Shown here in pieces: positions 1 through 48,810 of a DNA stretch of 48,810 nt. Position numbers and translations under genes: made by a program. Below the pieces are notes generated by a model. The model saw only the letters and a list, made by a program, of their open reading frames with translations. It searched no databases and was not told the origin of the DNA. Numbering within the stretch: position 1 is the stretch's first letter; every line of letters begins with the position of its first letter. Source of the stretch: a virus; IMG/VR virus record IMGVR_UViG_3300009154_000082, positions 1 to 48,810 of that record, one strand, 5' to 3'.

Positions 1-300
1 AGAATGCCAGCATATCTTTCAACTACTGTTGATCCATCTGTTGCTACTAGTTTTGCAAAACCAATAAAATGGGAAGGCGATATTAAAAAACCAACTACAA
101 CCCACATAATTCGTATCCATTTGAAACGTGGTCAAAAAGGATATAGATATGTCGGGGATCGTTCTTCAATTGCAGGTGAGCATGAAGGCATTTTAGGAAG
201 AGGGAAACTATTAAAGATTGGTGAGCATCCCACAATTATTGATCACCCAACTGGTGGACAAATTCATGTATGGGATGCTCATATGGTAGACGAACATTAA
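1..300 (+). CDS. ADP-ribosyltransferase, C-terminal part (5' end outside the window)
   Basis: The frame is open at the left edge (an Arg codon precedes the first visible Met), so only about the last 99 residues are present. They carry the late half of a mono-ADP-ribosyltransferase fold: an LSTTVDP segment (the S-T-[ST] motif of the NAD pocket, residues 5-11 from the visible Met) and EHEGILGRG at about residue 59, which fits the catalytic ExE turn (E59, E61). T4 Alt, ModA and ModB use this fold to modify host RNA polymerase and translation proteins; the target here is inference. The gene is on the + strand and converges on the next gene 4 nt away. Because neighbouring genes carry a capsid-targeting-like N-terminus, the missing start may too. 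Confidence 0.8.
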   Translation, partial: RMPAYLSTTVDPSVATSFAKPIKWEGDIKKPTTTHIIRIHLKRGQKGYRYVGDRSSIAGEHEGILGRGKLLKIGEHPTIIDHPTGGQIHVWDAHMVDEH

Positions 301-304
301 AAAA

Positions 305-616
305 TTAACGCTGGTATCTATATCCTACAGACCAGATATCAGTATACATATCATGGAGTCGATTATCACCAACAGAATTCTTGAAGTTGGTGTAGTCGAT
401 ATCCATAATACGCTTTACCATTAGATCAGCAAGCTTTTGCTTGGTAGTAAAAATACGATACTTGTAGTCAGAACCATTTATCTCTACAATTGTTTCATCA
501 GGAAATTGATTTTCAAGATGCTCACGCATACGAGCACGAATAACAAGACCCTGACCAGTAGGATCATTCCAATCTTGAACAGCACTAATAAAACCATCAT
601 TTTGCATTAACCACAT
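305..616 (-). CDS. Conserved small protein of unknown function (MWLM..GFISAV type)
   Basis: 103 residues, soluble, with no signal or membrane segment. It opens MWLMQNDGFISAV and continues with a (VIRARMREHLE) helix and a tyrosine-rich end (YTDIWSVGYRYQ). This matches the pattern of a widespread small bacterial/phage family that begins MW-hydrophobic-GF-[FI]-S and has no assigned activity. The first ATG is kept although the AAAG upstream is rather far; an internal ATG at codon 4 is an alternative. It lies downstream of the kinase-like gene with a 17-nt gap and is probably co-transcribed with it. Confidence 0.7.
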   Translation of the reverse strand: MWLMQNDGFISAVQDWNDPTGQGLVIRARMREHLENQFPDETIVEINGSDYKYRIFTTKQKLADLMVKRIMDIDYTNFKNSVGDNRLHDMYTDIWSVGYRYQR

Positions 617-633
617 AATATATTATCTTTCAC

Positions 634-1332
634 TTATTTGTACGAATCAATTAGCGCCTGTTTGCGCTTTACGAAATTTGAGTGTAACTCTTTCCAGTTA
701 GAAAGTCCAGAAGTTTTAAACAGATGATAGATATGATCATCATCAATATTCTTAACTGCTTCTAGACCTTCATGTTCTGCTTTTGGATATTTCTTGAAAG
801 CACTGTTGAAAATATGACCTGATGCATTGCTTGGGTTTCTTAATGATTCCTTTTCAGCAATATCTGCTCCATATTCTTTTGGGCCACCTTGTGCTCTAAA
901 ATTAAATGCACCTCCATGGTCAATAGCATGTAGATTTCCTGTCTTACTATTATGCACAATATTGTCGTGTTCTAGACCCGCAATATCCCAATTCTTTGTA
1001 AGAATTGCGGCATGATACATTTTACCAAGTTGACCAGCATGTTTCTTACTGACATTATCATAATATGATGGCTTCGCTGGGCTAACATGCTCATTCCATT
1101 CTGTCTTAATGCCAGATTCGCCATGCATCTCTGGCTTCAAGGTATTGATGCCCATATGCTCATAAATCTTACCTGTAAGAGCTTCTATCTTGGCTTGATC
1201 AGGGTTTCTGTAGTTCTTCACATAATATTTCTTACCAGTTTTAGAATCGACGTGAACGCCGCCTTCATTTGAGCCATATTGTGTTCCAGCTTGCTTAACA
1301 AGCTCTTCTCTAAATTGTCTAAACGTCTTCAT
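634..1332 (-). CDS. Kinase-like (HipA/PI4K-type fold) protein with a capsid-targeting-like N-terminus
   Basis: 232 residues. The start (MKTFRQFREE) resembles the T4 capsid-targeting sequence MKTYQEFIAE, whose E is the cut site of the gp21 prohead protease. Next come GGVHVDSKTGKKYYVK (residues ~24-39, nucleotide-binding loop and Lys), a conserved Glu helix, then NWDIAGLEHDN (catalytic-loop-like D...DN) and AIDHGGAFNFRAQGG (metal-binding D and a distinctive FRAQGG). This order fits atypical kinases such as HipA, PI3/4-kinase or toxin kinases; the substrate is unknown. A TATAAATA late promoter lies 24 nt upstream and AAAGGA precedes the ATG. Inference: a late-made kinase packaged in the head and injected. 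Confidence 0.65.
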   Translation of the reverse strand: MKTFRQFREELVKQAGTQYGSNEGGVHVDSKTGKKYYVKNYRNPDQAKIEALTGKIYEHMGINTLKPEMHGESGIKTEWNEHVSPAKPSYYDNVSKKHAGQLGKMYHAAILTKNWDIAGLEHDNIVHNSKTGNLHAIDHGGAFNFRAQGGPKEYGADIAEKESLRNPSNASGHIFNSAFKKYPKAEHEGLEAVKNIDDDHIYHLFKTSGLSNWKELHSNFVKRKQALIDSYK

Positions 1333-1355
1333 GCGATGTTCCTTTGGGTTTTATA

Positions 1356-1363
1356 TATTTATA
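1356..1363 (-). promoter_or_regulatory. T4-type late promoter
   Basis: Reads TATAAATA on the minus strand, an exact match to the T4 late -10 box, with no sigma70 -35 ahead of it. It lies 24 nt upstream of the ATG of the kinase-like gene, a normal late-leader length. Confidence 0.65.
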
Positions 1364-1688
1364 CCCAAGAAGTATCGTAGAACCTATGATCCTTGATTTC
1401 CCACTTATCATAGATAGCGTTGCCATCTTCGTCTTCGTCAACAGCAACCCATGCCACAGTCTTTAGAACCCTAGCATAGCGAAAGCCAATATCAACACCG
1501 TCAATGACATTGGTCACATAGACGATGTGTGGGCAATCAGGAGCAAAGTCGATGCCTTCATCAGGACGAACAGCATACTCAAAAAGATTACGCTTTTCTT
1601 TCTCAACAAAGCTTCCAAGCAACAAAGGAAACTTGTTGTAATCCTTAGTGTTGTGAGTGTCGGTGTTGGTGTGCGGTGCAAAAGCCAT
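1359..1688 (-). CDS. Conserved hypothetical protein, 109 residues
   Basis: The start is the ATG at 1686-1688, preceded by GGGAG. The open frame continues upstream through a tRNA-Ser gene, which cannot be coding. The protein begins MAFAPHTNTDTHNTK and is acidic toward the C-terminus (VDEDEDGNAIYDKWEIKDHRFYDTSWV region). I recognise no domain, signal or membrane segment. Its expression signal is unusual: the promoter lies inside an inverted repeat whose near arm contains the ribosome binding site (see 1697-1744). Confidence 0.7.
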   Translation of the reverse strand: MAFAPHTNTDTHNTKDYNKFPLLLGSFVEKEKRNLFEYAVRPDEGIDFAPDCPHIVYVTNVIDGVDIGFRYARVLKTVAWVAVDEDEDGNAIYDKWEIKDHRFYDTSWV

Positions 1689-1696
1689 AAAAAAAA

Positions 1697-1744
1697 CTCC
1701 CTTTCGAAGAAGTCCTTTATAGACGTTTCGAAAGGGAGTGTCAA
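1697..1744 (-). promoter_or_regulatory. Promoter nested in a terminator-like inverted repeat
   Basis: TTGACA (1739-1744), 17-nt spacer and TATAAA (1716-1721) form a strong sigma70-type promoter. Perfect 12-bp arms at 1697-1708 and 1727-1738 enclose the -10 element. The near arm contains the GGGAG ribosome binding site and is followed by T8 and then the ATG. Read-through RNA from the tRNA-Ser side could fold into a hairpin plus U-tract; RNA started at this promoter lacks the far arm. Confidence 0.7.
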
Positions 1745-1756
1745 TAGTTTTTTTAT

Positions 1757-1842
1757 TGGAGGAGGGTGATGGCATCGAACCATGTACCTTTCGGTACCCG
1801 TAGTTTTCAAGACTACTTGAGGAGCCAACCTCGGCACCCTCC
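1757..1842 (-). tRNA. tRNA-Ser (UGA)
   Basis: Class II cloverleaf with acceptor GGAGGGT/ACCCTCC, anticodon loop CTTGAAA (anticodon TGA), long variable arm closed by GGTACC, and T-loop TTCGATG. The CCA is encoded. It reads UCA codons. Confidence 0.9.
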
Positions 1843-1849
1843 AATAACT

Positions 1850-2071
1850 TTATTTATCTTCTTTTAGAAGCTTTTTCTTTGCTCTTACCCCAATTGCATA
1901 CGGAATTATAAATGGTACACTCACAATAGCAATTCCCAATACAATTGGCCAGAAGACAGTCAGGCTTGCAATCAACCAAAAATATTCCTCAACATCAACA
2001 TTGTGTTTGCCTGTAAAATAAGCTGAGACACCACCAATGATAATAACACCAATTAACCAAATCCAAAACAT
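1850..2071 (-). CDS. Small two-helix membrane protein
   Basis: 73 residues: hydrophobic segments at about 2-19 (FWIWLIGVIIIGGVSAYF) and 33-58 separated by a charged loop (GKHNVDVEEY), then a lysine-rich tail (RAKKKLLKEDK) that should face the cytoplasm. AAGG precedes the ATG. It sits 4 nt beyond the helicase stop, so it is in the helicase operon. The function is unknown; no holin signature beyond size and topology. Confidence 0.65.
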   Translation of the reverse strand: MFWIWLIGVIIIGGVSAYFTGKHNVDVEEYFWLIASLTVFWPIVLGIAIVSVPFIIPYAIGVRAKKKLLKEDK

Positions 2072-2075
2072 AATA

Positions 2076-3590
2076 TTAAACCTTCTTTGGTACTTGCGTT
2101 ACGTCAACATAACGCTTCTTAGCACGAGTTACACCAACGTACACCAAATTTCTTTCCTGATCAGTCTGCCATTGCATAGTGCACTGCTTACCCATAATCT
2201 CATTACGTCCAAGCAGATAGACAGTATCCCATTCAAGACCTTTAGCACGATGAACAGAGCATAGTAGAACCTTGTTCTTATGTCCATTCAAATCATCAAC
2301 AAAAAGACCTTCAATCATCTCAATAAGAGCATCCTTGTCCTTAAGTCTCATTTCCTTTGCACGTTCAATCAGAACGATCAAAGTTTCTGCACGATCAGTG
2401 ATAAAATCAGTGCGTTCTACACCTTTCTTCTTAGCACGATCAATTTCCTTTTTCGTCCATTCATTGACATGCATCTTAAGTTTATCAAAATCCTTAGTAC
2501 GCCACTTCTTGGCAAGTGAAATCAAATTACTACCAATTTCACGACCTTCAATCTTTGCAGCTTTGCCTTGACGAATAAACTTAAAGCAAAGATTGACCAG
2601 ATACTTGTTATAGCGTGAGAGAATGACTTCACCAGGCTTTACCATATCAGGCAGGTTGTAGTACAGAATGCTATCAAGTTCACCTTCAGCAGTGCTCTCA
2701 TGAGCTTCAATGCCAGTAACGTAAGTCTGCGCCAGTTCAACTACCTTCTTAGGGCAACGATATGTCACCGAAAGAGGAAGCGTGATAGCATTAAAATCAT
2801 CACGAATTTGATCAAGTGCATCGTTATCAGCACCAGTAAAGCCATAGATTGCCTGATATGGATCACCAACAGCTAGCATACGCCCAGTAGGCTTCAGCAT
2901 ACGCTTAGCAAGTTCACGGCGAGAAGGATTAGTATCCTGCGCTTCATCGATCATAACCCAATCATACTGCGGCATTTCAAGGTTCATCTTGAGAGGCAGG
3001 TAGATCATATCATCAAAATCAATATTTTCAGAGTTGTTGAAATCATAATTCAACACTTCTTGACAAAACTTGATCAGATAATTCATTTCTGAACGATCAT
3101 CAAAACGCTCAGGAAGATTTTCATCAAGACCAAAGGTCAGGATCATGTTTTCCCAAACATCAATTTGATCAGGAATAATTGCACCAATACCACGTTGCTT
3201 AGCCATAGATACAATACGAGAAATCTGAAAAGCTTGCTTATCGAAATCATCATCCTTATGACTATTATCATTTAGGAATTTGATCATACCAAAAACCTTA
3301 TTGGACGGACTACCAATATTTGGCATAACTTTACGAATAGCCTGATAGCCAGCAGAATGGAATGTGCCAGCCTTGACGTTGAACATACCCTTACAACGAA
3401 GAAATAGTTCATCCGCCATCTTCTTGTTAAATGCACCAAGAAAAATGTCACCCTTCATGAGCTTTGCAGCTTCGATGATAGTGGTGGTCTTACCAGAACC
3501 AGCCTTGGCATCAACAATGATGGAGCCGATTGATGGATCAGTCACAGCATCAAAAATTGCTTGCTGATATGCAGAAGGTACAAATGTCAT
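2076..3590 (-). CDS. SF1 DNA helicase, UvrD/Rep/Dda-like
   Basis: 504 residues with helicase motifs in order: Q-motif region (YQQAIFDAV), Walker A AGSGKTTT (~residues 30-37), VMIDEAQDTNPSRR (motif II), YRCPKKV (motif IV region), and near the C-terminus VHRAKGLEWDTVYL (motif V) and YVGVTRAKKR (motif VI). It is shorter than UvrD (about 720) and close to phage Dda (about 440), so the 2B-type insertions are reduced. Expected role: 3'-5' or Dda-like 5'-3' strand separation at replication or recombination forks. AAAGGA precedes the ATG. Its own promoter overlaps the end of the upstream small gene. Confidence 0.9.
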   Translation of the reverse strand: MTFVPSAYQQAIFDAVTDPSIGSIIVDAKAGSGKTTTIIEAAKLMKGDIFLGAFNKKMADELFLRCKGMFNVKAGTFHSAGYQAIRKVMPNIGSPSNKVFGMIKFLNDNSHKDDDFDKQAFQISRIVSMAKQRGIGAIIPDQIDVWENMILTFGLDENLPERFDDRSEMNYLIKFCQEVLNYDFNNSENIDFDDMIYLPLKMNLEMPQYDWVMIDEAQDTNPSRRELAKRMLKPTGRMLAVGDPYQAIYGFTGADNDALDQIRDDFNAITLPLSVTYRCPKKVVELAQTYVTGIEAHESTAEGELDSILYYNLPDMVKPGEVILSRYNKYLVNLCFKFIRQGKAAKIEGREIGSNLISLAKKWRTKDFDKLKMHVNEWTKKEIDRAKKKGVERTDFITDRAETLIVLIERAKEMRLKDKDALIEMIEGLFVDDLNGHKNKVLLCSVHRAKGLEWDTVYLLGRNEIMGKQCTMQWQTDQERNLVYVGVTRAKKRYVDVTQVPKKV

Positions 3591-3620
3591 AATATATTCC
3601 TTTGATTGTCTGTCCTATTG

Positions 3621-3649
3621 TTAATATAGGGACAAATCAATGCTGTCAA
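3621..3649 (-). promoter_or_regulatory. Sigma70-type promoter for the helicase operon
   Basis: TTGACA (3644-3649), 17-nt spacer, TATTAA (3621-3626) inside the 3' end of the preceding gene. An imperfect inverted repeat (TTGATT-TGTCC / GGACA-AATCAA) again encloses the -10 and reaches the helicase ribosome binding site. Confidence 0.65.
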
Positions 3650-3794
3650 TCATTTTTTTATAAAATCTGTTATAAAAGTTTAATTCTGCCAAATCAGCAG
3701 GATAATCCTGAAAACGCTTGCGTTCCTGCTTTGGTAAATTATCAAACCATTCCCAAAAACATTTTTTAAAATGTGGAGTATCAAAAACATCCAT
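3621..3794 (-). CDS. Small conserved-type phage protein, 57 residues
   Basis: Starts MDVFDTPHFKKCFWEWFDNL and ends KKMIDSIDLSLY. It is aromatic and charged, predicted all-alpha, with no membrane segment. No strong Shine-Dalgarno sequence is visible; the ATG lies 3 nt beyond the stop of the phosphoesterase gene, so translational coupling is likely. The helicase promoter occupies its last codons. I do not recognise the family. Confidence 0.65.
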   Translation of the reverse strand: MDVFDTPHFKKCFWEWFDNLPKQERKRFQDYPADLAELNFYNRFYKKMIDSIDLSLY

Positions 3795-3797
3795 ATA

Positions 3798-4547
3798 TTA
3801 TAATTGTAACTCTTGCCATGTTACAATTTCCCATGTTCCATCATGATGCTCTACAAGAGCAGTCAAAGATTCTACCCAATCACCATCGTTCATATAAAGA
3901 ATATCATCTATAGTTTTTATTTCTGCATGATGAATATGACCACATATGACACCATCAAATCCACGCTTTTTAGCATATGATGTTATTGTTTTTTCAAACA
4001 TAAAAATGAAGTCAATAGCTTTTTTAACCTTATATTTTAGCCATTTACTCAATGACCAATAACCAAAACCAAGTCTATGACGTATCCAATTAAATCTTCC
4101 ATTTAAGTTCAATATAAAATCGTATGCACGATCACCAAGAAAACTAATCCATGGAGCTAATCTAGTAATACCATCAAATAGATCACCATGAACAACAAGA
4201 TATTTTTTACCATCAATGCCCACATGAGTTATTTGGTTGCAAATTTGTACATTACCAAAATTTGCTGCATATGGTATCATAGGACGAAGAAATTCGTCAT
4301 GATTACCAGCAACATATACAACTTTAGTGCCTCTTTTTGCAAGCTTTAAAATTCTACGGATAACATCTGTATGTGTCTGCTTCCATTTCATTTTATTTTG
4401 TTGTATCTTCCAAGCATCAATAATATCACCGACAAGATACAAAGATTCACAGCTATTATTCTTAAGAAAATTGTCAAGGTAATCAGCCTTGCAATCTTTT
4501 GTGCCTAAGTGTACATCACTAATAAAAATGCTTTTATATTTTGTCAT
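3798..4547 (-). CDS. Metallophosphoesterase, LpxH2 (UDP-2,3-diacylglucosamine diphosphatase)-like
   Basis: 249 residues with the full calcineurin-like metal site: SDVHLGT (residues 10-16), GDIIDAW (~41), GNHDEF (~82), VHGDLFD (~119), GHIHHAE (~204) and NDGDWVES. The order and the YWSLSKWLK and DGVICGHIHHAE segments match alphaproteobacterial LpxH2, which cleaves UDP-diacylglucosamine in lipid A synthesis. Whether the phage enzyme acts on lipid A or another phosphodiester is open. It looks acquired from a host. A CATAAATA late-type box lies upstream (4575-4582). Confidence 0.85.
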   Translation of the reverse strand: MTKYKSIFISDVHLGTKDCKADYLDNFLKNNSCESLYLVGDIIDAWKIQQNKMKWKQTHTDVIRRILKLAKRGTKVVYVAGNHDEFLRPMIPYAANFGNVQICNQITHVGIDGKKYLVVHGDLFDGITRLAPWISFLGDRAYDFILNLNGRFNWIRHRLGFGYWSLSKWLKYKVKKAIDFIFMFEKTITSYAKKRGFDGVICGHIHHAEIKTIDDILYMNDGDWVESLTALVEHHDGTWEIVTWQELQL

Positions 4548-4574
4548 GATTGATCCCGGTGTTAAGACACAACG

Positions 4575-4582
4575 TATTTATG
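4575..4582 (-). promoter_or_regulatory. T4-type late promoter, one mismatch
   Basis: CATAAATA on the minus strand, 28 nt upstream of the phosphoesterase ATG, with no sigma70 -35. Confidence 0.45.
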
Positions 4583-4640
4583 GTTTTGATAAAGTTTAGT
4601 AGGTTTTTAACTAAGTTCAGTTAATTTATTGAGAAATAAA

Positions 4641-5240
4641 TTATTTTATATAAAAACCCTTTCTTTTATAATCGGGGTTATGAACATATGTATATCCGTT
4701 TGGAATATTTAATTCTTCATTATTCCAAACAGGAATAGCAATGCTGTTTCCATATTCAAAATCTGGATTTGTTCTAAAGTGAAGCTCAATTAACTTACCG
4801 TCTATATATTCGACATTAATATAATCATGTATATCAAATAAATCAATAAGACTATTTGGAAAATTTATTTTAATATTAGTCTTTATCCACTTTTCAAACT
4901 TCCATAAAGGCGAATCGGAAAAACGAATACCTTCTACAGTTAAAATTTGATTGGTCTTATAGTAATCAACGCTTATATGCCTACCAGTAAAAACCTCACA
5001 CCAAAAATGCCCAGAGGGTAAATGGTCAGTTGAATCTATAAGATATACAAAACTGGCATCAATTCCCATACCAAGCAAATTTACGCAGGGTCTCACTATG
5101 TAAGTCCCAGAAGTTGGAACATTAACTCCAACAGGACCACAAACATAACCCAAATATTTTGATAATAGAAGTTTGTCAAAAACCCAAAGTTTTTCGTTTG
5201 GTATGTTTAACCAAGCTTCAGAATCGGTTGCATATTTCAT
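4641..5240 (-). CDS. Conserved T4-superfamily protein of unknown function
   Basis: 199 residues. It has an N-terminal WVFDKLLLSKYLGYVCGPVG segment, then TYIVRPCVNLLGMG and GHFWCEVFTGRHISVDY. The IVRPxxNLxGMG pattern is one I associate with an uncharacterised protein of marine and rhizobial T4-like phages. No catalytic site is evident. There is no clear Shine-Dalgarno sequence; the ATG at 5238-5240 is the only one before the conserved part. It stands between tRNA-Cys and the phosphoesterase. Confidence 0.65.
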   Translation of the reverse strand: MKYATDSEAWLNIPNEKLWVFDKLLLSKYLGYVCGPVGVNVPTSGTYIVRPCVNLLGMGIDASFVYLIDSTDHLPSGHFWCEVFTGRHISVDYYKTNQILTVEGIRFSDSPLWKFEKWIKTNIKINFPNSLIDLFDIHDYINVEYIDGKLIELHFRTNPDFEYGNSIAIPVWNNEELNIPNGYTYVHNPDYKRKGFYIK

Positions 5241-5299
5241 ATAGAAAATTAAAATCTTATCTATAGTTTGTTAATTTAACAAAGTTCTTAAAATTAAGC

Positions 5300-5375
5300 T
5301 GGAGTCTCGTACCGGATTTGAACCAGTATCTCAAGGATTTGCAGTCCTGCGTCTTAGCCATTGGACAAACGAGAC
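5300..5375 (-). tRNA. tRNA-Cys (GCA)
   Basis: Perfect 7-bp acceptor GTCTCGT/ACGAGAC, anticodon loop CTGCAAA, T-loop TTCAAAT, encoded CCA. The outermost anticodon-stem pair is C/T, the only mismatch. Confidence 0.9.
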
Positions 5376-5380
5376 CTATT

Positions 5381-6295
5381 TTAATCTCTCTTATCGTTCT
5401 TATTACCATCAATAAGTTTCAAACCATATTCATTGATTTGATTTTGTGGAATAAAACTTGCTTTTCTTTTCAGCGGATTATTCTTAAACGGACTATAATC
5501 CACATGATGATGCCAGCGATTAAACTTCCATACAACAGATGCAATATCAGGATATGTATCTGCTAGCATTTTAGACTTAGCAAGTGTACCTTCAACTTCA
5601 TAGAAGTCTTTGCTGTTACCACCACTCATACGCTGAGTAGTGACCTTGCCTTGTAGAAAAGCATTCAACTGAATAGTTGCCCATCCAGCACTCAATACAT
5701 CTAGACACAAAATAGTGTCTTCATTGTAACGACCACGCCACTTAAAAGGAATGTCATTACGAATGAGAAGACAAGAATAAATCCTTGTATTCAAAACATA
5801 TGGGTTAGCTTTAGCATCACACTTACAGAAAGAATAATAGTTAAAGCCAGCAATTGCTAGGTTTTCATATCTATCTACAAAATCTTCAGTCGCCACAAAG
5901 TTAACATTTGTTCTCATAGGAGACTTCATATTTCTATTTAGACGATGAAAGTCATCAAGATTATCATCCAGTACCCAATGCCAAGCATGACCTTCTAACA
6001 TAGAATGATCCCATGCAAAGTTACGTGCTGGACCAGGCCCTGTGCTCTTGGTCAATCCAAGATCATCAAGAACCTCATATTCTTCCTTGTACTTCTTAGG
6101 AAGGATCAGAAGCTTATCTGCACCGACCACTTTAGCATATTCGTCAAACTCTTCTTCCTCTACGATAACCCTAAATGGAACGCCAAGTCTATTCAGCGCC
6201 CTATTGGTCAGCATATTTGTATATCGACCTTTCGATACGATATACACAGGATAGCGGTTATCACGCTTATTCTTGTATCCAACGCTTTGCAGCAT
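5381..6295 (-). CDS. TET-associated DNA glycosyltransferase (TAGT family)
   Basis: 304 residues matching the TAGT pattern: YPVYIVSKGRYTNMLTNRAL (from residue ~15), VIVEEEEFDEY, a glycine-rich GPGPARNFAWDHS, HWVLDDN (DxD-type metal/nucleotide-sugar site), NTRIYSCLLIRNDI, WRGRYNEDT and MSGGNS. TAGT enzymes add sugars to 5-hydroxymethyl-pyrimidines made by phage TET/JBP dioxygenases, protecting phage DNA from nucleases. No TET or hydroxymethylase is in this window. The gene overlaps the next upstream gene by 29 nt, so the two are translated together. Confidence 0.85.
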   Translation of the reverse strand: MLQSVGYKNKRDNRYPVYIVSKGRYTNMLTNRALNRLGVPFRVIVEEEEFDEYAKVVGADKLLILPKKYKEEYEVLDDLGLTKSTGPGPARNFAWDHSMLEGHAWHWVLDDNLDDFHRLNRNMKSPMRTNVNFVATEDFVDRYENLAIAGFNYYSFCKCDAKANPYVLNTRIYSCLLIRNDIPFKWRGRYNEDTILCLDVLSAGWATIQLNAFLQGKVTTQRMSGGNSKDFYEVEGTLAKSKMLADTYPDIASVVWKFNRWHHHVDYSPFKNNPLKRKASFIPQNQINEYGLKLIDGNKNDKRD

Positions 6296-6533
6296 TTTTG
6301 CCTCGCTCTAGTTCTGGATACCAAGCACTTTTAGTCTTTGGTGTCAATTTCTGGCCAATCAACTTAGAAAATTCATCCAAGTCTTCTTGACTGTCAAAAC
6401 GAAAAATAATCTTAGCAAATGGTGGTTTGCTCTCCTGAACAAACTCAGGCATATCAACCCATTCATTTGTAGATGGCGTTGCATCTTCCTGAATATAATC
6501 AGGATCATCAAACCATTTTTCTAATGATGACAT
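6267..6533 (-). CDS. Small partner protein upstream of the DNA glycosyltransferase
   Basis: 88 residues. An acidic, low-complexity start (SSLEKWFDDPDYIQEDATP) is followed by a compact part with FAKIIFRFDSQEDLDEF and LTPKTKSAWYPE. I associate this small protein type with base-modification gene sets in phages, but no activity is known. It overlaps the TAGT gene by 29 nt. A sigma70-type promoter (TTGACA at 6588-6593) drives the pair. Confidence 0.65.
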   Translation of the reverse strand: MSSLEKWFDDPDYIQEDATPSTNEWVDMPEFVQESKPPFAKIIFRFDSQEDLDEFSKLIGQKLTPKTKSAWYPELERGKNAAKRWIQE

Positions 6534-6564
6534 ACTAATCTCCAGATAATTTCAAATAATTGCG

Positions 6565-6593
6565 ACATTAACTAAAGTATATATTCATGTCAA
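6565..6593 (-). promoter_or_regulatory. Sigma70-type promoter for the TAGT gene pair
   Basis: TTGACA (6588-6593), 17-nt spacer, TAATGT (6565-6570), just downstream of tRNA-Ser(GCU). Confidence 0.55.
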
Positions 6594-6601
6594 CAATAAA
6601 A

Positions 6602-6691
6602 TGGCGGAACGTCTGGGAATCGAACCCAGTCAACCCTTTACAGGTTGTACGCATTAGCAGTGCGCTGCCTTTGCCATATGGCTCACGTTCC
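6602..6691 (-). tRNA. tRNA-Ser (GCU)
   Basis: Class II: acceptor GGAACGT/ACGTTCC, anticodon loop CTGCTAA, variable arm AACC...GGTT, T-loop TTCGATT, G73 as expected for Ser, encoded CCA. Confidence 0.92.
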
Positions 6692-6700
6692 TAAATATAG

Positions 6701-6757
6701 ACAAGTGGCCAAATATGACGAATTAATACGATTAACTGATCATATTTGGCCACTTGT
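6701..6757. repeat. Perfect 18-bp inverted repeat between two tRNA genes
   Basis: Arms 6701-6718 (acaagtggccaaatatga) and 6740-6757 are exact reverse complements around a 21-nt AT-rich spacer. No T-run follows on either strand, so it is not a standard terminator. It lies in the 75-nt gap between tRNA-Lys and tRNA-Ser. Confidence 0.9.
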
Positions 6758-6766
6758 GACGAATTA

Positions 6767-6842
6767 TGGTGGACACTTTGGGGTTCGAACCCAAGACCTA
6801 CAGGTTAAAAGCCCGTTGCTCTACCTACTGAGCTAAATGTCC
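6767..6842 (-). tRNA. tRNA-Lys (UUU)
   Basis: Acceptor GGACATT/AGTGTCC (one G-T), D-arm with GG, anticodon loop CTTTTAA, T-loop TTCGAAC, A73, encoded CCA. tRNA-Lys is the usual target of PrrC-type anticodon nucleases. Confidence 0.93.
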
Positions 6843-6850
6843 TTAAATTA

Positions 6851-7183
6851 TTAAATCAAACCCTGTTCAGCAGCAGCTTCAAGAATGAACTGATCTACGC
6901 TGGCTTCGATGGTGCGAAGAATATCACACTCAAGAATACCACCAACACGAAGAATAGAACGAGCTTCCACAACAGACACTCCAAAACGGCGTTTGAAGTG
7001 ATATGGCTGATTGTGCAAACCGTTGTTGAAAAGATCGTAATATTGATTTGCAACCTTACGATATTCTTCAAGCTTAGGATTTTCATCCTTGTTTTCAATC
7101 TCACCGTGCATAGGAATTCGGCTTTGAAGAGCTTCAGCCAGTTGCTGATGCTTTCCGCGCTGATACCAATAACAATCTGTCAT
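6851..7183 (-). CDS. Unknown protein, 110 residues
   Basis: Soluble, mostly helical. Features seen: CYWYQRGKHQQLAEALQSRI at the start, KLEEYRKVANQYYDLFNNGL in the middle, RRFGVSVVEARSILR, and an acidic/hydrophobic end. Family not recognised. A weak TTGACT...TAAAAC promoter (7233-7238 / 7210-7215) lies in the 3' end of the upstream arfA-like gene; otherwise it is read from the arfA promoter. Confidence 0.65.
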   Translation of the reverse strand: MTDCYWYQRGKHQQLAEALQSRIPMHGEIENKDENPKLEEYRKVANQYYDLFNNGLHNQPYHFKRRFGVSVVEARSILRVGGILECDILRTIEASVDQFILEAAAEQGLI

Positions 7184-7212
7184 AATATAAACTCCATCAA
7201 TCTTAAATTGTT

Positions 7213-7359
7213 TTAAGCGATTCGTAGAAGAAAGTCAACCGCCGTAACAATTTTTTTGTTGCTACGGCGATAAGAACCTTTGCCTTTCTTTGCGCGTACA
7301 ATCTTAGGCTTAAGGTGTGCACTACGAAGTGATTGGGCTATCGGATTTCGTGGTTTCAT
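7213..7359 (-). CDS. arfA: ArfA-like alternative ribosome-rescue factor
   Basis: 48 residues: MKPRNPIAQSLRSAHLKPKI then VRAKKGKGSYRRSNKK. The order N-x-[IA]-A-x-x-L, basic/hydrophobic helix, KKGKGSY-x-R is the hallmark of ArfA (E. coli: NAIEALL...RVEKNKKGKGSYMRK). ArfA enters ribosomes stalled on nonstop mRNA and recruits RF2 to release them when tmRNA is overloaded. GGAGG stands 6 nt before the ATG. A hairpin lies inside the reading frame just after KGKGSY (7240-7269), the arrangement bacteria use to make ArfA from truncated mRNA. A strong promoter is 28 nt upstream. Confidence 0.8.
   Translation of the reverse strand: MKPRNPIAQSLRSAHLKPKIVRAKKGKGSYRRSNKKIVTAVDFLLRIA
7240..7269 (-). promoter_or_regulatory. 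In-frame hairpin within arfA mRNA
   Basis: On the mRNA, CGCCGUAGCAA (7269-7259) pairs with UUGUUACGGCG (7250-7240): 11 bp including one G-U, loop CAAAAAAA. No U-tract follows, so cleavage is more likely than termination. It encodes RRSNKKIVTA, downstream of the essential KKGKGSY. Confidence 0.7.
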
Positions 7360-7386
7360 AACTTTCCTCCATCGCTTTATGAAATC

Positions 7387-7415
7387 ATAATATGCGATTA
7401 TGAAGTGGGTGTCAA
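7387..7415 (-). promoter_or_regulatory. Sigma70-type promoter for arfA
   Basis: TTGACA (7410-7415), exactly 17 nt, TATTAT (7387-7392). A 7-bp dyad TCATAAT/ATTATGA overlaps the -10, a possible operator. The -35 overlaps the stop of the upstream gene. Confidence 0.7.
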
Positions 7416-7801
7416 CCCTTTTCTACAGGGACATATGCATCAATATGTTTATTTTTATTTTTTGCTGCTAAAGCCCTGTGATGACCATCGATTATGGCAC
7501 CTTTACCCATGATAATTGGTGGTAATTTTTTACCAGCATCTATTTTCATTTCATTCTTTTTGACGGTATCATTATCGATATCAACAACTCTATGAAATGG
7601 ATCGTCTTTATCCCATAAACTCTCTTCGCTTGGAAGTTTGTCAGGATGTATTTTAGTGAGTTTAAACTTTGTATTTTTTATATATTTTTCCATCTCAGGA
7701 TTTTGTCCATGCTCATGATGGGTATCGTTGAAATGCTGTAATACATGTTCGCCGCTAAATGAAGATTCTGAAATGAATTGTGATAAACTTTTCATCATCA
7801 A
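7412..7801 (-). CDS. ParB/sulfiredoxin-fold domain protein with a capsid-targeting-like N-terminus
   Basis: 129 residues. After MMM comes KSLSQFISE, matching the capsid-tag pattern with a predicted cut after E. The C-terminal half reads IHPDKLP...KLPPIIMGKGAIIDGHHRALAAK, the G-x-x-x-DGHHR motif of the ParB N-terminal/Srx fold, which in relatives binds nucleotides or acts as nuclease, kinase or ADP-ribosyltransferase-linked domain. The start overlaps the stop of the methyltransferase gene by 4 nt; with an AAGGG close by, the second or third ATG may be the true start. Activity is inference. Confidence 0.7.
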   Translation of the reverse strand: MMMKSLSQFISESSFSGEHVLQHFNDTHHEHGQNPEMEKYIKNTKFKLTKIHPDKLPSEESLWDKDDPFHRVVDIDNDTVKKNEMKIDAGKKLPPIIMGKGAIIDGHHRALAAKNKNKHIDAYVPVEKG

Positions 7802-8430
7802 CCCTTTTTTATAATTTTTACGTGAACACCATTTGCTGCTAGTGGAACCTTTTTAACTTCAACCGTGTGGCCATTACGCTTTGCATAGTCTTCAACATAG
7901 TCCTTCAGTTCATTACCATCAAATCCCTTTTGATATGATGTGGAATTGCCCTTCTTGACCCACATTGATTTAGGCTCATCGCCTTTTTCAAAGTTTTTAT
8001 TTGTGTTAATATCACCACTCCACTTACGAGTACCGATAATAGCATGGCCACCTTCCTTTACGGAATTAAAGATCGAATGCATAACTTGTTCACGCACATG
8101 TGGCTCAACAACATTCAGAACATTGTGTGATACAGCAGCATCATATCCGTTCTTTGGAATACGTGACGCTTCTGTATATTCAGGTTTGGTCTTACGACCT
8201 TCAGGATTTGGTTCCATATCATGGATAGTATGCCCATCACCAAGACCAGCATGTAGACCTTCACGTGTCTGATCTAGACCAGCGCCAATACTGATGATCT
8301 TTGACTTAGGAGCAAGCTTATCCTTCAGGAATTCGCCTGTCTTTCTATAGGTACCACCAGTTGTGGCTACTTGTGTCTTACGAGTATTGTTTACACGATC
8401 TTCTGAAATGAATTCATTGAAAGTTTTCAT
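7798..8430 (-). CDS. SAM-dependent methyltransferase-like protein with a capsid-targeting-like N-terminus
   Basis: 210 residues from the ATG at 8428-8430, which has GGAGG 8 nt upstream; the open frame continues upstream but lacks start signals. It begins MKTFNEFISE, almost the T4 capsid tag. Then: KIISIGAGLDQTREGL (SAM motif I), HDMEPNPEG (acidic loop), YDAAVSHNVLNVVEP (motif IV region) and VKEGGHAIIGTR (motif VI). This is a class I methyltransferase; the substrate is unknown. The ribosome binding site lies within the last codons of the upstream tagged gene. Confidence 0.75.
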   Translation of the reverse strand: MKTFNEFISEDRVNNTRKTQVATTGGTYRKTGEFLKDKLAPKSKIISIGAGLDQTREGLHAGLGDGHTIHDMEPNPEGRKTKPEYTEASRIPKNGYDAAVSHNVLNVVEPHVREQVMHSIFNSVKEGGHAIIGTRKWSGDINTNKNFEKGDEPKSMWVKKGNSTSYQKGFDGNELKDYVEDYAKRNGHTVEVKKVPLAANGVHVKIIKKG

Positions 8431-8431
8431 T

Positions 8432-8602
8432 TTATTCACCTCCATTTCCGCCACCAGAACTGCCGCTTTTTCCAGCAACTCGCTTAACTAGCTTGCCAGA
8501 AGCATCTCTGATAGTTTGATAGTCTACTTTTACATTTGTTCTGTTTCCTGTTGCCCCTAAAGGAACAGAAAGTTCTAAAATAAATTCATTAAAAGTTTTC
8601 AT
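8432..8602 (-). CDS. Small protein with a capsid-targeting-like N-terminus
   Basis: 56 residues: MKTFNEFILE, then LSVPLGATGNRTNVKVDYQT and a glycine-rich end (GKSGSSGGGNGGE). The first ten residues are nearly identical to the next gene's tag (MKTFNEFISE), suggesting duplication of the tag or of the gene start. The remaining 46 residues are short enough to be a T4-like internal protein. A late-type AATAAATA box lies 22 nt upstream. Its final codons (GGAGGTGAATAA) double as the ribosome binding site of the methyltransferase. Confidence 0.65.
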   Translation of the reverse strand: MKTFNEFILELSVPLGATGNRTNVKVDYQTIRDASGKLVKRVAGKSGSSGGGNGGE

Positions 8603-8624
8603 GCAATTTGCCTTTCTTTTAATG

Positions 8625-8632
8625 TATTTATT
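8625..8632 (-). promoter_or_regulatory. T4-type late promoter, one mismatch
   Basis: AATAAATA on the minus strand, 23 nt upstream of the small tagged gene at 8602. Confidence 0.5.
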
Positions 8633-8670
8633 AAAAATTTGTCTCTATTTTTAGAGAATCCAGAAAGAGA

Positions 8671-8724
8671 AAAAATAGTTACCTTTTATGTTAATACTAT
8701 AAGATAAAAGGTAACTATTTTTTT
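8671..8724 (-). terminator. Long-stem intrinsic terminator
   Basis: AAATAGTTACCTTTTAT (to 8689) and ATAAAAGGTAACTATTT (from 8704) pair over about 19 bp around a 14-nt loop, with A/T runs on both outer sides, so it can act in both directions. It follows the GapR gene. Confidence 0.8.
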
Positions 8725-8767
8725 ACAATATTATCATCGATAGCGGTAAGCTTTTTTGTGACCCCAT

Positions 8768-9004
8768 TTATAGACCTAGCGCAGTACGATATGTATCTTC
8801 TACTGCTTCATCAATCTGACGCTGTGTAGGGTCCATCTTGCGAATACGCACAATTTTGCGAATTGCTTTAGTATCAAACCCTACAGCCTTTGCTTCAGCA
8901 TATACGTCCTTACGATCACCCTTGGCACCATCTAGTTCTTCTTCAATACGTTCAATACGTTCAATATACTGACGAAGTTCATTTACAGAAATGTTGTCAC
9001 TCAT
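8768..9004 (-). CDS. GapR-like (DUF2312) nucleoid protein
   Basis: 78 residues: NISVNELRQYIERIERIEEE, then KDVYAEAKAVGFDTKAIRKI and VRIRKMDPTQRQIDEAVEDTY. This matches the DUF2312/GapR family over its full length (coiled-coil followed by the basic IRKIVRIRK helix). GapR is essentially alphaproteobacterial; in Caulobacter it clamps overtwisted DNA ahead of replication and transcription and stimulates topoisomerases. A phage copy could assist phage replication or mark/compete at host DNA (inference). GGAG precedes the ATG. It lies between tRNA-Gln and a strong terminator, as its own unit. Confidence 0.9.
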   Translation of the reverse strand: MSDNISVNELRQYIERIERIEEELDGAKGDRKDVYAEAKAVGFDTKAIRKIVRIRKMDPTQRQIDEAVEDTYRTALGL

Positions 9005-9032
9005 AGTTTATTCTCCATTATAAAATAAAATT

Positions 9033-9106
9033 TGGATGCCCTTCAGGGACTCGAACCCCAATTGACGGATTCAAAGTCCGCTCTCTTACCATTAGAGGAA
9101 AGGGCA
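9033..9106 (-). tRNA. tRNA-Gln (UUG)
   Basis: Acceptor TGCCCTT/AAGGGCA, anticodon loop CTTTGAA, T-loop TTCGAGT, encoded CCA. Confidence 0.93.
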
Positions 9107-9110
9107 ACGC

Positions 9111-10352
9111 TCAATACTTGTACACTGCAATATCACCCTTGTACAGTGATTCTATGCAGTAGGCATTGTCGATAATATCAACACCTGCCTTAACGATTGG
9201 TTGATCATAGTTATCAAAAATGATCAATCCGCCATGTCTTAACATTGAGATACAAGCAGTGCCGTTAAACACTGTATTCTTTGTGTCTGTGTTTCCACCG
9301 ATATACACAACATCAAAGACAATATCAGGATCGGCGCAACTTGCAACCAAAAGATCAGTAGGATCATCACAATTGATAGCATTCAACTTATAATAATACT
9401 TGCTGAAATATGTATTATAGTTGAAAATTTCCCAATTCTGTTTCTTAAAGCCACCAGCACAAAATAACTGACTGTCATAGTGACGAAGCAATTTATTACT
9501 CAGCCATGTTGTTGACATGCCTTCTTCGCCGCCAATAACAAGAACTTTTAATGGTTTGTTTTCATAGAAGCCATTATTTTTAAGAATAGTATCAAGAACA
9601 TCAGTATGCTTCATGAATCTTTTATCAGTGAAGTATAGCTGACGATTGGGAAGTTCTTTGCCATTCTTTAAACCAGCAAGAAAACCTTCAGTACTATATG
9701 CATTCCATTTCGCAGCTTGGCCACTAGTTTCAATTGTTGATTGACGACCACCAGAAACAACTGCAACTATTGGCGGTGGATCAGCGGCTCTCATACGCAT
9801 ATCAAACATATTTCTCATGCCCATACCATCAATTGAATCATCAATTCCATGCTCTTTGATATAATCAAGCAGCATCTGTGCTGTCTTTGGTGTGATGGCA
9901 TAAGCATGAGTGCCTTCCCAACGATCAACTTCTACATATTTTGTTTCCCATCCTTCAGGATAGGTGTAATCATCCATGTCAAGAATTCGCGGCCCAAGCC
10001 ATAAGATTTCGCCATCAACTGGCTCAAGACTTGTAAAGGATTGCTTGATAACTGCATCATGTTCAAGAATAACACTAGGTTCACCGCTTTCTACAATCAT
10101 TTTCCAGATACGATAATGGCCAGCATTGCAAGAAAAACCAGGGATTACGTTATTATAACTTTTATTATTGGCATAAAATGGAATAATATCAATATTGAAT
10201 TCTTCTCGTAGCTGATCAAATGTAGCACGAGTTGGACCAGTAACTGGAATTGGATTAATTTCTGGAAATAATAAACATGAATTAATACAGTCTTGAAGAT
10301 ACTTTTTTGAATTAATATCGTCATGATGTAAAATATAAGTATTCTTTAACAT
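9111..10352 (-). CDS. GT25-type glycosyltransferase fused to a methyltransferase-like domain
   Basis: 413 residues. N-terminal ~230: LPS-type glycosyltransferase family 25 features (PVTGPTR, CNAGHYRIWKMIVESGEPSVILEHDAV, GEILWLGPR, GTHAYAITPKTAQMLLDYI). C-terminal ~150: Rossmann methyltransferase-like (LKVLVIGGEEGMSTTWLSNKLL as motif I, then DVVYIGGNTDTKNT and MLRHGGLIIFDNY as in Methyltransf_24). The two halves suggest a two-step sugar-modifying enzyme acting on a surface or DNA glycan; the acceptor is unknown. AAGGTG precedes the ATG. The gene starts just after a structured region below tRNA-Gly. Confidence 0.7.
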   Translation of the reverse strand: MLKNTYILHHDDINSKKYLQDCINSCLLFPEINPIPVTGPTRATFDQLREEFNIDIIPFYANNKSYNNVIPGFSCNAGHYRIWKMIVESGEPSVILEHDAVIKQSFTSLEPVDGEILWLGPRILDMDDYTYPEGWETKYVEVDRWEGTHAYAITPKTAQMLLDYIKEHGIDDSIDGMGMRNMFDMRMRAADPPPIVAVVSGGRQSTIETSGQAAKWNAYSTEGFLAGLKNGKELPNRQLYFTDKRFMKHTDVLDTILKNNGFYENKPLKVLVIGGEEGMSTTWLSNKLLRHYDSQLFCAGGFKKQNWEIFNYNTYFSKYYYKLNAINCDDPTDLLVASCADPDIVFDVVYIGGNTDTKNTVFNGTACISMLRHGGLIIFDNYDQPIVKAGVDIIDNAYCIESLYKGDIAVYKY

Positions 10353-10377
10353 CTATTCACCTTACATAAAAAAAACT

Positions 10378-10450
10378 GTACCGCACGTATTGGTACTAAT
10401 GCTATGTAGGATTGCGACAGCGACGAACGCCTTGTACCTACATTAGACTC
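10378..10450 (-). ncRNA. Structured segment downstream of tRNA-Gly (possible small RNA and terminator)
   Basis: Reading the minus strand from the tRNA 3' end: CTAATG and CATTAG, and inside them TGTAGG and CCTACA, pair around a GC-rich centre; then GTACC...GGTAC is followed by AGTTTTTTTT, a short intrinsic terminator. No reading frame with start signals is present. Confidence 0.45.
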
Positions 10451-10525
10451 TGGAGAGGCATATGGGAATCGAACCCATCCCTTACGGCTTGGAAGGCCGA
10501 CACACCACCACTATGCTAATGCCTC
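10451..10525 (-). tRNA. tRNA-Gly (UCC)
   Basis: Acceptor GAGGCAT/ATGCCTC, anticodon loop CTTCCAA, T-loop TTCGATT, encoded CCA. Confidence 0.93.
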
Positions 10526-10530
10526 AAACT

Positions 10531-11235
10531 TTAAACTTCTTCACCTGTATGGTGAATTTTTGCATTCAACTTATCTAGCAGACCACGATTACGAAGGTCT
10601 TTATAAACAACATTCTCAACAGAAAATTCACCACCATGATGCAAACCAGCACCACGCATTGTATGTAGCTTATCTTTAAAAGCCTTGATTTCTGCTTCTG
10701 TGCCACTTTTTAAAAGTGTTCTAATATACTTAACATAAAAATTAATCTTGTCAAGTACCTTTGGATCATGAAGTACATCTAAATGCGTAAGATGTTTTGG
10801 AACAATTAACCATTTGTTTTCAAGGATAGAGAATACACCCTGTCCCTTTGGAAAATGATCTTTGTTATTAGCAGCATAAAACTCTATTGGATAACCAGCA
10901 ACCTTCAAATCCTTATGGTTGCTTGTCCATGAAACTTTTTTATCATAAAGCTTATCGCTGTCTAATCCACTCACATCACACATCAAATGAACATCGATAT
11001 CAGAGAATTTGGTGTAGTTGTAATTGACATTACCGCCAGTAATAACAATATCTTTGATACGGTTTTTACTTACGCCAGAATAGATGGCAAACTCATATGC
11101 TTTTTTGATGAGAAGATCAGCAATACCATCTTTAAGTTGATCATGATGCCAAATCTTTGGATTAAGCTTACCATGATACTTCAACGTAAGTTGTTTGATT
11201 AGTGATTCTTCGATGAATGATTTAAAAGGTTTCAT
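10531..11235 (-). CDS. Nucleotidyltransferase-fold protein with a capsid-targeting-like N-terminus
   Basis: 234 residues. It starts MKPFKSFIEE, matching the capsid tag. Around residues 67-88 it has VITGGNVNYNYTKFSDIDVHL, the GG/GS...SDxD signature of Pol-beta nucleotidyltransferases; EFYAANN may supply the third acidic residue. The C-terminal half is helical and basic. Relatives include tRNA-modifying NTase toxins and nucleotide second-messenger enzymes; the substrate here is unknown. An exact TATAAATA late promoter lies 29 nt upstream and GAGGA precedes the ATG. Inference: late-expressed and packaged. Confidence 0.75.
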   Translation of the reverse strand: MKPFKSFIEESLIKQLTLKYHGKLNPKIWHHDQLKDGIADLLIKKAYEFAIYSGVSKNRIKDIVITGGNVNYNYTKFSDIDVHLMCDVSGLDSDKLYDKKVSWTSNHKDLKVAGYPIEFYAANNKDHFPKGQGVFSILENKWLIVPKHLTHLDVLHDPKVLDKINFYVKYIRTLLKSGTEAEIKAFKDKLHTMRGAGLHHGGEFSVENVVYKDLRNRGLLDKLNAKIHHTGEEV

Positions 11236-11263
11236 GTATTATCCTCAATGAAATAGTTTCTAC

Positions 11264-11271
11264 TATTTATA
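11264..11271 (-). promoter_or_regulatory. T4-type late promoter
   Basis: Exact TATAAATA on the minus strand, 29 nt upstream of the nucleotidyltransferase ATG. Confidence 0.65.
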
Positions 11272-11276
11272 AGGAT

Positions 11277-11354
11277 TGGCACTCTCAACAGGATTCGAAC
11301 CTGTAACCTCTTGATTCGTAATCAAGTGCTCTATTCCAGTTGAGCTATGAGAGT
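11277..11354 (-). tRNA. tRNA-Arg (ACG)
   Basis: Acceptor ACTCTCA paired to TGAGAGT, anticodon stem CTTGA/TCAAG with loop TTACGAA, T-loop TTCGAAT, encoded CCA. A34 would be converted to inosine by host TadA. Confidence 0.92.
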
Positions 11355-11358
11355 ATAA

Positions 11359-11435
11359 TGGTAGCCGTGGAGAGATTCGAACTCCCAACACCTAGTACCT
11401 AAAACTAGTGTCTCTGCCAGTTGGACTACACGGCC
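11359..11435 (-). tRNA. tRNA-Leu (UAG), class I shape
   Basis: Acceptor GGCCGTG/CACGGCT, anticodon stem CTAGT/ACTAG with loop TTTAGGT (anticodon TAG, G37), variable region only GTGTT, T-loop TTCGAAT, A73 (a Leu determinant), encoded CCA. Bacterial tRNA-Leu normally has a long variable arm; this one does not. Confidence 0.82.
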
Positions 11436-11448
11436 ATTAAATGTTTTT

Positions 11449-11523
11449 TGGTACTTCCAACAGGATTTGAACCTATGACCTACAAGGTATCGGCTTGTTG
11501 CTCTACCGCTGAGCTATACTGGC
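11449..11523 (-). tRNA. tRNA-Ile (GAU), poorly paired acceptor stem
   Basis: Good D-arm, anticodon stem ACAAG/CTTGT with loop CCGATAC (C at position 33 instead of T), T-stem ATAGG/CCTGT with loop TTCAAAT, A73 and encoded CCA. The acceptor strands GCCAGTA and TGGAAGT form only four of seven pairs. Its 5' end is 4 nt from the terminal helix of the large RNA candidate. Confidence 0.65.
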
Positions 11524-11527
11524 ATTA

Positions 11528-12545
11528 AAACTTTTTAAATCTACCCTGCTCTAGAGCGAATTTTGGAGTCAGGTGCTTCCTCTCCTAAGCCATTGCTAGG
11601 GTTATGTCAGTGAGGGCAAGATGGCCCTATCCTCACATAGTGTATGCGTCCATACACGCTATCCCCAGCAGAGTAGATTTAAAAAGTTTAGAAAAGCATG
11701 AGATTACTGCTTTTAATGAGAGCCTTTGAGCCGTACCAAGTCCCTTGCGAGGATTGTTAACCCGTTATCCACTAGAGCTTTTTACAGTCATCTAGTATCT
11801 CTCAGTGCTGCCTTTTTTAAGGTCTGGCGTTTGACCTGTCATACTATGCTATTCATCCATCATTCTTCCGCCTACCTTTAGAGCAGTTAGGAGCCGCTAA
11901 GCTCTTACGTTTTCAATCCGAACAATCACTTCAACCTTGCGAGTATCCATGAACCACATTCCCTTTCGAGTGTGGTATTAAGCACCTTTCACATAGTACC
12001 GTAGCAGACTTTGCGTTTTTTTGTTTGATTTGCGATCAGACACCTAAAGTTTGTGCAAAGTAAGAAACCTACCAAGATGTGCTGCTACTGCTGCTTCATA
12101 TCCTTTTGGGATACAAAATACTGCACACCTCCTGTCTTTCGTCTTGCGAACTACTCAACGATCATTCAAGTCTCCGGTCATCCCTTCAACTCTGTGACTG
12201 CTATCTCGCCTTTCCCTGCAAGGTCAGACTCAATAACTACCTGTTAACATTCAGCAATCGTAGTGTTGGTATGCCTTGGCACAGGTACCACCCCGTTTAG
12301 CTACTCACCGATATGGCTCTGTAACCTATCCTTTCGGACCTTCGACCACTACTTACTGCCTACCGCCATTCTACTGACGGACCCTTTCGGGTTTGTTCAG
12401 GCTTGCATAGATGGACCATCGCTGGCGCAGTTACGTAGGAGTCTCTGCTTTAGGGTCAGTTGCCCGACCTTACCCTAATGACGCTATACCGCCATTTAAC
12501 TGTTTAAAGCTGTTATCGTCATTCAGACGGTGATTCGCTTTGTTG
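11528..12545 (-). ncRNA. Large structured non-coding RNA candidate (GOLLD/ROOL-like size and context)
   Basis: About 1 kb inside the tRNA array without a plausible gene on either strand. Read on the minus strand from the promoter at 12551-12579 it is dense in hairpins: AATGACG/CGTCATT, TTAGGGT/ACCCTAA, ACCC-GAAA-GGGT, TCC-GAAA-GGA, GTATCC/GGATAT, CCACACTC-GAAA-GGGAATGTGG, AGGTC/GACCT, ACTAGA/TCTAGT, GTGTATG/CATACAC, AGGGC/GCCCT, several with GNRA tetraloops. It ends in a 22-bp helix (11668-11689 with 11528-11549, one G-U). GOLLD and ROOL RNAs are 0.6-0.9 kb, phage-borne and near tRNAs; membership is inference. tRNA-Ile, -Leu and -Arg follow on the same strand. Confidence 0.75.
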
Positions 12546-12550
12546 AACTC

Positions 12551-12579
12551 AGTATAGTGATTCGCTGTTTTTATGTCAA
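12551..12579 (-). promoter_or_regulatory. Near-consensus sigma70 promoter for the large RNA
   Basis: TTGACA (12574-12579), exactly 17 nt, TATACT (12551-12556). The spacer ends in GCGAATCAC, the element shared by other promoters here, and GCGAATCAC occurs again about 15 nt downstream of the -10. Confidence 0.8.
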
Positions 12580-12607
12580 CAACTATTTTTCACTATCTTA
12601 AAAATCT

Positions 12608-12690
12608 TGGTGGGTGACTGTGGTTACGCTCCACTCCCCGAAAGGTCGGTTTTACAGACCGACTGCCGAAACTATCGACTTTAGCCACCC
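12608..12690 (-). tRNA. tRNA-Tyr-like (GUA) with abnormal D- and T-loops
   Basis: Acceptor GGGTGGC/GTCACCC (7 bp), A73 and encoded CCA; anticodon loop CTGTAAA on a strong stem; a short extra arm CCTTTCGGGG as in class II tRNA-Tyr. The D-loop (ATAGTTT) lacks GG, and the T-loop is AGCGTAA instead of TTCNANT, so the normal elbow contacts cannot form. Identity elements for Tyr are kept. It may be a divergent functional tRNA, a decoy or a decaying copy. Confidence 0.6.
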
Positions 12691-12696
12691 TTAAAC

Positions 12697-12867
12697 TTAT
12701 AGACTTTCAATCTCTTTGATTGCTCTGTCTAAAGCTTGAATTTCAACTCCCATGTCGTGAATGCCGTGTGCGTCTTCATTCAAGAGAAACACTTTAGCCA
12801 TTGCCCAACATGCAACTTTACGTTCTTTTAGACTAAGAAGTACACGTTCTTTATTAGTGTTATTCAT
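12697..12867 (-). CDS. Small helical protein, 56 residues
   Basis: MNNTNKERVLLSLKERKVAC then WAMAKVFLLNEDAHG and EIQALDRAIKEIESL. The upstream extension of the frame runs into tRNA-Glu, so the start is the ATG at 12865-12867. The pattern resembles short phage proteins with alternating helices; unknown function. Confidence 0.6.
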   Translation of the reverse strand: MNNTNKERVLLSLKERKVACWAMAKVFLLNEDAHGIHDMGVEIQALDRAIKEIESL

Positions 12868-12888
12868 AGAGATTGTCAACCTTATAAT

Positions 12889-12966
12889 TGGTAGCGCATG
12901 TGGGAATCGAACCCACTTTATTTCGGACTGAAAACCCGATGACCCAACCACTTAGCCGTATGCGCC
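12889..12966 (-). tRNA. tRNA-Glu (UUC)
   Basis: Acceptor GGCGCAT/ATGCGCT, anticodon loop TTTTCAG, T-loop TTCGATT, encoded CCA. Confidence 0.9.
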
Positions 12967-12967
12967 G

Positions 12968-13179
12968 TGAATTTAATTAGTGAGCCTCCAACCCAACAAT
13001 GGAGCATTATGCAGAATTTATTAGCGCCTCTGCTATTGAACTTTCGTTCTTAGGGTACGTTATAAATTGATAGAGAGCAGATGGTTTGTCTATGTTGCGT
13101 ACTTGCACCGTCATCCTTTACTATGTTACAACCGGCCAGTTTACACATAGTGCATTCTATCTATAACACTCACTAAACT
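12968..13179 (-). ncRNA. Second structured non-coding stretch between tRNA-Asn and tRNA-Glu
   Basis: 212 nt with no gene. On the minus strand: CTATGT...ACATAG enclosing AACTGG/CCGGTT; CTGCT...AGCAG enclosing GAAC-GAAA-GTTC (a perfect GNRA hairpin); CTCCA...TGGAG. It would be transcribed with the flanking tRNAs. The style is like the 1-kb RNA candidate. Confidence 0.5.
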
Positions 13180-13254
13180 TGGCTCCCTGAGTTGGATTTG
13201 AACCAACGACCAAGTGATTAACAGTCACCTACTCTACCGCTGAGCTATCAGGGA
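13180..13254 (-). tRNA. tRNA-Asn (GUU)
   Basis: Acceptor TCCCTGA/TCAGGGA, anticodon loop CTGTTAA, T-loop TTCAAAT, G73, encoded CCA. Confidence 0.93.
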
Positions 13255-13262
13255 ATGAAACT

Positions 13263-13502
13263 TTATATATTAAAATCTTTCAAAACTTCTTTGCCACGCT
13301 TACCATACGCACGATTAACAGTAAGAATTTCAACTGCAAGTTCTAAACTAATCCACTGTTCTTTAAGAGCAGTAACAACCTCGTTTTGAAGCGTCCAAGC
13401 CTTATCCTTAGCAGAAACCTTCCCCATACCACCACGAATAACGTGCTTGATGCTTGAAGGCAACTTTTCGAAATCTGCACCAGTTTTAACTTCAGTGAGC
13501 AT
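13263..13502 (-). CDS. Unknown protein, 79 residues
   Basis: Starts MLTEVKTGADFEKLPSSIKH and contains VIRGGMGKVSAKDKAW and VNRAYGKRGKEVLKDF. An earlier Met in the same frame lies upstream of the promoter -10, so the ATG at 13500-13502 with AAGGAA is the start. Mostly helical and basic; no family recognised. Confidence 0.65.
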   Translation of the reverse strand: MLTEVKTGADFEKLPSSIKHVIRGGMGKVSAKDKAWTLQNEVVTALKEQWISLELAVEILTVNRAYGKRGKEVLKDFNI

Positions 13503-13526
13503 GTTGTCTGTTCCTTTGTTGAAGCC

Positions 13527-13555
13527 TTTATAAGTGATTCGCATCACTATGTCAA
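13527..13555 (-). promoter_or_regulatory. Sigma70-type promoter with GCGAATCAC spacer
   Basis: TTGACA (13550-13555), 17 nt, TATAAA (13527-13532). The spacer contains GTGATgcgAATCAC, a dyad including the shared element. Confidence 0.75.
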
Positions 13556-13624
13556 CAACATTTTGTTGAGGGTTGCACCAGTATTACACACAGCCCACCC
13601 ACAATGCTCTTTGATAAATGCAAA

Positions 13625-14074
13625 TTATTTAATATGATTTGATCGTACTAAATGATCCGCACAATGCGTAGCAGCCCAACTATTTGGCTTTGGAATTGCG
13701 TCAATACCAAGTGAACCCTTAACATAACCCAAGGCTTCCTTGATTGCAACAGAAGATTTATGCTTTGGATTCGGATTAACGTCAATATGGACTTCCAAGT
13801 GACGATCACCGATTATATCAATAATCTGTGTTGCTACTTCAATAGCATATCCAACTTCTGTTAGCAAGCGTTGCTTTAAGTTTCCATAATCAGGCAAATC
13901 AACACTGTTATGGAATATCTTACAGCCATGCTTAGAATCCATGTGAAGAACAATCACAGTCGAATACTTCGCAAACCACTTACCGTTTTTCTTGTAACGG
14001 ATGCTGTCAGCACCGATGTAAATTGAGGAATTTTGACTTGATGCCAATATTGCCTCCTTTGCTTCTTCAATCAT
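13625..14074 (-). CDS. RNase H-like protein of the DUF458/YkuK family
   Basis: 149 residues: IYIGADSIRYKKNGKW (first acidic strand), KYSTVIVLHMDSKHGCKIF, RLLTEVGYAIEVA, LEVHIDVNPNPKHKSSVA (second acidic strand) and SWAATHCADHLVRS. The D/E/D pattern and HIDVNPNPKHKSS are typical of YkuK-type proteins, a ribonuclease-H-like group without firm substrate. Typical family length is about 150-170. It follows tRNA-Trp-like on the same strand. Confidence 0.8.
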   Translation of the reverse strand: MIEEAKEAILASSQNSSIYIGADSIRYKKNGKWFAKYSTVIVLHMDSKHGCKIFHNSVDLPDYGNLKQRLLTEVGYAIEVATQIIDIIGDRHLEVHIDVNPNPKHKSSVAIKEALGYVKGSLGIDAIPKPNSWAATHCADHLVRSNHIK

Positions 14075-14093
14075 AAATCACCTATTGTTAGAA

Positions 14094-14167
14094 TGGCGAA
14101 GGTGCACGGTACCGCCCCGTGTTCTTCAGTTTTGGAGACTGATGCATCACTTTAATGCTTCACCGAC
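14094..14167 (-). tRNA. tRNA-Trp-like (CCA) with abnormal D- and T-loops
   Basis: Perfect anticodon stem TCAGT/ACTGA with loop CTCCAAA, T-stem CACGG/CCGTG, G73 and encoded CCA (Trp identity elements). Its T-loop is GGCGGTA, the D-loop TAAAGTG lacks GG, and the acceptor GTCGGTG/CACCTTC has two mismatches. It sits 2 nt after tRNA-His and would be cut from the same precursor. Confidence 0.55.
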
Positions 14168-14169
14168 AA

Positions 14170-14245
14170 TGGGGTGGAAGATGGGGATCGAACCCACGAC
14201 ATGAGGCACCACAAGCCTCCGTTCTACCACTGAACTACAACCACC
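14170..14245 (-). tRNA. tRNA-His (GUG)
   Basis: Includes the extra G at -1 opposite C73, anticodon stem GAGGC/GCCTC with loop TTGTGGT, T-loop TTCGATC, encoded CCA. Acceptor pairs 5-68 and 6-67 are both T-T. Confidence 0.85.
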
Positions 14246-14276
14246 ATATACCTTTAAGAAGGTATAAAAACTTAAA

Positions 14277-14353
14277 TGGTCTACCATGAGAGATTTGAAC
14301 TCCCGATCTTCTGCACCCAAAGCAGACGGATTACCAGACTTTCCTAATGGTAG
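14277..14353 (-). tRNA. tRNA-Pro (UGG)
   Basis: Acceptor CTACCAT/ATGGTAG, anticodon loop TTTGGGT, T-loop TTCAAAT, A73, encoded CCA. Confidence 0.9.
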
Positions 14354-14426
14354 ATAGGGAATTTTTTGGATAGAAACCAATTCCCCGTAAAATATTACGT
14401 TGCTAACAATTTCAAAGAGCAATAAA

Positions 14427-14499
14427 TGGTTGCGGGAGGGAGAATCGAACTCCACCGAAAGGATATGAACCTAACATGCTACCATTACAATATCCCGCT
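14427..14499 (-). tRNA. tRNA-Met or tRNA-Ile2 (CAU)
   Basis: Anticodon loop TTCATAT, T-loop TTCGATT, encoded CCA, acceptor AGCGGGA/TCCCGCA with an A-A first pair. The lower anticodon stem has two T-T pairs below A-T and two G-C. It lacks the three G-C pairs of an initiator, so elongator Met or lysidine-type Ile2. Confidence 0.75.
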
Positions 14500-14531
14500 A
14501 CAATCTATTTTGTCGAAGCCAACATTCAATT

Positions 14532-14560
14532 ACAGTACATCCGTGCATATTGAATGTCAA
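14532..14560 (-). promoter_or_regulatory. Promoter for the Met-Pro-His-Trp tRNA group
   Basis: TTGACA (14555-14560), 17 nt, TACTGT (14532-14537), between tRNA-Thr and tRNA-Met. Confidence 0.6.
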
Positions 14561-14569
14561 CTCCTAACT

Positions 14570-14645
14570 TGGTGCCGCCAATAGGAATCGAACCCACGAC
14601 ATCCAGTTTACAAAACTGGCGCTCTACCAACTGAGCTATAGCGGC
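14570..14645 (-). tRNA. tRNA-Thr (UGU)
   Basis: Acceptor GCCGCTA/TGGCGGC, anticodon stem CCAGT/ACTGG with loop TTTGTAA, T-loop TTCGATT, A73, encoded CCA. Confidence 0.93.
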
Positions 14646-14657
14646 GCTATGGGTTGT

Positions 14658-14685
14658 ATTATATGTTTTGTTTCATCAGTGTCAA
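14658..14685 (-). promoter_or_regulatory. Sigma70-type promoter for tRNA-Thr
   Basis: TTGACA (14680-14685), 16-nt spacer, TATAAT (14658-14663). Confidence 0.7.
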
Positions 14686-14696
14686 CCCACTATCAT

Positions 14697-14728
14697 AAAA
14701 AAAGCTCCGGTTTTGTGGACCGAAGCTT
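14697..14728 (-). terminator. Intrinsic terminator
   Basis: AAGCTTCGGT (14728-14719) pairs with ACCGGAGCTT (14711-14702), 7-nt loop, followed by T7 on the minus strand. It ends the 35-residue peptide gene unit. Confidence 0.85.
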
Positions 14729-14755
14729 GACAAATATACTTATGTCTTACTTCAG

Positions 14756-14863
14756 TTACATCTCATCTGTCCACTCACCATTATTGACAGACGCAGAGCG
14801 GCCATGTTCAAATGAACTGGCTGGCTTCATATCTTTCATAATGGGTTGATAGGTGAGTTGCAC
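14756..14863 (-). CDS. Very small protein gene, 35 residues, with its own signals
   Basis: GTG start with AAGGA 6 nt ahead; peptide begins VQLTYQPIMKDMKPASSFEH and ends NGEWTDEM. An internal ATG at codon 9 could also serve. An exact TATAAATA late box (14895-14902) and a TTGACA/TATTTT pair lie upstream, and a terminator follows at once. Such a complete set of signals around a 35-codon frame argues for a real gene. Family not recognised. Confidence 0.6.
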   Translation of the reverse strand: MQLTYQPIMKDMKPASSFEHGRSASVNNGEWTDEM

Positions 14864-14894
14864 GATTTTTCCTTAATTTATTTTTCTTACTATT

Positions 14895-14902
14895 TATTTA
14901 TA
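14895..14902 (-). promoter_or_regulatory. T4-type late promoter
   Basis: Exact TATAAATA on the minus strand, 32 nt upstream of the 35-residue peptide gene. A TTGACA (14938-14943) with TATTTT 17 nt away (14915-14920) precedes it. Confidence 0.6.
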
Positions 14903-14953
14903 CAAGTTGTAAAAAAAATATTAGAAAAAAATGCATTTGTCAACAATTTTTTA

Positions 14954-14961
14954 CATAAATA
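14954..14961 (+). promoter_or_regulatory. Late-type promoter for the holin-like gene pair, one mismatch
   Basis: CATAAATA on the + strand, only 5 nt from the ATG at 14967. The RNA would be almost leaderless, or the start lies further in. Confidence 0.4.
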
Positions 14962-14966
14962 TATAC

Positions 14967-15254
14967 ATGGGATACGATGTTTTATTCAAACTCATTGGAG
15001 ATGTAGGCTTCCCCATCGCAGCAGCGTTATTGGGTGGTGTTTTTGTGTACTTTGTTATTAACTACATCCTAGAAAGCGTCCTCAAAGCTATCAAAGGAAT
15101 GCAGGGTATTATTATGGGTCTCGATAATCGAGTCAAGACAATGAACCATGATATTATCCGTGTTGATGCCGTAGTAAGTTCTGCATTAGGTCTTAAGCCT
15201 GATCTTGACAGAATTGCACGAGCAGACGGGAAGAACGATGCTAGGAGAGACTAA
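14967..15254 (+). CDS. Holin-like small membrane protein, copy 1
   Basis: 95 residues from the ATG at 14967. One membrane helix (GFPIAAALLGGVFVYFVINY, ~12-31) followed by a long amphipathic/coiled segment (VLKAIKGMQGIIMGLDNRVK) and a charged tail. The layout (short N-terminus, one helix, coiled-coil) resembles BhlA/UviB-type phage proteins. Its neighbour is a paralogue: both have GFPI[AV]AA, then Y[FV]V, then a D-N/D-[ID][IL]-R motif. The stop overlaps the next start (TAATG). No Shine-Dalgarno sequence is visible. Confidence 0.6.
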   Translation: MGYDVLFKLIGDVGFPIAAALLGGVFVYFVINYILESVLKAIKGMQGIIMGLDNRVKTMNHDIIRVDAVVSSALGLKPDLDRIARADGKNDARRD

Positions 15255-15517
15255 TGTCACCCGATCTAATTGCTCAATTTGTGAAGCAATATGGATTCCC
15301 AATTGTTGCCGCAGTCGGCATGGGATATTTCGTATTCTTCATCTATAAGTTTGTCACTGATAAACTAATGCCACTTATTGGCGAAACCAATATCATTCTA
15401 ATCGCATTGATTGATCGTATCCGTATGTTGGATAATGACCTAATCCGATTAAACCAGAAGGTGAATGTTGTACTACAGATAAAGGAAGACCATAGTGATT
15501 TTAAGCATAAAGATTGA
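15254..15517 (+). CDS. Holin-like small membrane protein, copy 2
   Basis: 87 residues. QYGFPIVAAVGMGYFVFFIYKFVT is the single membrane helix (~12-33); then IALIDRIRMLDNDLIRLNQK, an amphipathic helix parallel to copy 1 (VKTMNHDIIRVDA). Tandem duplicates of this kind may form a two-component holin/antiholin pair; that is inference. It overlaps copy 1 by 1 nt and the following 43-residue frame by 23 nt. Confidence 0.65.
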   Translation: MSPDLIAQFVKQYGFPIVAAVGMGYFVFFIYKFVTDKLMPLIGETNIILIALIDRIRMLDNDLIRLNQKVNVVLQIKEDHSDFKHKD

Positions 15518-15626
15518 AATTATTAAAGTCTTCAAACTTGAATTGGAATTTTCTTCTGATAAAAAGAAAAAGGAAGAAGATATTACTAAAAAGGTTCCTG
15601 ATAGCAAGCCTACTATTTCTAAGTAG
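15495..15626 (+). CDS. Small lysine/glutamate-rich protein, 43 residues
   Basis: GTG start with AAAGGA 8 nt ahead, inside the end of the previous gene in another frame. Sequence VILSIKIEIIKVFKLELEFS, then DKKKKEEDITKKVPDSKPTI. A hydrophobic strand/helix followed by a charged tail; the position suggests it belongs to the holin-like unit. Confidence 0.55.
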   Translation: MILSIKIEIIKVFKLELEFSSDKKKKEEDITKKVPDSKPTISK

Positions 15627-15729
15627 TCCAGCCCTTGCTGATCCAATGACACATCAATTTAAAAATCATACCTCTAGTGGTTATAGAGCAACTAACTACA
15701 ATCGTAATACTCACCATCTTCTGTTATAA
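15514..15729 (+). pseudogene. Possible remnant of a secreted CsgF-like protein
   Basis: In this frame a clear signal peptide (LLKRFLIASLLFLSSPALA, cut before DP) is followed by MTHQFKNHTSSGYRATNYNR and then a stop. MTxQF[KR]N is how mature CsgF begins, but CsgF goes on for ~110 residues and this stops at about 27. The only start is TTG at 15514, overlapping another frame. Either a short secreted peptide or a truncated relic; the CsgF link rests on very few residues. Confidence 0.3.
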
Positions 15730-15898
15730 TAACTAAACTTTTTAATGATTGTTTACCACATACACAACTAGCTAATCTTAATGCTTCTCTTTCATTCTTT
15801 GTCTTGAATGTTAAGAAGAATAACTCTTCATAATCTTCTTCATCAAACTTACATGGTATAGCATATAGTGCATTTTTCTTCTTGTTGTCTTGTTCCAT
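15692..15898 (-). CDS. Unknown small protein, 68 residues
   Basis: MEQDNKKKNALYAIPCKFDE, LFFLTFKTKNEREALRLASC, VIITEDGEYYDCS. Mixed alpha/beta, three Cys, no membrane segment. Converges with the + strand frame above. Driven by a consensus promoter (15951-15979). The ending -YDCS recurs in another early protein of this window (20897-21118). Confidence 0.65.
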   Translation of the reverse strand: MEQDNKKKNALYAIPCKFDEEDYEELFFLTFKTKNEREALRLASCVCGKQSLKSLVIITEDGEYYDCS

Positions 15899-15950
15899 GT
15901 AAGTCTCTTTATATAAAGTGTTTATAGTAATATTTCATGCCGACATACGG

Positions 15951-15979
15951 ATTATAACAAGTAATTCGCACCATGTCAA
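15951..15979 (-). promoter_or_regulatory. Consensus sigma70 promoter
   Basis: TTGACA (15974-15979), exactly 17 nt, TATAAT (15951-15956); spacer contains GTGCGAATTAC, a variant of the shared element. Confidence 0.8.
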
Positions 15980-15981
15980 GC

Positions 15982-16018
15982 AAAAAAATGGGGATAACAC
16001 TAAAAAAATGTTATCCCC
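15982..16018 (-). terminator. Intrinsic terminator
   Basis: GGGGATAACA (16018-16009) pairs with TGTTATCCCC (15999-15990) around a 9-nt loop, followed by T7 on the minus strand. It ends the unit of tagged late genes upstream. Confidence 0.88.
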
Positions 16019-16055
16019 ACCAGTTTTTATGTTTTACTTTTATTATTATATAACA

Positions 16056-16646
16056 TTACCAATCATTATACTTTCTAGCAGCAGCCCTACGAACATCTAG
16101 ACTAGGATCACTAAGTCCTTTAAGAACATGCTCTCCTTTTGCTTTTGGATGATTTATAGCAGCTATGCGAACACGAGGGTCTTTATCACGTGCTACAAAA
16201 TCGACCATTTTTTCTGTTGCTTTTGGATAATTTAAGGCAGCTATGCGAACACTATGGTCTTTATCATACAATCCCTTAATAATATGCTGTCCTGTTGCTT
16301 TTGGATGACTTACAGCAGCCCTACGAACATCTGGACTAGGATCATTAAACGCCTTAGTTATATTTTCTGGTGTTGCATTTGGATGTTGTATAGCAGTCAT
16401 ACGAATATGATGATCCTCATCATCTAATGCCTTAGCAACATGCTCTCCTCTTGCTTTTGGATTTCCTATAGCAGCCCTACGAACATGCACAGATTCATCA
16501 TCTAATCCTTTAGTGATTATTGATGGTACTACTTTCGAATGTTGTACAGTAGCAATACGAACCTCTGCTTTAGGATCATCAATTCCTTTCCTAATATGCA
16601 TAGGAACTACTTCAAGCATCAGCATATAATCGGTAAAAGATAGCAT
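16056..16646 (-). CDS. HEAT-type repeat protein with a capsid-targeting-like N-terminus
   Basis: 196 residues. After MLSFTDYMLMLE come seven 26-residue repeats (the last partial) with consensus [LI]-D-D-x4-VR-x-A-A-x-x-x-PKAT-x-x-x-[VI]-x-KG: for example LDDESVHVRRAAIGNPKARG and FNDPSPDVRRAAVSHPKATG. This is a two-helix leucine-rich-variant/HEAT-like solenoid, a protein-binding scaffold. AAGGA precedes the ATG. It follows the GP88-like gene by 8 nt and shares its late promoter; a terminator follows. Confidence 0.75.
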   Translation of the reverse strand: MLSFTDYMLMLEVVPMHIRKGIDDPKAEVRIATVQHSKVVPSIITKGLDDESVHVRRAAIGNPKARGEHVAKALDDEDHHIRMTAIQHPNATPENITKAFNDPSPDVRRAAVSHPKATGQHIIKGLYDKDHSVRIAALNYPKATEKMVDFVARDKDPRVRIAAINHPKAKGEHVLKGLSDPSLDVRRAAARKYNDW

Positions 16647-16654
16647 ATTAATCC

Positions 16655-17899
16655 TTACTTATTAATGCGAATGATACCATCTTTATCAACTGGATTGGCA
16701 AATTTGCCAGCTTCTTCATTCTTGATGCCCTTAAGCTGTAGACCTGATACAACACCATGTCCCTTTTTGCCTTCAGTTCTACCAATTGTTTCGTGACGAT
16801 CAAATGTATTATCGTCCTTGTCGCCATTAACAATTGGATAACGAATGCCTGTTTTAACATCTTCAACGTGTGTTGGAGCAGGAATTTTCTTACCGCGATG
16901 ATAAACCATAGCAACCACGTGGCCTTTCTTCAAAGTATCTACAGCAGCCTTATCGTTTGATTCAGCATGATCTGTACCAGTATGTGAAAGAGTAAGATGA
17001 TAATTGCTTGGCAATTTAGGATGACCTACACGATTAGCAAGCTTAGTGTAGTCATAGAATTGTGCCTGTGGATGGCGCTCAAAGAGTTGTGGGGCATGTT
17101 TTTCCCATGAGATATCTGATGTTACGTTTAGACGTACACCAGGCTTCATGCCTTTCTTAATGGCATTTTTAACATGATTTCCGATTTCGTTATCTAGGAT
17201 ACGTGCAGCATGTTCAGGATGTTTAGCAATGAAGTGTGTTCTAATGACCTTGCTTGATAGAGCCGCATCAGGATACTGGCGATTACCACCAGCAGTTAGA
17301 CCAAGGCAACCTCTTTTACATTCACTAGATGCCTTTGGGCATGAATCAAAGCCGTTTAAACCTGAAGTTGTGTGTGGTGCTAATGTTAGCCCCTTTGTTA
17401 AAACACCTTCACCAGAGGACTTTTCTGTCTTCATGTTTTCACCTAGAAGAGGAAACTTTCCTTTAAATCCACGTGACTTGGCAAATTCAGTTAAAACCTT
17501 ATGTGATTCTTTTAGCTTTGCTCTGGATTCAGCAGGAGTTTCATTTGCCATTGATCTAAATGTTGATTGAAATCCTTGACCAATGCGCTTATGAACGTTT
17601 CCCGCTGGAATATCTCTACGTGCTTGGTCAATCATTCCACGTGTTTTTGGGAGGTTCATTGATGGGTGGGCAGCTTCATCAGGATTGAACTTTGGCTGTC
17701 TTACATCCATAACATCTTTTTTACGTTCTTCTTCTTCAATTTGATCATAATACTCAGCAGCCTCATTTAGAATCTGAGTAGGATCAGAAGGACCACTAAG
17801 ATGAAAAAGGAAGTTGTGAAGATTTTCTGGCACACCAGGGAGTGTTGTAAGTGATGTACTTCCAGTTGCTTCAGTAATAAAAGATTTAAAGTTCAACAT
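16655..17899 (-). CDS. GP88-like protein with a capsid-targeting-like N-terminus
   Basis: 414 residues. It starts MLNFKSFITE|ATGS, where ITE|A matches the T4 prohead-protease cut rule ([LI]-x-E|A). The middle has GLTLAPHTTSGLNGFDSCPKASSECKRGCLG (Cys cluster) and then RLNVTSDISWE and FYDYTKLANR, the features of the uncharacterised phage GP88 domain. The Cys set may bind metal. An exact TATAAATA promoter lies upstream and AAAGGA precedes the ATG. Function unknown; packaging is inference. Confidence 0.65.
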   Translation of the reverse strand: MLNFKSFITEATGSTSLTTLPGVPENLHNFLFHLSGPSDPTQILNEAAEYYDQIEEEERKKDVMDVRQPKFNPDEAAHPSMNLPKTRGMIDQARRDIPAGNVHKRIGQGFQSTFRSMANETPAESRAKLKESHKVLTEFAKSRGFKGKFPLLGENMKTEKSSGEGVLTKGLTLAPHTTSGLNGFDSCPKASSECKRGCLGLTAGGNRQYPDAALSSKVIRTHFIAKHPEHAARILDNEIGNHVKNAIKKGMKPGVRLNVTSDISWEKHAPQLFERHPQAQFYDYTKLANRVGHPKLPSNYHLTLSHTGTDHAESNDKAAVDTLKKGHVVAMVYHRGKKIPAPTHVEDVKTGIRYPIVNGDKDDNTFDRHETIGRTEGKKGHGVVSGLQLKGIKNEEAGKFANPVDKDGIIRINK

Positions 17900-17937
17900 T
17901 TATATTATTTCCTTTAATTGCGGTCTATATCCAGATA

Positions 17938-17945
17938 TATTTATA
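17938..17945 (-). promoter_or_regulatory. T4-type late promoter
   Basis: Exact TATAAATA on the minus strand, 39 nt upstream of the GP88-like gene. Confidence 0.65.
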
Positions 17946-17957
17946 ATACCTAAATTC

Positions 17958-18824
17958 TTACCATCCATTTCTATTTCTATGGGCATCTTGGTATGCGGAT
18001 TGTACATGAGTATCAAAGCCATGGTCACGTGCAACAATATGTTCTGATCCATCTACAGGATGCTTCCATACACCAAGGTTTTTTTGTTGCCTATAATCTG
18101 TTGGTGAATTGCCAGTATTGCCATGATAATCAATAAACTTTTGAACAAGAGGATGTTGCTCTATTTTATCCATATGTGCCTCTTTTTGAGGAGAGCCTTC
18201 CCAATATTTACCATTATTACGGTTGTGAAAACGAAGAAGTGTGTCTACAAAATCCTTATGAGTTATACCTTTTGGATGATCTTTTGTTTTTGTAAGACGT
18301 TTCCAATCATTAGCCTTAATATCACGAGCATGTCCAATCTTAGTCCATTCATGATTAATTTTATCATGATCTATTAGTGGTGGAAAAATACCACGATCAG
18401 TGTTTGTTTCAAAATGACCATTACCAGTATGTGTTAGGGTACGATATGTATTATTTACCCAATGATCACCATTCTCAGCATGATTTTGGAGAGCACCAAG
18501 TGAAAGACCATATTCTTTTTTATCATGATGCTTATCCAATACAGATTTGATGGCAACTTTTGTGCCAACTTTCATAGGGACAATCTTCTTGTCTACAATA
18601 ATATTCTCAGGCTCTGCATGTTGCATATAGGCACGAGAAGACCCTTTAGGCATATTACCTTCAATGCCCGTCTTTTCGCCACGTGAAGTTAAGTCTTTAA
18701 TTTTATCGGCAATTTCTTTTTGCTTAGATTTTCTACCAACTTTGTTTTGAACTAAATCTTGAAGTTCTGGGTGTAAATTTTCAACAATAACATTGTCTAT
18801 AAATTGTTTGAAATTGGTCAGCAT
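17958..18824 (-). CDS. Unknown protein with a capsid-targeting-like N-terminus, 288 residues
   Basis: The start is the ATG at 18822-18824 (GGAG 7 nt upstream), not the longer open frame, which would run across a terminator. It begins MLTNFKQFIDNVIVE, a longer form of the tag. The rest is basic and His-rich, with NTYRTLTHTGNGHFETN, IGHARDIKANDW and GVWKHPVDGSEHIVARDHGF near the C-terminus. I recognise no domain. A GATAAATA late box lies 24 nt upstream. Confidence 0.65.
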   Translation of the reverse strand: MLTNFKQFIDNVIVENLHPELQDLVQNKVGRKSKQKEIADKIKDLTSRGEKTGIEGNMPKGSSRAYMQHAEPENIIVDKKIVPMKVGTKVAIKSVLDKHHDKKEYGLSLGALQNHAENGDHWVNNTYRTLTHTGNGHFETNTDRGIFPPLIDHDKINHEWTKIGHARDIKANDWKRLTKTKDHPKGITHKDFVDTLLRFHNRNNGKYWEGSPQKEAHMDKIEQHPLVQKFIDYHGNTGNSPTDYRQQKNLGVWKHPVDGSEHIVARDHGFDTHVQSAYQDAHRNRNGW

Positions 18825-18847
18825 GAAGTTCTCCATTAAGTTTGTAT

Positions 18848-18855
18848 TATTTATC
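18848..18855 (-). promoter_or_regulatory. T4-type late promoter, one mismatch
   Basis: GATAAATA on the minus strand, between the terminator at 18861-18892 and the tagged gene at 18824. Confidence 0.5.
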
Positions 18856-18860
18856 AAAAT

Positions 18861-18892
18861 AAAAAAAAGGGAGGATTGCTCCCCCCTTTTTT
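18861..18892 (-). terminator. Intrinsic terminator after the SPFH gene
   Basis: On the minus strand GGGGGGAG-CAATC-CTCCC followed by T8; it separates the early-type genes upstream from the tagged late gene. Confidence 0.8.
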
Positions 18893-18912
18893 CTGTGCTA
18901 TGATATAAGTTT

Positions 18913-19740
18913 TTACTTCTTAACGCCCATAGTAGGAAGAGGCATACCTCCGCCAACATACTGTGGATATTTACCATCCCACTTTTCAATAGCACGTAAC
19001 TGAAGAATTTGTGGATTGGTAGAGATAGCATTAGCTTCTACCTGCATTGCCTTTGCACGTCCTTCTGCTTCTGCAATCTTTGCACGAGCATTAGCTTCGG
19101 CGGTAGCAACATTTGCCTGTGCTGCAAGTGCCTGTTGCTCATTAGCAATCTTTTGATTGATCTGATTCATAACTGCATTAGGAACACGTACAGGTGATGC
19201 CCAATAAAGCTGTTCAATATTAAGACCAACAGGAGAAAAGAACTTTTGAACACGTGCGAGTGAATTAGTGATAAGTTCAGCCTTACGTGAACCATAGATT
19301 TCTTCAACTGTCATGGTAGAAGCTTCTTGATTGATAGCGTCACGAATTGCAACACGCATAGGCCCAGCAACGATGCCGTCCATATCAGTACGATACTTCT
19401 GGAACAGAACAGGAGCCTTAGCTGCATCAACATGATAGCTAACAGAAACATCAGCAGTTACGGTCATACCATTCTTATCAGAAAAGCTGAATTCCTGATT
19501 AACTGCATCGCCTTCTTCAACAGAACGAGTCCAAGTATATGTGTTGGTGAACACAGGATATTCATAGATTGTAGTGCCTGGCCCAGCAAAGTATGTACCA
19601 ACTGGAAGAGATTCAGCGGCAACACCAGCAGATGAACCATACTGGTCAACCTTGATACCAACATGACCGGGTTCGACACGACTACAAGCAGAAAGAGAAA
19701 GTGCTGCAATCCCTACTAAAACAATATTTTTAATCTTCAT
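18913..19740 (-). CDS. SPFH/band-7 (prohibitin-like) lipoprotein
   Basis: 275 residues. MKIKNIVLVGIAALSLSAC is a lipoprotein signal (lipobox LSAC, Cys19). The body is an SPFH domain: RVEPGHVGIKVDQYG, GTYFAGPGTTIYEYPVF, DKNGMTVTADVSVSYHVD, YRTDMDGIVAGPMRVAIRDA, then the Ala/Glu-rich coiled segment (NVATAEANARAKIAEAEGRA) typical of oligomerising stomatins. It should form a membrane-anchored ring on the periplasmic side or be held at the inner membrane. The ATG at 19740 is preferred over 19746 because AAGGA is then 8-9 nt away. It overlaps the upstream gene by 11 nt. Confidence 0.85.
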   Translation of the reverse strand: MKIKNIVLVGIAALSLSACSRVEPGHVGIKVDQYGSSAGVAAESLPVGTYFAGPGTTIYEYPVFTNTYTWTRSVEEGDAVNQEFSFSDKNGMTVTADVSVSYHVDAAKAPVLFQKYRTDMDGIVAGPMRVAIRDAINQEASTMTVEEIYGSRKAELITNSLARVQKFFSPVGLNIEQLYWASPVRVPNAVMNQINQKIANEQQALAAQANVATAEANARAKIAEAEGRAKAMQVEANAISTNPQILQLRAIEKWDGKYPQYVGGGMPLPTMGVKK

Positions 19741-19933
19741 TAACATTTTCCTTTTCAATGAAAGCATTATAAAAACGGTTGCCAACAAATCCGACAATAC
19801 CGCAAATTAACATAACGACAGCAACCAAACCAATATTACTATGACTATTAATCAGAGTGGCAATCAACTTTGGTATCCCAAAAAATACAACAAACAATGC
19901 TAGTGGGATACTAGCAAACTTTAAAAAGTTCAT
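19730..19933 (-). CDS. Small two-helix membrane protein
   Basis: 67 residues: FLKFASIPLALFVVFFGIPK and IGLVAVVMLICGIVGFVGN are membrane helices, followed by a charged tail (FIEKENVNED). Overlaps the SPFH lipoprotein gene, so the two are likely expressed and may act together at the membrane. Confidence 0.65.
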   Translation of the reverse strand: MNFLKFASIPLALFVVFFGIPKLIATLINSHSNIGLVAVVMLICGIVGFVGNRFYNAFIEKENVNED

Positions 19934-20184
19934 ACTTTAGTTTCCTCATTTTCTTCAGGATTAAAATTGGAATATAACTCCTGAAGCGTATCCATGAATA
20001 CACCAAAACTTTCTTGAAGCAAAGCAAATTGAGTAACAGCAATTCCATCCGCATCCTTTATTTCAAAAGCAGTTGCGGGGGCTTCACTTCCATCCTCAAA
20101 CAAAAGATAACCAACGCCAATTTTAATTGTACCTCCATGAGGGGTTGGTTTCTCTACGGCTGCAATAGACTCAAAATCAGGCAT
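19930..20184 (-). CDS. Unknown protein, 84 residues
   Basis: Acidic, predicted beta-rich: GGTIKIGVGYLLFEDGSEAP, AFEIKDADGIAVTQFALLQE, ending LYSNFNPEENEETKV. Overlaps the membrane-protein gene by 4 nt. No family recognised. Confidence 0.6.
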   Translation of the reverse strand: MPDFESIAAVEKPTPHGGTIKIGVGYLLFEDGSEAPATAFEIKDADGIAVTQFALLQESFGVFMDTLQELYSNFNPEENEETKV

Positions 20185-20443
20185 TTAATGGCTCCTCTTC
20201 AGGAAGTGGTGGATAATAATAACAAGTTTTAAACGATGCTACCTTTTTCTTATAATCTTCAATTTCAGCATCATGTTTTAGACGTTCCTCTAAAGCTTCC
20301 TTCGCGTCAGAATAAATACGGAAAGTCTTTTCATAAGAACACCCCTCAAAAGTATACTGTCTAAAACAATTACTCCAGAAAAGCCATCCTTTGCGTTCTA
20401 CAATATATTTTTTGTAGGTTGCCTTAATACGATACTTAGCCAT
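20177..20443 (-). CDS. Unknown basic protein, 88 residues
   Basis: Starts MAKYRIKATYKKYIVERKGW (ATG at 20441-20443 with AAGGA). Aromatic/basic N-terminal half resembling a small beta-barrel (FWSNCFRQYTFEGCSYEKTF), then helix DAKEALEERLKHDAEIEDYK and a proline-rich tail. Overlaps the next gene by 8 nt. Confidence 0.6.
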   Translation of the reverse strand: MAKYRIKATYKKYIVERKGWLFWSNCFRQYTFEGCSYEKTFRIYSDAKEALEERLKHDAEIEDYKKKVASFKTCYYYPPLPEEEPLNA

Positions 20444-20444
20444 A

Positions 20445-20666
20445 TTATTTTTTTTCCTTAATTTTAAGAGCATCAGTTCCTAGTATCATAATAAACGCAG
20501 TAATCAAAGAAGCAATAATAATAATGATAGAAACAGGTATCCATAGTGGCGAAAGAACCCACCACCAAGACCATGTGATATGACCAGTTAACTTAAGAGT
20601 GATAAAGATTAGAGTGAGAATTCCCAAGAAGGGAAAGTTTACTGATACTTTCTTTGTTTCAGACAT
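20445..20666 (-). CDS. Small membrane protein, Fragile-X-F-like
   Basis: 73 residues, MSETKKVSVNFPFLGILTLI then FITLKLTGHITWSWWWVLSP and a second helix WIPVSIIIIIASLITAFIMI. The F-LG-LTLIFI-LKL-G-I-WSWWWV pattern is that of small phage/bacterial membrane proteins named transmembrane Fragile-X-F. The start at 20664-20666 has AAAGGAAA upstream. Confidence 0.7.
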   Translation of the reverse strand: MSETKKVSVNFPFLGILTLIFITLKLTGHITWSWWWVLSPLWIPVSIIIIIASLITAFIMILGTDALKIKEKK

Positions 20667-20676
20667 ATTATTTCCT

Positions 20677-20910
20677 TTACTTTTTTTCAGCGCCAAGTTC
20701 AATGAGCGTTTTGCGAACATCAGACACTTGACGCTTTTTTCCTCGCCAATCACCGATTGTTTTTGAAAAAATAACAAATCGTGACTTGTTGTTGACTGTC
20801 AGATAAAACTTATTGTGCTTGCCTGTATTATCTATACGAAATTCAACATCTTTCCACTTATTGAGTTCCTTAACCAAACTGGGATTATCAAGTTTGCTAA
20901 GAGCAATCAT
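20677..20910 (-). CDS. Small basic protein, HicA-like fold possible
   Basis: 77 residues from the ATG at 20908-20910 (GGAG 7 nt upstream). Pattern GKHNKFYLTVNNKSRFVIFS, then KTIGDWRGKKRQVSDVRKTL. H-x-F-x-L...R-x-V-x-[FS]-[SK]-T-x-x-D-x-R...V-RK-L-x-x-LG recalls the compact double-stranded-RNA-binding fold of HicA-type proteins, but the catalytic context is weak. Unknown function. Confidence 0.5.
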   Translation of the reverse strand: MIALSKLDNPSLVKELNKWKDVEFRIDNTGKHNKFYLTVNNKSRFVIFSKTIGDWRGKKRQVSDVRKTLIELGAEKK

Positions 20911-21118
20911 ATTGCACTCCACTTGTTTCTAAGCTTTCAATAGCGTCATACAGGTCTTGACGTGACTTGTCAACAGCAGCTTGATACTCATCTGACTTTT
21001 TCATCTGGGAGTGACTGATTTCACGATCCTGATATTCAAGCATTCCGTTGTAGTTCCAGAATGTTGAGATGCGGTTTTCAAACACACGAACCAGATTTTT
21101 CATTTCATCATTCGTCAT
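20897..21118 (-). CDS. Unknown helical protein, 73 residues
   Basis: MTNDEMKNLVRVFENRISTF, then EISHSQMKKSDEYQAAVDKS and QDLYDAIESLETSGVQYDCS. All-alpha, acidic. Its start lies in a 19-bp sequence (21112-21130) repeated at 21638-21656; originally it probably overlapped the gene now ending at 21613 (see findings). Confidence 0.65.
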   Translation of the reverse strand: MTNDEMKNLVRVFENRISTFWNYNGMLEYQDREISHSQMKKSDEYQAAVDKSRQDLYDAIESLETSGVQYDCS

Positions 21119-21130
21119 CGAAAATTTCCT
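21112..21130. repeat. 19-bp direct repeat, copy A
   Basis: tcgtcatcgaaaatttcct on the + strand; identical to 21638-21656. Holds the ribosome binding site and start of the gene 20897-21118 and the stop of the endonuclease gene. Confidence 0.95.
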
Positions 21131-21644
21131 ATTTATAGTTAGTTAAAGAGTTTGCTGCACCCAAAGATTCGAGCCAATCAAGGATTTGCCATCCAGAGGA
21201 AACTTTGATCATTTTAGTTAAAGTACTATTAGGCACTTCAAAATGACCTAGAGTGCCATTCTCAATGGCATTCCTTATGACTTTACGAGGTAAACCTATT
21301 ATATCCGAAATCTTTTCTGGTGTAGCTAAAATTGGAATAGAAACCAAACGGGCAGTGATATGCTCTTTTGTAACATCTAGTGCAGTAAATGGTTTTTCCT
21401 GTTCAATTTTTCTTTTTTTATGATGAATATTGTGTTTAGGATTTTCTGCTTCAACCGCATTGCGCTCAGCTTCCAATACCGATTTTCTATCAGAAAAATG
21501 TTCTATTTTTATATAAGATACTTCAGACCACCACTCTGAAAATTTTTCATGATCACGTGTGCGGTTTCGCATGTTGCAGCTAACCCCTACATATAACAAT
21601 TCATTATTTTTATTAAATTGACGATATAGAGTTTGTCTCGTCAT
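21129..21644 (-). CDS. GIY-YIG homing endonuclease-like protein
   Basis: 171 residues from the ATG at 21642-21644 (AAGGAA upstream). TLYRQFNKNNELLYVGVS is the GIY-YIG module (L-Y-R...L-YVG), followed by R-x5-H (NRTRDHEKF), then AVEAENPKHNIHHKK with the catalytic Glu region. The C-terminal half has a helix-turn-helix-like part (TPEKISDIIGLPRKVIRNAI). It sits between two copies of a 19-bp repeat, looking inserted between two formerly overlapping genes. Confidence 0.8.
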   Translation of the reverse strand: MTRQTLYRQFNKNNELLYVGVSCNMRNRTRDHEKFSEWWSEVSYIKIEHFSDRKSVLEAERNAVEAENPKHNIHHKKRKIEQEKPFTALDVTKEHITARLVSIPILATPEKISDIIGLPRKVIRNAIENGTLGHFEVPNSTLTKMIKVSSGWQILDWLESLGAANSLTNYK

Positions 21645-21816
21645 CGAAAATTTCCTTGATCTTCTGGACTGCTTCAAATTCCATCCTGCGAATTTCAATT
21701 GGACCCATTGGCTTTCGTTGATGTTGATCGTTCTCAATCATAGCAGAGTATGAAGAGAAGATTGCTCTTGCCTTGTTAATGGTGGAGCTACCTTTCAATA
21801 GCTCCACCACTTCCAT
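21613..21816 (-). CDS. Unknown helical protein with a C-terminus altered by insertion
   Basis: 67 residues: MEVVELLKGSSTINKARAIF, SSYSAMIENDQHQRKPMGPI, EFEAVQKIKEIFDDE-TNSISSI. Without the inserted endonuclease gene the frame would end EIFDDE-stop. A perfect 10-bp hairpin (21781-21790 / 21799-21808) lies in codons 3-11. No Shine-Dalgarno sequence; the start is 11 nt past the DUF932 stop, suggesting coupling. Confidence 0.65.
   Translation of the reverse strand: MEVVELLKGSSTINKARAIFSSYSAMIENDQHQRKPMGPIEIRRMEFEAVQKIKEIFDDETNSISSI
21638..21656. repeat. 19-bp direct repeat, copy B
   Basis: Identical to 21112-21130. Holds the ribosome binding site and start of the endonuclease gene and the EIFDDE codons of the gene 21613-21816. 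Confidence 0.95.
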
Positions 21817-21829
21817 GTCAGTCAGTTTA

Positions 21830-22792
21830 TTAGGCTGCGTCAGCCATCTCAACAGCAGTCTGAAGAGCCTTGGTCTTCAGGTTCTTGTTGACACCGTACC
21901 AAGCGTTGTGAAGGCGGTTGTCAGCAGTACGACCCATGACGTGATCGGTCATGAAGGTCACGGCGTTAAATGCTTGCCACCAAGTACCTTCACCAAGTTC
22001 AGCGCCAGGCTGGACATGAAGAGCTTCAAGAGCGGTACGTGCATTTAGCGACAGTTCCTTCTTTGCTTCAGGCTTCGTGGTAACGACAGGAAAGACACGC
22101 TTGAAGTAGTCAACGATGTTCTCATCATTAAAACGCTTCTGCGACAGGTACTGAGCCATTTCCTTGTACTTGTCGAGCTTTTCCTTGGCAACACCAAGAG
22201 CTTCCTTCACCATGTCACCATCAAACTGACGTGCATGGCTGATCTTAACCATGTTCTTGCTCTTCATGTTGAGCGAGAGGGTCAGGGTGTTGTTGCACAC
22301 AACACGAATAGGAGTAAAGCGAACATCAATCGACTGGCCATACTGGTGAGGATTGGTGAAGTGGAGATAGGCATCAACCTGATCACGGCCATTAAACAGT
22401 TCGAAGCTATCCTTGACCTTGGCAAGTGCCCAAACAATCTTGCCGTCCTTCAGCGAACCAGCAGTATGCATTTCCATGTCACCAGCAGCAACGAAGTCAT
22501 TAAAGAATTCAAAAGCTTCAGTGTTCTGGCAAGGGTTCCAGTCGTCAGAGACGATATCTAGAATGCTGTTATCTGTGTTGCGGACCAGTGCAGAGCGACC
22601 AATATCAACCTGTTCACCGCCGATATTGGCGAAGGCAGGAACCTTCTCTACCGTCCAATCAAGACCAGCAGCCTGAAGCATTTGATCAGGGGTAAGGTCA
22701 TTCGAAACCTTAGTACCCAAAGAATGCCACGGGGTCTCACCAGCGTAAGCCATCTGAGCAACGCCATTGAGCATTTCAAGTTCATGAGACAT
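21830..22792 (-). CDS. DUF932 phage/plasmid-like protein
   Basis: 320 residues. Features of the family: GETPWHSLGTKV near the N-terminus, LVRNTDNSILDIVSDDWNPCQNTEAFEF, FTNPHQYGQSIDVRFTPIRVVCNNTL, SLNMKSKNMVKISHARQF and GEGTWWQAFNAVTFMTDHVMGR. DUF932 proteins are common on plasmids and phages; no activity is proven. The GC content is visibly higher than in neighbours. Promoter at 22843-22871; long leader of ~45 nt. Confidence 0.88.
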   Translation of the reverse strand: MSHELEMLNGVAQMAYAGETPWHSLGTKVSNDLTPDQMLQAAGLDWTVEKVPAFANIGGEQVDIGRSALVRNTDNSILDIVSDDWNPCQNTEAFEFFNDFVAAGDMEMHTAGSLKDGKIVWALAKVKDSFELFNGRDQVDAYLHFTNPHQYGQSIDVRFTPIRVVCNNTLTLSLNMKSKNMVKISHARQFDGDMVKEALGVAKEKLDKYKEMAQYLSQKRFNDENIVDYFKRVFPVVTTKPEAKKELSLNARTALEALHVQPGAELGEGTWWQAFNAVTFMTDHVMGRTADNRLHNAWYGVNKNLKTKALQTAVEMADAA

Positions 22793-22842
22793 AATATAAT
22801 TTCCTTCAAAAAGTCAGTGGCACATCGCCATCTGATGAATTG

Positions 22843-22871
22843 GTTTTAGAATCATTTTTGATTCGTGTCAA
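22843..22871 (-). promoter_or_regulatory. Sigma70-type promoter with CGAATCA spacer
   Basis: TTGACA (22866-22871), 17 nt, TAAAAC (22843-22848). The spacer is CGAATCAAAAATGATTC, a perfect GAATCA/TGATTC dyad. Confidence 0.65.
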
Positions 22872-22892
22872 CAACTAATTTTAGTTTTTTTT

Positions 22893-23189
22893 TTAGTCAG
22901 ATCGACCATCTGGAAAAAATCTACGAAAATGACGTTCTCGCATGAAAGCAACCACCTGATTTATCGTATCTTCTTTGGTGCGTTTTAGCTGAATGGCAGG
23001 ATCATCACAACAAATGTCTGCGGTCTTTCTTACCAAAACCGGAAACAAATCTTCCAATTTTTCCTGCCATTGGCAAGCCATACGGAAAGCTTTAAGTTCG
23101 TCACGAGCAGCGCCACGAAGATAAAGCTTTCCGGCTTCTTCAGTCAATCCAAGTAGAGTGTTATCCCATAGCTTTGGGATGTTGCTCAT
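22893..23189 (-). CDS. Unknown protein, 98 residues
   Basis: MSNIPKLWDNTLLGLTEEAG, then GAARDELKAFRMACQWQEKL, KTADICCDDPAIQLKRTKED and MRERHFRRFFPDGRSD. Helical, soluble. Its start overlaps the stop of the MGTRHLI-type gene by 1 nt. Confidence 0.65.
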   Translation of the reverse strand: MSNIPKLWDNTLLGLTEEAGKLYLRGAARDELKAFRMACQWQEKLEDLFPVLVRKTADICCDDPAIQLKRTKEDTINQVVAFMRERHFRRFFPDGRSD

Positions 23190-23788
23190 TAGTCTTCGTC
23201 TTCCTCATCTTCAGGATAAAGTTCCTTTTCAAGCTCATCAAAGTTCTCAGGCAGGTTTCCAAGCGGGAAAGAAGCAACTAGCTTCACAGCCTCATACTCA
23301 TCACCATACTTAGATTTGCCAGTGAAACGTGCGTCTTCAGGAAGTGGCTCTTGATTGAAGCCCTGATAGACTTCAAGGATATCCTTATCCAGATCGATCA
23401 CATAAGCGTATTCGCAGAACAGCGAATCCTTGGCAAAATCAATATTATCGATCTGCATGAGCGGACCATTCGAATTGATAATAACATCTAAAATCTTTGC
23501 GCCAGTATCACGGCTAAGATAAGCAAACTCAGTTTGCTTGAAAGCAGCAGACTGTTCCATAGTCATCCAACCATCACCATTGGTATAAGGCGCATATACC
23601 TCATCAATCTGTTCCTGAGTACCAAAGAAGCAGTTATCAACCTTGTTGCGGAATGTCTCAAGATTGTTCTCGCTGAAGAACTTCAGGATGCTATCGCCCT
23701 GACCAGAGAGATAACCATCCCACTGACCAAACTGAGCAACCTTGTATTCTCCGTCCTTCTGAACTGCAATAAGATGACGTGTACCCAT
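23189..23788 (-). CDS. Conserved MGTRHLIAV-type protein of unknown function
   Basis: 199 residues. MGTRHLIAVQKDGEYKVAQF-GQWDGY(L)SGQG is the signature of a widespread phage/bacterial family, with the G-QWDGYxxGQG loop always present. The remainder is acidic, ending PEDEEDED. Activity unknown. ATG with AAGGAA upstream; part of the DUF932-like early block of higher GC. Confidence 0.8.
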   Translation of the reverse strand: MGTRHLIAVQKDGEYKVAQFGQWDGYLSGQGDSILKFFSENNLETFRNKVDNCFFGTQEQIDEVYAPYTNGDGWMTMEQSAAFKQTEFAYLSRDTGAKILDVIINSNGPLMQIDNIDFAKDSLFCEYAYVIDLDKDILEVYQGFNQEPLPEDARFTGKSKYGDEYEAVKLVASFPLGNLPENFDELEKELYPEDEEDED

Positions 23789-23805
23789 AATATAATTCCT
23801 TTCGA

Positions 23806-24159
23806 TTAATTCTTGATGAACTTAAACTTGCGACCATCCTTCTTCAGATAGCCAACGAATTCATGCTTGGCAGTATCATCAGCAAACGAAGCATTCTTGA
23901 CCTTGATGACAGTCAGACCTTCACCTTCGCTGGCATACTTCCAATCGCCAATCACAGCATATTCAAGATCAGCATTGGCTTCGAATGCACGATCAGCAGC
24001 AGCTTCGACACTACCAACCAGACGGCTGTACATCTTGGCATAACGGTCCTGATTGTAGTGGCGAAAATAGGAGTGCTTGTAACCGTAAGCATAACGGCCA
24101 ATCTTCACACCATCAACGATCTTGGTGTCCTTGCGGAGAGTGTACTGATAAACGCCCAT
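23806..24159 (-). CDS. Unknown protein, 117 residues
   Basis: MGVYQYTLRKDTKIVDGVKI, then GRYAYGYKHSYFRHYNQDRY and AAADRAFEANADLEYAVIGD, ending KKDGRKFKFIKN. Aromatic-rich alpha/beta protein. First gene of the unit driven from 24188-24216. Confidence 0.65.
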   Translation of the reverse strand: MGVYQYTLRKDTKIVDGVKIGRYAYGYKHSYFRHYNQDRYAKMYSRLVGSVEAAADRAFEANADLEYAVIGDWKYASEGEGLTVIKVKNASFADDTAKHEFVGYLKKDGRKFKFIKN

Positions 24160-24187
24160 TTGAAGTTCCTTTCGTTTCTATGAAGAG

Positions 24188-24216
24188 AATATATAATAAT
24201 TCGTGATTCGTGTCAA
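24188..24216 (-). promoter_or_regulatory. Sigma70-type promoter with CGAATCAC spacer
   Basis: TTGACA (24211-24216), 17 nt (CGAATCACGAATTATTA), TATATT (24188-24193). Confidence 0.75.
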
Positions 24217-24222
24217 CAGCTA

Positions 24223-24537
24223 TTATGCTGCCTCCATCATTTTTTCCCAATCGTACTGCTGTGCACGGTATTCCATTTCCAGTTCTTGCTGAGCTTCAGC
24301 AAAAAGCTCCATGGCCTTCTTCATAGGGAAGCGGCGACCATGCTGGATGAACTTGGCACGAACTGCATCTTCAAGGTCTTCATCACATTCACTGCAACGA
24401 ACATTCCAGCCAGCACCTTTAGGTCCAGTTGGTTCAAAACGAATGCGACCAAAGGTGTAACCTCTGTTTGTTTCAGATACAATCTTGTACTGATGCTTGT
24501 ACTTGCCTTCTTCCTTGATTGCGATAAACTTGATCAT
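24223..24537 (-). CDS. Unknown protein with a zinc-like Cys pair, 104 residues
   Basis: MIKFIAIKEEGKYKHQYKIV, RGYTFGRIRFEPTGPKGAGW, then NVRCSECDEDLEDAVRAKFI and a helical Glu/Met-rich end. A single C-x-x-C is present. Its ribosome binding site is in the near arm of an inverted repeat spanning its promoter (24543-24596). Confidence 0.65.
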   Translation of the reverse strand: MIKFIAIKEEGKYKHQYKIVSETNRGYTFGRIRFEPTGPKGAGWNVRCSECDEDLEDAVRAKFIQHGRRFPMKKAMELFAEAQQELEMEYRAQQYDWEKMMEAA

Positions 24538-24542
24538 AAAAA

Positions 24543-24596
24543 AGTCCTTTCCGTCTCTGTTGAATTTCTTCTACACGAGTCGGAAAGGACTGTCAA
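24543..24596 (-). promoter_or_regulatory. Promoter nested in a terminator-like inverted repeat
   Basis: TTGACA (24591-24596), 17 nt, TAGAAG (24568-24573). Perfect 11-bp arms at 24543-24553 and 24581-24591 enclose the -10. On the RNA the near arm CGGAAAGGACT holds the ribosome binding site and runs into TTTTT and the ATG. Confidence 0.65.
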
Positions 24597-24616
24597 ACAT
24601 TTTTTTATTTTTTTTT

Positions 24617-24832
24617 TTAGTCTTCGTCATCCCAAGGAAACGAACTAGGTTCTATGCTTATGATATCTCTTCCCTCGTTTTCATCTTCACTAAAACAAGG
24701 ATATGCAATTACACTAAAATCGTAACTCATACTAACGGTTTGTGTTACTTCACAAACATTGACACAAACAGAAACTTCACACTTTGGATCAAACTGCTGA
24801 AGTTCCTTAATAAGTTCACCAACTGTCATCAT
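24617..24832 (-). CDS. Small acidic protein, 71 residues
   Basis: MMTVGELIKELQQFDPKCEV, SVCVNVCEVTQTVSMSYDFS, ending SSFPWDDED. The opening MTVGEL-x-x-L-x-x-FDP-x-x-EV is common in small phage proteins of unknown role. Starts at the TAATG overlap with the preceding gene. Confidence 0.65.
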   Translation of the reverse strand: MMTVGELIKELQQFDPKCEVSVCVNVCEVTQTVSMSYDFSVIAYPCFSEDENEGRDIISIEPSSFPWDDED

Positions 24833-25047
24833 TACAAAATCCTCTCAATAATATCAAGCTTGTGTTGACCAACAGCCATGTGATGACCATCAGTCTTCCA
24901 TATATTAAAGCCACGTGGACGAATCTTTCCACGAAACATTTTCCAAATACTTCCCTTTGCTTCAAAAGTAGAAGTTCCTAGACGAATTTCGTGAATGGTT
25001 ACTTTCGTACCGTCACGTGTCAGGTAATCGCCAGTTTCAGTAATCAT
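24832..25047 (-). CDS. Unknown small protein, 71 residues
   Basis: MITETGDYLTRDGTKVTIHE, FEAKGSIWKMFRGKIRPRGF, then NIWKTDGHHMAVGQHKLDII. Reads as a short beta-rich G-x-Y-x-T-R-D-G-x-KV module found in phage proteins; role unknown. Confidence 0.65.
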   Translation of the reverse strand: MITETGDYLTRDGTKVTIHEIRLGTSTFEAKGSIWKMFRGKIRPRGFNIWKTDGHHMAVGQHKLDIIERIL

Positions 25048-25058
25048 AACAAATATCC

Positions 25059-25340
25059 TTAAGCAGCAATAGGACGATGGTTGTAGAGCATATCGTAAGA
25101 ACGAATTGGGCTACGATCAGCATACTTTTCAACGTACTTCGGAGCTTGACCGTAAGTGGCTTCATAAGCCTTGAAGAATTTAGCAGCATCGCCATCTTCT
25201 TCAAGATAAACGGTCTTGCCCCGAATGTACGAATAGTTGCTGATATCGATTAGATAAAGACCAACCTTGTTCAGATCAGAAATCTTAACAGCCAACCAAC
25301 CATGACCAGCATCAGAATAGAATTTGAAAACCTTGTTCAT
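25059..25340 (-). CDS. Unknown protein, 93 residues
   Basis: MNKVFKFYSDAGHGWLAVKI, SDLNKVGLYLIDISNYSYIR, AKFFKAYEATYGQAPKYVEK. The FYSDAGHGWLAV-x opening resembles small proteins encoded by plasmids and phages; no activity assigned. Transcribed from a perfect-consensus promoter; ATAATGTG/CACATTAT repeats put the ATG into a possible helix in read-through RNA. Confidence 0.7.
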   Translation of the reverse strand: MNKVFKFYSDAGHGWLAVKISDLNKVGLYLIDISNYSYIRGKTVYLEEDGDAAKFFKAYEATYGQAPKYVEKYADRSPIRSYDMLYNHRPIAA

Positions 25341-25369
25341 AATGTGTTCCTTCTTGTCTTGATGAGCAC

Positions 25370-25398
25370 ATTATAAAACTATTTGTGATTCGTGTCAA
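25370..25398 (-). promoter_or_regulatory. Perfect-consensus sigma70 promoter with CGAATCAC spacer
   Basis: TTGACA (25393-25398), 17 nt (CGAATCACAAATAGTTT), TATAAT (25370-25375). Confidence 0.85.
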
Positions 25399-25406
25399 CC
25401 ACTATT

Positions 25407-25886
25407 TTAAATAAAAATAATATTATCGAAACCCTCAGACTTCAATGGAATTTCATAGCTATTGATCATCCTATCAAGAACTTCCTGTGGGATAGACTTG
25501 CCTTGACGTGAATTCAGACGGCGCTTCCACTCTTCATGAGAAAGAGCTTCTGATCCAACTTCAGGAAATACGACACAATCAATCTCATACTGATACAGCT
25601 TGAGCATTTCAATCCACTTCCTACGTGACTTTGCAGTCAGGTTAGTACGATCAATAATGACATCGACATCACGCTCTGCTGCTTCAATGAAATCTCTCTT
25701 CATAACCTTTTCAGCAAACGAAATAGTATCTTTGAAGATTTCGTTATATGTAAATCCCCACCGATCTGCTAGTCTTTCGATAATGTCATCAGTAGAGAGT
25801 TCAATACCAAAACCACCAAGCCTGGTTACCCTCCACGTAGACTTACCAGAAGCAGGCACACCAACTAACATTGTACACTTAGGCAT
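25407..25886 (-). CDS. P-loop polynucleotide-kinase-like enzyme (kinase domain only)
   Basis: 159 residues from the ATG at 25884-25886. TMLVGVPASGKSTW is Walker A (~residues 5-18), LSTDDIIERLAD a base-binding/DD segment, VDVIIDRTNLTAKSRRKW Walker B-like with the RTNL...R lid start, then EEWKRRLNSRQGKSIPQEVL. This is the kinase half of T4 Pnk (PseT); the phosphatase half is absent (T4 Pnk has 301 residues). Next to an RNA ligase it fits repair of cleaved tRNA. It overlaps the upstream 55-residue gene by 8 nt. Confidence 0.8.
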   Translation of the reverse strand: MPKCTMLVGVPASGKSTWRVTRLGGFGIELSTDDIIERLADRWGFTYNEIFKDTISFAEKVMKRDFIEAAERDVDVIIDRTNLTAKSRRKWIEMLKLYQYEIDCVVFPEVGSEALSHEEWKRRLNSRQGKSIPQEVLDRMINSYEIPLKSEGFDNIIFI

Positions 25887-26046
25887 TTTCTCTCTTTCTA
25901 AAATTTGACCATATATCCAATGTTGCCTTATGTCTAGCACGTTCTGATTCTACCTCACGTCCTAGCGTAGTGACAATTTCAATAAGCTCTTCTTTAGTAT
26001 AATATGTCAGGGGCTTTCCCTTCCACAAGGAAATCATATCATCCAT
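25879..26046 (-). CDS. Small helical protein, 55 residues
   Basis: MDDMISLWKGKPLTYYTKEE, then LIEIVTTLGREVESERARHK and LDIWSNFRKRENA. Starts inside the end of the RNA ligase C-terminal gene (8-nt overlap) and ends inside the kinase gene. Coiled-coil-like; unknown function. Confidence 0.65.
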   Translation of the reverse strand: MDDMISLWKGKPLTYYTKEELIEIVTTLGREVESERARHKATLDIWSNFRKRENA

Positions 26047-26617
26047 TATAAGTTACTCCATTAAACCAATAATCACGTAGCTCTTCGTACTTGACAGTCT
26101 TGGTCAGGTTGTTACGAATCGTTTTACGAACCAATTCAGATGAACGCATATAGGTATTATTATCCCAAAGAGCAAACACAATCGCTCTAGAATATGAGCT
26201 ATATTCTTGTGCTCTGTTTAGGGCGAAATACTTACGATCACCCATGTACTGTTCACGATTGGTAGCATCAGACAGATGTGCAGCCTTATCAATAATACGG
26301 CTGTTAATCTGAAACTCGAAGTAAGTCAGACGATCACGATCCTCAACAGGAAGGTGAGCCTTAATATCATCCAGTTTATTATCCAGAATCAACTCGACGA
26401 TGTTACGATCCTGTAGAATAGCTTCCTTAGCCTTATGGATTTGAACATACTCATGCGCCTTGATCTTAACACGGTGTCCATTAGCCCAGCGAATAACAAA
26501 TCCTTCAGCATTCTTCAAATCATGGACATACTCCATAAATGATTTAGGATCAGTTACTTTACTGTGTTGTTCAACAACAGGAATATTAAATTGCATGATA
26601 AATGGTTTGATATTCAC
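26039..26617 (-). CDS. rnlA: RNA ligase 1 (Rnl1), C-terminal piece
   Basis: 192 residues, GTG start with AAAGGAG 7 nt upstream. NAEGFVIRW (residues ~36-44) is nucleotidyltransferase motif IV and RVKIKAHEY (~49-57) motif V with its two catalytic lysines; the helical rest (DDIKAHL...ELVRKTIRNNL) corresponds to the tRNA-specific Rnl1 C-terminal domain. Motifs I-III are in the gene at 27397-28026. Together 401 residues versus 374 in T4. It has its own promoter (26644-26672), so it is made as a separate polypeptide. Confidence 0.85.
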   Translation of the reverse strand: MNIKPFIMQFNIPVVEQHSKVTDPKSFMEYVHDLKNAEGFVIRWANGHRVKIKAHEYVQIHKAKEAILQDRNIVELILDNKLDDIKAHLPVEDRDRLTYFEFQINSRIIDKAAHLSDATNREQYMGDRKYFALNRAQEYSSYSRAIVFALWDNNTYMRSSELVRKTIRNNLTKTVKYEELRDYWFNGVTYNG

Positions 26618-26643
26618 AATAATCTCCTTTAAGACATTATTTT

Positions 26644-26672
26644 TATATAAATCAGGTTTGAAGGTTTGTCAA
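26644..26672 (-). promoter_or_regulatory. Promoter for the RNA ligase C-terminal piece
   Basis: TTGACA (26667-26672), 17 nt, TATATA (26644-26649), inside the sequence introduced with the endonuclease gene. Confidence 0.65.
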
Positions 26673-26674
26673 TA

Positions 26675-26682
26675 GATAAATA
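26675..26682 (+). promoter_or_regulatory. Late-type promoter of the endonuclease gene, one mismatch
   Basis: GATAAATA on the + strand. A hairpin (GTGGTT 26686-26691 with AACCAC 26710-26715, inner GAGA/TCTC) follows in the leader. Confidence 0.45.
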
Positions 26683-26741
26683 GATGTGGTTCACGAGACT
26701 GCAATCTCTAACCACCCTAACGCTTTCATGGAGCATCAGCA

Positions 26742-27395
26742 ATGATTATTTATTCAACCAAAAATATTCCCATAGGATATTACGTATATTTGTATTTACG
26801 TAACGATGGAACGCCTTACTATGTTGGTAAAGGAATACGTGATCGTGCATGGAAAAATCATAGACGTAATGGTAAAGGAATTCACACACCATCTGATCCA
26901 AAAAGAATAATCATCACTCATTGTGGATTAACTGAGTTATGGGCTTTTGCATTAGAACGATGGTATATTCGCTGGTATGGAAGAAAAGATTTAAATTCTG
27001 GAATATTACTAAACAAAACTGACGGTGGTGAAGGCGTTGTTGGAAGGTTGTTAATAGCACCTTCATGGAGCAAGTGTGGTACACTTGAATCTTTTAAGAT
27101 TATTTTAAAAAATAAAGTTTTGGAAGGAATGTCTGACCCTCAAATAGCTAAAGAGTTTGGTGTGTCTGCTACTATAGTTCATTCTTGGAGAAAGAAAATA
27201 GGAATATCTAACAGAAGAACTCATCTTAGAGATAAAGATTGGTTAAAAACCAAATATATCAATGAAAAATTGTCTTCACAACAAATCGCTGATCTTATTG
27301 GGTGCACTGGTACAGCAGTACAAAACTACTTGAACAAGTACAATATACCAATAAGATCAGCCACTCAACGTCAACAAAATAGAAAAGATCGTTAA
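26742..27395 (+). CDS. GIY-YIG homing endonuclease
   Basis: 217 residues. [19 protein letters not shown] (~13-31) is the GIY-YIG pair, followed by R-x-x-x-H ([10 protein letters not shown]), the ERWYIRWYG helix with catalytic Glu, and LNKTDGGEG. The C-terminal part has two helix-turn-helix repeats ([20 protein letters not shown] and [20 protein letters not shown]) for DNA recognition. GGAG 8 nt before the ATG. It lies on the + strand exactly between the two halves of the RNA ligase gene, its stop 1 nt from the N-half stop. Confidence 0.9.
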
Positions 27396-27396
27396 T

Positions 27397-28026
27397 TTAA
27401 AGATCAGCAAAAACACCCGTAACCATATGACGAACAGCCAACAGCGTAAGAGCGGGTTCCTTACCATAATCAATCACAATTCGCTTTTGTGGATGCATCC
27501 ATTCAAAGATAGGAGTATAACCAGCATTAATTAGTTTCCAACAGAAACCCGCATAATCAACATCCGACGATTCTACAAACTTCTCAACCATATCATGAAA
27601 GTCTGGTGCTACCATCTTAGTTCCCCACACAAGATTACCTTCATGTGCAAAACTTGCAATCATGCTACCGTCAAGTTTAGTATCAACCCAATGTTCTTTG
27701 GAGAAATCCAAGTTATGTAGTTGAGTTTCCTCTCTTTCATTAATATTGAAAAACTTAAAAAGAGGACGACGAATGATGTTGCCAGTAGCAGTATCAAAGA
27801 TGATACCACGACACTCACGGCGAATCTTCGCGTTTACATCTTCTGTAGGTACAGCTTCACCATAGGCGTAATCCCACGTATCTACATCAGGAAACGTATC
27901 AGTCATCATCATATTATAGTTAATGACAGTGTAACCTTCCTTAACGGCAACCACGAACTCATCCCTACCTTCAATAGCAGGAAGCACGTCACTGATATTC
28001 TTAATGATAGGGAATTCATAGTTCAC
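27397..28026 (-). CDS. rnlA: RNA ligase 1 (Rnl1), N-terminal piece
   Basis: 209 residues, GTG start with GGAG 7 nt upstream. KLDGS (residues 117-121) is motif I with the AMP-binding Lys117; ECRGIIFD (~71-78) precedes it as in Rnl1; FEWMHPQKRIVIDY (~174-187) is motif IIIa. The frame stops right after GVFADL, where the opposite-strand endonuclease gene begins; the C-terminal piece resumes with NIKPFIMQF. Rnl1 seals the anticodon nicks made by host nucleases such as PrrC. Confidence 0.87.
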   Translation of the reverse strand: MNYEFPIIKNISDVLPAIEGRDEFVVAVKEGYTVINYNMMMTDTFPDVDTWDYAYGEAVPTEDVNAKIRRECRGIIFDTATGNIIRRPLFKFFNINEREETQLHNLDFSKEHWVDTKLDGSMIASFAHEGNLVWGTKMVAPDFHDMVEKFVESSDVDYAGFCWKLINAGYTPIFEWMHPQKRIVIDYGKEPALTLLAVRHMVTGVFADL

Positions 28027-28199
28027 ATCTTTTCTCCAATTACATCATAATAATGTTCGTCTTGTTCAACACGAACCATCATACCAAGGTCCATCATCTT
28101 ATTATGATTTTCCATCATCCTACGCATAGCAATTTCTGGGTTCTCACGAATCCAAGACTTATACATATGATGTTCAATTCTGACCAAACCTTCAGTCAT
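28023..28199 (-). CDS. Small helical protein, 58 residues
   Basis: MTEGLVRIEHHMYKSWIREN then IAMRRMMENHNKMMDLGMMV, ending DEHYYDVIGEKM. Met-rich. ATG at 28197-28199 has AAGGAA. Stop overlaps the GTG of the ligase N-piece. Confidence 0.62.
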   Translation of the reverse strand: MTEGLVRIEHHMYKSWIRENPEIAMRRMMENHNKMMDLGMMVRVEQDEHYYDVIGEKM

Positions 28200-28209
28200 A
28201 ATAAATTCC

Positions 28210-28422
28210 TTAATCCATTGGTATGCCGGGATCAATCGTCAATCCCTTATGGTGATTATCGGTAACACAGAATGTAGAGATTGCGAATGATTTATTTACA
28301 AACTTCTTAGCCATATTACCAGCAGCCTGTACACATTCTACACGGGTTTTATAGGGAAGCTCTACCTTCTTAAGGTATTCACCATCCAAATTAAAGAACC
28401 AAAGTACTAACCACATTTTCAT
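28210..28422 (-). CDS. Unknown small protein, 70 residues
   Basis: MKMWLVLWFFNLDGEYLKKV, ELPYKTRVECVQAAGNMAKK, SFAISTFCVTDNHHKGLTID. The short N-terminal hydrophobic stretch followed by EC-x-x-AAxxMA and CVTD resembles small phage proteins processed as periplasmic or membrane-linked; unproven. Starts 1 nt after the methyltransferase stop. Confidence 0.62.
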   Translation of the reverse strand: MKMWLVLWFFNLDGEYLKKVELPYKTRVECVQAAGNMAKKFVNKSFAISTFCVTDNHHKGLTIDPGIPMD

Positions 28423-28423
28423 A

Positions 28424-28948
28424 TTAAATCTTTCCAAAAAATTGTGTTTGCGAGGCATTCTTATGCCAGAACAGATACCAGCAGCAATTGTCTTTTCCGA
28501 CTGACTTGCTATCTTCTATCCACTTTACCCTTCCGATACTAACGACCTTTTCAAGACGTGTCAAGTAGGGTACAGCCTGTTTCGTGTGCATCCAATCAGC
28601 ATCAAACAAAAGCCATGTAGGCAACTGATTGCTAAGATTTTCAATAATAGGATGGAGTATTTTTCTGTCCCATGGTGGATTGGTAATGAAGCAATCATTG
28701 CCGCCATGATTGTATTGCATGGTGGTTGCGTCACCAACCCTCTGGATAGGCCATATAGGTTCAACATCGACACCATACGTACATCTATGACCATGTGCCT
28801 GTAGGTGGTCTATAAGGCGACCATCACCAGCGCAAGGCTCAATGAAGACAGTGCCCGCTGCCAAGTGTGGTAGCAACGGCAGCACCGCCTTCATGGGGGT
28901 AAAATACTTATCTCTTTCACGCCTTACGAAATCGCTTCGTTTTCCCAT
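28424..28948 (-). CDS. NPPW-type methyltransferase
   Basis: 174 residues: DKYFTPMKAVLPLLPHL, VFIEPCAGDGRLIDHL (SAM motif I), YGVDVEPIWPIQRVGDATTM, DCFITNPPWDRKILHPII (motif IV NPPW), LLFDADWMHTKQA. NPPW marks amino-methyltransferases, usually of adenine or cytosine in DNA, here without a separate target-recognition domain. Single-subunit, compact. It overlaps the upstream gene by 1 nt. Confidence 0.82.
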   Translation of the reverse strand: MGKRSDFVRRERDKYFTPMKAVLPLLPHLAAGTVFIEPCAGDGRLIDHLQAHGHRCTYGVDVEPIWPIQRVGDATTMQYNHGGNDCFITNPPWDRKILHPIIENLSNQLPTWLLFDADWMHTKQAVPYLTRLEKVVSIGRVKWIEDSKSVGKDNCCWYLFWHKNASQTQFFGKI

Positions 28949-29289
28949 TAAGCGTTTTCCATCTTTTCAAAACCAAATGAAGCAACCTTGTATGCTTCGC
29001 CATCGACAATCATCGTATCGCCAACTGACGAAGAGCGATGACCAATGGTACGACCCATGAACTTACGCAGAGGAGCAAGAACCTTGACGTTCTCGTTGAA
29101 GTCAGGATTATCATAAAGTTGACCGTCCATTACAAACTCTTCGCCCTTTGACCATGAACCATCAATATTATTGGTCCAGCGATATGCATAGTTAAGGCCA
29201 GCATTAATATCATTACCATCAAATGTAACAGCAGCAACTGCTTCCTGCGTGTTGGTTTCCCGATCCATGTGAATAACCATAATCTGCAT
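28948..29289 (-). CDS. Unknown protein, 113 residues
   Basis: MQIMVIHMDRETNTQEAVAA, VTFDGNDINAGLNYAYRWTN, DGSWSKGEEFVMDGQLYDNP, GRTIGHRSSSVGDTMIVDGE. The VGD.M.VDGE...VASFGF ending is common in small phage and plasmid proteins of unknown function. AAGGAA precedes the ATG. Confidence 0.68.
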   Translation of the reverse strand: MQIMVIHMDRETNTQEAVAAVTFDGNDINAGLNYAYRWTNNIDGSWSKGEEFVMDGQLYDNPDFNENVKVLAPLRKFMGRTIGHRSSSVGDTMIVDGEAYKVASFGFEKMENA

Positions 29290-29320
29290 TTTTAAATTCC
29301 TTTTCTCTGTCTATGAAAGG

Positions 29321-29349
29321 ACAATAATCGATACGTTGATTCGTGTCAA
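29321..29349 (-). promoter_or_regulatory. Sigma70-type promoter with CGAATCA spacer
   Basis: TTGACA (29344-29349), 17 nt, TATTGT (29321-29326). Confidence 0.7.
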
Positions 29350-29355
29350 CCAGTT

Positions 29356-30006
29356 TTAAAAATTATTTTTTATCTGACGTGCATTTTCCATGCGCTTGAA
29401 CATGGTATACCAATCCTTGAATTCCTTCACATTCTTGACAGTAGGAGCAGTCATCTTAAGGCCAGCTTCCTTGAAACTCTGCTTAAGAGCTTCGCCCTTT
29501 TCCTTACCCATGAACTTAGTGATGAAGGCAACAAGGCACTTTCGAAAGGTCGAATCGTGATGACGATGACCGTTGGTATGAGCCAACTCATGAAGCAGAA
29601 TATATGCGTTCATACCATTACGATTAAGAACAATCCGATTGCTATAAGCAATACCACTATAACGAATCATTTTTTTGGAATATTCAATACGAGGCGAAGT
29701 GCTGCTAACACGATTGGTCTTGTGCTTTTCCCATGCCTTGGAAGCAAACACTTTATCAGCAAACTTCTGTGCTTCCTCCAAAGTATGAAAGACCACACCA
29801 CGACCATGAATTGCCATGAACTTGTTTTCAGCATTGTAAGTCTTCTGGCGAGTGCTATCACGAAGGGTGTTACGGCCCATCTTCAGGATCATATTCTTTT
29901 CCTTCGCTTTTGCGACATACTCAGCATATAGATTAGCAACCCGCAGAGAGACTTCATTCTCATCAGCAATTTCACGAATTTGATTGATGCTAAGATAAAT
30001 TGACAT
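29356..30006 (-). CDS. Zinc metallopeptidase-like protein
   Basis: 216 residues. YILLHELAHTNGHRHHDSTF (about residues 134-153) contains HELAH, the HExxH zinc site, with further His and a following FRK as in SprT/putative phage metallopeptidases. Upstream RIVLNRNGMNAY is the usual edge strand. The N-terminal ~60 residues are helical and basic, the C-terminal ~60 helical. Cellular, no signal peptide. A sigma70-type promoter lies at 30036-30063. Confidence 0.8.
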   Translation of the reverse strand: MSIYLSINQIREIADENEVSLRVANLYAEYVAKAKEKNMILKMGRNTLRDSTRQKTYNAENKFMAIHGRGVVFHTLEEAQKFADKVFASKAWEKHKTNRVSSTSPRIEYSKKMIRYSGIAYSNRIVLNRNGMNAYILLHELAHTNGHRHHDSTFRKCLVAFITKFMGKEKGEALKQSFKEAGLKMTAPTVKNVKEFKDWYTMFKRMENARQIKNNF

Positions 30007-30035
30007 AATGCATATCCTTCCGTCTTGATGAAGTG

Positions 30036-30063
30036 ATTATACACTATGTCGATGTAGAGTCAA
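30036..30063 (-). promoter_or_regulatory. Sigma70-type promoter for the metallopeptidase gene
   Basis: TTGACT (30058-30063), 16 nt, TATAAT (30036-30041). Confidence 0.7.
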
Positions 30064-30096
30064 TAACTATTTTTTATTTTTTTTATCTGATAATGA

Positions 30097-30125
30097 TTGA
30101 CATCTTAATATAATTCGTTTATACG
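30097..30125 (+). promoter_or_regulatory. Sigma70-type promoter, + strand
   Basis: TTGACA (30097-30102), 17 nt, TATACG (30120-30125); the spacer holds AATTCG, the shared element reversed. It precedes the isolated + strand gene at 30158. Confidence 0.55.
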
Positions 30126-30157
30126 GCGCTTATATTGTTAATAATAAGGAATAAAAA

Positions 30158-30388
30158 ATGACTATCGCATTTTGTGAAATTACTGATACTTTTGGCGGTG
30201 AAGCAAACTATTCATGGGTGCGTCGAGCAGAAGTTTCTTGTATTGATGCAAGTAATCGTGCCGTGGTGCGTCGAGCCAAGAAGGCACTTGGTGTGACTAA
30301 TGAACGAACTATTAATCATGATTTTGGTGATTCAATACAACTTGATTTTGTTGGTCAATGTAAGCGAATGTTTATTACTTTTATGTAA
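30158..30388 (+). CDS. Small conserved-type phage protein, 76 residues
   Basis: MTIAFCEITDTFGGEANYSW, VRRAEVSCIDASNRAVVRRA, then KKALGVTNERTINHDFGDSI. The NYSWVRR...RRAK-x-x-x-G motif occurs in small proteins of other phages and in mobile elements; no role known. AAGGA precedes the ATG; flanked by its own promoter and a bidirectional terminator. Confidence 0.72.
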   Translation: MTIAFCEITDTFGGEANYSWVRRAEVSCIDASNRAVVRRAKKALGVTNERTINHDFGDSIQLDFVGQCKRMFITFM

Positions 30389-30390
30389 AA

Positions 30391-30420
30391 AATCCCTCAG
30401 ATTTCTCTGAGGGATTTCTT
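30391..30420. terminator. Bidirectional intrinsic terminator
   Basis: AATCCCTCAGA (30391-30401) pairs with TCTGAGGGATT (30406-30416) around TTTC, with A-run before and T-run after. Serves the + gene at 30158 and the minus genes from 30611. Confidence 0.85.
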
Positions 30421-30611
30421 TACCATTTTATTTCATACCCTTGAGATATAGGAAAAGTAAAATTCTTAAGGTCTTTTACTTCATCCATCATAGCATTACC
30501 ACTATAGTTAGGATAGATACGACCTTCGATAAAAACACCATCCTTATAGATGTTGCAACCATAGTCTGGCCATTTAGGTTCGACGGGAGTGCTAAAGATT
30601 TGATATTCCAT
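30420..30611 (-). CDS. Unknown small protein, 63 residues
   Basis: MEYQIFSTPVEPKWPDYGCN, IYKDGVFIEGRIYPNYSGNA, ending FPISQGYEIKW. Beta-rich. ATG at 30609-30611 with GGTGAG is preferred to a GTG three codons earlier. Confidence 0.6.
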   Translation of the reverse strand: MEYQIFSTPVEPKWPDYGCNIYKDGVFIEGRIYPNYSGNAMMDEVKDLKNFTFPISQGYEIKW

Positions 30612-30612
30612 C

Positions 30613-30768
30613 TTACTCACCTTTCAGTTCACGAATGTCTGCTTCGTAGCCAATAACTACACGCTTCAGACGTTCAACATGATCAGCATCACTATTAGGA
30701 TTATTAATAATAGCCTTGTAGCTATCAACGTTTGCTTGAAGAGCATTGATAAGATCATTAACGGACAT
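30613..30768 (-). CDS. Small coiled-coil protein, 51 residues
   Basis: MSVNDLINALQANVDSYKAI, NNPNSDADHVERLKRVVIGY, EADIRELKGE. AAAGGA before the ATG at 30766-30768. Two helices with an Asn/Asp-rich turn. Confidence 0.62.
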   Translation of the reverse strand: MSVNDLINALQANVDSYKAIINNPNSDADHVERLKRVVIGYEADIRELKGE

Positions 30769-30794
30769 TTCGATTTCCTTTCGTCTATGTCCTA

Positions 30795-30822
30795 ACAATA
30801 ATGATTCTTTTTAATCTGTCAA
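30795..30822 (-). promoter_or_regulatory. Sigma70-type promoter
   Basis: TTGACA (30817-30822), 16 nt, TATTGT (30795-30800), for the two small genes below. Confidence 0.6.
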
Positions 30823-30825
30823 CAC

Positions 30826-31236
30826 TTAAAGATCATTTTCTTTACGATTTTCGGAATAATAAGGATCAAAATCACCGCCGGGGTAACGTGCCTTAAGCTT
30901 CTCGACATTCTCAGCCAAAACTTCGTTTGGATTAATACCCAAGGCATTACAGGCATTCACCCAATACCAAGCAATGTCACCAAGCTCACGCTTCATATGA
31001 AAAATATTGTCTTCATTCAAAGGCTTACCTTGAAACAACATCTTCTTGACGATTTCCTGAAACTCACCGCTTTCACTGCCAAGGCCAAATGCACCAGTGA
31101 TCAGTAGGGCAACATTCACAGTCTCGTGTTGATCAAGTTCACACAGACGTTCAATAAGAGTATCCAAATCTTTACTAGGCATTGATGCAAGTTCAAATGT
31201 GAAGTCTGCATACTTGTTTAGATTAATTTCATTCAT
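30826..31236 (-). CDS. MazG-like nucleotide pyrophosphohydrolase
   Basis: 136 residues from the ATG at 31234-31236. GLGSESGEFQEIVKKMLFQG (E-x-x-E of the first metal pair) and MKRELGDIAWYWVNACNALG (E-x-x-D second pair) are the all-alpha NTP-PPase motifs, then NPNEVLAENVEKLKARYPGGDF as in MazG-like phage proteins. Such enzymes hydrolyse (d)NTPs and can lower ppGpp signalling. It overlaps the nuclease gene by 8 nt. Confidence 0.88.
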   Translation of the reverse strand: MNEINLNKYADFTFELASMPSKDLDTLIERLCELDQHETVNVALLITGAFGLGSESGEFQEIVKKMLFQGKPLNEDNIFHMKRELGDIAWYWVNACNALGINPNEVLAENVEKLKARYPGGDFDPYYSENRKENDL

Positions 31237-31897
31237 TTTCAAACCTTTCATGATATTCAATGCACATTTTCTTTGCTTTTGGTAGATAGTCCTTAGCCTT
31301 ACGGACAAAGATTTGTGCTTCGTTTAGTTCGTCTACGCCGATTGCGACAACGATGTTAGGATATAATAATTTTGTTCTTTCCCAGAGCATGAAAGAGTAC
31401 ATGGATGTTTGAAGAAAATAATTCTCAATCCATTCTTCTTTCTTTTCTTTTTCAGATGTTTTGAAGTCGATGATCGATGGAAGACCACGATAATCAGCGA
31501 CCAAATCGACTGAACCAGCAGTCTTCAATGTATCTGAATATAACTGACCTTCAGAACTTCGAATATTGTTGACGTTAGCCCTGACAAAGTTTCGCAGTTG
31601 ATTATAACAACGGGTTGTCAATGGCATTTCACCTGCCATATCGACAGGTTCATTCAACACATACTTTTCACAGATTGCATGGACCGCCGTACCACGAGCA
31701 GAAGCTTGCTGCATCTTACGATTAGCTTCTTCTTCTCCAACCCTCTCACGCCAACGATCTAGGCCAGATTTATCTGACATGGCGCTAAGGATTGTGGTAA
31801 CGGAAGGATACTTCTTACCGTTAGGGATTTGATAGTATCTTTTCGGCCCATTAATCTGCAATAGCTTTGGTAGCTCTATTAGATCAAGGTTAAACAT
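31229..31897 (-). CDS. PD-(D/E)XK nuclease, RecB/Cas4-like
   Basis: 222 residues. ARGTAVHAICEKY (G-x-x-x-H motif, ~67-79), GSVDLVADYRGLPSIIDFKTS (~127-147: D of GSVD, then IIDFKT with D and K), then QTSMYSF (Q-x3-Y). This is the complete RecB-family nuclease site and is followed by no helicase. Position beside PhoH and near primase suggests DNA processing in replication or recombination. Confidence 0.87.
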   Translation of the reverse strand: MFNLDLIELPKLLQINGPKRYYQIPNGKKYPSVTTILSAMSDKSGLDRWRERVGEEEANRKMQQASARGTAVHAICEKYVLNEPVDMAGEMPLTTRCYNQLRNFVRANVNNIRSSEGQLYSDTLKTAGSVDLVADYRGLPSIIDFKTSEKEKKEEWIENYFLQTSMYSFMLWERTKLLYPNIVVAIGVDELNEAQIFVRKAKDYLPKAKKMCIEYHERFENE

Positions 31898-32061
31898 TAT
31901 CTTTGTTCATTTTTCCAAAGATCAGTAGAAGCTACAGACTTTACAAAAGTTTCTTCAATCGCATTAAAAACATATAGAGCAGCTTCTATCTGAACATATA
32001 CATTGTCACTGCTATTATAATTATCAATTACGAAACGCTGTACAAATTCACGTTTATCCAT
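31897..32061 (-). CDS. Small helical protein, 54 residues
   Basis: MDKREFVQRFVIDNYNSSDN, VYVQIEAALYVFNAIEETFV, ending KSVASTDLWKNEQR. ATG at 32059-32061 with AAAGGAA. Overlaps the nuclease start by 1 nt. Confidence 0.62.
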   Translation of the reverse strand: MDKREFVQRFVIDNYNSSDNVYVQIEAALYVFNAIEETFVKSVASTDLWKNEQR

Positions 32062-32075
32062 TTTATATTCCTTTA

Positions 32076-32834
32076 TCAATATAGTCCTAATTCATACTCA
32101 GCGATAATGAACGATTTGACAAAGCCAGAGCGCACAATATCATCAATACCAAATTGAACAGTAGACATGAAGCCCATACGTTCAAACACTTTCATCATAT
32201 CCTTAAGACCAGATACTTCATTGTAGCGAGTCGAAGACAGATCATCCTGTTTTGTATCGCCACAAAGAATTACTCTACTATGATCGCCAGTTCTTGTCAA
32301 CACAGTTCTTAGCTCAACATAGCGTTGGTTCTGAACTTCATCTACTAGGATGATTGCGTTGTCGATGGTGGTTCCACGAAGGTATGATGTTGTGTGAAAT
32401 TCAATGATTCCTTTTTGCTTAAGGATTTCATAAGCATCATCGCGGTGGAACAACTCGCAGCAGATAGCTCTATAGGCTGCTTCAAAAACTTCACCTTTTT
32501 CTTTGACATTTCCTGGCAAGAACCCTTGATCTTTTGATGATTGTGTATTGCGAATAATTACAAGCTTTTTACGTGGTGATCTTTCATTCATAATTTCGTT
32601 AAGTGCAAGATATATTGAAACGAAAGTTTTGCCAGTACCCGCGCATCCATGTAGAAATAAATTTTTACCTTCATCATATGCATCAAATGTTTTTACTTGA
32701 TTGTCGGTAATTGGGTAAATATCTTTTAAATCAAAATGTTGCTGCTTGATAGTTGGAACAAGTTTAACTGCTGCTCCTTTTTCAGCTAGTCTTTGTTGTC
32801 TTTTTGTTAAACGCTGAGTGCTTCTGGCTACCAT
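32076..32834 (-). CDS. phoH: PhoH-like ATPase
   Basis: 252 residues from the ATG at 32832-32834 (AGGAG). FLHGCAGTGKTFVSIYLAL is Walker A, RGTTIDNAIILVDEVQNQ Walker B, LTRTGDHSRVILCGDTKQDDL the PhoH-typical sensor stretch, and QFGIDDIVRSGFVKSFI the C-terminal Arg finger region. PhoH is standard in T4-like marine and rhizobial phages; role (RNA/DNA helicase-type or phosphate-related) is not settled. A cluster position with nuclease and RNase H is usual. Confidence 0.92.
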   Translation of the reverse strand: MVARSTQRLTKRQQRLAEKGAAVKLVPTIKQQHFDLKDIYPITDNQVKTFDAYDEGKNLFLHGCAGTGKTFVSIYLALNEIMNERSPRKKLVIIRNTQSSKDQGFLPGNVKEKGEVFEAAYRAICCELFHRDDAYEILKQKGIIEFHTTSYLRGTTIDNAIILVDEVQNQRYVELRTVLTRTGDHSRVILCGDTKQDDLSSTRYNEVSGLKDMMKVFERMGFMSTVQFGIDDIVRSGFVKSFIIAEYELGLY

Positions 32835-32883
32835 ATTGGCTCCTAGTGTTGTTAGTGTTATCACTGAAGCATAATATATACGT

Positions 32884-33192
32884 CTAAAAAGGCTGCTTTG
32901 CTCTTGCTTTGTTTACAGCCTCTCTAGTTTTTGATTCTTTTATACCCTTGTTTCCATGCGTTTGTGCAAGAGGCGAGTGCGGGTTTGCATTCGAAATGCG
33001 GGAAAGCATGTCGTTAAATCCACCGTCATTTTTATGGGTAATACCTGCTATACCAGAAATAAATGCAGGTGCAGTGATTGCTTGTTTTAGATGAGGACGC
33101 TCTTCAAGATATGTTTGGAGAGCATTCCATGATCCCCAAAAGTCATCTTCTGGTTCGCCCGTTTCTGTATTGTAAACAGAGTATAATGGCAT
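32884..33192 (-). CDS. Conserved T4-like protein of the MPLYSVYNTETGE type
   Basis: 102 residues. MPLYSVYNTETGEPEDDFWG, YLEERPHLKQAITAPAFISG, GFNDMLSRISNANPHSPLAQ, TREAVNKARAKQPF. It matches the layout of an FmdB-related protein of cyanophage-type T4 relatives (LY-x-[VF]-x-NTETGE, NPH-[LI], SG..G, G-[FW]-N-[DE]-[MV]-L-x-RI) without zinc cysteines. Function unknown. Confidence 0.75.
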   Translation of the reverse strand: MPLYSVYNTETGEPEDDFWGSWNALQTYLEERPHLKQAITAPAFISGIAGITHKNDGGFNDMLSRISNANPHSPLAQTHGNKGIKESKTREAVNKARAKQPF

Positions 33193-33195
33193 TTA

Positions 33196-33366
33196 TTAAA
33201 ACTCTTCATCAAGGTCTAAGAGATAATCGACATTGCGTGTTTTTAACGCATTTTGCATTCTCTTCAGCTTCCTACGTTCTTTTACGTTATTATGATAACC
33301 ATTGTCATATTGATCTTCTTCATGGAAATCATCAAATCGTGGGTTGCGTGAAAACTTCTTACTCAT
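33196..33366 (-). CDS. Small basic protein, 56 residues
   Basis: MSKKFSRNPRFDDFHEEDQY, DNGYHNNVKERRKLKRMQNA, ending VDYLLDLDEEF. Highly charged, likely flexible. Lies 3 nt upstream of the MPLYSV-type gene and is probably coupled to it. Confidence 0.65.
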   Translation of the reverse strand: MSKKFSRNPRFDDFHEEDQYDNGYHNNVKERRKLKRMQNALKTRNVDYLLDLDEEF

Positions 33367-33387
33367 TTAGTAACGCTCCAGTAGTAT

Positions 33388-33801
33388 TTAAAAAAGGTTT
33401 GGAAAAGCCTTTAGTACGGTTTTTGCTGTTAAACCTTCAAATGGTAGCTTTTTATCCTTGATAGCAATAAGTAGCTTTGCATCTTCAGGAGTTACTGTTT
33501 GTAGCAGTTCAAGAAACATAGCTTCTCTTTTTAACTGCGTCAAGTTATTATTTCCACCTTCAACAAACAGATACAATCTTTTGGCTTCAAGATATAGTGA
33601 ATTTTCCATATTCGGATATTCACATGGAGTATATGGCGCATCACCTTCAGGCAGCAACCACTTCAATCTTGGGTCAAAAGCTCCCTGTAAGATAGTTCTG
33701 ATAGCAAAGTTGTCATTTGCTTGTAAGCATTTGACTTTTTCTTCTTCATTTGGAAGCTTTGAGGCAAAGTCCAAAATCCATGCAATTGATTTACGTGACA
33801 T
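33388..33801 (-). CDS. Conserved T4-superfamily protein (DUF6433-like)
   Basis: 137 residues: SIAWILDFASKLPNEEEKVK, ILQGAFDPRLKWLLPEGDAP, PYTPCEYPN, RLYLFVEGGNNNLTQLKREA, LLIAIKDKKLPFEGLTAKTV. The KW-LLPEG-PPY-P-like core and DA-LL-x-x-KDKKLP block match a protein conserved next to RNase H in cyanophage-type T4 phages. Role unknown, likely replication-associated by position. Confidence 0.8.
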   Translation of the reverse strand: MSRKSIAWILDFASKLPNEEEKVKCLQANDNFAIRTILQGAFDPRLKWLLPEGDAPYTPCEYPNMENSLYLEAKRLYLFVEGGNNNLTQLKREAMFLELLQTVTPEDAKLLIAIKDKKLPFEGLTAKTVLKAFPNLF

Positions 33802-33813
33802 TATATTTTCCTA

Positions 33814-34671
33814 TTAAAATTCATTAATGTTTTCAATGAGATTCTTCAGTTTATGTTCAATGAAATAATTGAATAAAACATTTCTATTCTTTTTCATTTC
33901 ATCTTGAGTAGTATATTCTTGTTTGATTGATGCCTTAATATCATCTGGAACCAGAGATAGGTCAACCATTTTCTTATTTCGATTATAACGCTTTAGCATT
34001 ACTTCATCACAAAATTCTTCGGGCTTCTGGTCAACCCATAGATCAACCTTTGAATCCCTTAGCTGTTTTTGTCTAACACCAATCACAAAACAATCATCCT
34101 GTGAGAGGAAATTAGGCACTCCATCGCCTCTATCACCACGCAAGATATGCTCACGCAGATACCGATCAGGATCACGTTCTTCTAGATATTTCTTGCGGGT
34201 GGGATCGTATTGCTTGACATTGGTATACATCTGCAATTGACGAAAGTCTTTATCGCCAGAAACTATCATGATCTTTTCAAGGGTATTGCCGTTCTCATGA
34301 ACTAGCGTACCAATGATATCATCAGCTTCTGCTCTGTCGATATGAATAACTTTGTATGGGAAATATTCTTTGAGTTCATCACGAACCTTGTTGAGAACTT
34401 CGAATACGGTGTTCCAATCAATCTCAGATTCTTCACGATCCTTATGACGATTCGCCTTGTAATAAGGAAACAGTTCCTTGCGCCAAGAACGGCGGTCATC
34501 ACAAGCAATAATCATCTGTCCATATTCTTTACGGAATTTGACATTGTAACTGCGAATAGCATTTAGCACCATATGTCGTAGAAGGTCTTCTTCTACAGGA
34601 ATGTTAGTATGATTTCCAATTGTTGCCATGAACGTAGAAATCATTGTTTGGGACAGGTCCACGATAAGCAT
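33814..34671 (-). CDS. rnh: RNase H, T4 Rnh-like 5'-3' exonuclease
   Basis: 285 residues. MLIVDLSQT (N-terminal Asp), ACDDRRSWRKELFPYYKANR, RAEADDIIGTLVHE, IVSGDKDFRQLQMYTNVKQY and LRGDRGDGVPNFLSQDDCF give the full acidic metal set of FEN1/T4 RNase H nucleases. T4 Rnh (305 residues) removes RNA primers on the lagging strand. The gene order RNase H - DUF6433 - PhoH is as in cyanophages. Confidence 0.93.
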   Translation of the reverse strand: MLIVDLSQTMISTFMATIGNHTNIPVEEDLLRHMVLNAIRSYNVKFRKEYGQMIIACDDRRSWRKELFPYYKANRHKDREESEIDWNTVFEVLNKVRDELKEYFPYKVIHIDRAEADDIIGTLVHENGNTLEKIMIVSGDKDFRQLQMYTNVKQYDPTRKKYLEERDPDRYLREHILRGDRGDGVPNFLSQDDCFVIGVRQKQLRDSKVDLWVDQKPEEFCDEVMLKRYNRNKKMVDLSLVPDDIKASIKQEYTTQDEMKKNRNVLFNYFIEHKLKNLIENINEF

Positions 34672-34702
34672 TACATATTATACCTTATATTTCATCATGT
34701 AT

Positions 34703-35065
34703 TTAGTCTTCTGAGTCTTCTTCATCAAGACTTTTTACCATAATATTTTCAGTTTGCTCAAGCGCCTCTTCATCACTTTCAAAAAGTTCATCTGCAACAT
34801 TATGTAGAGGATGATATAGACCAATAGTATTGTATAGTGCGGCTCTCATAGTTTCTACCAACATACCAGTAGACTTAAAGCAATCATCATTATTCAGATT
34901 AAAACCTTCTTCATGGCAGCGACTAAAAACAAATGACAAAGTTTCATCAATAACATATTCAACATGATCCTTTCTAGCCGCAACAACTTTTGCCTCAACT
35001 TCTTCTCTTGTTTGAACAGGGCTATCTTTCTTGGCCTTTGGGAACATTACTACATTATCTGTCAT
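34703..35065 (-). CDS. Conserved T4-like protein, 120 residues
   Basis: MTDNVVMFPKAKKDSPVQTR, EYVIDETLSFVFSRCHEEGF, TGMLVETMRAALYNTIGLYH, acidic end. The MFPKA...EYV-x-[DE] and helix layout recall a protein found beside RNase H in related phages. Overlaps the next upstream gene by 4 nt. Unknown role. Confidence 0.68.
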   Translation of the reverse strand: MTDNVVMFPKAKKDSPVQTREEVEAKVVAARKDHVEYVIDETLSFVFSRCHEEGFNLNNDDCFKSTGMLVETMRAALYNTIGLYHPLHNVADELFESDEEALEQTENIMVKSLDEEDSED

Positions 35066-36171
35066 TTTACAATCCTCAATAATATTACATCTTCGTTGAC
35101 GCGACCAGTTGGTGCTGTTGTATTGGTCTTAATTCCATCCATAAATGACCTAAGAGCGACCTTACCAGCACTAAGCAATTGAGGCAGTACTTCTTGTGGT
35201 TTACGTAGACGTTTGGATACAGACTTTTTCTCATCAAACTGAGTAATCGTCGTACCTTTCACTGACAAACCACTATCATCAATAGCATGATACACTGATA
35301 GCTGTCTATATTTAGTATTATATACCCATAGACTTTGTGCTTTTATAATATCAGCAGGATTAATACTAACCAGTTTCTGTTCAGTATCTTCCTTTTTAAA
35401 TTTCATTTTTTCAATAAGCTTTATAGCTGGTTTAGCTTTAATTGCACGAGGCTTACGAACTTGACGTGTAATTTTCATATTTGAATGATAACGTCTAGCA
35501 TCATCAACAAGAGCCTTATGAAACTTGAGCCATGACTTATACTTTTCTATGGGTAGGTCTTCAAACCCTTCCTTATCTAATAATTCTTGATAAAGAGAAT
35601 TAACATAGGGCAGGATCAAATTAATAGCAAATGGTGTTGGTGTCTCAACTTGAAGAAAAGTGTATAATGAAAAGTTTTTATCAATTCCATCAAAAACAAA
35701 TTCATCAATATGTTCATCTAGTTTGGCACGAAGCTCACGTGCTTTTGCAGCAATTTTGTCCTGAATGTTGACAACAACTTTTTGTGAATTATTTTTCTTT
35801 TCGCGTTTTCCAAATGATGCATTTTCTTGAATGCGAGTATTAAAAAATTCTATGGATTTTTCAGGAAGTTTCCATCCACGTAGCATCAACTTGGCCATCC
35901 AGCCAATTGTAGTAGGAGTGCGTGATGTTGGAGCAGATTTTACTGATGAGATGATATTTGAATCATATCCTTGGTTCTTCATGTATTCAAGAAGCCAAGT
36001 TTTTGCTTGATCGGTATCATAATAATAATTATACCAAAATAGTGCTTCGTGATAGCGCATGTCACCACCGTCTGTGATAATCACATTTTGTTCAGGTTCT
36101 GTACCTGTCCAACGCTCATCCGAAAATTTTGGATTGCGAGTAGAAACTTTTTTCTTTACGGTCTTGATCAT
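35062..36171 (-). CDS. Conserved T4-like protein, 369 residues
   Basis: ALFWYNYYYDTDQAKTWLLE, IGWMAKLMLRGWKLPEKSIE, PYVNSLYQELLDKEG, LVDDARRYHSNMKITRQVRK, IIKAQSLWVYNTKYRQLSVY, GTTITQFDEKKSVSKRLRKP. Basic central linker, no catalytic motif seen. It resembles a conserved protein of cyanophage-type T4 phages lying between the glycosyltransferase and RNase H. Its ribosome binding site is in the near arm of a promoter-spanning inverted repeat (36176-36232). Confidence 0.7.
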   Translation of the reverse strand: MIKTVKKKVSTRNPKFSDERWTGTEPEQNVIITDGGDMRYHEALFWYNYYYDTDQAKTWLLEYMKNQGYDSNIISSVKSAPTSRTPTTIGWMAKLMLRGWKLPEKSIEFFNTRIQENASFGKREKKNNSQKVVVNIQDKIAAKARELRAKLDEHIDEFVFDGIDKNFSLYTFLQVETPTPFAINLILPYVNSLYQELLDKEGFEDLPIEKYKSWLKFHKALVDDARRYHSNMKITRQVRKPRAIKAKPAIKLIEKMKFKKEDTEQKLVSINPADIIKAQSLWVYNTKYRQLSVYHAIDDSGLSVKGTTITQFDEKKSVSKRLRKPQEVLPQLLSAGKVALRSFMDGIKTNTTAPTGRVNEDVILLRIVK

Positions 36172-36175
36172 AAAA

Positions 36176-36232
36176 TCCTCATGGATACTATAAGTAGATC
36201 ATTCATAATACAGCATCCATGAGGAATGTCAA
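36176..36232 (-). promoter_or_regulatory. Promoter nested in a terminator-like inverted repeat
   Basis: TTGACA (36227-36232), 16 nt, TATTAT (36205-36210). Perfect 11-bp arms at 36176-36186 and 36215-36225 enclose the -10; on RNA the near arm ATCCATGAGGA holds the ribosome binding site and is followed by TTTT and the ATG. Confidence 0.7.
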
Positions 36233-36238
36233 GGAGTT

Positions 36239-37237
36239 TTATGGAGTTTTATATTGAAAAAATTGATTTTCTGGCTTTGGTAGTGCACGAGGCATATCAA
36301 GAAGAGTAGTCAATAAACTTTCCCATTGCATTGCACGAATATTCCAATTATAAAACACATTTGCATATGATGACTGAGAGGCTAGGCGTGACTGAACACC
36401 TTCTTCCCAGAAGTTTTGGATGGAGCTATCTAAAACGCCATAGAAAACAGATGCGTGTTGGCTAGGGTCTTCATGCCACTGATACATATGTGTCCAGTTT
36501 GCAGCAGTTTCATAGAGTGCAGCAAAGTTAGGATGTACACATAAAAGACCAGCAGACATAGCTTCTATCAATGTGATACAAGAGGTTTCAGGCCAAGTAT
36601 TTGGATAAGCAAGAATATGTGTTTTCTTTAAATTCTCACGAATAACTTTATTTGGAACACTGCCATGATAGTTAATCTTTGGATGATTTCTACAATATTC
36701 AAAGATATTTTCAAACTCTTTGTCACGTTGTTCCCATCCATAAATCTTAAATGAAGAATATACATCAAGTTCAATGTTGTCGTACTTTTCACACAATTTA
36801 TCAAATACAGGCACAAGAATATTCAGTCCACGGTGGGGTGTTGACCAATAGGCAAGGCGAATTATACCATCATCTGGCTTCTTATGGTCCTCAAATGGCT
36901 CTGTAGAATTATGTAAAACTATACAATGCGACCAAGGAATATTAAAGGCTTGAATATAGGCTTGCATTTGCCAGTTAGAATTAAAGACAATACGATGAAA
37001 GTTCTTCCAACCGCCATTAGCAAGATGTGCTGATGCAGGATCATTTGGAAGGTCTTGAAGCCAAAGAATGCGTATCTTCGTTTCATCAAAAGCATCTTCG
37101 ACACGTGATACAAAGATTTGAAAGTTTGATAAAAGGTCTTTAGACAGACGTTCTGCAAGACCATATTTCATAAGTTCAGTTCCACCCATAGCATTTATTG
37201 CCATGCTATCCTTACCAAAAATGTTCAATTCACTCAT
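36239..37237 (-). CDS. GT4-type glycosyltransferase
   Basis: 332 residues. NAMGGTELMKYGLAERL (N-terminal glycine loop), IVFNSNWQMQAYI, RLAYWSTPHRGLNILVPVFD (nucleotide-sugar domain), THILAYPNTWPETSCITLIEAMSAG (E-x7-E motif). A retaining GT-B enzyme acting on a surface, virion or DNA-linked sugar. A cognate gene occurs at this place in cyanophage relatives. It follows the MGKKRSRK gene by 2 nt. Confidence 0.85.
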   Translation of the reverse strand: MSELNIFGKDSMAINAMGGTELMKYGLAERLSKDLLSNFQIFVSRVEDAFDETKIRILWLQDLPNDPASAHLANGGWKNFHRIVFNSNWQMQAYIQAFNIPWSHCIVLHNSTEPFEDHKKPDDGIIRLAYWSTPHRGLNILVPVFDKLCEKYDNIELDVYSSFKIYGWEQRDKEFENIFEYCRNHPKINYHGSVPNKVIRENLKKTHILAYPNTWPETSCITLIEAMSAGLLCVHPNFAALYETAANWTHMYQWHEDPSQHASVFYGVLDSSIQNFWEEGVQSRLASQSSYANVFYNWNIRAMQWESLLTTLLDMPRALPKPENQFFQYKTP

Positions 37238-37239
37238 TA

Positions 37240-37506
37240 TTATTCACCCTTATTTGCATAAATATTTGCAGTAGCAGTCTTTGGATTGCCATAAACAGAA
37301 TTTGCACGTACTTTAATAAAACGCATATTGCTTGATGGACCAGCTACAGTAATCCAAGGATTTTTACCTGCTTTCCAAGCATTAATCTTATTTAATGCCT
37401 TTTCAACTTCTGGTTTATCACGGGCAACAGCATTTACTGCCCAACGTCCAATTGAATTGCGTTCACCTTTTGATACCTGTGTCTTACGACTACGCTTCTT
37501 ACCCAT
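37240..37506 (-). CDS. Conserved basic protein, MGKKRSRKTQVSKG type
   Basis: 88 residues. MGKKRSRKTQVSKGERNSIG, RWAVNAVARDKPEVEKALNK, INAWKAGKNPWITVAGPSSN, RANSVYGNPKT. Arg/Lys-rich N-terminus, then an SNM[RK]F[IV][KR][VI] beta part. Conserved in cyanophage-type T4 phages; function unknown. Confidence 0.75.
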   Translation of the reverse strand: MGKKRSRKTQVSKGERNSIGRWAVNAVARDKPEVEKALNKINAWKAGKNPWITVAGPSSNMRFIKVRANSVYGNPKTATANIYANKGE

Positions 37507-37552
37507 AATTTATTCACCTTTCATATTTAACATCACTACTGTTATATAGTAA

Positions 37553-37939
37553 TTACTTTTTACCATGATCCAAAAGAGTTAGATCATGCTCACGATCAAT
37601 ATACTTATATTCAATCATCATAGGATCGAATTCTTTTAGTGCCTCAAACACATCTTCAATGTCTAACGTAGAACACGTGTATACATCTAGTTGCATAAGT
37701 GCAGGGTCTACTTCATCCCAGGCATGCATAGCGATATGACTAGTCTCAATGATTGTTACCGCAGTCAATCCTCTATTGCCAACCATATCAGAATACACTG
37801 CATATGGTCCCATTAAAATTTTCATGCCAATCTTATCCACAAGCCTTTTCATCCATTCTTGGATAGCTTCTGCACATTGTGGTGGATTGAATAGCTCTGC
37901 TCTTACGATTAGATGCTTGTGCTCTAGTACTGTAGACAA
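37553..37939 (-). CDS. speD: S-adenosylmethionine decarboxylase-like protein (SpeD)
   Basis: 128 residues, TTG start with AAGGAA upstream. IIETSHIAMHAWDE (residues 63-76) carries Ser67, the expected self-cleavage residue that becomes the pyruvoyl group, and His68; DVYTC (85-89) holds the catalytic Cys89. The pattern and length are those of short prokaryotic SpeD. It makes decarboxylated SAM for spermidine. Cyanophages also carry speD. Between a GIY-YIG-like gene and the MGKKRSRK gene. Confidence 0.82.
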   Translation of the reverse strand: MSTVLEHKHLIVRAELFNPPQCAEAIQEWMKRLVDKIGMKILMGPYAVYSDMVGNRGLTAVTIIETSHIAMHAWDEVDPALMQLDVYTCSTLDIEDVFEALKEFDPMMIEYKYIDREHDLTLLDHGKK

Positions 37940-37955
37940 CTCATATGATTCCTTC

Positions 37956-38378
37956 TTAAGTTATTGTTTTTAGGTATTCTTTTAAAATATTTGATCCACC
38001 AATTCGGACATTTATAATGCCGTTATAGTAATCATCTGTTTCTAACACTTTACGCTCAAACTGTTCTCTTGCTTCTAAATAACTAGCAATACCTCTACTT
38101 GGACAAAAATACAAAATTTCTCGTGTAAAATTTTCTGCTCCAAGTTTTTCTATGTCGGATTTCAATCTATCACTGGAACCCCAATATTCTCGCCAATCAC
38201 TCTCTTTTGTAGAACGTCTTTTGTTTGTCTTGCCTTTAAGTGGTGCTTTTGTCACCTTAAATTTTGCTAATTTTTTACCAACATACATCATACCATTTGT
38301 TTTATTGGTAATCAAGTATACAAATGCTTCACAATCAACTGGCAAGTCATTTAATTCTTCATTGTTATATAACCACAT
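37956..38378 (-). CDS. GIY-YIG-fold protein, probably resident rather than mobile
   Basis: 140 residues from the ATG at 38376-38378 (GGAG 6 nt upstream). FVYLITNKTNGMMYVGKK is the GIY-YIG pair; then WREYWGSSDRLKSDIEKLGA, FTREILYFCPSRGIASYLEA (R-E...E) and NVRIGG. Many T4-like phages keep such a stand-alone protein in a conserved place, so it may be a phage nuclease rather than a homing enzyme. Activity not shown. Confidence 0.8.
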   Translation of the reverse strand: MWLYNNEELNDLPVDCEAFVYLITNKTNGMMYVGKKLAKFKVTKAPLKGKTNKRRSTKESDWREYWGSSDRLKSDIEKLGAENFTREILYFCPSRGIASYLEAREQFERKVLETDDYYNGIINVRIGGSNILKEYLKTIT

Positions 38379-38405
38379 ATTATACTCCACTATTAGAAGT
38401 ATTAT

Positions 38406-38549
38406 TTAGTCGTTATAATCATAACTTTCATCATCATCTTGATTATCTTCAATTTCAGAACCGCAGAATGGGCAATATTCAATGGGTTCATCACTATCAG
38501 ACACAACACGAAACTCTGATAAGCAGCTTCCACATTCGTACCACTTCAT
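38406..38549 (-). CDS. Zinc-ribbon protein, 47 residues
   Basis: MKWYECGSCLSEFRVVSDSD, EPIEYCPFCGSEIEDNQDDD. Two C-x-x-C pairs (residues 6/9 and 26/29) form a zinc ribbon; acidic tail. Such small ribbons adjoin nucleotide genes in many phages. Partner unknown. Confidence 0.75.
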   Translation of the reverse strand: MKWYECGSCLSEFRVVSDSDEPIEYCPFCGSEIEDNQDDDESYDYND

Positions 38550-38562
38550 TCTTTTTTTCCTT

Positions 38563-38739
38563 TTATTGTTTTAGTTTCTTTTTAACTGATTTTCTGGCTT
38601 CTTCCAGTGCTTTCAGTGCGATTGCATTATCATAAAGCAAATCAACGTCATTATTAATCATAGCTATAGTGATTTTTTTCCAATATTGATTTGCCATGTC
38701 ATCAACAGCATTATCTACATTATTATATGGTTGTATCAC
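38563..38739 (-). CDS. Small helical protein, 58 residues
   Basis: GTG start with GGAG 8 nt upstream; VIQPYNNVDNAVDDMANQYW, KKITIAMINNDVDLLYDNAI, LEEARKSVKKKLKQ. Coiled-coil-like, basic end. Overlaps the preceding stop by 4 nt. Confidence 0.62.
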   Translation of the reverse strand: MIQPYNNVDNAVDDMANQYWKKITIAMINNDVDLLYDNAIALKALEEARKSVKKKLKQ

Positions 38740-38927
38740 TTTACATTCTCCACAACAATTACATTAGAAGATTCAGTACGATGCACAATATTATCATTGC
38801 CATCTTCAAGAACAAGATCAATAGCAGTAGAATTTGGACGGTAAGTAACGCCAATAACATGATACTTTTTGTTAAGATCATACCATTTATCATTATTTAG
38901 TGAAATTACATCGCCAATTTCAATCAT
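38736..38927 (-). CDS. Small beta-rich protein, 63 residues
   Basis: MIEIGDVISLNNDKWYDLNK, KYHVIGVTYRPNSTAIDLVL, EDGNDNIVHRTESSNVIVVE. Looks like a compact SH3-like barrel. Directly downstream of nrdB. Unknown role. Confidence 0.66.
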   Translation of the reverse strand: MIEIGDVISLNNDKWYDLNKKYHVIGVTYRPNSTAIDLVLEDGNDNIVHRTESSNVIVVENVK

Positions 38928-38946
38928 TAGATACTCCTATAGCTCA

Positions 38947-39948
38947 TCATGCTGCTGCCCACACGTCTTCCCAAGTTCCACTCAGAGCGCCCTTAGCATA
39001 GTCTGTAGAACGATTCTCAAAGAAGTTTGTATGAGTAGGAGCATTAATCATGCCTTCAACCCATGGAAGCGGATTTCTTTTTACTTTAAAGATACCTTTT
39101 AGTCCAAGAGAAATTAGACGACGATCAGCGATATAGCGAATGTACTTTTTAACTTCATCTGAGGTCAAATTTTTCATTGGACCCATGCTGAATGAAAGAT
39201 CGATAAATTTATCTTCAAGTTCAACCATCTTTTCAGCAATACCGTAGATACGTTCCTTGAGTTCATCATTCCAGATTTCATTATTCTCTTGAATATATGT
39301 ACGGAATACCTTGATCATTGATTCGGCATGGATTGTTTCGTCAACAATTGACCATGTAACAATCTGTCCCATACCCTTCATACGACCATGACGAGGAAAA
39401 TTTAGTAACATGATGAATGAAGAGAATAACTGCATACCTTCAGTGAAAGCTGAAAATGCAGCAATATTAGCTGCAATAGTTTGCTTATCACCTTCAGCAG
39501 AAGCTAGTTCTGTAATATAATCATGCTTGTCCTTCATCGCTTCATATTCAAGAAATTGTGAATATGTTGCTTCAGGCATACCAAGTGTTTCGATTAAGTG
39601 TGAATAAGCAGCAATATGAAGTGCTTCACGAGCAGCAAATCCTAGAAGCATCATACGCACTTCAGGTTGACGAAAGTATGGTAGATAGTTAGTAACATAA
39701 CCATCTGCAACGTCAATATCACCTTGTGTGAAGAAACGAAAGATGTTGGTTAGGAAATACTTTTCCTCTTCAGTAAGGAACTTCTTCCAATCCTGAAGGT
39801 CTTCAAGCATAGGAACTTCTGAGAAAAGCCAATGACTTTGCTCGTGTGTTAACCAAGCTCTATATGCCCATTCATACGTAAAAGGTTTAAAATAACTTCT
39901 TTTATCAGTTAATTTTAATTCTTTCATATTTTTATTCAACTTTGTCAT
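38947..39948 (-). CDS. nrdB: Ribonucleotide reductase class Ia beta subunit
   Basis: 333 residues from the ATG at 39946-39948 (AAAAGGA). EALHIAAYSH gives Glu, His and the radical Tyr; TQGDIDVADGY the first Asp; EGMQLFSS and IVDETIHAES the second Glu/Glu/His set; C-terminus ENRSTDYAKGALSGTWEDVW for binding NrdA. It reduces NDPs with NrdA. The start overlaps the end of a GIY-YIG gene inserted between grx and nrdB. Confidence 0.95.
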   Translation of the reverse strand: MTKLNKNMKELKLTDKRSYFKPFTYEWAYRAWLTHEQSHWLFSEVPMLEDLQDWKKFLTEEEKYFLTNIFRFFTQGDIDVADGYVTNYLPYFRQPEVRMMLLGFAAREALHIAAYSHLIETLGMPEATYSQFLEYEAMKDKHDYITELASAEGDKQTIAANIAAFSAFTEGMQLFSSFIMLLNFPRHGRMKGMGQIVTWSIVDETIHAESMIKVFRTYIQENNEIWNDELKERIYGIAEKMVELEDKFIDLSFSMGPMKNLTSDEVKKYIRYIADRRLISLGLKGIFKVKRNPLPWVEGMINAPTHTNFFENRSTDYAKGALSGTWEDVWAAA

Positions 39949-40579
39949 TAGCATTCCTTTTAGTTGTTCCGAGGTAAAACCCATCAGGGCATTCTTTACT
40001 TCTTTTGTTTACAATTCCATTTGTCCACCATTTGGTTCCTCTGACATTAGTATTTCCTTTTGCGCCATTTGATTGTTTTTCTCTAAATTCATCTGTTATT
40101 TTTCTAATACTACCAAAAGTGTTACCAATCATTCTTTTTGAACGCAATTCACGAACATGTTCTTTGTCACCGGCTTTGTAAATTTGAAAATTATGGTTTC
40201 CGTTTTTTAACATTTTTTTTGCTGCTAAAGAGTTTGAAATTTTCCTTTTTTTATTTGCTTTTGAAATGATATCATCTGTCAATAATATACCCGGAGATAT
40301 ATTTCTGTTTATCATTATTGATAAAAATTTTTCTTTACCAAAAAAATTATATAATCGTTTAAGTAGCTTGGCTTCATATTCTCTAGCATCTTCACGAGGA
40401 ACAATCTTTATAATTTCAAAGCTATCTTTGCCTGTAGTCGCAATAAGTTCTTTAATATATTTTGACGATGTAATATATGTTTTCCAAAGATTGTTTGGAT
40501 CACTGTTTTTACCATATTGCGATCCAATATAATATCTTCCAGAAGGTTTATGTAATATTTTATAGATGTAAGGTGTCAT
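39932..40579 (-). CDS. GIY-YIG homing endonuclease between grx and nrdB
   Basis: 215 residues. PYIYKILHKPSGRYYIGSQY (residues 3-22) is the GIY-YIG pair; DAREYEAKLLKRLYNFFGKE carries the catalytic Glu; repeated NUMOD-like ends (GTKWWTNGIVNKRSKECPDG) bind DNA. A TATAAATA promoter (40598-40605) drives it, as late promoters drive T4 homing genes. It overlaps the nrdB start by 17 nt and lies 58 nt from grx. Confidence 0.9.
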   Translation of the reverse strand: MTPYIYKILHKPSGRYYIGSQYGKNSDPNNLWKTYITSSKYIKELIATTGKDSFEIIKIVPREDAREYEAKLLKRLYNFFGKEKFLSIMINRNISPGILLTDDIISKANKKRKISNSLAAKKMLKNGNHNFQIYKAGDKEHVRELRSKRMIGNTFGSIRKITDEFREKQSNGAKGNTNVRGTKWWTNGIVNKRSKECPDGFYLGTTKRNANDKVE

Positions 40580-40597
40580 ATTTTTTCTCCTTACATC

Positions 40598-40605
40598 TAT
40601 TTATA
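40598..40605 (-). promoter_or_regulatory. T4-type late promoter of the endonuclease gene
   Basis: Exact TATAAATA on the minus strand, 19 nt before the ATG; AAGGAG lies between. Confidence 0.65.
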
Positions 40606-40637
40606 AAATCATAAACTTCAGTATGAAGCCAATACCA

Positions 40638-40871
40638 TTATAGGTTCTCCGAATACCATTTAACTAACTCAGTATATCCACCTACATAATTACCATCAAT
40701 CCAAATCTGTGGAACGGTTGTAATTTCAACTGGGGCACGTGCCTGTACAGTTTCCCATAGAATATCTGGTCCTACAGTATATTCATCATAATCAATGTCT
40801 GCTCCCCACATGAAGTCCTTTGCCTTAAGACAAAAACTACAATCAGGCTTTGAGTAAATAATTGCTTTCAT
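40638..40871 (-). CDS. nrdC: Glutaredoxin
   Basis: 77 residues. MKAIIYSKPDCSFCLKAKDF has the active site C-S-F-C (residues 11-14); TTVPQIWIDGNYVGGYTEL gives the cis-Pro and GG-x-x-[ED]L glutathione loop. It supplies electrons to ribonucleotide reductase. Three nt past NrdA, so one unit. Confidence 0.92.
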   Translation of the reverse strand: MKAIIYSKPDCSFCLKAKDFMWGADIDYDEYTVGPDILWETVQARAPVEITTVPQIWIDGNYVGGYTELVKWYSENL

Positions 40872-40874
40872 TTC

Positions 40875-42683
40875 TTAACCCTCACACATAATGCAGGTCT
40901 CGCCATCTACTAGGCTCTGCATATCAATTTCTTTAATAACTTCACGCTCAATTCTCTTAGAAACCTTATCAGCCTTACCGATCTTTTCTGAACGGCAATA
41001 ATAAAGTGTCTTAAGACCACGCTTCCAAGCAAGAAAATGCACTGCATGTAGGTACTTGATGTTAGAAGTTGGTCTAAAAAATACGTTAAGAGATTGTGCT
41101 TGATCAATGAACTGTTGGCGATCAGCAGCAAGCTCAATGAGCCAACGCTGATCAATTTCCATTGCAGTCTTATATACTTCCTTGGTGTCATCGTCAAGCC
41201 AATTCAAATGCTGAACAGAACCATCATTAGCAATAATACTTGACCAAACATCATCATACCAACCATCTTTTTTATCAAGTGATTGTTTCAGGATAATTTT
41301 ATCAAGATATTTATTCTTATTCAGAAATGAGCCAGACAATGTATCTTGACGATAAGCATTAGCTGGCATTGGTTCAATAGAAGCTGAAGTATTGCCCATA
41401 ATTAATGATGATGATGCATTAGGAGCAATCGCCATTGAGTTAGAGAAGCGGCGACCAGTACCAACAGCATCAGGAGCTTCACCACGTTCTGCACCAAGCT
41501 CAAGGTTTGCCTTTTCCATTGCAGAATTAATACTTTTAAAAATCTTGATGTTGATTGCCTTAGCAACAGCACTTTCAAATGCAACACCCTTTTGCTGTAG
41601 ATAGGCATGGAAACCAAGTGCCCCAAGACCAATGGAGCGTTCACGACTAGCAGAATAGATAGCGCGTTCAACCTTGCGATCAGCATTATCAATAAAGTAC
41701 TGAAGAACATTATCAAGCATTTCAGCAACGTCACGAATAAATGGTTCAATAATACCTGCCTTGCCCCATTCATCGAAATAATCTAGGTTCAATGAAGACA
41801 AGCAACATACAGCAGTGCGATCATTATCAGTTGGCAAGATGATTTCACTACAAAGATTGCTCTGATTAATACGTAAACCAAGAGCCTTTTGAAAGTCTTT
41901 CATCTGACGATTCGAAGTATCGATATAATGAATATATGGTTCGCCTGTTTGCATACGGATTTCAAGCAATGATTGCCATAGATGCTTAGCAGAAACAGTG
42001 TCACGAATTTCACCAGAATGAGGATCACGAAGATTCCACGAATCATCTGCCTCTGGATCAACCATGCAGCGTTCAATGATTTCCATGAAGTCATCTGTGA
42101 TGTTTACAGCATGGTGAAGGTTCAAGCAACGAACATTTGGATCACCAGTAGGCTTACGCATCTCAAGATACATTGTGATATCGGGGTGGCTGATATCTAG
42201 ATATGTTGCATATGAACCACGGCGAGTTCGACCTTGACGATATGCCATAGAGCCTGAATCATATGTCTTAAGATGAGGCATAACGCCTGTTGACTTGCTG
42301 CCAGCAGAGCGAATACCAAAACCAATACCAACGCCACCGCCCATCATAGACAGGCGACTTGTTTCTTCGTAATTCTTTACAAGACCTTCAGCAGTATCTT
42401 CAATGTAGTTAAGAAAGCAACTAATGGGCATACCATTGTTTGTACGACCAAACGACAGGATTGGTGTGGCATATGAAAGCCAGTGCTTACTTGAATAATC
42501 ATAGAGACGTTGTGCATGTGCATCATCTGTTGCAAAAGATTTTGAAACAAACGCAAATCTTTCTTGGGGTGATGTTTCATCATCTTTCATATATGATTCT
42601 TTAAGACGTTTCAGACCAAGTTCATCAAAAAGTAAATCTCTTTCTTTATCGATGGTTATCCCAAGATAAGTTTCTGTTGTCAT
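40875..42683 (-). CDS. nrdA: Ribonucleotide reductase class Ia alpha subunit, without ATP cone
   Basis: 602 residues. MPISCFLNY (redox Cys), MMGGGVGIGFG, NLCSEIILP (N-x-C-x-E catalytic trio), TAVCCLSSLNL (second redox Cys), ANASSSLIMGNTSASIEP, LKTLYYCRS (Tyr-Tyr radical relay) and terminal CIMCEG (C-x-x-C). Compared with the E. coli subunit (761) the N-terminal ATP-cone regulatory domain is absent, so dATP feedback should be lost. Confidence 0.96.
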   Translation of the reverse strand: MTTETYLGITIDKERDLLFDELGLKRLKESYMKDDETSPQERFAFVSKSFATDDAHAQRLYDYSSKHWLSYATPILSFGRTNNGMPISCFLNYIEDTAEGLVKNYEETSRLSMMGGGVGIGFGIRSAGSKSTGVMPHLKTYDSGSMAYRQGRTRRGSYATYLDISHPDITMYLEMRKPTGDPNVRCLNLHHAVNITDDFMEIIERCMVDPEADDSWNLRDPHSGEIRDTVSAKHLWQSLLEIRMQTGEPYIHYIDTSNRQMKDFQKALGLRINQSNLCSEIILPTDNDRTAVCCLSSLNLDYFDEWGKAGIIEPFIRDVAEMLDNVLQYFIDNADRKVERAIYSASRERSIGLGALGFHAYLQQKGVAFESAVAKAINIKIFKSINSAMEKANLELGAERGEAPDAVGTGRRFSNSMAIAPNASSSLIMGNTSASIEPMPANAYRQDTLSGSFLNKNKYLDKIILKQSLDKKDGWYDDVWSSIIANDGSVQHLNWLDDDTKEVYKTAMEIDQRWLIELAADRQQFIDQAQSLNVFFRPTSNIKYLHAVHFLAWKRGLKTLYYCRSEKIGKADKVSKRIEREVIKEIDMQSLVDGETCIMCEG

Positions 42684-42695
42684 TTATTATTGCCT

Positions 42696-42860
42696 CTATT
42701 CTTTTACTTTAGTTAATATGTATATATTCGGACTTTGTTCTGTCCATTCGACAGTATCGCCAACTTTAAAATTTTTTTCGAAGATTGGAGAGGATATATA
42801 ATACTCTTGTGAGTCTTCATCAAACTCAACCTTAACAGTATCAACTTCTTTGTCAACCAT
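42696..42860 (-). CDS. Small acidic protein, 54 residues
   Basis: MVDKEVDTVKVEFDEDSQEY, YISSPIFEKNFKVGDTVEWT, ending NIYILTKVKE. The KVGD-x-VEW-T strand set suggests a small barrel. Overlaps the upstream gene by 1 nt and precedes NrdA by 12 nt. Confidence 0.65.
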   Translation of the reverse strand: MVDKEVDTVKVEFDEDSQEYYISSPIFEKNFKVGDTVEWTEQSPNIYILTKVKE

Positions 42861-43198
42861 TATGCAGCCTCTTTATATTTCCCGTAAATATCATTGATTC
42901 CTTGTGTCTGATGTATCATATCGCGTTCCAATACATGGTGATCTATGTATATGTGCTGATTACGACTAATCACGCTATCACGCCATCCAGTGCCAGCATT
43001 TTTTGAAATAAATGTTACATTGTTTAGGTTATATTCTGGTCTATGCTTTTTAATCAGTTTTTTGATTTCTTCACTAAAAGACATTGCATGAACCATTATG
43101 AAACAAGGTTCATTTGGCAGAGCCATGACTAGTGAAGTAGTACGCCCTGTACCACGTGAGAAGGTTCCGTAGTGTTCTGCTAGTTCTGTTGGGGTCAT
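42860..43198 (-). CDS. P-loop-like small protein, 112 residues
   Basis: ATG at 43196-43198 with AAGGAA. ELAEHYGTFSRGTGRTTSLV resembles a Walker A (RGTGRTTS), followed by LVMALPNEPCFIMVHAMSFS and NNVTFISKNAGTGWRDSVIS. It looks like the N-terminal part of a P-loop NTPase without clear Walker B. Role unknown; sits between nrdA and thyX. Confidence 0.68.
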   Translation of the reverse strand: MTPTELAEHYGTFSRGTGRTTSLVMALPNEPCFIMVHAMSFSEEIKKLIKKHRPEYNLNNVTFISKNAGTGWRDSVISRNQHIYIDHHVLERDMIHQTQGINDIYGKYKEAA

Positions 43199-43223
43199 TC
43201 TGGTTCCTTCATTATTAATTGTA

Positions 43224-43895
43224 TTATGAATTGATATTGTCGAGAGCAATTTTGATATCAGGAAAATGATGACCAATAATCTCTGAACATTTTAGAGCAA
43301 TCTCACGATGTTCCTTTTGAGTAGCCTTATCCGTTCTTAATTCTATATAATGAACCCATGAACGAAGAGGACCAGCCATAATAATAATTGATTCGGTCAG
43401 ACCTTCAGGAAGAACAGCACGTGCCTGTTCCTTTGCGATGCCGTTTTCGATTGCCCATTTATATGCTTTGATTGCAAGATTTTGTACTGATTCTTGGGCA
43501 CCAAGCCATTGATTTTCTAGCTCTTCATCTTCTACATCAATGGAAGCCTGTCGATTCTTGGCATCTTGGAGTCTGGCTTCTCGTGTAACAAAGCCCAAAT
43601 CCTTAGTAGGATCAGCGTATCGCTGACTATATTCTTGGAATGAGAATGAACGATGACGTAAAATTTGACGTGCGATATCACGTGTGGTTTTGATTTCCAT
43701 TGAAATGTGAACCATTTCTAAAGGAGACCAGTGATTGTTCTGAATTAGATATTGCACCAATTTAGGTGCTGTTGCGGTATTATTTTGGTTAGATGGATTA
43801 GAAACTCTTGCTGCCCAAGCAACAAGCTCGTTAGCAGTCGTACATCCAGTATAGGCGCTTGGCTTAGTAATACCAACTAAATTCACTTCACTCAT
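43224..43895 (-). CDS. thyX: Flavin-dependent thymidylate synthase
   Basis: 223 residues from the ATG at 43893-43895 that overlaps the preceding stop (ATGA). LRHRSFSFQEYSQRY contains the ThyX signature R-H-R-x(7)-S, with the dUMP/FAD residues; QARAVLPEGLTESIIIMAGPLRSWVHYIELR is the second conserved block. It methylates dUMP to dTMP with FAD, replacing ThyA. Confidence 0.95.
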   Translation of the reverse strand: MSEVNLVGITKPSAYTGCTTANELVAWAARVSNPSNQNNTATAPKLVQYLIQNNHWSPLEMVHISMEIKTTRDIARQILRHRSFSFQEYSQRYADPTKDLGFVTREARLQDAKNRQASIDVEDEELENQWLGAQESVQNLAIKAYKWAIENGIAKEQARAVLPEGLTESIIIMAGPLRSWVHYIELRTDKATQKEHREIALKCSEIIGHHFPDIKIALDNINS

Positions 43896-44062
43896 ACAGT
43901 TTTTCTTTCTAACCAATTCATTAAATGACTTATAGCAAGTTCGACACTTACTTTATTGTTATAGAGTTGTGCTAATTTTATTTCATCAATAGCATATTCA
44001 AGTACTTGATCCGAATTAGCGTATTGATCATTATAACAAGGATAACGTTTCACTTCACTCAT
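43892..44062 (-). CDS. Small protein, 56 residues
   Basis: MSEVKRYPCYNDQYANSDQV, LEYAIDEIKLAQLYNNKVSV, ending LMNWLERKTV. Helical. Translationally coupled to thyX (ATGA) and to the gene above (ATGAGTGA overlap). Confidence 0.64.
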   Translation of the reverse strand: MSEVKRYPCYNDQYANSDQVLEYAIDEIKLAQLYNNKVSVELAISHLMNWLERKTV

Positions 44063-44219
44063 TATTTTCATTTTCTAATCCATAAATTTTTACAAATTCT
44101 AGGCGTACCTTTTCAGTTTCATCCAATAGTTGCCACATCTGTTTTGTATCTTCAATAGGACATTCATCAAGCTTTTTAGCTACTTCTCTAGCCCATAGAT
44201 CAAGTTCTTCTTTAGTCAT
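44055..44219 (-). CDS. Small helical protein, 54 residues
   Basis: MTKEELDLWAREVAKKLDEC, PIEDTKQMWQLLDETEKVRL, EFVKIYGLENENNE. Amphipathic helices, acidic. Overlaps both neighbours. Confidence 0.64.
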   Translation of the reverse strand: MTKEELDLWAREVAKKLDECPIEDTKQMWQLLDETEKVRLEFVKIYGLENENNE

Positions 44220-44481
44220 TATTTACCTCCATATAATCAGTACGATAACGTGTTGAAAGCACAAACCCCTGTGCAAGTAGTTTAGCAGCACGATCTTGCG
44301 CGTCTGTATAATCTACAAACTTTCCATCATTGAACCACCACCATTGGTCAAAGAACCACTTAGGCTTGCGACGATATTCTACAAGCCACTGATTATCTGT
44401 TCTATGTATGCGAACATGAGTAATGGGCCATGAAACGTATTCAAGCCCCAACTCTGCCATATCTGTTTTTTTAATATCCAT
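44212..44481 (-). CDS. Unknown protein, 89 residues
   Basis: ATG at 44479-44481 in a TAATG overlap with the upstream Cys-rich gene. MDIKKTDMAELGLEYVSWPI, RKPKWFFDQWWWFNDGKFVD, AAKLLAQGFVLSTRYRTDYM. Rich in Trp; the W-F-D-x-W-W-W-F-x-D-G-x-[FY] block is seen in other phage proteins of unknown role. Confidence 0.67.
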   Translation of the reverse strand: MDIKKTDMAELGLEYVSWPITHVRIHRTDNQWLVEYRRKPKWFFDQWWWFNDGKFVDYTDAQDRAAKLLAQGFVLSTRYRTDYMEVNND

Positions 44482-44621
44482 TAGAAAATATGCCTTTGTT
44501 GCTTTTGACAAATAGTACACATACGAAACTGTTGCCCTCGTTCGTCAGGCAGTCTTACAGGTTGTCCCCAAGGGGTCCAATCATGCCATCCTATACGACA
44601 TAAAAATTTTTTAAAATACAT
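44481..44621 (-). CDS. Small Cys/His protein, 46 residues
   Basis: MYFKKFLCRIGWHDWTPWGQ, PVRLPDERGQQFRMCTICQK. C-x4-H (LCRIGWHDW) followed by C-x-x-C is a one-zinc ribbon frequent in phage proteins. Starts in the TAATG at the primase stop, so coupled to the primase. Confidence 0.7.
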   Translation of the reverse strand: MYFKKFLCRIGWHDWTPWGQPVRLPDERGQQFRMCTICQKQQRHIF

Positions 44622-45649
44622 TATATTTTTTTCCATGTTGCAAATTTAATTTTTGCGGACAGATCACTATATGTATTCTCATCAATAATGTCAATAATTT
44701 TTTTCGATGTTAATCCAGCAAGAATCATATCATTGATATCTTTCTGAAGAATTGTTTCAGGCCATAAACAAACTCTATATCCTTGGTCAATTGCCTTTTG
44801 AATTTTCTTCACAATTTCTTTGTTTCGTGGTTCATTATCAAATACAATCACAAAGTTACTCTTATCAGTTTTAAGTTGTCTTAAGTTTGAAGTAAGATCA
44901 CTACCAGCAGATGCAATAGCGTTTGGAATGAACATTGAATCAATCGGACCTTCTACCACATATATAGTCTGGTCCAATTTTACAGTATCAAGTCCATATA
45001 TTTTTGGTTTATCTTCATCAAGGATGATTGTGATATATCGTAGTTTACTGTCCTTAACTAGTGAACGACCTTGAAGACCAAAGAATTCTCCATCCTGATC
45101 AATGAATGGAATAATTAAACGAGCTTCATCATGTTCTTCATTCTCAAACTTATTTGGCAAAAAACTATTCACCCATGCTTTAAAGTTTTTACAATAAAAC
45201 AGTTTATGATGCATAGATGCAGGAATTTTACGTCCATCAACATATATACGTGTTGGACCAGCAGGATTTAATAATGACAATTTCTTTAGCTTCATCAAAG
45301 GACTTGTTTTCATGAACTTTGGCTTTTTCATTTTTTCAGCAAAAAGTTCAACATCAGTCTTTTTACGTACTTGACCATTGGCCAGCATACGCTCTTTAAT
45401 ATATTCGTTGTACAATCCTTGATCAAGATATTTTACAAAATTATCAATTGTCATTCCTACACCGCAGTTATGACAACACATCCATGCCTTACCCTTCTTT
45501 TCATAGAAGTAAGCACGTGTTTTTCTTTTATCTGTTTTGGAATCTCCGCAGATAGGACAAGAGAAGTTATAAAGATTCTCTGATTTCTGCTTGTAATTTC
45601 TTAGTCTATGAGATATAAAACCAATATATTTTCTATCTAACCAATCCAC
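44621..45649 (-). CDS. DNA primase (DnaG-type, T4 gp61-like)
   Basis: 342 residues. FSCPICGDSKTDK and WMCCHNCGVGMTI form the zinc-binding site (~32-72); GLQGRSLVKDSKLRY precedes the Toprim fold IYVVEGPIDSMFIPNAIASA (metal Glu) and FVIVFDNEPRNKEIVKKI (D-x-D-like). Length equals T4 gp61 (342). It makes RNA primers for lagging-strand synthesis. Promoter 45703-45731. Confidence 0.93.
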   Translation of the reverse strand: MDWLDRKYIGFISHRLRNYKQKSENLYNFSCPICGDSKTDKRKTRAYFYEKKGKAWMCCHNCGVGMTIDNFVKYLDQGLYNEYIKERMLANGQVRKKTDVELFAEKMKKPKFMKTSPLMKLKKLSLLNPAGPTRIYVDGRKIPASMHHKLFYCKNFKAWVNSFLPNKFENEEHDEARLIIPFIDQDGEFFGLQGRSLVKDSKLRYITIILDEDKPKIYGLDTVKLDQTIYVVEGPIDSMFIPNAIASAGSDLTSNLRQLKTDKSNFVIVFDNEPRNKEIVKKIQKAIDQGYRVCLWPETILQKDINDMILAGLTSKKIIDIIDENTYSDLSAKIKFATWKKI

Positions 45650-45702
45650 ATGTTATTCCCATTATATTATAAAGATTCAATATATTTCGAATCGACAAAC
45701 GG

Positions 45703-45731
45703 ATTATAACCATATGAATATATGGGGTCAA
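45703..45731 (-). promoter_or_regulatory. Sigma70-type promoter for the primase operon
   Basis: TTGACC (45726-45731), 17 nt (a CCATATATTCATATGG palindrome), TATAAT (45703-45708). Confidence 0.75.
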
Positions 45732-45740
45732 GTAAAAAAT

Positions 45741-46223
45741 TTATTGACCAAAAATGGCTGGTATATTAATTTTATCAAACAGGGTTCCTACAACGATACC
45801 GCCCCCGATAAGCATCCACATCCATTTTTCCATACGTGTCATGCGGTCATTCAGCACCTTGTGCTGTTCGTTGCCTTCTTTTTTAAGTTCTTCGATCTTG
45901 TTAGCAATCTTGGTGTAGTTATCGTCCATATCTTCCTGTAATCCTCTCTCTACATTTTCGATACGAACATAAACGTCTTTGATACCTTTATCTGTCTCAA
46001 TACGACGATCTTCAACCATCTTTTCTAGTCTCTCTTGTATTTTTTCCTGAAATTCAAGACGGTTTCCTTGCACCGCTAATAACTGTGATACAGTGGTTGA
46101 TACTTCTGTTAATTTTTCAATAGTAATATCAAGACGGTCAACGAGTGTGCCGACTTGCGCCATATCCTTCTGTAAGGAAGCTACGTTCTCTGATAACTTT
46201 TTAACATCACTATCTGTTGTCAT
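45741..46223 (-). CDS. Coiled-coil protein with a C-terminal membrane anchor (XhlA-like)
   Basis: 160 residues. A long heptad-rich helix (KLSENVASLQKDMAQVGTLV to VLNDRMTRMEKW) is followed by WMWMLIGGGIVVGTLF, a tail anchor, and a short outside end. This layout is like XhlA or hemolysin-type proteins that help holins. It lies in a run of lysis genes. Confidence 0.7.
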   Translation of the reverse strand: MTTDSDVKKLSENVASLQKDMAQVGTLVDRLDITIEKLTEVSTTVSQLLAVQGNRLEFQEKIQERLEKMVEDRRIETDKGIKDVYVRIENVERGLQEDMDDNYTKIANKIEELKKEGNEQHKVLNDRMTRMEKWMWMLIGGGIVVGTLFDKINIPAIFGQ

Positions 46224-46471
46224 TGTGCGCTCGTTGTACCTGCTAGGCCATTAGGAGCGAACTTCTCAATGCCTGTAAAACCAAATCCGGCAATTACAAC
46301 ATACATAACTGAGTCAAGAATTTCTTTTTCAATTTTATAACCATAAAATAAGTTAGCAATAAATGCAATTGCGATTAGAATTGCAAATAGAAATGTAATC
46401 ACTCTTTTTGAAGAAGGTGAACCCTTGCCATCAGCAAGAACACCCTTGATATAGTCGATTACGTTTTTCAT
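46220..46471 (-). CDS. Two-helix holin-like protein
   Basis: 83 residues. Basic N-terminus (KNVIDYIKGVLADGKGSPSS), then VITFLFAILIAIAFIANLFY and VMYVVIAGFGFTGIEKF membrane helices, typical of class II/III holins. Followed by the XhlA-like gene (4-nt overlap). Function is inferred from the neighbours. Confidence 0.68.
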   Translation of the reverse strand: MKNVIDYIKGVLADGKGSPSSKRVITFLFAILIAIAFIANLFYGYKIEKEILDSVMYVVIAGFGFTGIEKFAPNGLAGTTSAQ

Positions 46472-46480
46472 TGTAGTTCC

Positions 46481-46720
46481 TTACGATTTCTTTTTACGTG
46501 GCTTTTTAACCACCTTTTTTGTCTGTGTGACTGCATCAGTAATTTGATCGTTAACAGCCTTGACTTCTGTTTTGATAGTTTCTTCAACTTTATCGATAGA
46601 AGTCTCAAAGTCAGTTTCTAATTTTTTTAGAATGATCTTTTCTTCTTCAATAATTTCTTTAAATTGTTGTAAAATAGTTGAACCACCAAAAAATTTTTTA
46701 ATTTTTTCCCATATATTCAT
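46481..46720 (-). CDS. Charged coiled-coil protein, 79 residues
   Basis: MNIWEKIKKFFGGSTILQQF, then EEEKIILKKLETDFETSIDK and TQTKKVVKKPRKKKS. A surface-associating amphipathic N-terminus followed by a coiled-coil and a basic tail. Coupled to the o-spanin gene by an ATGA overlap. Confidence 0.65.
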   Translation of the reverse strand: MNIWEKIKKFFGGSTILQQFKEIIEEEKIILKKLETDFETSIDKVEETIKTEVKAVNDQITDAVTQTKKVVKKPRKKKS

Positions 46721-46887
46721 TTTGGTTTACCTTCTTTTGTATTAGATACGTTAATTGTATTTAGCTCACGTGGAGCTTTCATAAGAACTTCTGGAGGCGT
46801 AGGCATATATGCCTGTGGCACTAAACGTGTTTTGCCAGCACATCCGATTAACATCACCAAAGGAAGAAGTATTATAATTTTTTTCAT
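46717..46887 (-). CDS. o-spanin (Rz1-like outer-membrane lipoprotein)
   Basis: 56 residues. MKKIIILLPLVMLIGCAGKT is a lipoprotein signal with lipobox LIGC (Cys16); the mature part is short and Pro-containing (VPQAYMPTPPEVLMKAPREL). Its start overlaps the i-spanin stop (TAATG). With that neighbour it should fuse inner and outer membranes in the last lysis step. Confidence 0.83.
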   Translation of the reverse strand: MKKIIILLPLVMLIGCAGKTRLVPQAYMPTPPEVLMKAPRELNTINVSNTKEGKPK

Positions 46888-47405
46888 TACTTTTTATCCT
46901 TTGGAGCATTAAGATTAGCAGCATCAATTGCAGCTTTATTGTCAGCAATCCATTTCTGCAATGAAATTAGTTGTTGCTTATTTTCATGACAAACTGCATA
47001 GTTGCCAATAACCACTGATAATGCAGAGTTATCCATAATACCTGATGGAGACTTATCAGATGCTAATATTGCATTAGGATTTACAAGTCTTGCAGCAGCA
47101 TCGTGAAGTTCAACCCAGCCATTTGACATGTCATGTTGCGGCTCCATTTTTGCAGTAGCAGTTTTATATATTACTTCTTTGTCATGAATTGTATTGACAC
47201 GATCTACATATTCTGTTACTACATTGCTTGAAATTTCAGTATTCTTTTTTTCAAGTTCAGTTATTTGTTTCTGTGCCTTAGCCTGATAGTTAGCAAGTTC
47301 AATCTCTGCGTGTGCAGAACCTTTCATATATCCCCAACCTGCTGCTCCTAGTACGATAAAAAGAATTGCTAAAAGTTTAACAGGAAGTGGAATCATACCA
47401 AACAT
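46887..47405 (-). CDS. i-spanin (Rz-like inner-membrane protein)
   Basis: 172 residues. One N-terminal membrane helix (IPLPVKLLAILFIVLGAAGW) with the rest periplasmic: coiled-coil ANYQAKAQKQITELEKKNTE, then EPQHDMSNGWVELHDAAAR and a Cys near VCHENKQQLISLQKWIADNK. Layout and place directly upstream of an overlapping small lipoprotein gene identify a two-gene spanin pair. Confidence 0.85.
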   Translation of the reverse strand: MFGMIPLPVKLLAILFIVLGAAGWGYMKGSAHAEIELANYQAKAQKQITELEKKNTEISSNVVTEYVDRVNTIHDKEVIYKTATAKMEPQHDMSNGWVELHDAAARLVNPNAILASDKSPSGIMDNSALSVVIGNYAVCHENKQQLISLQKWIADNKAAIDAANLNAPKDKK

Positions 47406-47406
47406 A

Positions 47407-47769
47407 TCAGTTTCCTTTTTTAAAGTCTTCTAACGTCTTACGCTTAAAAGGCTGATTACTTTTCTTGTATTTTTCTATTGCTTTACGGCGCATTGGAGGA
47501 TTTTCACCATTAGTTCCATACACAGCAGGTCCAGTTGCATTTGTTGGAGCAATGCCTTCTTCATTGACATTTTGACTAGACATATAATTTGTAGCAGTAG
47601 TGATATAATCTTCTGCTAGTGTGATTTTAGACTGAACCCATTCAGGAAGGTTTGTGTTTGGGCTTAGCATATCATGAAGTCTTTTAGCATTTGATATAAC
47701 ACTCTTAAGCTGTGACATTGCCATGTCACCTTCGTAATCATATTCGCCCTTATCTATATTCTTTGCCAT
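47407..47769 (-). CDS. Unknown protein, 120 residues (T4-like, possibly head-associated)
   Basis: ATG at 47767-47769 with AAGGAA. MAKNIDKGEYDYEGDMAMSQ, LKSVISNAKRLHDMLSPNTN, EWVQSKITLAEDYITTATNY, then a disordered GPAVYGTNGENPPMRRKAIE and a basic end (KRKTLEDFKKGN). The helix pair W-Q-S-K-IT-[LK]AEDY-I occurs in proteins of cyanophage-type T4 phages near virion genes. Function unknown. Confidence 0.7.
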   Translation of the reverse strand: MAKNIDKGEYDYEGDMAMSQLKSVISNAKRLHDMLSPNTNLPEWVQSKITLAEDYITTATNYMSSQNVNEEGIAPTNATGPAVYGTNGENPPMRRKAIEKYKKSNQPFKRKTLEDFKKGN

Positions 47770-48152
47770 CAAATTTTCCTTAAAACTTCTACAATATGAG
47801 CATTCATATGAATATCACTACTGTAATAAATTGTATTTTTAACCAATATTTTCTCTGGCATATACCCAAGCATTACAATAAATGGTTTTAAATATGAATA
47901 ATGCCCTTCAAGCTTGAGAAATAACATTCTAGTTGCAGCCTCACCAAATACATTATATAAAATAATCAAATGATTAAGAATCAAACGCTCACGCAATTCG
48001 CCTGAATCTTCATATTTAACAAATAATCTTTTAAGATATTTAAATCTTTTTAAATCATCATAAAATTCTGTTGTATCATGACACTGTGGATTGTCATAGT
48101 GTTTTGCAGCAAATAGCAGAAAATTACTTTCGTCAAGTTTTTCATGGTGCAT
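47769..48152 (-). CDS. Conserved T4-like protein, 127 residues
   Basis: NFLLFAAKHYDNPQCHDTTE, FYDDLKRFKYLKRLFVKYED, LILNHLIILYNVFGEAATRM, LFLKLEGHYSYLKPFIVMLG. The RFKY-[IL]-KRL and LNHLI-x-LYNVFG blocks are those of a small uncharacterised protein of cyanophage-type T4 relatives. Overlaps the next gene by 1 nt. Confidence 0.75.
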   Translation of the reverse strand: MHHEKLDESNFLLFAAKHYDNPQCHDTTEFYDDLKRFKYLKRLFVKYEDSGELRERLILNHLIILYNVFGEAATRMLFLKLEGHYSYLKPFIVMLGYMPEKILVKNTIYYSSDIHMNAHIVEVLRKI

Positions 48153-48173
48153 ATTTTTTTATACTTAATAAAA

Positions 48174-48193
48174 GGGGTGGCCGAAGCCACCCC
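48174..48193 (-). terminator. Intrinsic terminator with a UUCG loop
   Basis: GGGGTGGC-TTCG-GCCACCCC on the minus strand followed by TTTTATT. It ends the virion-protein gene above. Confidence 0.9.
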
Positions 48194-48204
48194 ATATTTC
48201 AAAA

Positions 48205-48783
48205 TTAGAAAATTGTACCGTCACTATCGCCAGTGATTGAACTAGCAGCGACTAGTGTTTCTACTTGAACACGTCCAGCACGACCACCTGCTGTTGCAGT
48301 GATTGAACCAGTAGTGCCGCCTGATGTGACACTGATTGACACAGTTGGTGTAGCTGATTGGAAATTAGCACCAGCAGTTGTAACAGTATAAGAAACTAAG
48401 TTACCAGTTGCATTTGTTACAACGTTTCCAGTTTGGTTTGTACCACCAGTACCTGCTGCGATTGAATAGGTATCATTGTTGGTATAAAGTCTACCAGCAG
48501 CAGCAACGGTAACAGATGTTAACGGTCCAGTAAATGCTGTTCTCATGTTCCAGCCAGCGTGTGCTGCCTTTGTGCCACCAGAAACAGTATTACCAACTTC
48601 TGTTGTGCTGATACCAAATGTACCGACTGCCTTTTTCATAGGCAAGCCACCACTTTGAAATGCACCGACTGTTGTATTTCCAAAAAGTGTATTTGCATTA
48701 ATAGCGGTTGTTGTTAAATTTACTTGTGATGTAGCAAAAATAGGTGAATTGTTTGCTCTATCGATCATGCCCCATTGAGCCAT
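48205..48783 (-). CDS. Virion structural protein of the GRAGRV-type (T4-like)
   Basis: 192 residues. MAQWGMIDRANNSPIFATSQ, NTLFGNTTVGAF, AHAGWNMRTAFTG, two internal Gly/Thr/Val-rich copies (SVTVAAAGRLYTNNDTYS, VSYTVTTAGANFQSATPTVS), then GGRAGRVQVETLVAASSITG-DSDGTIF. This matches a structural protein abundant in marine T4-like phages, whose ends (W-G..D..N..P; HAGW; GRAGRV-x-ETLVA-x-S-x-[ST]-GDSD) are well kept. GGAG precedes the ATG. Confidence 0.8.
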   Translation of the reverse strand: MAQWGMIDRANNSPIFATSQVNLTTTAINANTLFGNTTVGAFQSGGLPMKKAVGTFGISTTEVGNTVSGGTKAAHAGWNMRTAFTGPLTSVTVAAAGRLYTNNDTYSIAAGTGGTNQTGNVVTNATGNLVSYTVTTAGANFQSATPTVSISVTSGGTTGSITATAGGRAGRVQVETLVAASSITGDSDGTIF

Positions 48784-48810
48784 TTTTCTTCTCCAATTAG
48801 AAATTGTTTC

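Follow-up and report, generated by a model that had tools for sequence, protein, structure and literature searches.

GOLLD and ROOL are the described RNAs closest to the locus analyzed here. ROOL, a large RNA of phages, occurs near tRNA islands, and GOLLD env-38, the one solved example of its family, forms a homo-14-mer (14-chain) cage; the linker of GOLLD lies inside the cage, and tRNAs carried in the linker have been proposed as cargo, which is the authors' speculation (PMC12286853). A third RNA, the abundant non-coding RNA of the lytic phage ICP1, is a structured candidate that its authors compare with GOLLD and ROOL; it is about 800 nt long, comes from a phage without tRNAs and is set beside the RNA described below by description alone (PMC7567579).

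The window is the whole 48,810-nt stretch of viral DNA that was analyzed (IMG/VR record IMGVR_UViG_3300009154_000082, positions 1 to 48,810). Within it, positions 11528-12545 are set in a minus-strand array of at least 12 tRNAs. An earlier note, made from the letters alone, had described these positions as one RNA of about 1 kb that belongs either to the GOLLD and ROOL class or to a new one. Here, we find that the stretch almost certainly consists of two distinct RNAs placed end to end, both on the minus strand (Table 1). The GOLLD assignment holds for about 850 of the 1,018 nt and the ROOL assignment fails, since the window has no match to RF03087; nor was ROOL matched in 50 contigs carrying the second RNA, a search run without a positive control. 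The remaining 163 nt at the 3′-end constitute an independent family that has no Rfam entry, and for that part the suggestion of a new class was right. Only these 163 nt are thus new, as an RNA family; the GOLLD part belongs to a known family.

Table 1. Features of the GOLLD and 163-nt RNA region, in window coordinates
Feature	Position	Strand	Basis or remark
GOLLD transcript promoter, TTGACA-17-TATACT	12551..12579	-	11/12 consensus; region kept before GOLLD of L123
GOLLD RNA, whole, ~850 nt	11695..12544	-	Rfam RF02032; homologues; 5′-end inferred from promoter
GOLLD 5′ domain, outside Rfam model	12132..12544	-	covariation in nine-GOLLD alignment A4
GOLLD conserved 3′ domain	11695..12131	-	RF02032 positions 1-416 of 416, 199.2 bits, E 7.9e-55
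GOLLD linker, A-rich; tRNA missing or degenerate	12012..12076	-	MAFFT alignment of nine GOLLDs
Uncatalogued tRNA-array RNA, ~163 nt	11528..11690	-	z -7.1; 82-locus family; no Rfam match
Conserved core of the new RNA	11556..11670	-	R1 positions 1-114, 117.8 bits; window copy in R1 training set
Closing helix P1, 5′ strand	11667..11689	-	fold; own- versus swapped-flank duplex energies
Closing helix P1, 3′ strand	11528..11550	-	fold; own- versus swapped-flank duplex energies
Hairpin P2, GACG loop	11640..11657	-	6/7 pairs changed on both sides
Hairpin P3 (GUGAGG/CCUCAC); loop bears pseudoknot 5′ strand	11610..11636	-	22 stem sequences
Pseudoknot strand in P3 loop (GGGCCAU)	11621..11627	-	pairs with 11587-11593
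Second pseudoknot strand (AUGGCUU), before P4	11587..11593	-	pairs with 11621-11627
Hairpin P4 (GGAG.AGG.AAGCA.CCU..CUCC)	11565..11585	-	outer pairs invariant
tRNA-Ile, anticodon GAU	11452..11523	-	Rfam RF00005, 50.8 bits; 4 nt after 163-nt RNA

Transcription and folding of the stretch

The stretch holds no credible gene, as had been supposed: no open reading frame exceeds 73 aa, and the frames present lie on the strand opposite to the tRNAs. The near-consensus promoter that had been seen pointing into it is equally real and reads 12579..12551. Because this promoter is on the minus strand, the RNA reads down toward the tRNAs, and from the promoter spacing we infer a transcription start near 12544. 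No terminator-like site was found on this strand from GOLLD to the tRNAs, and both RNAs and the downstream tRNAs are probably made as one transcript. Folding energies bear out the earlier description of a highly structured RNA, with most of the signal at the 3′-end: the last 167 nt fold to -66.6 kcal/mol versus -40.1 kcal/mol in shuffles (z -7.1; 0 of 200 shuffles reached this value), and the 5′ part of the stretch departs moderately from its shuffles (z -2.6; 1 of 100).

Two observations concern the DNA around the promoter. The region 12539-12595 matches L123, the contig with the closest GOLLD relative, twice (3146-3202 and 11455-11511); one match lies before the GOLLD of that contig and the other elsewhere in its tRNA array, which suggests a promoter type in common. 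At 12600-12698, also on the minus strand, is a divergent tRNA-Tyr-like gene with the anticodon loop CUGUAAA, a long variable arm, a CCA end and a non-canonical T loop; ARAGORN and the Rfam tRNA model both miss it, and it is conserved in L104, L176, L233, L165 and L086.

The GOLLD RNA and its linker

Searching with the Rfam GOLLD model, as the earlier note had proposed, gave a full-length match of 199.2 bits, against a curated gathering cut-off of 150 bits. Covariation among homologues, another check put forward there, was found in the GOLLD 5′ domain as well as in the 163-nt RNA. The 412 nt preceding the Rfam match correspond in alignment to the 5′ domain seen in other GOLLDs and show covariation. 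In alignment A4 of nine GOLLDs, both sides have changed in 59 of the 78 pairs predicted for this domain, pairing holds in 90.9% of cells (69.6% in shuffles), and the covariation score of 0.703 (versus 0.292) was reached by 0 of 500 shuffles, all for a structure predicted from the alignment on which it was scored, which favors that structure somewhat. When the structure is slid along the alignment, the paired share drops to 34-39%. With a conserved 3′ domain, a structured and divergent 5′ domain, a length of about 850 nt (at least 800 nt is required of the family) and a location near tRNAs in a phage (by its IMG/VR record), 12544..11695 is, as judged from its sequence, a member of the known GOLLD family and adds one more phage member to this group of cage-forming RNAs. 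Its closest relative, in L123, is 87% identical over 855 nt; the GOLLDs of L086 and L104 are each 73% identical to the window copy, and more distant relatives occur in the roseobacter phages DSS3_MAL1 and MD18. Just downstream of GOLLD in these two phages (L002 3414-3822 and L003 3568-3976, respectively) is a predicted permuted tmRNA with the tag ANTNAAPMEMAIAA.

The GOLLD part is ordinary apart from its linker. In all eight aligned relatives the linker holds a tRNA or a tRNA-like sequence, the anticodon differing among them, whereas in the nine-GOLLD MAFFT alignment the window copy has only a short degenerate stretch at this place. ARAGORN or Rfam calls a tRNA inside the GOLLDs of L123, L104, L086 and L210. 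A linker tRNA is a feature of some GOLLD members only and is not required for membership, and the window copy shows that it can be lost. The window GOLLD therefore offers a natural test of the tRNA-cargo proposal for the cage, being a copy without the linker tRNA.

The 163-nt RNA and its family

The Rfam match to GOLLD stops at 11695, and five nucleotides on, the 23-pair helix of the second RNA opens. This RNA stands outside the GOLLD molecule; GOLLD borders it directly on the 5′ side and tRNA-Ile on the 3′ side. The 22-bp helix that had been taken to close the whole 1 kb is real, with 23 pairs, but it closes the 163-nt element alone. Rfam also finds the tRNA-Ile that had been placed beside the helix. 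This tRNA has C for U at position 33 (loop CCGAUAC) and is missed by ARAGORN. Neither ARAGORN nor the Rfam tRNA model detects a tRNA or tmRNA within 11528-11690.

Scanning viral contigs for exact copies of conserved pieces, together with a profile search, brought about 25 further members; the covariance model R1 was built from 20 members, the window copy among them. The 16-base pattern AAGCACCNNACTCCNAAAT returned 72 viral stretches; 61 of the 65 loci scanned after it match R1 at E<0.01, 59 of them complete and at E<1e-10. The family now comprises 82 matched loci with 65 distinct cores. The largest of their viral contigs measures 345 kb, and the pairwise identity of the distinct cores has a median of 0.64 and a minimum of 0.46. 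The pattern AAAAGNNGTAATCTCA was too short and gave chance matches, and few GOLLDs occurred in the sample of its contigs tested with the Rfam model; L146, L148, phage CRP-9 and the Terriglobus contig L228 contain the short pattern and lack the RNA.

Known families do not account for these sequences. The window copy has no match in Rfam 15 at E up to 1, and six diverse member loci have no Rfam match for the new RNA at E up to 0.5, the matches in those loci being tRNAs, spurious tRNA-like hits and one GOLLD only. BLAST of the window, L149, L104, L212, L162, L283 and L277 copies against 50,697 phage records returned no member; at 50-70% identity a 115-nt RNA is easily missed by BLAST, and this result does not prove absence from the phage records. 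An exact-pattern scan of 84,980 bacterial species gave one unconfirmed match, with a pattern that represents a single core subtype. The open-access literature yielded no phage tRNA-array RNA of this kind, and unnamed candidates of large microbiome surveys may include it. The 163-nt RNA is a separate family, strongly supported by covariation, previously uncatalogued and without an Rfam entry. It resembles ROOL in being a phage RNA near tRNAs, but it is four times smaller and is unrelated to ROOL by Rfam search.

The fold indicated by covariation is a conserved pseudoknotted core of about 115 nt, made up of P1b, P2, P3, the pseudoknot and P4, which is closed by the long helix P1. Over the 65 distinct cores, the 25 pairs of four helices are 92.7% paired versus 73.8% in shuffles, 18 of the 25 have changes on both sides, and the covariation score of 0.466 (versus 0.128) was reached by 0 of 500 shuffles; slid versions are 27-45% paired. 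Covariation is seen in all helices, also in the pseudoknot, P3 and P1, which lie outside the structure of R1. In P3, the 65 cores have 22 different stem sequences, which form on average 5.6 bp with their own partners versus 3.3 bp with swapped ones. Five of the seven pseudoknot pairs have changed on both sides, giving variants such as GGCCAU/AUGGCU, GGCUUU/AAAGCU, GGCGA/UCGCU, GGCUG/CAGCU and GGACCAU/AUGGUUU, and the inner P4 pair 95/106 has 28 double changes among the 65 sequences. Outside the helices, conservation is 95% or higher at 22 unpaired columns of the 65 cores, as would be expected of a binding or active site.

P1 behaves differently from the core in that its sequence is free to vary. 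It is 18-29 bp long in most members and is weak or broken in six (the L205 group, L257 and L274). Duplexes formed from a member's own flanks have a mean energy of -26.4 kcal/mol versus -11.8 kcal/mol for flanks taken from different members. The sequence of P1 thus differs between members while complementarity is kept within each, which indicates selection on RNA pairing.

Possible roles of the 163-nt RNA and neighboring features

The genomic setting ties the new RNA to tRNAs. Among 68 non-duplicate loci, 61 have tRNAs, all oriented as the new RNA is, with a median of 10.5 per locus. A tRNA lies no more than 25 nt upstream of the core in 18 of the 68 and no more than 50 nt downstream in 31, with one or the other in 38; at the remaining 30, ARAGORN finds no tRNA within these distances. 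The reading we favor, at somewhat better than even confidence and partly by analogy, is that the new RNA leaves a tRNA precursor by excision and then acts in trans as a phage RNA. One transcript would run from the GOLLD promoter through the tRNAs. The new RNA would be released by tRNA-processing enzymes, with RNase P cutting at the downstream tRNA and tRNA 3′ processing at the upstream one, by RNase III acting on the 18- to 29-bp P1 stalk as in ribosomal RNA precursors, or by both. The precursors of 16S and 23S rRNA have processing stems that are cut by RNase III. P1 may be likened to these stalks, as a long helix of free sequence formed from the flanks of a conserved core that is co-transcribed with tRNAs, but there is no sequence relation between them and the new RNA. 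The weak P1 of some members and the 30 loci without a close tRNA indicate that processing by tRNA enzymes is not general. Once released, the core would act in trans, possibly on a host protein, a tRNA or the translation machinery. Because the gene sits among tRNAs, translation, the tRNAs themselves and tRNA-directed host defense are the obvious candidate targets. A more specific proposal, which we put forward tentatively and at rather less than even confidence, is a new RNA class carried by many large phages, each with a single copy in its genome, and directed at host translation or a tRNA-targeting defense, or else serving as a ribozyme in the maturation of phage tRNAs.

Alternatively, the RNA may act in cis, as a processing signal or insulator of the tRNA array that, in the window, frees the 3′-end of GOLLD and is inert once removed. 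A fixed position beside tRNAs, in places directly between them, would suit such a role, as would the P1 of many members, which starts within the CCA end of the preceding tRNA and so includes it. However, the arrays hold dozens of tRNAs, whereas 38 of the 39 contigs, the longest of 345 kb, have the new RNA once and one has it twice. The neighboring tRNAs are of many species, and conservation resides in the internal core rather than in the flank. The low copy number, together with a conserved core between variable flanks, favors a trans product over a cis signal, and we regard the cis role as unlikely, although it is the most serious of the alternatives. The sole contig with two copies is G089 (L275), at 22245-22357 and 23803-23915.

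Self-cleavage, with the RNA as a ribozyme cutting the tRNA precursor, would fit the compact pseudoknotted fold, the near-invariant unpaired positions and the location at a site of processing. We consider this improbable, as no match to any Rfam family, ribozymes included, was obtained at permissive thresholds, and the cores appear to have no conserved unpaired site beside them that would be an obvious cleavage point.

There is very little likelihood that the whole 1 kb is a single GOLLD RNA with a 3′ extension, as might be thought from the way in which the two RNAs abut within about 5 nt with no terminator-like site between them. The element is absent behind other GOLLDs: it is missing from the entire 99-kb contig L123, which has the closest GOLLD relative, and from the GOLLD-bearing phages DSS3_MAL1 and MD18. 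In L104, the one full comparison, a homologous element (77% identical) lies at 1327-1487, immediately before a tRNA-Thr and about 0.9 kb upstream of GOLLD (~2021-2886). Besides the window, only 4 of the 50 contigs carrying the new RNA have a GOLLD match and 46 have none, many of these contigs being fragments. In those four, the new RNA is upstream of GOLLD on the same strand, at roughly 0.6-2.7 kb, unlike in the window, where it directly follows GOLLD. Its absence beside the GOLLD of L123 and its upstream position in L104 indicate that the domain moves independently of GOLLD, and the single-RNA reading was rejected on all these grounds. We give an equally slight chance to a small mobile DNA element inserted by tRNA genes, with P1 as its terminal inverted repeats. 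Long inverted repeats and tRNA-adjacent sites would be in keeping with such an element, but its repeats would be common to all copies, whereas P1 diverges between members with complementarity kept, and there is one copy per contig; this reading, too, was rejected. That the cores encode a small protein has a negligible probability and was likewise rejected, since none of the six frames stays open through more than 15 of the 65 distinct cores, core length varies from 112 to 117 nt irrespective of frame, and double changes follow base pairs.

Of the two RNAs, the new one matters more, as a strongly covarying pseudoknotted family in the tRNA arrays of large phages that is absent from Rfam. If the trans-acting reading is true, the tRNA arrays would hold in this family an RNA with no sequence relation to GOLLD or ROOL. 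Together with those two, it points to phage tRNA arrays as a gathering place of unexplained structured RNAs. With a core of about 115 nt, it is a far more tractable subject than GOLLD for structural work, the search for a partner and deletion.

Three other minus-strand features of the window deserve mention. A conserved non-coding stretch at 12970-13179, directly 3′ of tRNA-Asn, is 90% identical in L123 and is also found in L126, with partial matches beside tRNAs in L299, L315 and L159; its outer helix appears to covary (GUGAG/CUCAC to AUGGG/CCCAU), and it is possibly a further tRNA-array RNA. On the 3′ side of the GOLLD and tRNA block, 10531-11235 encodes a nucleotidyltransferase-like protein of the phage family phrog_36119, with relatives in cyanophages, Caulobacter phage Cr30 and Maribacter phages. 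Finally, a TET-associated glycosyltransferase (PF20691) is encoded at 5381-6295, which suggests that the phage DNA is hypermodified.
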